A stretch of 35,642 bases of DNA from an uncultured Pseudobutyrivibrio sp. GTDB taxonomy: Bacteria > Bacillota > Clostridia > Lachnospirales > Lachnospiraceae. The notes below the pieces were generated by a model. The model was not told where the DNA came from and did not search any database. It saw nothing but the letters and a program-made list of their open reading frames with translations. Below are positions 1 through 35,642 of the stretch, in pieces. The position numbers were made by a program, and so were the translations under genes. The DNA is taken from positions 1 to 35,642 of the forward strand of contig CAMJBT010000029.1 of the NCBI GenBank assembly GCA_946403965.1, in the 5' to 3' direction. How positions within the stretch are numbered: the stretch's first letter is position 1; each line of letters opens with the position of its first letter.

Positions 1-207
1 TTATTAACTTCTGGCTTGCTTAAGGCTGACTGGAAGTTAGTTTTTCAATTCACTTTCTAGACGCAGTCCCAAAATTTGACTGCCCGTTTACATGAAATTT
101 TTGCGGATATCCACTAAAAAAGGCTACCACTTTTTTGCAGTAACCTTTGTAAAATCAAGGTATATAGGATTTTTTGCATTTACCTCTGGAAGTGACAAAG
201 AAAAAAT

Positions 208-250
208 AATAAGACGCTATTTTTGCCAAAAATAAGACGTATTTGCCAAA
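208..250. repeat. Imperfect tandem direct repeat
   Basis: Two adjacent units, 208-230 and 231-250, share AATAAGACG, then a T-rich middle, then TTGCCAAA. The first unit has three more bases. No function is evident; the repeat abuts the terminator hairpin. Confidence 0.5.
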
Positions 251-282
251 GGACAGGTTTTCCATTGACCTGTTCTTTTTTT
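251..282 (+). terminator. Rho-independent terminator-like hairpin
   Basis: GGACAGGT (251-258) pairs with ACCTGTTC (268-275) with one G-U pair and a 9-nt loop, followed directly by seven T residues (276-282). It would end transcription entering from the left edge. Confidence 0.65.
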
Positions 283-284
283 GA

Positions 285-583
285 TGCTACAGTTTTGAAT
301 GTTTTACAAACCCAAGAACGGCTGAAGCTCGAGAGTCGTTGGCTGCTCTTTGTGGTGGTGATGAATTAGAAGCCGGCTTTATATACGAGGTTAAGCAGAA
401 GTTAATTCGTTTTGATGTAATAATACAAAGTATATTTTTGATGTCACTGATGGAAAATTATATTATGATGAGCCTCCATATGAAGAGGCTCCATCCTACA
501 TTCAAAAAGTTTTAGAAGACTATGATATACAGCAAGCTATTAATAAGGGGTTAAAATACTTAGGGGAAGAACCATATTTCTAA
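285..583 (+). pseudogene. Frameshifted 3' remnant of an unknown gene
   Basis: From 285 one frame reads a plausible protein segment (TNPRTAEARESLAALCGGDE, then EVKQKLIRFDV) as far as about 417. Sense then continues in another frame (YIFDVTDGKLYYDEPPYEE, ending EPYF) to the TAA at 581-583. Adding one A within GATGTAATAATAC near 416-425 would join the two parts smoothly through an Asn-Asn, so a single-base deletion is the simplest explanation. There is no start codon or ribosome site before it, and a terminator hairpin ends at 282. It is therefore a 3' fragment of about 100 codons. I do not recognise the family. The intact gene at 599 follows closely, as a co-transcribed partner would. Confidence 0.5.
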
Positions 584-598
584 AGGAGAATTATAGCA

Positions 599-1108
599 AT
601 GATAAAAATGAATAAGCTTATGGAACAAGAACTTTTAAAATTAAAAAACATGGATAATTATTTTGATGTGAATGGGAAATTATCTGTTTTTAATCCTGAA
701 ATATATGAAGTAAATGGATGTGTAATTATTAAAACTAGTGATTATAGGAAAAAAGTTACTAGTGAACAAGTTGAATTGAGTTCAAAATACAAAAATTTTA
801 GAACAGATTTAGAGCATGGACGTAGTGAAATAAGAATAGTAGATTTTTTCGATGGTTTGTCTTATGAGCAGAGTTTAATGGTTGCGTTAGATATCATTGA
901 GATTTGGAGTAATAAATTACATGCACTATTTCCTAAAGAAATATTTCATGTTGTAATGCATACGGATGATACAGATATAACTTTGTATTGTCATAAAGAA
1001 CATGAGGATGAGAGACCATGGTTAAATGAGGATGATTTAGACATTTATCAATCTAGTGCTATATTGGTTAGGATTGTGGAACCTGGTGTCACACTGAAAA
1101 AGGTGTGA
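599..1108 (+). CDS. Hypothetical acidic protein, possibly an immunity-type or accessory protein
   Basis: This 169-residue protein has no signal peptide or membrane segment that I can see. It is acidic near its C-terminal end (HEDERPWLNEDDLD) with mixed helix and strand character. The start is supported by AAAGGAG (582-588) ten bases before ATG; a second in-frame ATG at 608 is possible. Base composition is clearly more AT-rich than the flagellar and sugar genes downstream, suggesting an accessory or transferred gene. It follows a frameshifted remnant by 15 bases, as an immunity gene follows a toxin gene, but nothing in the sequence proves such a role. The stop codon lies inside a hairpin (1087-1110). 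No function is assigned. Confidence 0.6.
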   Translation: MIKMNKLMEQELLKLKNMDNYFDVNGKLSVFNPEIYEVNGCVIIKTSDYRKKVTSEQVELSSKYKNFRTDLEHGRSEIRIVDFFDGLSYEQSLMVALDIIEIWSNKLHALFPKEIFHVVMHTDDTDITLYCHKEHEDERPWLNEDDLDIYQSSAILVRIVEPGVTLKKV

Positions 1109-1110
1109 CA
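1087..1110 (+). terminator. Perfect 8-bp hairpin spanning the stop codon
   Basis: TGTCACAC (1087-1094) pairs with GTGTGACA (1103-1110) around an 8-nt loop. The TGA of the upstream gene (1106-1108) lies in the 3' arm. No T-run follows, so this is better seen as a 3'-end stabiliser or weak terminator than a strong intrinsic terminator. Confidence 0.4.
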
Positions 1111-1177
1111 AGTGGTCAGCAGGGTTTCTAGCTGTACAGTTATCTAAGAAACCTATCTGAGCTTTTTAACAGCTACT

Positions 1178-1226
1178 TTATTCTATAGAAAAATATCTAC
1201 TTACGGCATATTTTTCTATAGAATAA
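1178..1226. repeat. Perfect 19-bp inverted repeat with 11-nt loop
   Basis: Positions 1178-1196 (TTATTCTATAGAAAAATAT) are exactly reverse-complementary to 1208-1226, with the loop CTACTTACGGC between. It sits in a gene-free stretch, seven bases before a strong AGGAGG. There is no T-run, so a simple terminator is unlikely. The wider segment is bracketed by the 9-mer CTATCTGAG at 1153-1161 and 1272-1280, which could be a target duplication or chance. Confidence 0.7.
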
Positions 1227-1245
1227 TATCAGAGGAGGTGTCATC

Positions 1246-1266
1246 ATGTTAGAGAGAAAGATATAG
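1246..1266 (+). CDS. Six-codon mini-ORF behind a strong ribosome site
   Basis: AGAGGAGGTG (1231-1240) precedes an ATG by five bases. The frame reads MLERKI and stops at TAG. The ribosome site is as strong as those of the real genes here, which is unusual for such a short frame. It may be a leader-type peptide, a remnant of a deleted gene's start, or chance. The palindrome at 1178-1226 lies just upstream and the terminator at 1339-1375 downstream, so the pair could form a small transcription unit. Confidence 0.25.
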   Translation: MLERKI

Positions 1267-1338
1267 ATATTCTATCTGAGTAATTTCACTAAAAAATTTC
1301 ATTAAATTTTATAACTTTTTTCAACGTATTTACGAATT

Positions 1339-1375
1339 CCGCAAACCCTGTATTTTCAAGGGTTTGCGGTTTTTT
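1339..1375 (+). terminator. Strong Rho-independent terminator
   Basis: CCGCAAACCCT (1339-1349) pairs perfectly with AGGGTTTGCGG (1359-1369) around a 9-nt loop and is followed by six T residues. It isolates the accessory left flank from the flagellin promoter at 1435. Confidence 0.9.
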
Positions 1376-1434
1376 GTGTCATAAGTATTTAAGTGGGAAT
1401 TATTAGACAATTTAAATTTTTTTCTAAAAAGGGG

Positions 1435-1461
1435 TAAAGTTTTTGGGGTGAGATTCGATAA
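1435..1461 (+). promoter_or_regulatory. Sigma-28 (SigD/FliA-type) promoter of flagellin
   Basis: TAAAGTTT (1435-1442), an 11-base spacer, then TTCGATAA (1454-1461). The flagellar sigma consensus is TAAAGTTT-N11-GCCGATAA, so the first box is perfect and the second matches at six of eight positions. Transcription would begin near 1468, giving a leader of about 155 nt before flagellin. Confidence 0.85.
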
Positions 1462-1469
1462 ATAAGGTG

Positions 1470-1623
1470 TAAGGAACAATTCAAACAAAAAAGTTTCACC
1501 TTACAAATCGAATTCGAATCTTAAATCAAATTTAATAACCAGGCCAGACACGGATGTTGGGCTATCAACAAAAACGGATTTAAATGCTAAATGGATTTAG
1601 CAGAATCTCATGGAGGAATTATT
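1470..1623 (+). promoter_or_regulatory. Long flagellin mRNA leader with several GGA motifs
   Basis: The 155-nt leader has GGA motifs at 1552, 1576, 1593, 1612 and 1615, the last two within the ribosome site (GGAGGA). In Bacillus, CsrA binds GGA motifs in the flagellin leader, one of them overlapping the ribosome site, and FliW relieves this block. The pattern is compatible with the same control here. No csrA or fliW is in the window, so this is inference. GTAAGG near 1470 can also pair with CCTTAC near 1499. Confidence 0.4.
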
Positions 1624-3108
1624 ATGGTAGTACAACATAACATGCAGGCAGCTAATGCTTCAAGAACATTGAACATTACAACTGATTCTCAGTCTAAGAG
1701 TACAGAAAAGCTTTCATCAGGTTATAAAATTAACAGAGCAGCAGATGATGCAGCTGGACTTTCAATTTCTGAGAAGATGAGAAAGCAGATTCGTGGTTTG
1801 ACCCAGGCTTCTACAAACGCATCTGATGGTGTATCTTCAGTACAGACAGCTGAAGGTGCCCTCACTGAAGTTCACGATATGCTCCAGAGAATGAATGAGT
1901 TGGCAGTACAGGCAGCTAACGGAACAAACTCAGAGTCAGATCGTGACGATATCCAGAACGAAATCGGACAGCTTTCACAGGAAATAGATAGAATTGCATC
2001 TACAACAAAGTTCAACGAGACATTCCTACTTAAGGGCGATATCGGATTAAAGAGAATGTATATCAACGCTCATGATGCAGGTCTTGAAGGAACATTGGTG
2101 CAGAACTCTACAAGAGCTACATTTACAATGGAATCTCTTGAAGCTGGTGAGAAGTATCGAATCGGTGGTACACAGTACACAATCGGTGCAAAGACAAACG
2201 AGGAAGTAGCAAAGGCTCTTAAGTTTGCAGCTGGCATGTATGATGAGACAGCACACGCTGATACACAGGGTTGGAATATTACAGCTGGTGATACAATCTC
2301 AATCGATGGAAAAACATACACAATTATCGATGGAGACAACTCAGACGTAGCGAACTCAAAGGTTACAAACGGCTACCTTAAGAACCTCATCGTTGACGGC
2401 TCAACAATCAAGTACAACGGTAATGAAGTTACAAGATTCGCAACATTAGATGATGATACAGGTATCGACAAGTCAAACGCAACACTTATCACAGCAGAAG
2501 CAGCTTACAACATGGTAGCAATCGAGCTTAAGGCAGCTTCATCAGTTGGTGCAACAGATAATGCAGCAGATGTAGATAAGGATGCAGCCGGAAAATATAC
2601 ATACGTATCAAGAGAAATAATGCAGTCAGTAAACGGAAATGAAGAGAAGAACACAACAATCAGCTTCTCAATTTCAAAGGGACATGTAAACGTACAGAAC
2701 GCTCTTACACTTAACCTTCACGTTGGTGCTGACGCAGCAATGTCAAATAAGATCAACGTAGCAATCGAAGCTATGAACTCTAAGTCAATCGGTATCAACG
2801 GTATCAACGTATCCGATGCAACTGGAAAGGCTGCAACATACGCAATCGACGCTATCGCAGATGCAATCCAGAGAGTATCAGCACAGAGAGCAGAACTTGG
2901 TGCTATCCAGAACAGACTTGAGCACTCTATCAGAAACCTTGACAACGTAGTAGAGAACACAGAAGCTGCTGAGTCTCGTATCCGTGATACAGATATGGCC
3001 GACACAATGGTTGAGTACAGCAAGAACAACATCTTACAGCAGGCTGGACAGTCAATGCTGGCTCAGGCAAATCAGGCTACACAGGGTGTTATGAATCTTC
3101 TACAGTAA
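1624..3108 (+). CDS. Flagellin (flagellar filament subunit)
   Basis: Polymerises into the flagellar filament after export through the flagellar type III system. Conserved N-terminal D0/D1 helices are clear (VVQHNMQAANASRTLNIT, then LSSGYKINRAADDAAGLSIS), as is the matching C-terminal D1/D0 region (RAELGAIQNRLEHSIRNL, ending ANQATQGVMNLLQ). Residues about 160-390 are a variable surface domain rich in Thr, Asn and Asp, the usual site of glycosylation. At 494 residues it is longer than minimal flagellins of about 275. The start at 1624 is chosen because GGAGGA (1612-1617) fits it and MVVQHN matches the family; an upstream in-frame ATG at 1591 lacks a ribosome site. It is driven by a sigma-28-type promoter, and two glycosyltransferases follow. 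Confidence 0.95.
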   Translation: MVVQHNMQAANASRTLNITTDSQSKSTEKLSSGYKINRAADDAAGLSISEKMRKQIRGLTQASTNASDGVSSVQTAEGALTEVHDMLQRMNELAVQAANGTNSESDRDDIQNEIGQLSQEIDRIASTTKFNETFLLKGDIGLKRMYINAHDAGLEGTLVQNSTRATFTMESLEAGEKYRIGGTQYTIGAKTNEEVAKALKFAAGMYDETAHADTQGWNITAGDTISIDGKTYTIIDGDNSDVANSKVTNGYLKNLIVDGSTIKYNGNEVTRFATLDDDTGIDKSNATLITAEAAYNMVAIELKAASSVGATDNAADVDKDAAGKYTYVSREIMQSVNGNEEKNTTISFSISKGHVNVQNALTLNLHVGADAAMSNKINVAIEAMNSKSIGINGINVSDATGKAATYAIDAIADAIQRVSAQRAELGAIQNRLEHSIRNLDNVVENTEAAESRIRDTDMADTMVEYSKNNILQQAGQSMLAQANQATQGVMNLLQ

Positions 3109-3133
3109 CATCAGAATCAATTAACATAATATC

Positions 3134-3163
3134 ATTCCCCACCTCATCAAAGAGGTGGGGAAT
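3134..3163 (+). terminator. Hairpin at the flagellin 3' end
   Basis: ATTCCCCACCTC (3134-3145) is perfectly complementary to GAGGTGGGGAAT (3152-3163), with a 6-nt loop. The stem is very stable but the following T-tract is weak, so it may stabilise the abundant flagellin message as well as ending it. Confidence 0.75.
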
Positions 3164-3191
3164 TTACTAAGAAGAACAATTAAATAAATTT

Positions 3192-3221
3192 TTAACAATG
3201 ATAATTATTCCTGGTTATATC
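3192..3221 (+). promoter_or_regulatory. Possible sigma-A promoter for the small flagellar-locus gene
   Basis: TTAACA (3192-3197) and TATATC (3216-3221) are separated by 18 bases, giving partial matches to TTGACA and TATAAT about 60 bases before the start at 3284. No sigma-28-like boxes were found in this gap. Confidence 0.3.
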
Positions 3222-3283
3222 TTTTATCAAAAAAAACGAAAAAGAAAAACTAAGGATTCGCATATAAGAAAGAGGTAAGGCTT

Positions 3284-3781
3284 ATGGCATATTTTACAAG
3301 AAACAAGATGTTAACAATGGTATTGGAGCTTTACACAGCAAACAACAGATTTGCACAGGGAAGAACAGGAGATGATTCAGCAGATCTTCAAGTGTTAATC
3401 GGATGTCAGCAGAAGGCATTGGTTTTAGGTGAATATCTTGAATCCATGGGAATGGATTACTCAGATATAGTTGAAAAGTTTGAAAAATACTGCAATATGA
3501 TTTACGATATAAGTGAGAATTTAAATGACACAGTGCTTGTTATGGATCACAAAGCAGCAATCACAAATGTCCTTTCAGATATTCTCCAAGATATTGAAAA
3601 CAGAATAGTAGAAATTAAAAGTATTGATATTTACGACTTTAGAGGATTGGTGGATGCTCCTGGTGAGAAGACCATCGTCAGCAAAGAAATCAACCGATTG
3701 ATTGATGCTTGCTTAAACAGTGCAGGACCACTTAGTGAAGGAGAGGAAATGTACAGACCGCTTGTAGTTGGAACATATTAA
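3284..3781 (+). CDS. Unknown helical protein next to flagellin, possible export chaperone
   Basis: A 165-residue soluble protein predicted to be mostly helical, without signal peptide or membrane segments. The start follows AGAGGTAAGG by a few bases. I do not recognise a named family. Its size, helical character and place just after flagellin are like those of FliS flagellin chaperones. The stretch around residues 45-90 (QQKALVLGEYLESMGMDY, then CNMIYDISENL) is loosely reminiscent of FliS, but the match is too weak to assign. It lies between two hairpins (3134-3163 and 3794-3818), so it is probably its own transcript. A role in flagellin folding, export or modification is inference from position only. 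Confidence 0.7.
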   Translation: MAYFTRNKMLTMVLELYTANNRFAQGRTGDDSADLQVLIGCQQKALVLGEYLESMGMDYSDIVEKFEKYCNMIYDISENLNDTVLVMDHKAAITNVLSDILQDIENRIVEIKSIDIYDFRGLVDAPGEKTIVSKEINRLIDACLNSAGPLSEGEEMYRPLVVGTY

Positions 3782-3793
3782 TAGAGAAGTAGT

Positions 3794-3818
3794 AAGGCTC
3801 GTCGGAAGACGAGCCTTT
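3794..3818 (+). terminator. Terminator-like hairpin
   Basis: AAGGCTCGTC (3794-3803) pairs with GACGAGCCTT (3808-3817) around a GGAA tetraloop, with a short T-run after. It lies between the unknown gene and the glycosyltransferase, whose start is 22 bases downstream, so it may only attenuate. Confidence 0.65.
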
Positions 3819-3839
3819 CAGTGATTAGGGGAGTCTTTT

Positions 3840-5708
3840 ATGAATACTAAAGAAAAAACAAAGCTTCTTACAATTAGTCTATTATGCTGTGGCAGACCTG
3901 AAACAACAGAGCGCTGCCTTAAATCTTTGATGCCTATTAGAGAGGCTATTGATTCAGAATTGCAGGTAGTGGATACCGGCTGTTCAAAGGAGACCAGAGC
4001 TATCATCGAAAAATATGCAGATGAAGTTTTTGAATTTACGTGGGTAAATGACTTTGCTGCAGCAAGAAATTTTCAGCTGGACCAGGCCAATGGCAAGATG
4101 TTTTTGTTTATAGACGATGATGAGTGGTTTTTAGACACCAAATATATCATTGAATTTTTCAAGGAGCCTGACTGTGTATCCTACAACATCGGAGGGTATT
4201 TCCAGCGCAACTATCTGGACTTTGAAGGGAAAGAATATGATGATGTGGAAGTAATCCGAATGTGTTCAGTGACACCAGAGACACGCTTTATCGGAAAAGT
4301 TCATGAATATATCGAGCCTGCATATGGTAATGCCATGTTTATGGACGCCAGAGCAGGACATTTTGGCTATGTGTACACTTCTGAAGAAGATAATATAAAA
4401 CATGCCATGAGAAATATTCCTCTTCTAAAGGAAATGATAAAAGAGGACCCTGATAACTTCAGATGGCCATATCAGCTTGCCCAGGAATATAGAGCAACAA
4501 AAGATTATCAGGCGCTTTATGACCTTTGCAAGACAAACTATGAGAAGGCCTGTACCTTAGACGACAACGAAAGTATCAGGTATCGAGGCAATTTCATATG
4601 CGGTACAGCATATGCTCTTAGACAGATGTCTGAAAAAGAGAACGAGATTATTGATATCTATGAGAAGCAGCGAAAAAATCAGAAGGTGCTAGACCTTGCT
4701 GTTGTAAGCCTGGCATTTATGGCAGCATCTTCTTATTTTACATTGAGAAATAATGAAAAATGCAAAGAAACATGCCAGTATTATCTGGATTCCTATAAGA
4801 AATTTCATGATGATCAGGCAGTAATGTTTTTACAAGGTGGTCTGTTTATTAAAAACTTCCTTGATGATACAAGCATAAACCTGATTTATTGTTTCCTCAT
4901 GACTATTGGCATGGATGAAAATGATTTTGGACCACTTGTTCATTATTATAGAAAGTTGGGATGGAATTCAGGAATTGTCAGGCTGAATCGCGGATTTATG
5001 GTAATGCTTTTAAAGAAGACTGCAGAGCTTGGAGCCAAGAAAGAGCTTGTGGATGTGCTTAACAAATTCTTTGTGAATCAGGGATTCAGAGATTTGATTG
5101 AACATGAAATAGAGACAATGTATCAGAATTTCACGGTGGAAGAGCTGGACAACCTGAAAGCTGCTTTCCGTGAAACTGAGGGAAAGAAGGAATTAGAACT
5201 ATTTCTTTCAGTTCGTACAATGGAAAAGCGAATTAGCAGTGTAGAATACTGGGAAACATATCGTCAGCTTGCAGATATTTTAGAAGCATATTCTCAAACT
5301 ACAGTGAAATGGCAAAGGGCTCATGACAATTTCTTCCCTGAAGAAACTGCAAATCTGAACCTTGCTCCAGAAACAAAGCTTGGCTGTGCTATCACGGATT
5401 TTCTGTCATGTGCAGAGACAGATCCTACAAAGGCGATGAATAGCATCAAGGCAATGTTTGGTCACAGAAGTATTATGACAAACACTATCCAAGAGCTTGG
5501 AAATTTGTATAGCAACTATGTGAAAGTGAAGACTGCAAAAGAGGCAGACCCTGAAAAATTCCAGGAGATGTACAACCTGGAGGAGCAGGTGCTTCGTCAA
5601 ATTGCAGAGCTTGATGCAGCAGGTCACACAGATGAGGCAGTGGCCACATATCAGCAATTGGTTCAGATTATAAGTTCATCCTACGGAGTGGAAACATTGC
5701 ATGTATAA
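3840..5708 (+). CDS. GT2 family glycosyltransferase with helical repeat C-terminus
   Basis: Residues about 8-180 form a GT-A fold: the opening strand LTISLLCCGRPETTERCL, a VVDTGCS segment that contacts the nucleotide, and the metal-binding DDD at residues 92-94 (FLFIDDDEWFLD). The remaining 400 or so residues are helical and TPR-like (for example PDNFRWPYQLAQEYRATKDY), as in multidomain protein glycosyltransferases. At 622 residues it is about twice a minimal GT2 enzyme. The start has TAGGGGAG (3826-3833) before ATG. It likely transfers sugar to a protein or growing glycan in the cytoplasm. Flagellin just upstream makes flagellin the leading candidate acceptor, but this is inferred from position. 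The next gene begins about 30 bases later. Confidence 0.85.
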   Translation: MNTKEKTKLLTISLLCCGRPETTERCLKSLMPIREAIDSELQVVDTGCSKETRAIIEKYADEVFEFTWVNDFAAARNFQLDQANGKMFLFIDDDEWFLDTKYIIEFFKEPDCVSYNIGGYFQRNYLDFEGKEYDDVEVIRMCSVTPETRFIGKVHEYIEPAYGNAMFMDARAGHFGYVYTSEEDNIKHAMRNIPLLKEMIKEDPDNFRWPYQLAQEYRATKDYQALYDLCKTNYEKACTLDDNESIRYRGNFICGTAYALRQMSEKENEIIDIYEKQRKNQKVLDLAVVSLAFMAASSYFTLRNNEKCKETCQYYLDSYKKFHDDQAVMFLQGGLFIKNFLDDTSINLIYCFLMTIGMDENDFGPLVHYYRKLGWNSGIVRLNRGFMVMLLKKTAELGAKKELVDVLNKFFVNQGFRDLIEHEIETMYQNFTVEELDNLKAAFRETEGKKELELFLSVRTMEKRISSVEYWETYRQLADILEAYSQTTVKWQRAHDNFFPEETANLNLAPETKLGCAITDFLSCAETDPTKAMNSIKAMFGHRSIMTNTIQELGNLYSNYVKVKTAKEADPEKFQEMYNLEEQVLRQIAELDAAGHTDEAVATYQQLVQIISSSYGVETLHV

Positions 5709-5737
5709 ATGACTTCAACAGTATTGTGGAGCAGCCC

Positions 5738-6901
5738 ATGAAAAAAATACTTATGTATCGCTGGAAGGCGTACAACTACAAAGATATTAAATACACTTTT
5801 GAAAGTTTAGGCTATGAGGTTGAGGAGGTCTATCAGGACCTCCTCAATTATGATGTGGACGAAGAGTTTGCAGATAGATTGAAAGGAATTATCAAGGGCG
5901 ACTCTTATCAGTTTATGTTTACAGTAAATTATTTTCCGTTGATATCAAATGTATGTCAGGAAGCAGGTCTTTTATATGTTTGCTGGAGTTGCGATAATCC
6001 ACTGATATCTCTTTATCATCAGTCAGTTTTCAACAGCGTGAACAGGATTTTCCTTTTTGATTTGACAGGTGTTGAAGAATTTAAAGGAATGGGGGTAGAA
6101 CATGTTTATCATCTTCCCCTGGCTGTGGACACAGGTAGACTTGATTATCTGTTTTCAAATTCCAAAGATGAAAGCCTTTATCAGAACCAGGTCAGCTTTG
6201 TAGGTTCTTTGTACGAAAAAAATTCTTATGACAAGATGGAGTTTACTCTGCCTGATTATTTAAGGGGATATTTCGAGGCTTTGATGGAGGCTCAAAAGGA
6301 TTTACAGGGAATCAATATTATCGACAGAATGCTTACTCCAGAGATATTGATGGAGCTCCAGCAGTATTTTGAATTGGAAAAATCTGAGGACTCGCTTTCA
6401 GATTTGAATTTGATTTTTTCAGTCACCACCCTGGGATTTAAGATTGCACAAAAGCAGCGTCGAAGTATACTGATAGAACTTTCCAAGCATCATGACGTTA
6501 GTATTTACACCAATTCAAATATCCAGGATTTGCTTAGGGTGAATTACCGTGGAAGTGTAGATTATTGGAGTGAGATGCCAAAGGTGTTTAGAAATTCAAA
6601 GGTAAATTTGAATATTACTATTCCGAATATAAAAAGTGGAATCCCGCTACGTATATACGATATTCTCGGGGCGAAAGGATTTTGTATCACAAACTTTCAG
6701 GCGGAGCTTCCTATGTTCTTTGAAAATGAAAAGCAGCTAGTTTGGTATTATAACGAAAGAGATTTGAAAGAGAAGGTGGACTACTATCTGTCCCATGACA
6801 GTGAAAGAGAGCAGATAGCAAAGAATGGCTATGAATACGTAAAAATGCACTGCTCATATGAGCAGCGCATTCATGAATTGCTTGAAACTATTAAATTATA
6901 A
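5738..6901 (+). CDS. CgeB-like glycosyltransferase (DUF3880 plus glycosyl transferase group 1 type)
   Basis: The N-terminal half matches the DUF3880 pattern (GDSYQFMFTVNYFPLIS, LLYVCWSCDNP, VYHLPLAVDT). The C-terminal part holds the CgeB-type donor-site region (VNLNITIPNIKSGIPLRIYD, ILGAKGFCITNF, then a terminal helix with CSYEQRIHELL). Start choice: a GTG at 5726 is possible, but ATG at 5738 has GGAG (5728-5731) at correct spacing and gives MKKILMYRW, which suits the fold. The protein is then 387 residues. Such enzymes often occur beside GT2 enzymes in flagellar glycosylation islands. It forms a pair with the gene upstream and overlaps the convergent FliD-like gene by six bases at its 3' end. 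Confidence 0.82.
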   Translation: MKKILMYRWKAYNYKDIKYTFESLGYEVEEVYQDLLNYDVDEEFADRLKGIIKGDSYQFMFTVNYFPLISNVCQEAGLLYVCWSCDNPLISLYHQSVFNSVNRIFLFDLTGVEEFKGMGVEHVYHLPLAVDTGRLDYLFSNSKDESLYQNQVSFVGSLYEKNSYDKMEFTLPDYLRGYFEALMEAQKDLQGINIIDRMLTPEILMELQQYFELEKSEDSLSDLNLIFSVTTLGFKIAQKQRRSILIELSKHHDVSIYTNSNIQDLLRVNYRGSVDYWSEMPKVFRNSKVNLNITIPNIKSGIPLRIYDILGAKGFCITNFQAELPMFFENEKQLVWYYNERDLKEKVDYYLSHDSEREQIAKNGYEYVKMHCSYEQRIHELLETIKL

Positions 6902-8170
6902 TCGCTGATTAAGAATCATACCTGAGTATGCACTGGTAGCATAAGGAGCTGTCAGTGACTTGCCAGGGTTCTTGTATTCAACTATGGCTTTGTCTACATA
7001 AGCCATAGGATTTATTGAAGCTTTAGAGGCCGCCGCTCTGATGGCGGTCTTTAATTCGTTAAGAACAGTGAAGGCCTGAGCTTTGTCGGTGCTGTTTATT
7101 ACTTCAGAAAGCTTTTGCTTGTCCAAAGAAAGATGGCCTTCTGCATTCATTGTAATTCCAGCGAAAGCCAGGCTACCAGCCATGCTTCTAGCGATGGAAG
7201 ACATCTCGTTGAACAGGGTACGATTTTGATGTGTGCCTGTGTATTTCAGCCCGACATCTATCATTCCATTATAGCTATCCAGCAATTGATTCACACCATC
7301 TGAAAGAGCTTCAGTATCGTTCATAAGACCAACTGTAACCTCTCCATGTGTAGGAGCCTTCAACTCTAGCTCATAGGCTTTGTTGACTGTAAAGGTGTTG
7401 GATAATGACTGATGCTGCACACCGTTTAAAGTGAAATCTGAGTTGCTAGGCTGTTGGGTAATTCTATCTAGGCCAAGTATATCAAGCTCTCTACGGGAAA
7501 TAGTAGAGGTGATATTGAACAAGGTAGTCTCATCTTCTGAAATGCCAGTGGACTTGGAGTTAATCTGGATGGCATTGGATTCATTTCTGTCAGCAATCAG
7601 CTGTGCACTAAGGCCTACGTCTGAAGTGTTGATTAATCGAACCAGTTTGTTTTGTACATTGAGATTATTCTCGCCTGGATTGACATTAAACTGGAACTCA
7701 TAGGAATGATTTCTGATGTCTAAATCGAAGGAATATTGGCCTGGCCTAAAGTCCTGATCATTAGGATTCAGGAAGTTGCCTGTGTTGATTTGAGGCTTTG
7801 CCAAAGCATTAACTTCGATTGTGAAATCATCTACATCAGATTCCTTGTCCCCTATATATCTGGCATCAACAGTATCTGGATTCGAAGAGGAAGCCACACG
7901 CTTGTCAAGAACAGAGGCGATATCGTCATCAGCAGATGAAAGGTTCGAAACTGAAAGAGACATATTGTTGGCATGCTCTTTAATATCAATCGCAAACTGA
8001 CCCATGTCCTCGGTGTCTTTAAGCTTGTAGAGAGGAGAGTCTTTGTTTGTCTTTACTATTCTGTTGTATGTGTCACGTAACTCACTTTTTTTGTGTGATT
8101 CGTAACGAGATCCTATGGAGCTACCATAGGTCGTCATGAAATAATTGTACGCTGTATCAATGCGTGACAT
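6896..8170 (-). CDS. FliD-like flagellar hook-associated or cap protein, divergent N-terminus
   Basis: The middle resembles FliD. FTIEVNALAKPQ fits the FliD N-terminal core, and FNVNPGENNLNVQNKLVRLI with LSAQLIADRNE and IQINSKSTG fits the flagellin hook IN motif. Later, ALSDGVNQLLDSYNGMIDV resembles the start of the FliD C-terminal region. What differs is the N-terminus: instead of the usual short D0 segment it begins MSRIDTAYNYFMTTYGSSIG with about 90 extra residues. At 424 residues it is near the lower end for FliD. The start is supported by AAAGGAGGG upstream on the minus strand. It is convergent with the flagellin glycosyltransferase genes and apparently monocistronic. It may be a filament-cap paralogue or a secreted flagellar accessory protein. 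Confidence 0.72.
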   Translation of the reverse strand: MSRIDTAYNYFMTTYGSSIGSRYESHKKSELRDTYNRIVKTNKDSPLYKLKDTEDMGQFAIDIKEHANNMSLSVSNLSSADDDIASVLDKRVASSSNPDTVDARYIGDKESDVDDFTIEVNALAKPQINTGNFLNPNDQDFRPGQYSFDLDIRNHSYEFQFNVNPGENNLNVQNKLVRLINTSDVGLSAQLIADRNESNAIQINSKSTGISEDETTLFNITSTISRRELDILGLDRITQQPSNSDFTLNGVQHQSLSNTFTVNKAYELELKAPTHGEVTVGLMNDTEALSDGVNQLLDSYNGMIDVGLKYTGTHQNRTLFNEMSSIARSMAGSLAFAGITMNAEGHLSLDKQKLSEVINSTDKAQAFTVLNELKTAIRAAASKASINPMAYVDKAIVEYKNPGKSLTAPYATSAYSGMILNQRL

Positions 8171-8361
8171 AAGACGTCCCTCCTTTCTTCCATGAATAAA
8201 AAGCCTTCGACATTCCTTTGTCTACTATGGGACATAGAAAACGATACATATACTTATAGTTACTATCATAATACCACATGTCAAGCAATTTGAAAACCCA
8301 CTAGGTTTAGTAATGTTTTCTGATAATATATCTAAATATTGCGAAAAAACAGTTTTGGGAT

Positions 8362-8393
8362 AAAAAAGGTCTAGGCTTAAAAACCTAGACCTT
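8362..8393 (-). terminator. Terminator of the leftward operon
   Basis: On the minus strand AAGGTCTAGG (8393-8384) pairs with CCTAGACCTT (8375-8366) around an 8-nt loop and is followed by T residues (read from the A-run 8362-8367). It lies just after the acetyltransferase stop, ending the three-gene leftward unit. Confidence 0.85.
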
Positions 8394-8400
8394 AAAAGGA

Positions 8401-8934
8401 TTATTCTTTAATTCGAATTATTTTGGCTGGATTTCCAGCAACTGTAGCCTGTGCAGGAACATCGTGTGTAACTACAGCGTTTGCACCGATGATAGCGTTT
8501 TTACCAACAGTAATAGGTCCGATGACAGCAGCACCTGCACCGATATCAACACCATCTTCAATCACAGGCACACCACGTCCGTTTGTACCTACAACAGAGC
8601 CCTGACGAATAGTAACATTGTTGCCAATGACTGCATCAGTGTGAATTACAATACATGAGAAATGATCAATCATAAATCCGGAACCGATATGCTTTACATG
8701 GCTTGGAATGTCGATGCCATACTTTACAGAAACACTGTGGAAACGAAGTCTGGTGAGAAAAGCCAGTGGCTTCATCCATTTGTGAGAGTTCTGATAGCAC
8801 AGCTTGCGATACCAATAACTCCATGCATATCCAGGTTTCATTTTGTATATTTTGTAGTGAGCCAGAAATGATGGATTGTCAGAATATCTTTTATAATCAC
8901 TTTCCAGCAATGCTTTGTATTCTTGTTTTGTCAT
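8401..8934 (-). CDS. Hexapeptide-repeat O-acetyltransferase (serine acetyltransferase-like)
   Basis: Residues about 75-177 show the left-handed beta-helix hexapeptide pattern: IGSGFMIDH, AVIGNNVTIRQGSVVGTNGRG, VDIGAGAAVIGPITVGKNAIIG, then the C-terminal VAGNPAKII. H90 in MIDHFSCIVIH sits where the catalytic His of CysE-type enzymes lies. The N-terminal 70 residues are helical but shorter than in true CysE serine acetyltransferases of about 250 residues. With a glycosyltransferase just upstream in the same operon, acetyl transfer from acetyl-CoA to a sugar or glycan is more likely than cysteine synthesis. The start has GAGGT at good spacing on the minus strand. It is the last gene of the operon. 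Confidence 0.85.
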   Translation of the reverse strand: MTKQEYKALLESDYKRYSDNPSFLAHYKIYKMKPGYAWSYWYRKLCYQNSHKWMKPLAFLTRLRFHSVSVKYGIDIPSHVKHIGSGFMIDHFSCIVIHTDAVIGNNVTIRQGSVVGTNGRGVPVIEDGVDIGAGAAVIGPITVGKNAIIGANAVVTHDVPAQATVAGNPAKIIRIKE

Positions 8935-8980
8935 TATGCAAACCTCAAAAGATTAATTAATAATGGTGAACCTGATGCAA

Positions 8981-10030
8981 TTATCTAACAGAATTGTAAA
9001 TATCAAAAAGTGTATTGCAATAGTCCTTGATATTATTATATTCCATGGCTCTTTTTAAAGCACCCTCAGATTTTGATTTGTATAATGGTTCATTCTCTAA
9101 AAGCTGAGTTATGGTAGAAACATATGATTCCACATCTGAACAAACACATCCACAACTGTCATCAATAATGTTTATCAATCCGCCATTTGACGTACCTACC
9201 ACAGGCTTGCCAAGTGCCATAGCCTCTAATGCAACCAGGCCGAAGCCTTCCCATTTTGATGGCATAATCTGTACTTTGGTGCTAGCCATATAGTCATAGA
9301 CATTTTTGTTGAAGCCTTCCAGAATCAGCTTTCCTTCCAGGTGATTGTCAGCCACATATTTTGTAAGACTATCAAAATAATCTCCGTCTCCAACCATTCG
9401 TGCTACCTGGATTTTCCCTGTTGAAATCAATTCTTTTGCAACTTCAGCTACAAGCATTGGATTCTTCTGTTCGACAAGGCGACCAACAAATAGCAGCTCG
9501 GACTTATATTTGTCTGTGCCAACATTGTCTTTGTTTACTTGAGAAACAACCCCATCCACTGAAAATGGATTCCCAACTATTGTGATAGGGCATTTCAGCT
9601 TATTTGTGTAGCGAAACTCATCTTTTACAGCATCAGAAACCATTAGAATATGGTCGATATATTTGCAGGCCATAAGATATGAAATGGTTTTGTAATGGAA
9701 TTTTTTAATCCAAGGTGGGTTGTTGTGAAGGTGTGAAATTACAGGCACGCGACCTTTAAGAGCAAAACCGCAAAGAACACTTGCAGTGAAATCGTGAGCA
9801 TGAACCACTGTAGGATGAAGTTCATCAACAGCCTTTTTGATTTCGTCAGCTGTAAGGGAATCAATGCCACGATAGCAGTCGTATAACCCGATAGAACGAA
9901 GCTTGTCTTCAATAGGACCGTGGGGAGACATGTAGATGAACTCCTCACGGTCTGAAAGCTCTTTTATGATCTGGCATACAACATTCTCAGCGCCAGAATA
10001 GATTTTAGATTTGATTACATGAAGTACCAT
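8981..10030 (-). CDS. GT4 family glycosyltransferase
   Basis: A GT-B retaining glycosyltransferase of 349 residues. The N-terminal acceptor domain starts VLHVIKSKIYSGAENVV and includes VVHAHDFTASVLCG. The C-terminal donor domain has ELLFVGRLVEQKNP and the EX7E segment EGFGLVALEAMALGKPVVG, where the two Glu residues bind the nucleotide sugar. It is clearly related to the protein encoded at 30810-31898: both begin VLHV-KS-YSG-ENV and keep SEL/DLLFVG and PSK-EG-G. The start at 10030 has AGGAGAAT overlapping the end of the lipoprotein gene, five bases away, so translation is probably coupled. It likely builds a surface glycan that the downstream acetyltransferase modifies. Confidence 0.9.
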   Translation of the reverse strand: MVLHVIKSKIYSGAENVVCQIIKELSDREEFIYMSPHGPIEDKLRSIGLYDCYRGIDSLTADEIKKAVDELHPTVVHAHDFTASVLCGFALKGRVPVISHLHNNPPWIKKFHYKTISYLMACKYIDHILMVSDAVKDEFRYTNKLKCPITIVGNPFSVDGVVSQVNKDNVGTDKYKSELLFVGRLVEQKNPMLVAEVAKELISTGKIQVARMVGDGDYFDSLTKYVADNHLEGKLILEGFNKNVYDYMASTKVQIMPSKWEGFGLVALEAMALGKPVVGTSNGGLINIIDDSCGCVCSDVESYVSTITQLLENEPLYKSKSEGALKRAMEYNNIKDYCNTLFDIYNSVR

Positions 10031-10035
10031 AAGAA

Positions 10036-11481
10036 TTATTCTCCTGTAGCAGTGTATCTGGTGGTGGTACTACCATATTCGTAGGTGTCAAGAAATTCTG
10101 AAATTTCGCTGAAGGACTTAGGAAATTCCATGTTAAATTTCTTTGCTATTTCCCCGTTGTACAGTTTCACAGAATCATCAGGATCAACGGAACCGATTTT
10201 GATGGTCTTGATATCTTCCTCGTTAAATACCTTTACGGCTTTCTTTCCAGCAGAATAACCAAGGGCATATGGGTCTGAGAAAAGTGTGACAAGTGCGTGT
10301 TCGCCAATAGTGGTGTCGCCTGCAACAACAGTCACACCAGCATCTTCGGCGATAGTACCAATTGTCTCCATCTGGTCTGAAAGCATGCTTCCAAAAGGAA
10401 TATAGATTGCTGAGCACTCATTACATACCTCCACCATACGGTCTTCTAAGTTGATGCTGTCGATGTTGGCGGCGTCGTTTAGCTCGTCAGTGGAAGCTTC
10501 TGGGCTGTTTTTATCGGTGGAAACTTCTTTATCTGAAGACTTTTCATCTTTAGAGTCCTTGGAAGAATCTGTTTTGTCATCTTCAGCAGTATCCTTGGTA
10601 CTATCTTCTTCAGAAGGAGTCATATCTGGTACAACCTTACCTCCATTCCAAAACTGTGAAACAAGAGCAACTCTGGTTGATGATGTAGAGTTAAGACCAA
10701 GGCTACCTTCTTCGCCAAGAGGAATAACATCATTGTCCATCCCAGCCTTTGCAGAAGAAGCTACATATTTACTAGGAGTGAGAGCGATAGAGCTCTGAGC
10801 TTCCTTCTCTACAGTTACATTTTTGGTGGCAGGAATCAAGTATTCTTTCCAAGGAATGCCTGCCTGATCCAAATATGCTTCGAATATTTCGTTTTGATAA
10901 ATGGCATCAGTATCTTCTGGTGAGAAGAGGATGCCTACAGTCTGCAAATCCTCAGTGGCTTCAATCATAAGTGAAACCTGATCCACAATGCTAGGTTTGC
11001 TGCTGACACCAGTGACATTAGTGCCTGTGGTTTTGTCCCATGATTTGCCGTTTAAAGTTGGAATACGTAGTGTACCCTTGAAATCGATAATTCCTGTGGC
11101 AACAATTGGGATGTTGTCTGTGGATGATTTGGCAGAAACCAAAGTGGATTTTCCTGCTGTGAAAATCATATCTGGAGATTTAGCGATAGCACCGGCAGCA
11201 ATTTGATCGCTGGAAAGCTTTTCACTGACAGCTGATGTGGTGATTTTGAAATGATCTTCACCAAGATAATCCGTGAGGCAGTCGGAAAAGCCTTGTAAAA
11301 GAATTCGATTGTAGGTATTGTCTTCCGACAAAAGTGCTGATATATTATACGAATGTGAATCCGATTCGGATTCTTCTGTTACCTCATTTATATTTGGTTT
11401 GCTATCTGATTTGCCGCCACAACCTATCATGGAAAAGGCAAGTGAAGCAGCCAAAGTCAAAGTTAAAAATCTTTTTTTCAT
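10036..11481 (-). CDS. Substrate-binding lipoprotein (ABC_sub_bind type) with internal acidic linker
   Basis: A lipoprotein signal peptide is plain: KKRF, a hydrophobic stretch, then lipobox MIGC with C21 as the lipid-modified residue. The rest resembles the PF04392 periplasmic-binding fold: DNIPIVATGIIDFKG, TVGILFSPEDTDA, then AIYIPFGSMLSDQMETI, GVTVVAGDTTIG and DPYALGYSAGKKAV. Between the halves, residues about 287-338 are a low-complexity Ser/Asp/Glu/Lys linker (DSSKDSKDEKSSDKE) not normal for this fold, making the protein 481 residues instead of about 320. No permease or ATPase gene is nearby; the partners downstream are a glycosyltransferase and an acetyltransferase. It starts behind AAAGGA on the minus strand. 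It may be an orphan sensor or binding protein. Confidence 0.82.
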   Translation of the reverse strand: MKKRFLTLTLAASLAFSMIGCGGKSDSKPNINEVTEESESDSHSYNISALLSEDNTYNRILLQGFSDCLTDYLGEDHFKITTSAVSEKLSSDQIAAGAIAKSPDMIFTAGKSTLVSAKSSTDNIPIVATGIIDFKGTLRIPTLNGKSWDKTTGTNVTGVSSKPSIVDQVSLMIEATEDLQTVGILFSPEDTDAIYQNEIFEAYLDQAGIPWKEYLIPATKNVTVEKEAQSSIALTPSKYVASSAKAGMDNDVIPLGEEGSLGLNSTSSTRVALVSQFWNGGKVVPDMTPSEEDSTKDTAEDDKTDSSKDSKDEKSSDKEVSTDKNSPEASTDELNDAANIDSINLEDRMVEVCNECSAIYIPFGSMLSDQMETIGTIAEDAGVTVVAGDTTIGEHALVTLFSDPYALGYSAGKKAVKVFNEEDIKTIKIGSVDPDDSVKLYNGEIAKKFNMEFPKSFSEISEFLDTYEYGSTTTRYTATGE

Positions 11482-11552
11482 ATTTAAATCCTTTTTGTTT
11501 TTAAAATTTCCATAAGGGAAATAGAATGTCCATTTCGGACCAATGTTACTAA

Positions 11553-11581
11553 ATTTTAATTTCTAATTATAAATAAGTCAA
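11553..11581 (-). promoter_or_regulatory. Sigma-A promoter of the leftward operon
   Basis: On the minus strand TTGACT (11581-11576), a 17-base spacer and TAAAAT (11558-11553) match the vegetative consensus at five of six positions each. The start of transcription would fall near 11546, leaving a leader of about 65 nt that contains a small hairpin (GTCC and GGAC, 11529-11540). Confidence 0.75.
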
Positions 11582-11595
11582 TAAAGGAGAATAAC

Positions 11596-12330
11596 TTGAT
11601 TCATAATATAAGGAACATTATAAACCCTGTTCTTACCTTATTATATCCAAAACGTTGCGTTGCATGCGATAAAGTTTTATTAAAAATAGAAAAAGAAGCA
11701 GGGCTATGTAGGGAATGTTTAAAGAAAGTGAAGCTGGTGGGACCATCTTATTGCATGACTTGTGGCACACCAATAGCAAACGATGCTAAAGAGTTGTGTG
11801 GCAATTGTGAGAAAATTAACCACATATTCATTCAAAATCGAGCCATATTTCAATACACAGGTGATATGAAAAAGGCTATGTATAGATTTAAATATTCCAA
11901 TAAACGCTGCTACGGCAAGGTTTTTGCTATGTATGCCAATCGATATTACGGACGATGGATAAGAGAAAATAAAATAGATGCAATTGTACCTGTTCCTATG
12001 TACAAAAAGAAAGAAAAATGTCGTGGATATAATCAGGCAGCGGTATTTGCAAAGGAAATTAGCGCATTAACAGGGATACCAGTAGCTGATGAAATTGTCA
12101 GACGAGATTCAGATACGGTTGCAATGAAACGATTAAATAGCCTAAAAAGAAAGAAAAATCTGTTAAAAGCTTTCAGTTTACAGAAAAATGTTGTACAATT
12201 TAGAAAAGTACTTATAGTTGATGATATTTATACAACTGGAACAACAATGGACGAAGTAGCCAAAGTGCTTAAGAGTGGGGGAGTGAAAGAATTATTTGGC
12301 ATGTGCGTCTGCATCGGAGAAATGCAGTAG
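11596..12330 (+). CDS. comF: ComF family phosphoribosyltransferase-like protein
   Basis: ComFC-type protein of 244 residues. The N-terminal zinc-finger part has CVACDK, CRECL, CMTCG and CGNCE. The C-terminal phosphoribosyltransferase fold carries the PRPP-binding motif VLIVDDIYTTGTT and the upstream IVPVPMYKKKEKCRGYNQA segment. The family is needed for DNA uptake in competent bacteria. Translation starts at a TTG preceded by AAAGGAGA (11583-11590) with five bases between; no ATG fits. The gene pair comF then a yvyF-like gene is the order seen in Bacillus beside flgM, linking competence and flagellar genes; here no flgM follows. Confidence 0.92.
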   Translation: MIHNIRNIINPVLTLLYPKRCVACDKVLLKIEKEAGLCRECLKKVKLVGPSYCMTCGTPIANDAKELCGNCEKINHIFIQNRAIFQYTGDMKKAMYRFKYSNKRCYGKVFAMYANRYYGRWIRENKIDAIVPVPMYKKKEKCRGYNQAAVFAKEISALTGIPVADEIVRRDSDTVAMKRLNSLKRKKNLLKAFSLQKNVVQFRKVLIVDDIYTTGTTMDEVAKVLKSGGVKELFGMCVCIGEMQ

Positions 12331-12344
12331 AGGAGGTATAACCT

Positions 12345-12752
12345 ATGGAAGTGCGTAACTGTAGAAATTGTGGAAGACTTTTTAATTACCTTGGAGGCAT
12401 GAATATTTGTCCTGCGTGCCGTGATGAGGTGGAAAAGAAATTCCAGGATGTCAAGGAGTACATTAGGGAAAATCCTCGTGCCAACATTCAAGAGATTGCT
12501 GAAGCTAACGATGTATCTACCAGCCAGATTAGGCAATGGATTCGTGAGGAGCGCCTTCAGTTTGCAGATGATTCTCCAATGGGAATTGAATGTGAAATCT
12601 GTGGAGCTACTATCAAAACAGGTAAGTATTGTGATAACTGCAAGGCAAACACAGCAAATGCTCTTGCAAAGTCAATCGAAAAACCACAAGCACCAGAAGC
12701 TCCAAAACCAAAGCCAAAGAAAGAAAACAAAATGCGTTTCTTACAAGATTAA
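12345..12752 (+). CDS. YvyF-like flagellar-operon zinc-ribbon protein
   Basis: A 135-residue protein. It starts with a zinc ribbon (CRNCGR, later CPACRDEV), followed by a helix-turn-helix-like segment at residues about 45-68 (IQEIAEANDVSTSQIRQWI), a second pair of CxxC motifs (CEICG and CDNC), and a Pro/Lys-rich tail (APEAPKPKPKKENK). This matches the flagellar operon protein YvyF type found after comFC in Bacillus. AGAGGAGGT lies just before ATG and only 14 bases separate it from comF, so the two are co-transcribed. The presumed DNA-binding helix suggests a regulatory role, but its function is not established. Confidence 0.8.
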   Translation: MEVRNCRNCGRLFNYLGGMNICPACRDEVEKKFQDVKEYIRENPRANIQEIAEANDVSTSQIRQWIREERLQFADDSPMGIECEICGATIKTGKYCDNCKANTANALAKSIEKPQAPEAPKPKPKKENKMRFLQD

Positions 12753-12761
12753 AAAATTCAG

Positions 12762-12790
12762 TGCCTGCCGGATTTGCCGGCAGGCATTTT
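12762..12790 (+). terminator. Rho-independent terminator after the comF-yvyF pair
   Basis: TGCCTGCCGG (12762-12771) is a perfect complement of CCGGCAGGCA (12777-12786) around a 5-nt loop, followed by TTTT and T-rich sequence. An A-run on the 5' side makes it possibly bidirectional. Confidence 0.88.
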
Positions 12791-12819
12791 GTTGTCAAAA
12801 ATAACATCAAAACCCTAGT

Positions 12820-12848
12820 TTTATTTTATGATTATTTTATGCTATACT
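12820..12848 (+). promoter_or_regulatory. Probable sigma-A promoter of the c-di-AMP operon
   Basis: TATACT (12843-12848) is preceded by TG at 12840-12841, giving an extended -10 element. A weak -35 (TTTATT, 12820-12825) lies 17 bases upstream. It would drive the long rightward series starting at 12937. Confidence 0.55.
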
Positions 12849-12857
12849 GATTCTGAT

Positions 12858-12875
12858 TTAGTGTGACTTAGTGTG
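12858..12875. repeat. Direct repeats one helical turn apart downstream of the promoter
   Basis: TTAGTGTG occurs at 12858-12865 and 12868-12875, a 10-base period, directly downstream of the -10 box. Such an arrangement near the transcription start would suit a repressor operator. A hairpin with a TTCG loop (TCTGG 12902-12906, CCAGA 12911-12915) follows in the leader. Confidence 0.4.
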
Positions 12876-12936
12876 GGTATTTCTAAATATCCCATTACAA
12901 TTCTGGTTCGCCAGACTATAAATAAGGGGTTAATGT

Positions 12937-13389
12937 ATGATTAATGAAGAACGCGTAAGGCACATGACCTCCATGGCTATCTTCGAAAAGGAGCATGGCC
13001 CGGAGTATCAGCCAATGATGCGCTATTCAAAGAAAGAATATATTGCTCTGCATGGATGGGGAGGCTTCCTGGCTGGTACCATCTTTTTCGGAGCAGTTTA
13101 TGCATGTATAGTTTTATATCTAGTTAGCAATGTCATTGAAAATCTCAATACAATGTATTTACTAATCATTGCTTTGGCCGGCCTGCTTGCTTATGCAGCA
13201 TACATAATCATTCATGTGCATGGTGCCAGAGTCAGAGCAGCCAGACGCTACAAGAGAGGTCAGCGCCTCATCAAAGAGCTTGGCTCAAAATATACAAAGC
13301 TTACCAAGATGTACGAAAATGAGCTTCAGCAAACAAAGCCTTTGCTGGCCAGAGATTCAGACGAAGAAAAGGGACTAGAGGATTTATAA
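12937..13389 (+). CDS. Small membrane protein of unknown function
   Basis: A 150-residue protein with a short cytoplasmic N-terminus, two hydrophobic segments (residues about 41-64 and 72-93; GGFLAGTIFFGAVYACIVLY and MYLLIIALAGLLAYAAYIII) and a basic, helical C-terminal tail (GARVRAARRYKRGQRL) that may bind membrane or nucleic acid. I do not recognise a family. The start has AAGGGG before ATG. The next gene begins immediately after its stop, so the two are likely coupled partners ahead of cdaA. A role in c-di-AMP control or transport is inference from position only. Confidence 0.75.
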   Translation: MINEERVRHMTSMAIFEKEHGPEYQPMMRYSKKEYIALHGWGGFLAGTIFFGAVYACIVLYLVSNVIENLNTMYLLIIALAGLLAYAAYIIIHVHGARVRAARRYKRGQRLIKELGSKYTKLTKMYENELQQTKPLLARDSDEEKGLEDL

Positions 13390-14301
13390 ATGAATGCTTT
13401 TATTAGTTTACGAGATAATATAAGAAGATTTGTGCTTTCAAGGGAGATGCTCTTCTTAAAAATATGGAGTGGTCTTGTTGCTTTTGTAGGTCTTATGTGT
13501 ATCCGCTCCAATTTCGGACACAACAAGCAAATCAGCCAGATTTGGGTTTCTATTATAATCGCAATTATCTGCGCATTCTTCCCAATGCAGGGTGTATCAA
13601 CAGTTCTTGTTATCGTGCTGCTGATTGATTTGATAGCACTGAGTCCACAGGTTGCAATCGTGGCTCTTGGCCTTTTGATTGCAGGCTATTTTGTTTGCGC
13701 TTATTTTGGCAGCAAGAACACCTACAACATGATAGCAGTGCCAATTTGCTACAGCTTTAATGCACCTTTTGTCGTGCCTCTTGGAGCAGGCCTGATGTCC
13801 AATATAAACGAGCTTGCATCAGTTGTTTGGGGTTCGGTTATTGCATTTTTTCTTCATGTAATCAAGGATAACACCACAGCTATCGTGGATGAGACATCAG
13901 AGGTTTCTGCAATTTCACTTATTCAGGAACAGATGCTTACCAACAGAATGTTTTGGTTCTTTATTATAGCTATGGTGGCTATGTATGTAGTTGTTTATAT
14001 GCTTAGACAATCCAGCATCAACATGTCATGGATGATTGCCAATGCTGCAGGTGTGGCTGTGGAATTTATAATCATGCTTGCTGGATATCTCCTTACAAGT
14101 CAAAAATCAGAGATTCCAGGGCTTATCATTGGAAATCTCCTTGTTATATTAGTAGGTTTGCTTTTGAATTACTTTGTTCTTGATTTGGACTATTCTCGAA
14201 TCGAGAAGGTTCAGTTTGAAGATGATGATTATTATTACTACGTAACAGCAGTTCCAAAAATCAGAATTGCTGAAGAAGACAAGGAAATTAAGAAGATTTA
14301 A
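13390..14301 (+). CDS. Multi-spanning membrane protein of unknown function
   Basis: A 303-residue protein with about eight hydrophobic segments, such as IWVSIIIAIICAFFPMQGV, VAIVALGLLIAGYFVCAYF and GLIIGNLLVILVGLLLNYFV, then an acidic, Tyr-rich cytoplasmic tail (FEDDDYYYYVTAVPKI). No transporter signature motif is visible. It starts at the base after the previous stop, and cdaA follows after 35 bases. It is probably an inner-membrane partner of the preceding small protein. Permease-like annotations are possible by hydrophobicity alone, but I would not assign a substrate. Confidence 0.75.
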   Translation: MNAFISLRDNIRRFVLSREMLFLKIWSGLVAFVGLMCIRSNFGHNKQISQIWVSIIIAIICAFFPMQGVSTVLVIVLLIDLIALSPQVAIVALGLLIAGYFVCAYFGSKNTYNMIAVPICYSFNAPFVVPLGAGLMSNINELASVVWGSVIAFFLHVIKDNTTAIVDETSEVSAISLIQEQMLTNRMFWFFIIAMVAMYVVVYMLRQSSINMSWMIANAAGVAVEFIIMLAGYLLTSQKSEIPGLIIGNLLVILVGLLLNYFVLDLDYSRIEKVQFEDDDYYYYVTAVPKIRIAEEDKEIKKI

Positions 14302-14336
14302 ATATCGCTGAAATATGCTAGAAAGAGGAAGGAACA

Positions 14337-15203
14337 TTGGTAGATTTTGTCAATGCTGTAGATGCCTTCATCGATGATTATTTCAATGTAAATATTCCAG
14401 ATGTTTCCATCACAGACGCAATTGAAGTTATCATAATTGCATATTTTATGTATCATCTGCTGGCTTGGGTTAAAAACAGCAGGGTTTGGATGCTTATCAG
14501 AGGCGTGCTTATTATCATGCTGTTCTTCCTGTTAGCAGCCATCTTCCAGATGAATACCATTTTATGGTTGGGAGAAAAGCTGGTATCAGTGGCAGTGACG
14601 GTACTTATCGTTGTGTTCCAGCCGGAGCTTCGTAGAGCGCTGGAGCAAATCGGTCGTCGTAAAATCACGTCTATTTTCTCATGGAATATTTTGAAGACAG
14701 GCGCAAAGAAGTTTGACGACTCAACAATTGTGGGTCTGGTTACCGCCTGCTATGAAATGGGTGCAGTAAAGACAGGTGCACTTATAGTTGTTGAAAAGGA
14801 TATGCAGCTTACAGAGTTCGAAAGAACTGGCATTGGAATTGATGCCGTAGTCAGTCGCCAGCTCCTCATCAATATTTTTGAAAAGAATACTCCACTTCAC
14901 GATGGAGCTGTCATAGTTCGAGGAGACCGTGTGGTTTCCGCAACATGCTATTTGCCATTATCTGACAACATGGCTCTTTCAAAAGATCTTGGAACTCGCC
15001 ATAGAGCAGCAGTTGGAATTAGTGAGGTTTCTGATTCTCTCACAATTGTTGTTTCAGAGGAAACAGGAACAGTTTCATATGCAAGAGAAGGTCGTATAGT
15101 CAGAGACGTAAAGGAAGACGAACTTATAGCAGAGCTTAAAAGACTACAAAATCCTGATGAACAGCAGCCAGGATTTGAGACAGAAAAGGAGGGCATACTA
15201 TGA
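14337..15203 (+). CDS. cdaA: Membrane diadenylate cyclase CdaA
   Basis: Makes cyclic di-AMP from two ATP at the cytoplasmic face of the membrane. Three hydrophobic segments occupy residues about 20-90 (IEVIIIAYFMYHLL, MLIRGVLIIMLFFLLAAIF, VSVAVTVLIVVF). The DAC domain follows with the catalytic DGA (TPLHDGAVIV) and RHR (LGTRHRAAVGISE) motifs. Length, 288 residues, is normal. Translation begins at a TTG behind AGAGGAAGG; no alternative ATG is near enough. It overlaps cdaR by four bases (ATGA type) and lies in the conserved cdaA-cdaR-glmM order, which ties c-di-AMP to cell-wall precursor supply. Confidence 0.95.
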   Translation: MVDFVNAVDAFIDDYFNVNIPDVSITDAIEVIIIAYFMYHLLAWVKNSRVWMLIRGVLIIMLFFLLAAIFQMNTILWLGEKLVSVAVTVLIVVFQPELRRALEQIGRRKITSIFSWNILKTGAKKFDDSTIVGLVTACYEMGAVKTGALIVVEKDMQLTEFERTGIGIDAVVSRQLLINIFEKNTPLHDGAVIVRGDRVVSATCYLPLSDNMALSKDLGTRHRAAVGISEVSDSLTIVVSEETGTVSYAREGRIVRDVKEDELIAELKRLQNPDEQQPGFETEKEGIL

Positions 15204-16480
15204 ATCAGAAGATAATCAATGCCCTCACAAAGAACTTGGGACTAAAAGTGCTTGCTGTTATTTTCTCATTTGTGCTTTGGCTTGTGGTGGTCAATATCGA
15301 CGATCCGAAGCAGACCAGAACATTCACTTCTGTAGTTACTGTATCAAATGAGGATGTGCTTACAGCAGCAGGTAAATTATACGAGATAAAGGATGGCGTC
15401 AATACTGTTAGCTTTAGAGTTACAGCAAAGCGTTCCATCATAGAAAAGCTTTCACCATCAGATTTCTCTGCGGTGGCAGACATGAATAATCTTGAAAACG
15501 AGGAGAGAATTCCGGTTACAATTGCGGCAAAATCCTATGCCAACTACATAACCATCTCCAGTCGTCAAAATTATTTATATGTTATTTTGAAGGATTTGAG
15601 CACACAGCGTTTTGTTATCGATGCTCAAACCACTGGAACCCTGGAGCCAGAGCTTGCAGTTGAAGAAGTTACCTGCAGCCCAACTGTTATTACAGTTACA
15701 GGTCCACAGGATGTTGTAGAAAAAATTGACAAGGTTGTGGCTACAGCCAATATCACTGGTGTAACTAGCAACTTTACAGAAAATGTTATTCCTAAATTTT
15801 ATGATGAAAAGGGCGAGTCAGTGGAATCAAAGAATCTGACCCTTTCGGTTTCTACCGTTAGTGTCAGTGTGGCATTCGTAAATACGAAGGCAGTTGATAT
15901 TACTGTAAAGACAAGCGGAAGCCTGCCGGCAGGTTTGACTCTTGGCTCTATCAAAACAGATCCATCATCAGTAATGATTATTGGAGAAGCCGGTGCATTA
16001 AACGACGTTGCTACAATCACTATTCCAGATAGTGTTATCAACCTTTCGAATCTGACAGGTTCCTTCACTACTACAGTTGATATCTCTGGATATCTTCCAG
16101 AGGGGGTTCAGCTTGCTGAGGGTACATCTTCAAAGGTTCAAATCTACGTCACAATGCAAAATGAAAATGCATCCACCATCGAGGTGCCTGCATCAAATAT
16201 TGATTTCCACAACCTGGGCCACGGTTTGGCTGCAGCACTAGATACCGATTCAGTTACGGTAAACGTCTTCGGTACACCTGAAGCACTTGCAGCTTTAAAG
16301 ACTGGCGAGGTTAAAGGATATATTGATTGTTCACACCTTTCAGTTGGTGAAGGACAGAACGCCGTTCTGGTATTTGAAAACCTTGATGACGTTACAATTC
16401 AAAATACATCAGTCTCTGTTACCATCACCGAGGACCCTAATGCAAAGTCTGGTGGTGATGAATCAAGCAATGATGATTAG
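15200..16480 (+). CDS. cdaR: CdaR (YbbR-domain) regulator of CdaA
   Basis: One N-terminal membrane segment (residues about 13-31, [19 protein letters not shown]) is followed by about four extracytoplasmic YbbR repeats. Repeat signs include [54 protein letters not shown] and the last, [16 protein letters not shown]. The C-terminus is acidic (GGDESSNDD). YbbR proteins bind CdaA and tune its activity. It overlaps cdaA by four bases, and glmM follows after 17 bases. At 426 residues it is a typical size for a Clostridia CdaR. Confidence 0.92.
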
Positions 16481-16497
16481 AAAGAGGATTAGTTAAT

Positions 16498-17847
16498 ATG
16501 GGAAGATTATTTGGAACAGACGGAGTTAGAGGTGTAGCAGGCTCTGAGCTTACTATCGATTTGGCTCGTTCACTTGGTCAGGCAGGCGCTTATGTTCTTA
16601 CAAAGGAAGCTAGTCACCAGCCTACAATTATCGTAGGATGCGATACACGTATTTCAGGAACAATGCTTGCTTCTGCACTTATGAGTGGTATTTGCTCAGT
16701 TGGTGCAAATGCAGTTTATGTAGGCGTGCTTCCAACACCAGCAATCGCTTACCTTACACGTAAGCACAAGGTTGATGCAGGAGTTGTTATTTCTGCCAGC
16801 CACAATCCAATGGAATTTAATGGAATCAAGTTCTTCAACGGAGATGGCTTCAAGCTTTCAGATGCACTTGAGGACGAGATTCAGGCACTTATAGAAAATG
16901 ATATGAAGGGTGTAAACCTTCCTACAGGAGCTGAAATTGGAAAGATTGATTATCGTTTCGACCTTGGTCGTGAATATGTAGATTTCCTTAAGCAGACAGT
17001 ACCTCTTGATTTATCAGGACTCAAGATTGTTATCGACTGTGCAGAGGGTGCTTCATATCGCACTAGCGTTGCTTGCCTCTCAGAGCTTGGGGCAGAGCTT
17101 ATTACAATCCACAACAATCCAGACGGAACAAACATCAACAGCAACTGTGGTTCTACTCATATGGATGAGCTTAAAGCTCGTGTGGTAGCTGAAAACGCAC
17201 ATGTTGGTCTTGCATTTGATGGCGATGCCGACAGAATGCTTGCTGTAGATGAGAAGGGACGTCTTGTTGATGGCGACCAGGTAATGGCAATTTGTGCAAA
17301 GCACATGAAGGATAAAGGTACTCTCAAGAAGAATACCTGTGTTGTTACAGTAATGACAAACCTTGGCTTTACTTTGATGGCAAAGGAACAGGGCATCAAT
17401 GTAGAGTCTACAAAGGTTGGCGATAGATATGTATTAGAGAACATGCTTGCTAATGGTTACAACCTTGGCGGCGAGCAAAGTGGTCATGTTATCTTCCTTG
17501 ATGACAATACTACTGGAGATGGCTTGCTTTCAGCACTTCACCTTCTTAGAGTTATGGTTGAGACTGGTGAAAAGCTTTCAGAGCTTGCATCTATCATGAA
17601 TGTTCTTCCACAGGCTCTTGTAAATGCAAAGGTTCCAAACCACAAGAAAGAGAGCTATATGGAATATCCAGAGATTGCTGCAGCAATCGAAAAGCTTGGA
17701 GATAAGTTCGCAGGTGAAGGTCGAGTCCTCATTCGCCCTTCTGGTACAGAGCCACTTGTCCGTGTCATGATTGAGGGCAAGGACCAGGCAGAAATCGAGG
17801 CTGATGCAAAGGAATTGGCTGAATTAATCACCAAGACTATGTTATAA
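16498..17847 (+). CDS. glmM: Phosphoglucosamine mutase GlmM
   Basis: Converts glucosamine-6-phosphate to glucosamine-1-phosphate for peptidoglycan and UDP-GlcNAc synthesis. Seen: N-terminal [14 protein letters not shown]; active-site serine loop [19 protein letters not shown] with the phosphoserine at residue about 101; metal loop FDGDADRML; sugar-binding GGEQSGH; phosphate-binding [12 protein letters not shown] near the C-terminus. The length of 449 residues is standard. In other bacteria GlmM also binds CdaA, so its place after cdaA-cdaR is functional. AAAGAGG precedes ATG. A small hairpin (17854-17870) after the stop may weaken read-through to the HPr gene. Confidence 0.97.
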
Positions 17848-17895
17848 GAAAGTAGCAGGCCAGTCCTGCTTTAGAAGATATAAGAGTTATAGGTT

Positions 17896-18162
17896 ATGGT
17901 TTCACAAAAAGTTTTAGTTAAGAATACAACAGGGTTACACTTGCGCCCAGCGGGATTGTTATGTGATTTAGCAATGAGATATCAAAGCAAGATAACCTTT
18001 CAAACTGACGATCACTATGAAGCCAACGCCAAGTCAGTTCTTAGTGTACTTGGTGCATGTGTAAAGTCAGGACAAGAGATCGAAGTCATCTGCGATGGTG
18101 ATGATGAAAATAAAGCACTTGAAGATATAGTCAAAGCTATCGAGGATGGTTTAGGAGAGTAA
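17896..18162 (+). CDS. HPr family phosphocarrier protein
   Basis: An 88-residue HPr fold. H15 lies in GLHLRPAG, the site phosphorylated by EI, and S47 in NAKSVL is at the position phosphorylated by HPr kinase in Firmicutes (Ser46 elsewhere). Both key residues are kept, so it could act in sugar transport or catabolite control, although the motif reads LHLRP rather than the usual IHARP. The ribosome site is weak (TAAGAG and AGG near ATG). It stands alone between glmM and leuA without ptsI or EII genes, so a regulatory HPr-like role is as likely as the general PTS one. Confidence 0.85.
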   Translation: MVSQKVLVKNTTGLHLRPAGLLCDLAMRYQSKITFQTDDHYEANAKSVLSVLGACVKSGQEIEVICDGDDENKALEDIVKAIEDGLGE

Positions 18163-18184
18163 TATATTTTAGGAGGACAGAATA

Positions 18185-19873
18185 ATGTTAAACTACAAAC
18201 GTTACAAAGCTAACCCAGTACTTAAGTTTCCAGAGCGAACATGGCCTGAGAAACAGATCACAAAAGCACCAATATGGTGTTCAGTTGATCTACGCGATGG
18301 CAATCAAGCCCTCGTTGAGCCAATGTCCGTTGACGAAAAAATGGAACTATTCGACCTCCTAATTAAACTAGGCTTCAAAGAAATTGAGATTGGCTTTCCT
18401 GCAGCCTCTCAGATTGAATTTGATTTTTTAAGACAGCTTGTGGCTGAGAACAAAATTCCTGATGATGTAAAAGTCCAGGTTCTTTCTCAGTGCCGCGAGG
18501 AGCTGATTGATCGTACATTCGAGGCAATCAAAGGTATTAAAAATGTAGTATTCCACATTTACAATTCCACATCTACTCTTCAGCGTGATGTAGTTTTTAA
18601 TGCTGACAAGGACGAGATTATTGAGATTGCAAAAAAGGGAACTCAGATGGTAAAAGACCGTCTGAGCAAATACGATGGTAATCTTCAGTTGGAGTATTCA
18701 CCAGAATCCTTCACAGGAACAGAGGTGGAATTTGCACTGGAAATTTGTACAGCAGTTCAGGATACTTGGGACCATGCAACAGATGCCCCAATCATTTTCA
18801 ACCTTCCTGCTACTGTTGAAATGAACACACCAAATGTATATGCAGATCAGATTGAATGGATGAGCACTCACTTCAAGGATAGAGAGAACATCATCCTTTC
18901 TATACATCCACATAATGACAGAGGAACAGGTGTGGCTATTACTGAGCTTGGACTTCTTGCCGGTGCAGACCGTGTGGAGGGTACACTTCTCGGTAACGGT
19001 GAGCGTACTGGTAATGTGGATATTCTTACAATCGCTTACAACATGTTCTCTCAGGGTGTAAACCCAGAATTGAACCTTGACGACATCAAGGAAATCGTAG
19101 AGGTTTGTGAGCGAGTTACAAAGATGCCTACAGATGCAAGACATCCTTATGCTGGTGAGCTTGTGTTTACAGCATTCTCTGGTTCACATCAGGATGCTAT
19201 TAATAAGGGCGTACGTGCTATGAGGGAACGCCAGAACATGTACTGGGAGGTTCCATATCTTCCAATCGACCCAGCAGATATTGGTCGTAAGTACGAGCCT
19301 GTTGTTCGTATCAACAGCCAGTCTGGAAAGGGCGGCGTAGCCTTTGTTATGGATACAGTTTATGGCTACAAGCTTCCAAAGAAGATGCAGCGTGAGTTTG
19401 CCGATGTTGTTCAGTTCATTTCTGAGAAGCAGGGCGGAGAGGTTACTCCACAGCGTATCATGGAGGCATTTAAATCACAGTACCTGGAGAACAAAGAGCC
19501 ACTTACATTGGAATATGTTGTTATCCATGACAGCAAGGATTCAGACGATACAGTTGCAGTGCTTGACTTCAGCTATCACGGAGAGAAGTTCCACTCAGAG
19601 GCTGAAGGAAACGGACCTATCGATGCTGTTAAGCTTGCAATCAAGCAATGTGTACCAGAGCTTGATTTCACACTTATCGACTATACAGAGCACACACTTG
19701 CACAGAGTCAAGGTTCAGGAGCAAAGGCTGCAGCTTATATCGAAATGCGCGACGAGCGTCATGGCAACACCACATTCGGTGTTGGCGTAAGCTCAAACAT
19801 CACACGTGCATCTATTCGCAGTATGTTCTCTGCATACAACAGACTTATTGCAAAAGCTAAGGATTATGTGTAA
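18185..19873 (+). CDS. leuA: 2-isopropylmalate synthase LeuA
   Basis: First committed step of leucine synthesis: acetyl-CoA plus 2-ketoisovalerate to 2-isopropylmalate. Seen: metal and substrate motif VDLRDGNQAL, the HPHNDRGTG metal motif, GNGERTGN, then the C-terminal regulatory domain (about residues 430-562) that binds leucine. At 562 residues with an N-terminus reading YKRYKANPVLKFPERTWP, it is the longer type of LeuA known from Actinobacteria and some Clostridia. AGGAGG precedes ATG and the gap to the HPr gene is 22 bases. I see no T-box or leader peptide before it and no other leucine gene nearby, so it is set in an unusual neighbourhood. Confidence 0.95.
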   Translation: MLNYKRYKANPVLKFPERTWPEKQITKAPIWCSVDLRDGNQALVEPMSVDEKMELFDLLIKLGFKEIEIGFPAASQIEFDFLRQLVAENKIPDDVKVQVLSQCREELIDRTFEAIKGIKNVVFHIYNSTSTLQRDVVFNADKDEIIEIAKKGTQMVKDRLSKYDGNLQLEYSPESFTGTEVEFALEICTAVQDTWDHATDAPIIFNLPATVEMNTPNVYADQIEWMSTHFKDRENIILSIHPHNDRGTGVAITELGLLAGADRVEGTLLGNGERTGNVDILTIAYNMFSQGVNPELNLDDIKEIVEVCERVTKMPTDARHPYAGELVFTAFSGSHQDAINKGVRAMRERQNMYWEVPYLPIDPADIGRKYEPVVRINSQSGKGGVAFVMDTVYGYKLPKKMQREFADVVQFISEKQGGEVTPQRIMEAFKSQYLENKEPLTLEYVVIHDSKDSDDTVAVLDFSYHGEKFHSEAEGNGPIDAVKLAIKQCVPELDFTLIDYTEHTLAQSQGSGAKAAAYIEMRDERHGNTTFGVGVSSNITRASIRSMFSAYNRLIAKAKDYV

Positions 19874-19923
19874 TACGCCAAGCAATTTAGGTTGGCTTAT
19901 AAAAGAATTCGAGGTAATAGATA

Positions 19924-20784
19924 ATGAAGAAAATACTTATTACTGGATGCAATGGGCAGTTGGGCCGTGCTATTCAGGAGGAGTACAAGGGTGAAGTTGA
20001 GTTCATCCTCACCGATGTTATCGAGAGTGATGTAATCACTCCTCTTAATATCACAAATTTAGAAGAGGTGCTTAGTTTTGTTGAGGCAAAGAAGCCGGAT
20101 GTAATTATTAACTGCGCAGCAGCTACAAATGTAGACGGCTGTGAGAAGGATTGGGATTTTGCTTACAAGCTTAATGCACTTGGCCCTAGAAATTTGGCAA
20201 TCGCTGCAACAAAGGTGGGAGCAAAGCTTGTGCATGTCAGCACAGATTATGTTTTCCCAGGAAATGCATCAGCACCAATCACAGAGTTTGACCAGCCTGC
20301 ACCAATTAGTGCATATGGCAAGACAAAATACGAAGGCGAGAAATTTGTTCAGCAGTTTGCAACAAAATGGTTTATCGTTCGTACTGCATGGCTTTACGGC
20401 GATGGCAAGAACTTCGTAAAGACAATGCTTAGTCTTGCAGAGACTCACGATGAGCTTTCTGTAGTTTGCGACCAGCTTGGTTCGCCAACTTCAGCTGTGG
20501 AGCTTGCAAGAATGATTCATCATCTTGAGCCTACAGAAAATTACGGAGTGTTCCATGGCACCTGTGAAGGTGATACGAACTGGGCAGATTTCACAGAGGA
20601 AATCTTCCGTATTAAGGGAATAAACGTAAAGGTCAACCATGTTACAAGTGAAGAATATAAGAAGATGAATCCAGCCAGCGCTGATCGTCCTCATTATTCA
20701 ATATTGGATAATTACATGCTTCGTCTCACTACAGACTACCGCATGGCAGACTGGCACGACGCCCTTCGCGAATACCTGGCCTAA
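19924..20784 (+). CDS. rfbD: dTDP-4-dehydrorhamnose reductase RfbD
   Basis: Last step of dTDP-L-rhamnose synthesis, an NAD(P)H-dependent reduction. Rossmann motif GCNGQLGRAI at the N-terminus; catalytic Tyr and Lys in ISAYGKTKYEGE; STDYVFPG before it; the length of 286 residues is usual. GAGGTAATAG stands before ATG. It is the first rhamnose gene here, 50 bases after leuA, and is separated from the other three by a weak terminator (20799-20821) and a structured RNA, so its expression may be uncoupled from theirs. Confidence 0.95.
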   Translation: MKKILITGCNGQLGRAIQEEYKGEVEFILTDVIESDVITPLNITNLEEVLSFVEAKKPDVIINCAAATNVDGCEKDWDFAYKLNALGPRNLAIAATKVGAKLVHVSTDYVFPGNASAPITEFDQPAPISAYGKTKYEGEKFVQQFATKWFIVRTAWLYGDGKNFVKTMLSLAETHDELSVVCDQLGSPTSAVELARMIHHLEPTENYGVFHGTCEGDTNWADFTEEIFRIKGINVKVNHVTSEEYKKMNPASADRPHYSILDNYMLRLTTDYRMADWHDALREYLA

Positions 20785-20798
20785 CAAACGTCAACAAA

Positions 20799-20838
20799 CA
20801 CGTGAAACAAGCTTTTACGTGGGTTTTAAATATTTTTA
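20799..20838 (+). terminator. Weak terminator after rfbD
   Basis: CACGTGAAA (20799-20807) pairs with TTTTACGTG (20813-20821), with one G-U pair and a 5-nt loop. The tail is T-rich but interrupted. It may lower read-through from leuA-rfbD into the RNA and rfbB. Confidence 0.45.
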
Positions 20839-20860
20839 ATATTAAATGTGAATTTAGTAC

Positions 20861-21043
20861 GACAAATTCATAGAGTAAAGAGTTTGTAGTTTCCATATAT
20901 GTTATCTAAAAAGGCATTACGAGTCCGTCGGCACTTAGTGAGGACAAAGTCCGAACTTAGTACCGCTACGAGACGAGAATAGCGAGAGCGTGCCTTGTGA
21001 TAATATATATGGGAGCTACAAATAGATAGCTTAGGAATTTGTC
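20861..21043 (+). ncRNA. Structured RNA 1, upstream of rfbB, unknown family
   Basis: A nested set of helices. GACAAATTC (20861-20869) pairs with GAATTTGTC (21035-21043). TTTGTAG (20883-20889) pairs with CTACAAA (21016-21022). A 14-bp helix joins 20893-20906 with 20999-21012, and AAGGCA (20911-20916) joins TGCCTT (20991-20996). Inside is a hairpin at 20929-20965: CGG with CCG, two ACTTAGT segments opposing each other around a T-T mismatch, a tandem GA pair, and GGAC-AAA-GTCC at the tip. The 3' strand of the core carries AGCGAGAGCGTG (20981-20992), nearly identical to RNA 2. There is no open frame. It ends eight bases before the rfbB ribosome site, so it could control rfbB translation or transcription. 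I cannot match it to a known family. Confidence 0.7.
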
Positions 21044-21062
21044 CGTTAAAAAGGAGATTGAA

Positions 21063-22148
21063 ATGAGAACATATTTAGTAACAGGTGGAGCTGGTTTCAT
21101 CGGCTCAAACTACATTCATTACATGTTTAAGAAATACGACAACGAGATTCGTATCATCAATGTAGACAAGCTTACATACGCAGGAAACTTAGAGAACCTC
21201 AAGGATATTGAGAACCGCGACAACTACACATTCGTAAAGGCTGATATCTGCGATAAGGAAGCAATTCGCAAGGTTTTTGCAGAGAACGATATTGATAGAG
21301 TTGTTCATTTCGCAGCAGAGTCACACGTAGATCGTTCAATCAAGAACCCTGAAGTATTTGTTCAGACAAACGTTCTTGGTACAGCAGTTATGCTTAACTG
21401 CGCAAAGGAAGCATGGGAGCTTCCAGATGGAACATTCAAGGAGGGAAAGAAGTTCCTTCACGTTTCAACAGACGAAGTTTATGGTTCTCTTCCAGATGAT
21501 GAGAATGCATTCTTCTATGAGACAACTCCATATGATCCACATTCGCCATATTCAGCTTCAAAGGCATCTTCAGACATGCTTGTAAAGGCTTACATGGATA
21601 CATACAAGTTCCCTGCAAACATTACAAACTGCTCAAACAACTATGGCCCTTACCAGTTCCCAGAGAAGCTAATTCCACTTATCATCAACAATGCGCTTCA
21701 GGGCAAGGATCTTCCTGTATATGGTGATGGCAAGAATGTTCGTGACTGGTTATTCGTAGAGGATCACGCAAAGGGAATCGATATGGTTCAGGAGAAGGGT
21801 AAGCTCTTCGAGACATACAATATCGGTGGTCACAATGAAAAGCAGAACATCGAAATCATCCACATTATCCTTGATACACTTCAGGATATGCTTCCAGAGG
21901 ATGATGAGCGTCAGAAGCTTGTTTCAGATAAGCTTATCAAGTATGTTACAGATAGAAAGGGTCATGACAGACGTTATGCTATCGCCCCTGACAAGATTAA
22001 AGCAGAGGTAGGCTGGGAGCCAGAGACATGCTTTGAGGAAGGAATCAAGAAGACAATCGAATGGTTCTTTGAGCATGAAGAATGGATGAAGAATGTTACA
22101 TCTGGTGACTACCAGAAGTACTATTCAGATATGTACTCTAATAAATAA
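21063..22148 (+). CDS. rfbB: dTDP-glucose 4,6-dehydratase RfbB
   Basis: Second step of dTDP-rhamnose synthesis. Rossmann motif TGGAGFIGSNYIHY, catalytic HVSTDEVYGSL and YSASKASSDM (Tyr and Lys), NCSNNYGPYQFPEKLIPL and GDGKNVRDWLFVEDH are all typical; 361 residues. The frame extends upstream to a TTG at 21039, but that lies inside the RNA helix and lacks a ribosome site. ATG at 21063 has AAGGAGAT (21051-21058) and gives MRTYLVTGGAG, the usual start. glf follows after 31 bases. Confidence 0.96.
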   Translation: MRTYLVTGGAGFIGSNYIHYMFKKYDNEIRIINVDKLTYAGNLENLKDIENRDNYTFVKADICDKEAIRKVFAENDIDRVVHFAAESHVDRSIKNPEVFVQTNVLGTAVMLNCAKEAWELPDGTFKEGKKFLHVSTDEVYGSLPDDENAFFYETTPYDPHSPYSASKASSDMLVKAYMDTYKFPANITNCSNNYGPYQFPEKLIPLIINNALQGKDLPVYGDGKNVRDWLFVEDHAKGIDMVQEKGKLFETYNIGGHNEKQNIEIIHIILDTLQDMLPEDDERQKLVSDKLIKYVTDRKGHDRRYAIAPDKIKAEVGWEPETCFEEGIKKTIEWFFEHEEWMKNVTSGDYQKYYSDMYSNK

Positions 22149-22179
22149 TTAGGTTCGCAATGACTTACGAGGTGTCAAA

Positions 22180-23325
22180 TTGACTAATTACGATTATCTT
22201 GTAGTAGGCGCAGGCCTTTTTGGTGCTACGTTTACTTACGAAGCGATTAAACGTGGTAAGTCCGTTCTAGTAATCGACAGACGAAATCACATTGCAGGAA
22301 ATATTTACACAAAGGAAGAGGATGGCATCAACGTTCATGTGTATGGTGCCCACATCTTCCATACAAGCGACAAAAAGATTTGGGAATATATGAATCAGTT
22401 CGCTGAATTCAACAATTACATCAATTCCCCAGTGGCAGTTTATAAGGATGAGCTCTATAATCTTCCATTCAACATGAATACTTTTTCGAAGATGTGGAAC
22501 ATCAAAACTCCAGCTGAGGCAAAGGCAAAGATCGCTGAACAGATAAAGGAACTTAACATCACTGAGCCTGCTAACCTTGAGGAACAGGCTCTTTCTCTTG
22601 TTGGAACTGATGTATACGAGAAGCTTATAAAGGGCTACACCCAAAAGCAGTGGGGACGTCCATGCAATGAGCTTCCAGCATTTATCATAAAGAGATTGCC
22701 TCTTCGTTTTACCTACGACAACAACTACTTTAACGATAGATTCCAAGGTATACCAATGGGTGGCTATACACAGATTGTTGAGTCTATGCTCAAGGGAGCA
22801 GATGTTGTTTTAGAGCAGGATTATTTTGATATGGTTGGTGGTGTGGAGAACGCACCAGAATCCTTCGAAGGAATCCTAAACGATGGTACAAAGGTGAGCT
22901 GGAGCAAGCTATTGTTCACAGGCCAGATTGATGAATATTATGGCAGCTGCTATGGACCGCTAGAGTATCGTTCAGTTCGCTTTGAAACAGAAAAGCTTGA
23001 TTGCGACAACTATCAAGGCAATGCAGTTGTAAATTATACTGAGGTAGAGGTGCCATACACTCGTATCATAGAGCACAAGCACTTTGAATTTGGACAGCAG
23101 CCAACCACTATCATCTCAAAGGAATATTCCAGCGAGTGGCAGCCAGGTGTTGAGCCATACTACCCAGTAAACAACGAGAAAAACAATGCAGTATACGAAG
23201 AGTATGCAAGCCGTGCAATCCGTGAAAACGGCGTTATCTTCGGTGGTCGCCTTGGCCAGTACAAATACTATGACATGGATAAGGTCGTAGCCGCAGCCCT
23301 AGAGGTGGTTGCTAAAGAATTCTAA
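22180..23325 (+). CDS. glf: UDP-galactopyranose mutase Glf
   Basis: Flavoenzyme that interconverts UDP-galactopyranose and UDP-galactofuranose, the donor of Galf to surface glycans. FAD-binding YDYLVVGAGLFGATFTYEAI near the N-terminus, DRRNHIAGN, VYGAHIFHTSDKKIWEYM, the substrate region RLPLRFTYDNNYF with GIPMGGYT, and C-terminal FGGRLGQYKYYDMD. The length of 381 residues is usual. Translation begins at a TTG with GAGGTG (22169-22174) before it. It sits between rfbB and rfbA, so rhamnose and Galf are probably made for the same polysaccharide. Confidence 0.96.
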   Translation: MTNYDYLVVGAGLFGATFTYEAIKRGKSVLVIDRRNHIAGNIYTKEEDGINVHVYGAHIFHTSDKKIWEYMNQFAEFNNYINSPVAVYKDELYNLPFNMNTFSKMWNIKTPAEAKAKIAEQIKELNITEPANLEEQALSLVGTDVYEKLIKGYTQKQWGRPCNELPAFIIKRLPLRFTYDNNYFNDRFQGIPMGGYTQIVESMLKGADVVLEQDYFDMVGGVENAPESFEGILNDGTKVSWSKLLFTGQIDEYYGSCYGPLEYRSVRFETEKLDCDNYQGNAVVNYTEVEVPYTRIIEHKHFEFGQQPTTIISKEYSSEWQPGVEPYYPVNNEKNNAVYEEYASRAIRENGVIFGGRLGQYKYYDMDKVVAAALEVVAKEF

Positions 23326-23339
23326 AGAACGTTGTAAAT

Positions 23340-23392
23340 TTAAGACTTATTTTTAAATTTCATATAATATAAATTCAGGCAGCGGAGCTGCC
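23340..23392 (+). promoter_or_regulatory. Probable promoter and leader hairpin before rfbA
   Basis: TATAAT (23363-23368) is a perfect -10 box, with TTAAGA (23340-23345) 17 bases upstream as a weak -35. A small hairpin follows at the likely transcript start (GGCAGC 23378-23383, GCTGCC 23387-23392). rfbA and the genes beyond could therefore be started independently of rfbB-glf. Confidence 0.5.
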
Positions 23393-23416
23393 GTCATATT
23401 TCAAATGGAGGAAATT

Positions 23417-24295
23417 ATGAAAGGTATTATTTTAGCAGGTGGTTCAGGCACAAGACTTTATCCACTTACAAAGGCAATTTCAAAGCAGATTATGCCAATC
23501 TATGATAAGCCAATGATTTACTATCCACTGTCTACTCTTATGTTGGCAGGTATTCGTGAAGTGCTTATCATTTCTACACCAAGAGATCTTCCAGTATTCA
23601 AGGAGCTCTTAGGTGATGGAAGCCAGCTAGGCATGGATATACAGTATGCGGTTCAGGAGGCTCCAAACGGTCTTGCTGAGGCATTTATCATCGGTGCTGA
23701 TTTCATCGGAAATGATGCAGTCGCACTTGTTCTTGGCGACAATATTTTCTACGGCCAGTCATTTTCAAAGGTGCTTCTTTCAGCAGCACAGCGTACAGAG
23801 TCTGAGCCAGGTGCTACAATCTTTGGTTACTATGTTCGTGATCCTAGAGAGTATGGTGTTGTTGAGTTCGATGAGAACGGCGTAGCTATTTCTATTGAGG
23901 AAAAGCCAGAAAAACCAAAGAGCAACTATGCAGTTCCAGGTCTTTATTTCTACGACAATTCAGTTGTTGAAATCGCAAAGACAATCAAGCCTTCTGCACG
24001 TGGTGAGCTTGAAATCACAGCAGTAAATAATGCTTATCTTGAGCGTGGAAATCTTCATGTAGAGACACTTGGTCGTGGATTTGCATGGCTTGATACAGGA
24101 AATCACGATATGCTTCTTGCAGCTGCTGAGTTCGTCAGCACATTCCAGAAGCGTCAGGGTATGTACGTTTCATGTATCGAGGAAATCGCATACAAGCGTG
24201 GCTTCATCAATAAGGAGCAGCTTCTTGAGCTTGCAAAGCCTCTTATGAAGACAGCTTACGGACAGTATCTCGTTGATGTATCAAACGGACTTTAA
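23417..24295 (+). CDS. rfbA: Glucose-1-phosphate thymidylyltransferase RfbA
   Basis: First step of the rhamnose pathway: dTTP plus glucose-1-phosphate to dTDP-glucose. Signature [42 protein letters not shown], the metal and substrate motifs VEFDENG and [20 protein letters not shown], then RGELEIT and WLDTGNHD. An upstream in-frame ATG at 23405 overlaps the ribosome site; ATG at 23417 with GGAGG (23407-23411) is the real start, giving 292 residues, the normal size. Structured RNA 2 follows 39 bases after the stop. Confidence 0.96.
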
Positions 24296-24327
24296 TCTGA
24301 TATTTTTAAACAATAATTTTAAAAAGT

Positions 24328-24333
24328 AAGGAG
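24328..24333 (+). promoter_or_regulatory. Displaced ribosome site of rfbC
   Basis: AAGGAG lies immediately before the first base of the RNA 2 helix. The rfbC start at 24502 is 168 bases further on, and only a weak AAAG (24495-24498) lies close to it. With the helix 24335-24490 closed, only 12 unpaired bases would separate AAGGAG from ATG. An in-frame TGA at 24490-24492 excludes an earlier start. Confidence 0.5.
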
Positions 24334-24334
24334 C

Positions 24335-24490
24335 AAACCTAGATATAGACTACTACTAGTATAATCAACTGACCATAAGGACCCATCCCTACTTAGATGG
24401 TGTGTAAGCAGCATCTTATGTAGGGTAATGAGGGCCGTAAGAGCGAAAGCGTGTCAGTGATTATGATAGTAGTAGAATATATCTAGGTTT
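24335..24490 (+). ncRNA. Structured RNA 2, between the ribosome site and start of rfbC
   Basis: The long closing helix is almost complete. AAACCTAGATATA (24335-24347) pairs with 24478-24490, CTACTACTA (24350-24358) with TAGTAGTAG (24467-24475), ATAATCA (24361-24367) with TGATTAT (24458-24464), and CTGAC (24369-24373) with GTCAG (24453-24457). Inside, CCCTAC (24387-24392) pairs with GTAGGG (24420-24425) and AGATG with CATCT above it, again with a T-T mismatch. The 3' core strand carries AGCGAAAGCGTG (24442-24453), 11 of 12 identical to RNA 1. The helix arms share no sequence with RNA 1, so the shape rather than the arm sequence is preserved. No open frame and no known family recognised. Confidence 0.75.
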
Positions 24491-24501
24491 GAACAAAGAC
24501 T

Positions 24502-25080
24502 ATGGCAATTACAGTTGAGAAAAATGTTAATGGTATAGAAGGCCTTTGTGTCATCACTCCAAAGGTATTTGGTGATGAGCGTGGCTATTTTATGGAGACC
24601 TACAACGAAAACGACATGAAGGCAGAAGGCCTTGATTATGTATTCGTTCAGGACAATCAGTCTGCCAGCAAGAAGGGCGTTTTGAGAGGTCTTCACTTCC
24701 AGAAGAATTTTCCACAGGACAAGCTTGTTCGTGTTATCAAGGGTGAGGTTTTTGATGTGGCTGTAGACCTTCGTGAAGGCTCAAAGACTTTCGGAAAGCA
24801 CTATGGAATTCTTCTTTCAGAAGAAAACAAAAAGCAGTTTATGATTCCAAAGGGATTTGCTCATGGATTCTTAGTTGTCAGTGATTATGCAGAGTTCTGC
24901 TACAAGGTTACTGATTTCTATCATCCGAATGATGAGGGCGGACTTGCCTTCGACGACCCTGATATTAATGTTCAGTGGCCAATTCCAGAAGGAATGACAA
25001 AAGAAGATTTAATCCTTTCTGACAAGGATAAAGTTAACGCAAGCTACAAAGAGTATTGCAAGGAGCATGGAATTCAGTAG
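24502..25080 (+). CDS. rfbC: dTDP-4-dehydrorhamnose 3,5-epimerase RfbC
   Basis: Third step of rhamnose synthesis, a double epimerisation. Cupin-fold motifs: ITPKVFGDERGYFMETYN, QDNQSASKKGVLRGLHFQ with the catalytic His, LVRVIKGEVFDVAVDLR, and IPKGFAHGFLV. The length of 192 residues is usual. The start ATG has no good ribosome site close by; the nearest strong one is upstream of structured RNA 2. This sets it apart from almost every other gene in the window. The GH25 gene follows after 42 bases. Confidence 0.95.
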   Translation: MAITVEKNVNGIEGLCVITPKVFGDERGYFMETYNENDMKAEGLDYVFVQDNQSASKKGVLRGLHFQKNFPQDKLVRVIKGEVFDVAVDLREGSKTFGKHYGILLSEENKKQFMIPKGFAHGFLVVSDYAEFCYKVTDFYHPNDEGGLAFDDPDINVQWPIPEGMTKEDLILSDKDKVNASYKEYCKEHGIQ

Positions 25081-25122
25081 TTTCTGAACACGTGCCATAT
25101 TTAAATTTTGGGAGATGATGAT

Positions 25123-28100
25123 ATGCGAGGATTTTTTGCGGGCTTGAAGTTTTTCATAGGCGCTCATAAAGCAGCAAGTATTGCTGTTGCCAGCGTGGTT
25201 GGCCTTTCTGCAATAGGTGCAGGAGGATACGGAATCTACAATCTGGTTCATCACGAAAAAGATGACGATGTTGTTATCGAGGTGGTTGTAGACGAAGAGC
25301 AGGGTGCTGAGGATGTTTACATTCCAGATTTTGAAAACATTGTGCTCACAAGTGAATCACTTGAAAAGGACTTAACAATTTATATTTCAGACGAGAATGA
25401 CAATGCTATCACAGGAGTTCCATTTGCGGTAAAGCTTTTGCCAAAAGACAAGGCTTCGGAGCTTCAGACCTACATCGATGCAATCAACGATGTAAACAAG
25501 CAGATTGCAGATATCGTTGGTGAAGATGTATCCACAGCTGATAAGCCAGCTGAAGGTGATGCAGCTGCAGAGGAGCCTAAGGAAGAGGCCAAGGAATCTG
25601 GTGATGCATCATCAGAGGAGGGGGGCGATGAAAAGCCTGCCGCTCCTTCAGAAGCAGATAGAATCTTGTCTATTCTTCAAAACAGAAATGTTGCCATCAC
25701 AGTTACAGATGAAAACGGTGATGTTGTAGATAAGCAGAAGAGCAGCATCAAGGATGATCCTCTGTATCAGCTTTATCTCGACAAGGAGACAGCAATCCAG
25801 TCCTTTGCCATGGCATTAAAGGATGCCGATGGTCAGGTTTACACAGATGATGATGAAGACGGTGTGATTCAGGAAAAGGATATGACACCTGGCGATTATG
25901 TTGCTTGTGTCATGTACGACTTTGATAATCAGCCAATTTATGACCCTCAGAGCTTTGCAACAGATGTCAATGTAAAAGACAAGGTAGAGCTTAAGGTTCA
26001 AAAGGAAATCATCAAGCAGGTAAAGAAGGATGCTCCAAAGGAAGATGGTCAGAAGAAAGCGGCCGTTCCAGTGGAGAATACACTTAAGGATACTGTTGAA
26101 TTTGTAGAATCAAAGAGAGTTGAAAATGGCTCTAGCTCAAAGGGCGTGTCTGGCGCTGATGTTGTAGCACCAAAGACTACAGCCAAGGCTAGCAAAGTGG
26201 CTGTAAAAGATAAAGGTAGAGTAAAATCTACTCACAAGCTTCAGGCCAAGGCAGCTGATGAATTTGTAATTACATACAATTATCAGCTTCAGGATGCATC
26301 TGGCAAGAACGTTGGAAATCCTGTAAAGGCTAAAGAAGAGAAGCTTAAAAAGGATGCGGTTCCTGCATTTAAGCCAGAGGCTACATACAAATCAGGTAAT
26401 GTGACCTACAAGCTTGTTAGTGACAAACCAAATCCAGCATATGCAAAGGTTACAGCTGCAGCAACATACACATTTACATACAAAGCTGATGCAGCTCCAG
26501 CAGCTACAACTTACAAGATCACAATCAAGTACGAGTTGAAGAAGTTGGATGGAAGCACTACAACAGAAGATGTGAAGGTGCTTGATGTTGCAAAAGACCA
26601 GATGCCAGCATGGGATGCTCCAGAAACATACAAGGATATTTATAAAAAGACTGGCTCACCAACTTTTGCAAAAGCAACAGCTGATGCAACATACAAATAC
26701 ACATACACAGAGCAGAAGAAGGAACCTGCAAAGTTCACCTTCAATGTAAAATGTGTAAGTGGTAGTGAAACATTAAGCACTGAATCAGTAACCAAGACTG
26801 CAGGTGAAACAGTTTCGCCAAAGACAATCGATGGATATAAATGCACTGATTCAGCAGTTACAGTCAAGGACAATCAGGGTGAAGTAGTTTTCCACTATGA
26901 GAAGCTCCAAACAGAGAAGACTGAGGAAAAGACTGAAGAAAAAGGCGATAAGGTTGAAACTGATGATGTAGAAAAGCCTGCTGATTCAACAGATGGTGCC
27001 AGAGCCAAAGCAAAGGGACGTCAGGGTGTTTCAAACTTCGCTATAAAGGATGCTCTTTTTGCAGCAAGACTTGTGAGAATTGCAGCTCAGACTCCAGCAG
27101 CTTCAGAAGAGGCAGCTACTCTGGATATGACATACAAAGAGGGCGTGTTCACTATTACAGCCAGCAAAAACGTGGGTGATGTAAAGGTAAATGGAACAGC
27201 TGTCACAATGAAGGATGGCAAGGGTACATTTACTGCTACAGCAAATGGTGATTACAAGCTCACTGGTACACCAAACTGGTCAGATAAGGTACCAGCAACA
27301 GAAACTGAAAAGCTTTATGTGGTATACACAGTATCAGGATTTGGCACAGCTTCTACAGAGCGTCTAAAGGACAAATCAGGAAATGAGTTGTTCCTTGATG
27401 AAGGTCTTACAAAGCCAGCTACAGCAGCTGATTACAACAAGGACAAGACCTATTATTACAAGGCTGCCACATACACATATTATGGCTGGCAGACAATTGA
27501 TGGAAATACATATTACTTCGACAAGAATGCAAATAAAGTGACTGGAACTCAGGTAATTCAGGGTGTTCAGTACGACTTCGGTGCAGATGGAGTGCTTGTT
27601 GTAAAGGGTACTGGTATCGATGTTTCCAAGTATCAGGGCAATATCGATTGGAAGTCTGCAAAGTCAGCAGTAAACTTTGCAATTATCCGTTGCGGATATC
27701 GTGGTATGTACGATGGACAGCTTCATGAGGATCCATACTTCTACAAGAATATGTCAGGTGCTAAGGCAGCTGGTGTAAACGTTGGTGTTTACATCTACTC
27801 AACAGCACTTACAGAGGGCGAGGCAGTTCAGGAAGCTTCAATGGCAGTTGCTATGGCAGCCAAGGCTGGCGGATGTTCATATCCAATCTTCCTTGATATG
27901 GAGGATACAGTCAGAGGACAGAGTGGTCTTTCAACAGAGCAGAGAATGGCCATTGTAAATGCATTCGTAACAACTGTACAGTCATCAGGTTACAGAGCAG
28001 GCTTCTACTGCAGCAAGAACTGGATGACAGCCAGAATGAATGCTGGTGCAATTCCTGGTTCATGCAGTATTTGGATTGCACAGTACAACACTTCATGTAC

Positions 28101-28191
28101 TTACTCTGGTAGAAAGAACATTTGGCAGTATTCAAGCAAGGGTTCAGTACCGGGAATTAAAGGTTACGTTGATATGAATAAAGCGTTCTAA
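25123..28191 (+). CDS. Membrane-anchored GH25 lysozyme with surface repeats
   Basis: Cleaves the peptidoglycan glycan chain outside the cell. The C-terminal GH25 muramidase domain spans residues about 830-1022: GTGIDVSKYQGNIDW, VNFAIIRCGYRG, GVYIYSTAL, FLDMED with the acidic catalytic residues, IWQYSS. Before it is a wall-binding-type repeat (residues about 783-828, GWQTIDGNTYYFDKN). Residues about 380-610 hold roughly three repeated beta-domains of about 80 residues (YNYQLQDASG, IKYELKKLDG, FNVKCVSG). The N-terminus has one membrane segment (residues about 20-42), then an acidic Pro/Glu-rich region and one EF-hand-like loop (DDDEDGVIQEKD). ATG at 25123 with GGGAG before it is preferred over the TTG at 25108. 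At 1022 residues it is large; it lies inside the glycan operon. Confidence 0.9.
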   Translation: MRGFFAGLKFFIGAHKAASIAVASVVGLSAIGAGGYGIYNLVHHEKDDDVVIEVVVDEEQGAEDVYIPDFENIVLTSESLEKDLTIYISDENDNAITGVPFAVKLLPKDKASELQTYIDAINDVNKQIADIVGEDVSTADKPAEGDAAAEEPKEEAKESGDASSEEGGDEKPAAPSEADRILSILQNRNVAITVTDENGDVVDKQKSSIKDDPLYQLYLDKETAIQSFAMALKDADGQVYTDDDEDGVIQEKDMTPGDYVACVMYDFDNQPIYDPQSFATDVNVKDKVELKVQKEIIKQVKKDAPKEDGQKKAAVPVENTLKDTVEFVESKRVENGSSSKGVSGADVVAPKTTAKASKVAVKDKGRVKSTHKLQAKAADEFVITYNYQLQDASGKNVGNPVKAKEEKLKKDAVPAFKPEATYKSGNVTYKLVSDKPNPAYAKVTAAATYTFTYKADAAPAATTYKITIKYELKKLDGSTTTEDVKVLDVAKDQMPAWDAPETYKDIYKKTGSPTFAKATADATYKYTYTEQKKEPAKFTFNVKCVSGSETLSTESVTKTAGETVSPKTIDGYKCTDSAVTVKDNQGEVVFHYEKLQTEKTEEKTEEKGDKVETDDVEKPADSTDGARAKAKGRQGVSNFAIKDALFAARLVRIAAQTPAASEEAATLDMTYKEGVFTITASKNVGDVKVNGTAVTMKDGKGTFTATANGDYKLTGTPNWSDKVPATETEKLYVVYTVSGFGTASTERLKDKSGNELFLDEGLTKPATAADYNKDKTYYYKAATYTYYGWQTIDGNTYYFDKNANKVTGTQVIQGVQYDFGADGVLVVKGTGIDVSKYQGNIDWKSAKSAVNFAIIRCGYRGMYDGQLHEDPYFYKNMSGAKAAGVNVGVYIYSTALTEGEAVQEASMAVAMAAKAGGCSYPIFLDMEDTVRGQSGLSTEQRMAIVNAFVTTVQSSGYRAGFYCSKNWMTARMNAGAIPGSCSIWIAQYNTSCTYSGRKNIWQYSSKGSVPGIKGYVDMNKAF

Positions 28192-28196
28192 TCGAC

Positions 28197-29606
28197 TTGG
28201 ACAAAATTAATATGAATAATAAAAATACAAATATTGAAACAAATAAAAAAGTATTTCGCTTTGTAAGTAGCGTGGTTTTAGTAGCAGTACTAGCCACGCT
28301 CTTTGGCGTTATGTGGTATTTGCGTTTGCAAAACCTTATGAATCCATATACAAGATTTATGGGAAAAGGAAATTATCTGATGATTGGCCTCTATGGAGTC
28401 CTTACAATTTTGGTAATCAATACCTTCAAGGGCTTTAGCATAGGAAGTGGCAGAATCTCAATCCTTACAATGTCTCAGGCTATTGCCATGGGCCTTGTAA
28501 ACGGATTAGAGTTTATAATCATCATTTTGATGACACGTATCAAGGCACTGATGTGGATGACACTTGGATATATCATTGTTCTCACATTGGTGGATGCAGT
28601 TGCAGTGCTTGCTGTTACATTTGTAAGCACAAAGGTTTATAGAATGATTTTCCCACCATTCACAATTTTGAACATCTTCGGTCAGTACGAAAATGATCTT
28701 GTTATCAAGATGAATCGTCGTGGAGATAAATACAGAATTACAGGGGAAATGAGCTGCAGAGAGTCTTTGGAAAAAATCACCAAAGAGCTTGAAAACTATG
28801 ATGCAGTTCTCATTAACGATGTTCCATCGGAAATCAGAAATGATATTGTAAAGGCTTGCTTTGCAACAGATAAAAGAGTTTACTTCACACCAAAGATTTC
28901 AGATATTCTCATAAAGGGTTCAGAGGAGGTTAACCTTTTTGATACACCTCTTTACCTTTGCAAGAATGTTGGTATGGATGGAATTTCTTCTGCAATCAAG
29001 CGTATGGGCGATATTTTGATTTCAAGTATCGGAATCATTCTTACATCACCAATCATGCTTGTGACAGCTATACTTATCCACAATTATGATGGCGGTCCGG
29101 TATTTTATAAACAGACTCGCTGCACAATAGGTGGAAAAGAATACAAAATTATGAAGTTCCGATCGATGATTACAGATGCCGAGAAGGATGGCAAGGCACG
29201 ACTTGCCAGTGTAAACGACGATAGAATTACTCCAATCGGACATTTTATTCGTGCAACACGTATTGATGAGCTTCCACAGTTCTTCAATATCTTTAAGGGA
29301 GAAATGTCTGTCGTTGGTCCTCGTCCAGAGCGTCCGGAAATCATTGCTGAATATGTAAAGGAAGTGCCAGAATTTGCTTTCCGTACCCATGTAAAGGCAG
29401 GTCTTACCGGCTATGCTCAGGTATACGGCAAGTACAACACCACATCCTACGATAAACTTAAGCTGGACATGATTTACTGTGAAAAGTGTTCGGTACTTTT
29501 GGATATCCAGCTTATTCTTATGACTCTTCGCGTCATTTTTACAAAGGATGCCACTGAAGGTGTAGAGGAAGGTGCCACCGACGCAAACGTACGTAAAACT
29601 CAGTAG
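28197..29606 (+). CDS. Polyprenyl-phosphate sugar phosphotransferase (WbaP/CpsE type)
   Basis: Starts glycan assembly by moving a sugar-1-phosphate from a UDP sugar to undecaprenyl phosphate. The N-terminal 160 residues contain about four or five membrane segments. The C-terminal catalytic domain begins with a membrane-dipping segment (MGDILISSIGIILTSPIML), followed by FYKQTRCTIGGKEYKIMKFRSM, a DRITPIGHFIRATRIDELPQ segment, and GEMSVVGPRPERPE with the essential acidic and arginine residues. 469 residues. Start choice is uncertain: TTG at 28197, five bases after the previous stop, or ATG at 28212; neither has a strong ribosome site. It is the first enzyme of the repeat-unit pathway in this locus. 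Confidence 0.93.
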   Translation: MDKINMNNKNTNIETNKKVFRFVSSVVLVAVLATLFGVMWYLRLQNLMNPYTRFMGKGNYLMIGLYGVLTILVINTFKGFSIGSGRISILTMSQAIAMGLVNGLEFIIIILMTRIKALMWMTLGYIIVLTLVDAVAVLAVTFVSTKVYRMIFPPFTILNIFGQYENDLVIKMNRRGDKYRITGEMSCRESLEKITKELENYDAVLINDVPSEIRNDIVKACFATDKRVYFTPKISDILIKGSEEVNLFDTPLYLCKNVGMDGISSAIKRMGDILISSIGIILTSPIMLVTAILIHNYDGGPVFYKQTRCTIGGKEYKIMKFRSMITDAEKDGKARLASVNDDRITPIGHFIRATRIDELPQFFNIFKGEMSVVGPRPERPEIIAEYVKEVPEFAFRTHVKAGLTGYAQVYGKYNTTSYDKLKLDMIYCEKCSVLLDIQLILMTLRVIFTKDATEGVEEGATDANVRKTQ

Positions 29607-29620
29607 AGAAAGACTTGTTT

Positions 29621-30832
29621 ATGAAAAAAGCATTGATGCATGCGCACACAGCGTATATGGTAACGCAATTTAATATTGACAATATCAAGATTCTGCAGTC
29701 ACTTGGCTACACGGTAGATGTGGCTTGCTGCTGGGGAGACGACGATAGTGCCCTCAGTCCTGAGGCTATGAAGGAGCGCCGCCAGAAGCTTAACGATATG
29801 GGCTGTAGAATCATCGAAACTGCCAGTCTTAGAAAGATATTCAATTTTAGTGAACTTTCCAAGGCATACAAGCAGATAAAGACTGAGGTAGAGGCTAATC
29901 AGTATGAAATTGTCCACACTCAGTCGCCTATAGGCGGAGTGATATGTCGCCTGGCCTGCCGAAAAGCTAGAAAGCTTTACGGGACAAAGGTCATCTATGC
30001 GGCTCACGGCTTCCATTTCTTTAAGGGAGCTCCACTTAAGAACTGGATAGTTTTTTATAATGTGGAAAAGTGGTGCAGCAGATTCACCGACCTGTTGATA
30101 ACCATCAATAAAGAGGACTACAAAAACGCCAGAAAATTCAAGGCAGAAAATGTTGCATTGATACATGGGGCTGGTGTTGATACAAACAAATTTGTGGCAA
30201 GTGATGGTGCAAGGGCAAAAGTTCGAAAAGAGCTTGGTATAGACGATGATACTATCGTGCTTCTTTCAGTTGGTGAGCTGATTCCTAGAAAGAATCACAC
30301 CGAGGTTCTTCGAGCTTTAAAGATTATGAAGGACAATGGCACATTGCTGACTCCTGAAAGTGATGAGCGTGTTCAGCCAAAGTACAAGCTGAAATATCTC
30401 ATTGCAGGACGAGGCAAAATTCAAAAACAGCTACAGGAAGAAATCGCTCATCTTGGACTTGGGGATTATGTCCAGATGCTTGGTTTTAGAAGGGATGTGG
30501 CAGATGTTTTTGCAGCCAGCGATATATATGTTTTCCCATCACATCAGGAAGGTCTTCCTGTTGCTTTGATGGAAGCAATGTCTGTTGGAATGCCAGTTGT
30601 CTGCAGTAAAATCCGTGGCAACACAGATTTGATAAATGATGGTGTAGGCGGATATTTATTTGATTCTAAAAATGTCAAGACGCTTGTTACAGCTTTGGGG
30701 AAGGCTTTGGCTGATAATTCAGCCAGACGAGCAGAGATGGGACAGACAAATATTGAAACCATGAAATCGTTTGACAAAGAGAAGGTCAATGAGGAGATGA
30801 AGGGGATTTATGAAAGTCTTACACGTATCTAA
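29621..30832 (+). CDS. GT4 family glycosyltransferase (EpsD-like)
   Basis: GT-B fold enzyme of about 404 residues. The acceptor domain starts KKALMHAHTAYMVTQFNIDN and includes IVHTQSPIGGVICRLACRKA and YAAHGFHFFKGAP, the pattern of EpsD and PglA-type transferases acting on lipid-linked sugars. The donor domain has LLSVGELIPRKNHTEVL and the EX7E segment SHQEGLPVALMEAMSVGMPV. Start ATG at 29621, preferred over the in-frame TTG at 29615; the ribosome site is weak (GAGAAAG). The next gene overlaps its 3' end by 23 bases, so translation is coupled. It likely adds the second sugar of the repeat unit. Confidence 0.9.
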   Translation: MKKALMHAHTAYMVTQFNIDNIKILQSLGYTVDVACCWGDDDSALSPEAMKERRQKLNDMGCRIIETASLRKIFNFSELSKAYKQIKTEVEANQYEIVHTQSPIGGVICRLACRKARKLYGTKVIYAAHGFHFFKGAPLKNWIVFYNVEKWCSRFTDLLITINKEDYKNARKFKAENVALIHGAGVDTNKFVASDGARAKVRKELGIDDDTIVLLSVGELIPRKNHTEVLRALKIMKDNGTLLTPESDERVQPKYKLKYLIAGRGKIQKQLQEEIAHLGLGDYVQMLGFRRDVADVFAASDIYVFPSHQEGLPVALMEAMSVGMPVVCSKIRGNTDLINDGVGGYLFDSKNVKTLVTALGKALADNSARRAEMGQTNIETMKSFDKEKVNEEMKGIYESLTRI

Positions 30833-31898
30833 ATCGAGCACCTATTCAGGCATGGAAAATGTAGCAATCAACATCATGAAATCTATGCCTGACGAAGTGG
30901 AGTGTATGTACCTTACAGCTACTGGCTCAATTGAGGCCAAGCTGCTGGATAATGATTTGCCTTACATTGGCGTGGAAAAAGTGGATGAAAAGGCAATTAA
31001 AAGAACTATTGAGGACTACAAGCCAGATATCATTCATGCATATGAATATGATTGTAGCCTTATGTGTACAAAGGTGACAGATGAAATTCCTATTATCAGT
31101 CACCTGTATTCGCTCCCAAAATGGGTGCAGAAGATTGGTCCAAAATCTGTGGTCTACGGCGGAGCCTGCAAAAACTTCGCAAAGATTATTCTTCCAGACA
31201 AACATGTGGAGGAAAAGGCCTGGTTTAAGGACCAGATGAAAGGTAAGACCGTGGTGCTTGGCGTACCGTTCAACGCAGTTGCTGTGTTTGAAAGAGGCTA
31301 TATGGCCGGCACCGATATGACAAAAGAAAAACTTGAAGGTTACAAGTCTGATTTGCTTTTTGTGGGATACTTAACTGAGGATAAAAATCCTTATGAGTTT
31401 GTCAGAATTGTGGCAGAAATAAAAAAGACCCACCCTGATATTAAGGCAGTTATGGTGGGCGGTGGTGATTTGGGTTCAGAATGCCTGGATTTAATCGGAA
31501 AGCTAAAGTTGCAGGACACATTGAAAATGGCAGGAATGCAGCACAATCCATACATCTACATGAATCAGACAAAGGTGGTGGTTATTCCATCCAAGTTTGA
31601 AGGCTATGGCATGGTGGCACCAGAGGCTATGGCTTTTGGCAAGCCGGTAGTTGCCAGCTGTGTAGGTGGATTAAAGGTAACTGTGGACGATAATTGTGGA
31701 AAACTGTGCGGTACAGACAAGAAACCTGTGGATAGAGAGGCTTTCATAGCAAATATTACAGAGCTCTTGGACAATAGCGAGATTTATCGCATGAAATCCG
31801 AGGGTGCTAGAAGGCGTGCCAAGGACCTAAACAACTTTGACACGTATATGGAAGAGATTGTAAAGATTTATGAGGAAGTTAAAAACACTGCTAAATAA
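30810..31898 (+). CDS. GT4 family glycosyltransferase, paralogue of the one at 8981-10030
   Basis: A 362-residue GT-B enzyme. It opens KVLHVSKSSTYSGMENVAIN, with IIHAYEYDCSLMC in the acceptor domain, then DLLFVGYLTEDKNPYEFV, VMVGGGDLGSE and the EX7E segment EGYGMVAPEAMAFGKPVVA. It shares opening, linker and donor-site wording with the leftward GT4 gene, so one is probably a duplicate of the other with changed specificity. Good ribosome site AAGGGGA inside the end of the preceding gene. It overlaps the flippase gene by 29 bases. Confidence 0.9.
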   Translation: MKVLHVSKSSTYSGMENVAINIMKSMPDEVECMYLTATGSIEAKLLDNDLPYIGVEKVDEKAIKRTIEDYKPDIIHAYEYDCSLMCTKVTDEIPIISHLYSLPKWVQKIGPKSVVYGGACKNFAKIILPDKHVEEKAWFKDQMKGKTVVLGVPFNAVAVFERGYMAGTDMTKEKLEGYKSDLLFVGYLTEDKNPYEFVRIVAEIKKTHPDIKAVMVGGGDLGSECLDLIGKLKLQDTLKMAGMQHNPYIYMNQTKVVVIPSKFEGYGMVAPEAMAFGKPVVASCVGGLKVTVDDNCGKLCGTDKKPVDREAFIANITELLDNSEIYRMKSEGARRRAKDLNNFDTYMEEIVKIYEEVKNTAK

Positions 31899-33315
31899 GC
31901 TAAAAAGTGCAGATTTCATACTTGTGACATTGTCTACAGTAGCATGCTCGGCAATGTCATTTGTATTTAGTGTATATTCAAAATCTATCGTGCCTACATT
32001 CCCACTTGGAATCTACAGCACCTGCCTGATTGTGCAGACCTATATGAACTATGCTCAGTTTGGTGTGCTAAATGCCTACAACAGGGATTATCCACAGGCT
32101 CTGGGACGAAAGGATTATGATAATGCAGCCAAGCTGAAAAATACAGCCATGACATTTATGCTGCTGATATATTTGGCTATATTTATCGTGTTCGAAGCCT
32201 GGGTTTTGATTAGATATCACGGCACCATCGGTGTGGACCAATACAAAACCTACTATGCATTTGGTTATGCCATGTGTCCAGTGATGATTCTGCTGAAAAG
32301 TTTTGATGATATGTCAAATGCCACAGTCAGAATGAATGGTAAGTACAACAAATCAGCAATTATCGGATTCATCCGAACTGTGATGGCTCTTGGAATTGGT
32401 GTGCTGGGCCTGAAAGCTTTTGGATATTACGGCTTATATGCAATGACAGCATCCTCTGCAATTCTTGGAATTCTTCTGTTTCACAAGGATTCCTTCAAGG
32501 GAGCAAAGCTGGATTTTGATCTTTCATATATGAAGGTGATGATTCTTGGAGGATTGCCACTTCTCATAAACAGTTTGATTTGGACAATAGTTCAGAACGT
32601 GGATAAACACGTTATACTTACATTTTTGGATACAGACGCTTTGGGAGTTTATTCTGTGCCAACCATGGGATTTACCACAATGGTGCTTGTGCCACAGACT
32701 ATCTCTCAGGTGTTTTACATAAAGGTTTCTCATCTTTACGGTGCCAACCAGGATGAAAAGGAACTTCTGGACAAGGCAGGATATTTCACAAGTATCACTG
32801 CTGTGATTTCCGGTGCTGCCTGTCTATTTGTATTTTACGTTATGCCAATTTTTGTACATTACTTTATGCCGATGTACACCGATGGTACAGCTGCCACTCA
32901 GATTCTTGTTATCGGTGTGGCAATATATTCCACAACAATGCTTTTTGGAAATATCTTCAGCGTTTTAAAATTGAACAAATCCCTGATAGCAAATTCAGTG
33001 GCACTTTGTATTTTCAATGTAATTTTTTCAAGTGCCTTGGTAGTGTTCGTGGAGAGAAGCATCAATATGGTGGCAATAGGAACAGGTCTTTCCTACGCTT
33101 TATATTCATTGCTTTTGATAGTGAAGCTTGCCAGAAGATTCAAATATTCTATGACAAAACTATTAATAAACAGCTGGGTACCAATGATTGCCATAGTTGC
33201 GCCAGGCGTAATCTTCTACATGATGTTTGACAATCTGTACCTTGCAGCGGTCCTGGCTATGTTTACCGCACTATGTGTTTGTGGTATACTTCTAAAGTTA
33301 AGATTCTCAAAATAG
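31870..33315 (+). CDS. Wzx-like oligosaccharide flippase
   Basis: A polytopic membrane protein of 481 residues with about 12 hydrophobic segments. The early part reads SADFILVTLSTVACSAMSFV and LGIYSTCLIVQTYMNYAQFG, as in polysaccharide-export family members of the MOP group. Later segments include KVMILGGLPLLINSLIWTIV and DTDALGVYSVPTMGF. It would flip the lipid-linked oligosaccharide to the outer face. The ATG at 31870 has no strong ribosome site and overlaps the previous gene by 29 bases, so re-initiation is likely. Its place after three sugar-transfer genes is what a flippase-dependent (Wzx/Wzy) pathway needs. I see no obvious Wzy polymerase in the window. Confidence 0.85.
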   Translation: MRKLKTLLNKLKSADFILVTLSTVACSAMSFVFSVYSKSIVPTFPLGIYSTCLIVQTYMNYAQFGVLNAYNRDYPQALGRKDYDNAAKLKNTAMTFMLLIYLAIFIVFEAWVLIRYHGTIGVDQYKTYYAFGYAMCPVMILLKSFDDMSNATVRMNGKYNKSAIIGFIRTVMALGIGVLGLKAFGYYGLYAMTASSAILGILLFHKDSFKGAKLDFDLSYMKVMILGGLPLLINSLIWTIVQNVDKHVILTFLDTDALGVYSVPTMGFTTMVLVPQTISQVFYIKVSHLYGANQDEKELLDKAGYFTSITAVISGAACLFVFYVMPIFVHYFMPMYTDGTAATQILVIGVAIYSTTMLFGNIFSVLKLNKSLIANSVALCIFNVIFSSALVVFVERSINMVAIGTGLSYALYSLLLIVKLARRFKYSMTKLLINSWVPMIAIVAPGVIFYMMFDNLYLAAVLAMFTALCVCGILLKLRFSK

Positions 33316-33317
33316 GA

Positions 33318-33362
33318 AAACTAGGTTCTTCTGTGATTTTTAGCAAAACAGAAATCTGGTTT
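33318..33362 (+). other. Intergenic hairpin before the capsule-like gene
   Basis: AAACTAG (33318-33324) pairs with CTGGTTT (33356-33362) with one wobble, and TTCTGT (33329-33334) with ACAGAA (33348-33353). It ends right at the AGGAG (33363-33367) of the next gene, so it may affect translation. It has no T-run. Confidence 0.4.
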
Positions 33363-33374
33363 AGGAGCAAATAA

Positions 33375-34805
33375 ATGTACACATTATGTTTTATGGCGAG
33401 ACGTCCATTCGATGATTTTTCGCCTGCGGTATACAAGAAGATAAAAGAAAATCACGATCAGTCTACAAAGGGTGTGTTCATCACCTGCGACAGCAAGGAA
33501 ACCAAATATATCTATGATAAATTTGGCAAGGATGAAGTGACCGTCTGCGAGATTTCAGAGTTTATGAATGCTCATTGGGATGAGTTCACTATCGAAAAGC
33601 TTGCAGAGTACGAAAAGAAATATGATGCCGCTCCAATGTGGCAGTATATCTATACAGACAGATTTTTAATTTACAGAGATTATGATTATTGCGTGCACAC
33701 AGCAGCAGGTCTATTTGCTTTCTGGGAGCACGTTTTCACTACATACAAAGTGGATTTCTTCTACGATGAAGTTATCGCCACACTTCTCACCTACACAGCA
33801 TATCTGGTAGGAAAGAAGACAAATACAGGTTATTATTCATTGATGTTCATGCGTGCCTGTGGCATGGATTTGACACATCACTACATTTTGAATGATCCTT
33901 TCGAGAAGATGTACAACTTCCCACAGGATTATGCAAATATCCCTGTTACAGAGGATCAGAAGGCAAAGGCAGAAGCATTCCTTTCAAGTTTTGAAGAAAA
34001 GCATTCCAAGCCAGCGTTTATGCAATTCTCAGGCAAGAAGCCAAAATGGAAGGCAAGATTTTTCGTTTTGCCATTCTTCTATCTGAGACAGCGCTACTTC
34101 AATCCCTTCACAAGGGACAAGGGTTCTTATATTTATTACAAAGCATACGAGCAGACACTTGATCCAATCAAGTGGTATTTCAGATATAAAAAGGCTAAGA
34201 AGTATTTCAAGAAGGCTGATTTTTCAAAGAAATTTGTGTATTTCCCACTTCACCTTCAGCCTGAGGCCACCACAATTGTGTGTGCCCAGAAATACGAAAA
34301 GCAGCTGTATTTCATAGACAACCTGGTAAAGTCACTTCCAGCAGATACAGTGCTTTATGTGAAGGAACATTATTCCTTCCTTGGAATCAGAGACAACAGC
34401 TTCTACGAAGCGTTTAGTCAGTATCCAAACGTGGTTCTCATTGATCCGTGGGAGGATTCAATAAAGCTCATCGAAAAAAGTCAGTGCGTAGCTACCCTCA
34501 CCGGTACTGCCGGACAGGAGGCAATGTTGCTTCGTCATCCTGTATTTATGAGCGGCGAAATCGTCTACACTGGTGCCCCAGGGGTTATGAAGCTAGACGA
34601 GGTATTTGGAAACTATCAGCAGGCTATGGCAAGCTATCGTAAGCCAAGCCGCGAGGAAATCATACAGTACCTGGCAGTATATATGAGCTGTGCTCGCCCA
34701 GGAAACACATATGTAATGAGTGAAGCTCGCCTCAACGACGAGAACATATCGTTGGTAGCGAAATCTATGTACGAATATTTCGTTGAGATGAAACCTAATT
34801 CTTAA
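33375..34805 (+). CDS. Capsule polysaccharide synthesis-like protein (KpsC/KpsS type)
   Basis: A 476-residue soluble protein. The C-terminal half resembles the Capsule_synth family: VYFPLHLQPEATT, LYFIDNLVKSLP, LYVKEHYSF, VVLIDPWEDSIKLIE and the TLTGTAGQEAMLLRHPVF segment, the pattern also seen in Kdo transferases KpsC and KpsS. The N-terminal half is unlike the known ones. It starts behind AGGAG, six bases after the hairpin. In Gram-positives such proteins occur in surface-glycan and nonulosonate loci. Just downstream is a legB-type gene, so it may act as a glycosyltransferase using a nonulosonic acid; this is inference. Confidence 0.78.
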   Translation: MYTLCFMARRPFDDFSPAVYKKIKENHDQSTKGVFITCDSKETKYIYDKFGKDEVTVCEISEFMNAHWDEFTIEKLAEYEKKYDAAPMWQYIYTDRFLIYRDYDYCVHTAAGLFAFWEHVFTTYKVDFFYDEVIATLLTYTAYLVGKKTNTGYYSLMFMRACGMDLTHHYILNDPFEKMYNFPQDYANIPVTEDQKAKAEAFLSSFEEKHSKPAFMQFSGKKPKWKARFFVLPFFYLRQRYFNPFTRDKGSYIYYKAYEQTLDPIKWYFRYKKAKKYFKKADFSKKFVYFPLHLQPEATTIVCAQKYEKQLYFIDNLVKSLPADTVLYVKEHYSFLGIRDNSFYEAFSQYPNVVLIDPWEDSIKLIEKSQCVATLTGTAGQEAMLLRHPVFMSGEIVYTGAPGVMKLDEVFGNYQQAMASYRKPSREEIIQYLAVYMSCARPGNTYVMSEARLNDENISLVAKSMYEYFVEMKPNS

Positions 34806-34890
34806 AATTCGAATTTGGTTGAGAAATAAAAAGCGTAAAAATATTTTAAGGCAGCGTGAAAATGTTGGAAGGCGCGAGCAAGGAGGAAAT

Positions 34891-35642
34891 ATGGCAAAAG
34901 TTTTAGTTACAGGATCTGATGGATTCATCGGTTCTCATTTAGTAGAAGAGTTGGTAAAGCGTGGCTATGAAGTACGTGCTTTCGTTTACTACAATTCATT
35001 TAATAACTGGGGATGGCTTGACACACTCCCAAAGGATATCATGGATCATGTTGAGGTATTCGCAGGCGATGTCCGCGATCCAAATGGTGTCCGCGAATCT
35101 ATGAAGGGTGTGGACGCAGTGTTCCACTTGGCAGCACTTATTGCCATTCCATTTTCATACCATAGCCCAGATGCTTATGTAGACACAAACATCAAGGGAA
35201 CTTTGAATGTGCTCCAGGCTGCTAGAGACCTTGGTACACGTGTCCTTGTTACTTCTACATCAGAGGTTTACGGTACAGCACAGTATGTGCCAATCGACGA
35301 GAAGCATCCATATCAGGGCCAGTCACCATATTCAGCAACAAAAATTGGTGCAGACAGACTTGCAGAGTCATTCTATCGTTCATTCGATTTGCCTGTTACA
35401 ATTGTGCGTCCATTCAATACTTTCGGACCACGTCAGTCAGCTCGTGCGGTTATTCCTACAATCATCACACAGCTTCTTGCAGGTAAGGAAGAGATTAAGC
35501 TTGGTAGCCTTACACCAACACGTGATTTCAACTATGTAAAAGATACAGCCCACGGCTTCATCGCTATGTACGAAAGCGATAAGACAATCGGACAGGAAAT
35601 CAATATTGCAACACAGAAGGAAATCTCTATCGGACAGCTTGC
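34891..35642 (+). CDS. legB: NAD-dependent 4,6-dehydratase, LegB type (partial, cut by the window end)
   Basis: The first 250 codons are present and the frame runs off the right edge. Rossmann motif VLVTGSDGFIGSHLVEEL; AFVYYNSFNNWGWLD, GDVRDPNGVRESM, FHLAALIAIPFSYHSP, STSEVYGTAQYVP and YSATKIGADRLAESF (catalytic Tyr and Lys), RPFNTFGPRQSARAVI. This wording is that of LegB, which makes the first intermediate of legionaminic acid from a UDP- or GDP-GlcNAc donor. Start ATG with AGGAGG (34881-34886). The rest of a legionaminic acid cluster is likely to follow outside the window. The sugar is known to decorate flagellin in other bacteria, which suits the flagellin genes to the left. Confidence 0.88.
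   Translation, partial: MAKVLVTGSDGFIGSHLVEELVKRGYEVRAFVYYNSFNNWGWLDTLPKDIMDHVEVFAGDVRDPNGVRESMKGVDAVFHLAALIAIPFSYHSPDAYVDTNIKGTLNVLQAARDLGTRVLVTSTSEVYGTAQYVPIDEKHPYQGQSPYSATKIGADRLAESFYRSFDLPVTIVRPFNTFGPRQSARAVIPTIITQLLAGKEEIKLGSLTPTRDFNYVKDTAHGFIAMYESDKTIGQEINIATQKEISIGQL

Follow-up and report, generated by a model that had tools for sequence, protein, structure and literature searches.

Among the dispersed repeats of bacteria, REPs are short (20–40 nt) and BOX elements are modular. REP sequences and BIMEs are described as dispersed palindromes in alternating orientation (PMC2817692), and one account of pneumococcus describes its BOX, RUP and SPRITE repeats as interspersed, strongly structured and probably parasitic, possibly affecting co-transcribed genes and nearly missing from other streptococci (PMC3049150). 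Small MITE-like dispersed inverted repeats with a core are also reported from Neisseria (Correia/NEMIS) and enterobacteria (ERIC). According to these reports, the long stems of their transcripts are proposed or shown to alter the fate of the adjacent mRNA (PMC2649163, PMC2229807), ERIC and NEMIS repeats altering mRNA stability or serving as RNase III targets. Finally, the Rfam family TwoAYGGAY (RF01731, clan CL00106), whose function is unknown, places a conserved core of two AYGGAY hairpins in a long closing helix and occurs in many copies within the Lachnospiraceae.

Here we describe an element represented by two copies in a 35,642-nt stretch of an uncultured Pseudobutyrivibrio sp. (contig CAMJBT010000029.1), hereafter the window. 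It resembles REP/BIME sequences in being dispersed and in alternating orientation, but is about 180–205 nt long with an elaborate conserved core. As in the modular BOX elements its ends, core and inner insert combine, yet it is found in at least 127 of 334 sampled Lachnospiraceae genera, whereas the pneumococcal repeats are, in the account cited, nearly restricted to one streptococcus. With Correia/NEMIS and ERIC it shares the make-up of a small MITE-like inverted repeat; in contrast to them its core is kept by covariation over many genera and contains a GNRA mini-hairpin, and no target-site duplication was seen. With TwoAYGGAY it shares the long closing helix around a conserved core, the many dispersed copies, the back-to-back pairs and the bacterial family, likenesses of behaviour rather than of Rfam definition; the element has a single hairpin (P3) plus the mini-hairpin and another core sequence.

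Two copies in the window

An earlier note, made from the window's letters, had described two segments with a long closing helix and an inner hairpin, and both fold in that way. The MFE is -76.4 kcal/mol for copy 1 (shuffle mean -39.07, z -9.65) and -73.6 kcal/mol for copy 2 (shuffle mean -36.08, z -9.20), and in either case none of 200 shuffles was as good. The closing helix of copy 1 comprises 9+4+25 pairs and, as the note had observed, its arms have no sequence kinship with those of copy 2 (Table 1). The arms of copy 2, 90 nt apart, are the sole close-armed case among the 25 inverted repeats listed for the window, the rest being separated by at least 2.5 kb. With one mismatch allowed, AGCGARAGCGTG has two sites in the window (0.09 expected), a number reached in 1 of 100 shuffles. 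The T-T mismatch that the note had pointed out lies within a nearly invariant ACUUAG/CUUA internal loop. Promoter-like sites around both copies showed no excess (12 seen, 12.3 in shuffles).

Table 1. Features of the two copies and the genes behind them (positions in the window)
Feature	Position	Strand	Details
Copy 1 of the element, 5' of rmlB-like gene	20861..21043	+	MFE fold; R1 match 20888-21017; 105.2 bits
Copy 1 outer helix P0, 5' arm	20861..20869	+	partner 21035-21043
Copy 1 closing helix P1, 5' arm	20882..20906	+	25 pairs with 20999-21023
Copy 1 helix P2, 5' arm	20911..20917	+	partner 20990-20996
Copy 1 core hairpin P3, ACUUAG/CUUA internal loop with U-U mismatch	20923..20974	+	
Copy 1 GNRA mini-hairpin, GC-GAGA-GC	20982..20989	+	
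Copy 1 closing helix P1, 3' arm	20999..21023	+	
Copy 1 outer helix P0, 3' arm	21035..21043	+	
rmlB-like dTDP-glucose 4,6-dehydratase gene, downstream of copy 1	21063..22148	+	PF16363, PF01370
Copy 2 of the element, 5' of rmlC	24334..24491	+	MFE fold; R1 match 24348-24477; 120.2 bits
Copy 2 closing helix, 5' arm	24334..24367	+	14+9+8 pairs with 24458-24491
Copy 2 helix P2, 5' arm	24369..24373	+	partner 24453-24457
Copy 2 linker and core hairpin P3, ACUUAG/CUUAUG internal loop	24379..24436	+	
Copy 2 GNRA mini-hairpin, GC-GAAA-GC	24443..24450	+	
Copy 2 closing helix, 3' arm	24458..24491	+	
rmlC, dTDP-4-dehydrorhamnose 3,5-epimerase, downstream of copy 2	24502..25080	+	PF00908

The suggestion that this RNA class belongs to no known family agrees with our searches: Rfam 15, run against the whole window and against 20800-24520 at E values up to 5, returned no match for the element itself, and neither copy reached the TwoAYGGAY gathering score of 43 bits. 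Matches to MIR831, MIR8001 and traJ_5, with scores far under their gathering scores, were discarded.

Consensus structure and covariation

Out of 127 matches, 114 entered the alignment (A4); the 13 left out were 4 repeats of the same copies in overlapping loci, 2 matches from loci outside the alignment set (L007 and L035) and 7 sub-threshold matches, including two antisense reads of a palindrome. The core consensus consists of hairpin P3, with the nearly invariant ACUUAG/CUUA loop and a variable terminal loop, and of a GC-GNRA-GC mini-hairpin, while the closing helix drifts in sequence across copies and keeps its pairing. Covariation, which the note had named as a check, is strong: 89.3% of cells are paired, as against 26.7–48.5% with the partners slid, and the covariation score is 0.616, compared with at most 0.093 slid and 0.160 shuffled. 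Double-change cells number 1511 versus 429 in shuffles, although pairs showing double changes (47 of 55) are hardly more numerous than in shuffles (42.6). Copies that different species carry at one and the same gene likewise keep their pairing through double changes, and unaided folding formed P1, the base of P3 and the mini-hairpin together in 79 of 111 sequences. The pairing is under selection.

The linker pairs are the weakest of the model, columns 44-112 for example being unpaired in 76 of 111 sequences. The idea that the linker forms a kink-turn found no support; the linker suits a helix whose pairs are tandem G-A in some copies and Watson-Crick in others. The ACUUAG/CUUA loop resembles the 11-nt tetraloop receptor, hence our guess that the GNRA loop might dock on it; the type of GNRA loop was not clearly associated with the type of receptor.

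Spread, units and position relative to genes

A covariance model search of the same genome found a third good copy 5' of purD and a decayed fourth. Such a search of related genomes, also proposed in the note, showed the element in 25 of 29 Pseudobutyrivibrio genomes and in 4 of 8 other-genus genomes of the family. Among 397 Lachnospiraceae genomes sampled, at least 144 carry the element, the best 8 candidates per genome having been scored and at least one genome matched by the first model (G032) having been missed; copy number peaks at 36 in one genome. A core-pattern search of viral contigs gave no matches, and the genome of the window has none to the type C pattern. The RNA family is apparently uncatalogued, large, and scattered over gut and rumen bacterial genomes; this structured RNA of a dominant gut and rumen family stands without an Rfam 15 match.

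The note had taken the unrelated arms to speak against a copied repeat element. This does not hold for a dispersed family in which near-identical young copies exist and share units 203, 176 or 195 nt long at 95–97%. With units of 176–205 nt and many copies per genome, the element is short (below roughly 300–600 bp) and multi-copy as MITEs are. Outer ends are exchangeable, and ends, core and inner insert combine. Terminal inverted repeats are clear in the subfamily of one genome (G229), and in Pseudobutyrivibrio a shared end motif stands on both sides of 36 of 108 copies (2 of 110 were left out, their flanks being too short). In G229, no target-site duplication was evident by eye at the unit ends, and no autonomous copy (an ORF inside the core) occurred among 30 loci examined of 34 pattern matches, whose core spacings are 72–73 or 181 nt. 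Because neither trait was seen in this one genome, the description as mobile draws on the young dispersed copies. REP-like palindromes flank some copies in another genome (G341), and giant palindromes are frequent in these genomes.

In Pseudobutyrivibrio a sense start codon lies within 75 nt of 93 of 110 copies, the antisense equivalent being found for 6, and for 72 of the 110 there is, in addition, a stop codon on the same strand no more than 110 nt upstream. Other genera show far less bias (23 of 70 copies near a sense start, 9 of 70 antisense). In G229 only 1 of 26 examined copies is near a sense start and 16 lie within 150 nt past the end of a same-strand gene. The cis-regulatory role put forward in the note is thus plausible in Pseudobutyrivibrio, with its strong sense bias. 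Both copies do stand 5' of dTDP-rhamnose genes, as first reported; the proposed tie to that pathway is nevertheless rejected, as other copies precede purD, tpiA, pflA, fabK, fabD, fabZ, cysS and more (named by eye from N-termini), and the element is not a rhamnose regulator. In sister species the same operon gap holds the element, other hairpins or nothing.

Readings of the element

The reading we favour, though with confidence no better than evenly balanced, is that both segments represent a structured RNA that is dispersed and MITE-like and that acts in Pseudobutyrivibrio as an intercistronic mRNA element, most likely in processing or stability. There the element is retained in operon gaps, downstream of one gene's stop codon and upstream of the following gene's ribosome-binding site; presumably transcribed within the operon mRNA, it would act in sense. 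Its long double helix could be an RNase substrate or barrier, the rigid fold 5' of the downstream cistron would insulate and protect that cistron, and neighbouring operon genes would thereby reach different expression levels. By analogy with ERIC and NEMIS repeats, an alteration of mRNA fate is the most likely effect, although it may be no more than that operon gaps tolerate such a strong stem.

A rival reading is a REP/BIME-like single-stranded DNA element: the fold would form in DNA, where a tyrosine (HUH) transposase or some other enzyme acting on ssDNA recognises it, and any effect on mRNA would be incidental. This would account for the dispersed copies, the hairpin ends, the REP-like palindromes beside some G341 copies and the BIME-like, back-to-back arrangement of close pairs (17 divergent and 1 tandem, with no convergent pair). 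The GC-GNNA-GC mini-hairpin, very stable in DNA too, also counts for it. We consider it unlikely in view of the sense bias to genes in Pseudobutyrivibrio and of the third loop base of the mini-hairpin, a purine in 114 of 114 sequences, as in the RNA GNRA rule. The lack of replication-strand bias in G229 (14 lagging versus 11 leading, 11 of 36 unassignable, p 0.69) points the same way, but is a weak test because the sampled skew changes sign four times. Strand asymmetry bears on quasi-palindrome correction, by which replication template switching, not selection on the folded strand, would keep P1 paired. Very long, near-perfect arms unrelated between copies and the frequent giant palindromes fit this idea; correction would not, however, yield the 116 G-U versus 8 A-C wobble cells of P1, and it leaves the conserved core loops unexplained, which makes it highly improbable. 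The upper hairpin has no G-U excess (16 G-U versus 20 A-C, 14 of the latter at one pair, columns 59-96), which counts against the favoured reading.

A leader that responds to a single signal, as a riboswitch or by binding a protein, and controls the gene behind it is already made very unlikely by the list of downstream genes, which by eye runs from rml to unrelated functions. The conserved core, compact fold and sense placement directly 5' of start codons are what such a leader would show, but the weak orientation bias in other genera, the many copies per genome and the sister-species gaps that are empty or hold other hairpins are not. A self-cleaving ribozyme cutting the polycistronic mRNA would also suit the intercistronic site and the small core, which is strongly conserved and has invariant unpaired bases while the helices around it drift; with no match to an Rfam ribozyme family and no known cleavage motif recognised, we give this little credence.

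For the intercistronic mRNA element, the variation among sister species is of practical value: because the same gap differs between them, its effect on expression should be readable by species comparison. A role in mRNA 5' of genes cannot explain the conserved core everywhere, given the weak bias in other genera and the placement in G229. Tentatively, and with more doubt than belief, we consider that the element and TwoAYGGAY both belong, as separate families, to a single undescribed class of mobile RNA made up of non-autonomous elements. A machinery of their own, either an RNA-binding protein or transposition through RNA, would take hold of them by the conserved folded core, which is carried in exchangeable helix arms and ends, and in Pseudobutyrivibrio both would have been recruited as a genome-wide set of intercistronic expression tuners. 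The unexplained TwoAYGGAY family gains context from the genomic behaviour common to both, and the function of both becomes testable. TwoAYGGAY was found in 35 of 200 family genomes, with up to at least 13 copies per genome and 3 matches in the window's own genome; its close neighbours (within 500 nt) form 5 divergent pairs and 1 tandem pair among the matches listed. Among 20 other-genus loci of the element, the sole RF01731 match is a neighbour of the element (in L105), back to back with it.

Fold, strand and core of the element

The earlier note had described two segments of a sugar operon, each before a dTDP-rhamnose gene, as similarly folded RNAs. Computed structures agreed with both folds; the core common to copies 1 and 2, AGCGARAGCGTG, is present at two sites in the window, and the downstream genes were identified as rmlB-like (copy 1) and rmlC (copy 2). 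The comparison with Rfam proposed there was run and left the element without a match, no Rfam 15 family matching at gathering scores in the whole window or at E values up to 5 in 20800-24520. Should the terminator-like hairpin and the promoter-like site of this operon (see table of features) be real, the operon would comprise several transcription units.

Positions of the element copies and neighboring features
Feature	Location	Strand	Remark
Copy 1	window 20861-21043		upstream of rmlB-like gene
Copy 2	window 24334-24491		upstream of rmlC
Decayed fourth copy	L441 = G000 (own genome):C33:29025-29154		without GNRA loop; upstream of capD-like gene (named by eye)
Terminator-like hairpin	window 20799-20821		between rmlD and copy 1; consensus match only
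Promoter-like site	window 23340-23368		upstream of rmlA; consensus match only
Type B hairpin	L003, about 2352-2260	minus	own-genome purM-purN gap
TwoAYGGAY	L435 1257-1418 = G000:C1:44556-44717	minus	within giant palindrome far exceeding Rfam model

The covariation test that had been suggested gave a score of 0.616, compared with at most 0.093 when partners were slid and at most 0.160 after shuffling. Among 111 distinct sequences, 89.3% of cells were paired (26.7–48.5% with partners slid by 1–3 columns), and double-change cells numbered 1511 against 429 in shuffled alignments. Double changes affect 47/55 pairs; this count is only slightly above the shuffled value of 42.6 and is less informative. 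Because the alignment had been fitted to a model, sequences were also folded singly: at least 75% of pairs of the closing helix P1 formed in 102/111, at least 75% of the base of the core hairpin P3 in 106/111, both mini-hairpin pairs in 87/111 and all three jointly in 79/111.

Both strands of the P3 internal loop (ACUUA and UUA..GU) are nearly invariant, as is the AGC-GNRA-GCGU segment. By pattern match, a GC-closed GNRA loop is present in 119/127 rows; its third base is A in 104 of 114 and G in 10, and 3 distinct sequences have U-A instead of C-G as the second mini-hairpin pair. The folded molecule might in principle be RNA or single-stranded DNA. Wobble cells in P1 comprise 116 G-U and 8 A-C, which marks the sense strand as the folding strand and, as far as sequence can tell, favors RNA over single-stranded DNA. 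The same test is silent in the upper hairpin (16 G-U, 20 A-C), since 14 C-A cells fall at a single pair.

Distribution, drift and dispersal

A core-pattern search located a third own-genome copy in the purN-purD gap (genes named from translated sequence). R1, a covariance model built from three sequences, recovered the three known copies and a weak, decayed fourth. The search of related genomes advised in the earlier note returned many further copies, with R1 matches in 29/61 genomes: 25/29 of the same genus (own genome counted), 4/8 from other genera of the family and 0/24 from other families of the order. R2, another covariance model, matched at least 144/397 genomes and at least 127/334 genera in a family-wide sample, both lower bounds because only 8 candidates were scored per genome; G032, for example, was matched by R1 and not by R2. 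Order-wide, 60/392 genomes matched, all within the same family, and phylum-wide 5/398, one of them (G804) from outside it. With 150 candidates scored each, eight carrier genomes held 3, 16, 3, 5, 16, 8, 36 and 2 matches. Carriers named among the 80 listed of 120 stretches include Blautia, Mediterraneibacter, Acetatifactor, Anaerobium, Butyrivibrio and Lachnospira. We think that the few carrier bins from other phyla among the matches listed are mis-binned contigs. The core pattern had no match in IMG/VR.

Median P1 identity is 0.54 over 161 copy pairs with core identity of at least 95% and 0.37 over 1779 pairs with core identity of 0.7–0.8. In front of the same gene in different species, P1 pairing is preserved via double changes: at 11/19 P1 columns for tpiA (7 sequences), 19 for rmlC (9), 13 for pflA (3), 9 for fabK (4), 8 for hgdC (3), 7 for rmlB (7), 6 for lrp (7), 3 for purD (3) and 2 each for hgdB (3) and capD (2). 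P1 identity falls as low as 0.11 at rmlC, and at such values drift cannot be told from independent insertion or replacement. The view that the element is not a copied repeat did not hold, as near-identical shared units make it a dispersed one. Shared stretches containing the element measure 203, 176 and 195 nt, at 95–97% identity between copies, in G113, G109 and G158, and longer stretches (281–427 nt, 86–93% identity) are shared in G341 and G089. REP-like palindromes (TGTGCAATTTGGGGACAGTCCCC...) lie close to or flank copies at four G341 loci (L132, L134, L136, L137).

In genome G229, a young subfamily forms a unit about 204 nt long; its arms are GGGGCTGTAAAAAATCAAAAT, and T runs often follow. 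These arms also exist as bare terminator-like hairpins (L362, L375, L379). Among 26 examined copies, 16 lie within 150 nt downstream of a same-strand gene end and 1 within 75 nt upstream of a same-strand start. A 108-nt insert with four hairpins, which may be a nested element, separates P3 from the GNRA hairpin at one exact core point in 10/30 G229 loci of different subfamilies (L367, L370, L383, L384, L409, L418, L420 and others). Inspection of the G229 unit ends by eye revealed no target-site duplication. Sampled GC skew switches sign four times along contig C1 (2.45 Mb) of this genome, which may reflect inversion or misassembly.

Placement, comparable elements and proposed role

A sense start codon lies within 75 nt of 93/110 unique Pseudobutyrivibrio copies (antisense equivalent, 6/110), and 72/110 combine it with a same-strand stop at most 110 nt upstream. 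The corresponding counts in other genera were 23/70, 9/70 and 14/70. All were taken from the best-ranked matches of each list, orthologues included, and placement p-values therefore overstate certainty. Neighboring copies in fetched loci (gap up to 500 nt) formed 17 divergent pairs, 2 of which are an inverted duplicate of one pair, 1 tandem and no convergent pair. Further divergent pairs were found in G442 (five) and G283 (one), and further tandem pairs in G242 (one pair, including a partial match) and G1083. Back-to-back pairs with model gaps of 28–36 nt stand upstream of pflA-like genes at L040, L051, L067 and L076.

The Rfam family TwoAYGGAY (RF01731) resembles the element in its long closing helix, in its many copies (35/200 family genomes) and in its mostly divergent close pairs (5 divergent, 1 tandem among the matches listed). 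It has 3 matches in the window's own genome, and at L105 a TwoAYGGAY copy adjoins the element back to back. In the table of a 2010 paper it is graded a probable RNA, unlikely to be cis-regulatory and not a riboswitch (PMC2864571). Correia/NEMIS, ERIC and BOX, small structured repeats of other bacteria, are known or proposed to alter the fate of carrier mRNAs (PMC2649163, PMC3049150, PMC2229807). None of the open-licence titles and abstracts retrieved on structured RNAs and repeats of these bacteria, TwoAYGGAY and the 224-motif screen describes the element; the large human-microbiome screen PMC8040213 may contain it unnamed.

Our best reading is that of a mobile, RNA-structured element which, where co-transcribed, would serve mRNA processing or stability between cistrons. 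In Pseudobutyrivibrio, a role at the mRNA level is supported by the sense bias and by the site between stop codon and ribosome-binding site. Placement in other genera, including after gene ends in G229, points to another, more general reason for the conserved core, perhaps the element's own mobility.

Varied occupants of purine-operon gaps

We surveyed the purN-purD gap in 28 genomes of the genus, assigning classes by eye.

Occupants of the purN-purD gap
Class	Genomes	Loci
This element (A)	3	
Unrelated long imperfect hairpin (B)	2	L159, L171
Other structured segment (C)	3	L154, L160, L162
Tandem short TTACCACTG...CAGTGGTAA hairpins	7	L156, L165, L167, L169, L173, L174, L175
Short hairpins or remnants	4	
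Interrupted by contig end	1	
Gap of at most 23 nt	8	

Type B, also seen in the own-genome purM-purN gap, occurs at two neighboring purine-operon gaps, and its outer ends resemble those of the element. Type C, without a match in Rfam, carries GAGCGCGAG-like and CGGGAGCAUG-like motifs and has the same outer ends as A in the purD gap. The ends common to A, B and C there are UUARAUGAGC and GCGGAYUAG; those of window copies 1 and 2 differ. Loose versions flank 36/108 type A copies in the genus on both sides and, counted singly, occur at 53 (5') and 45 (3') of the 108, versus 10 and 8 in a reversed-flank control.
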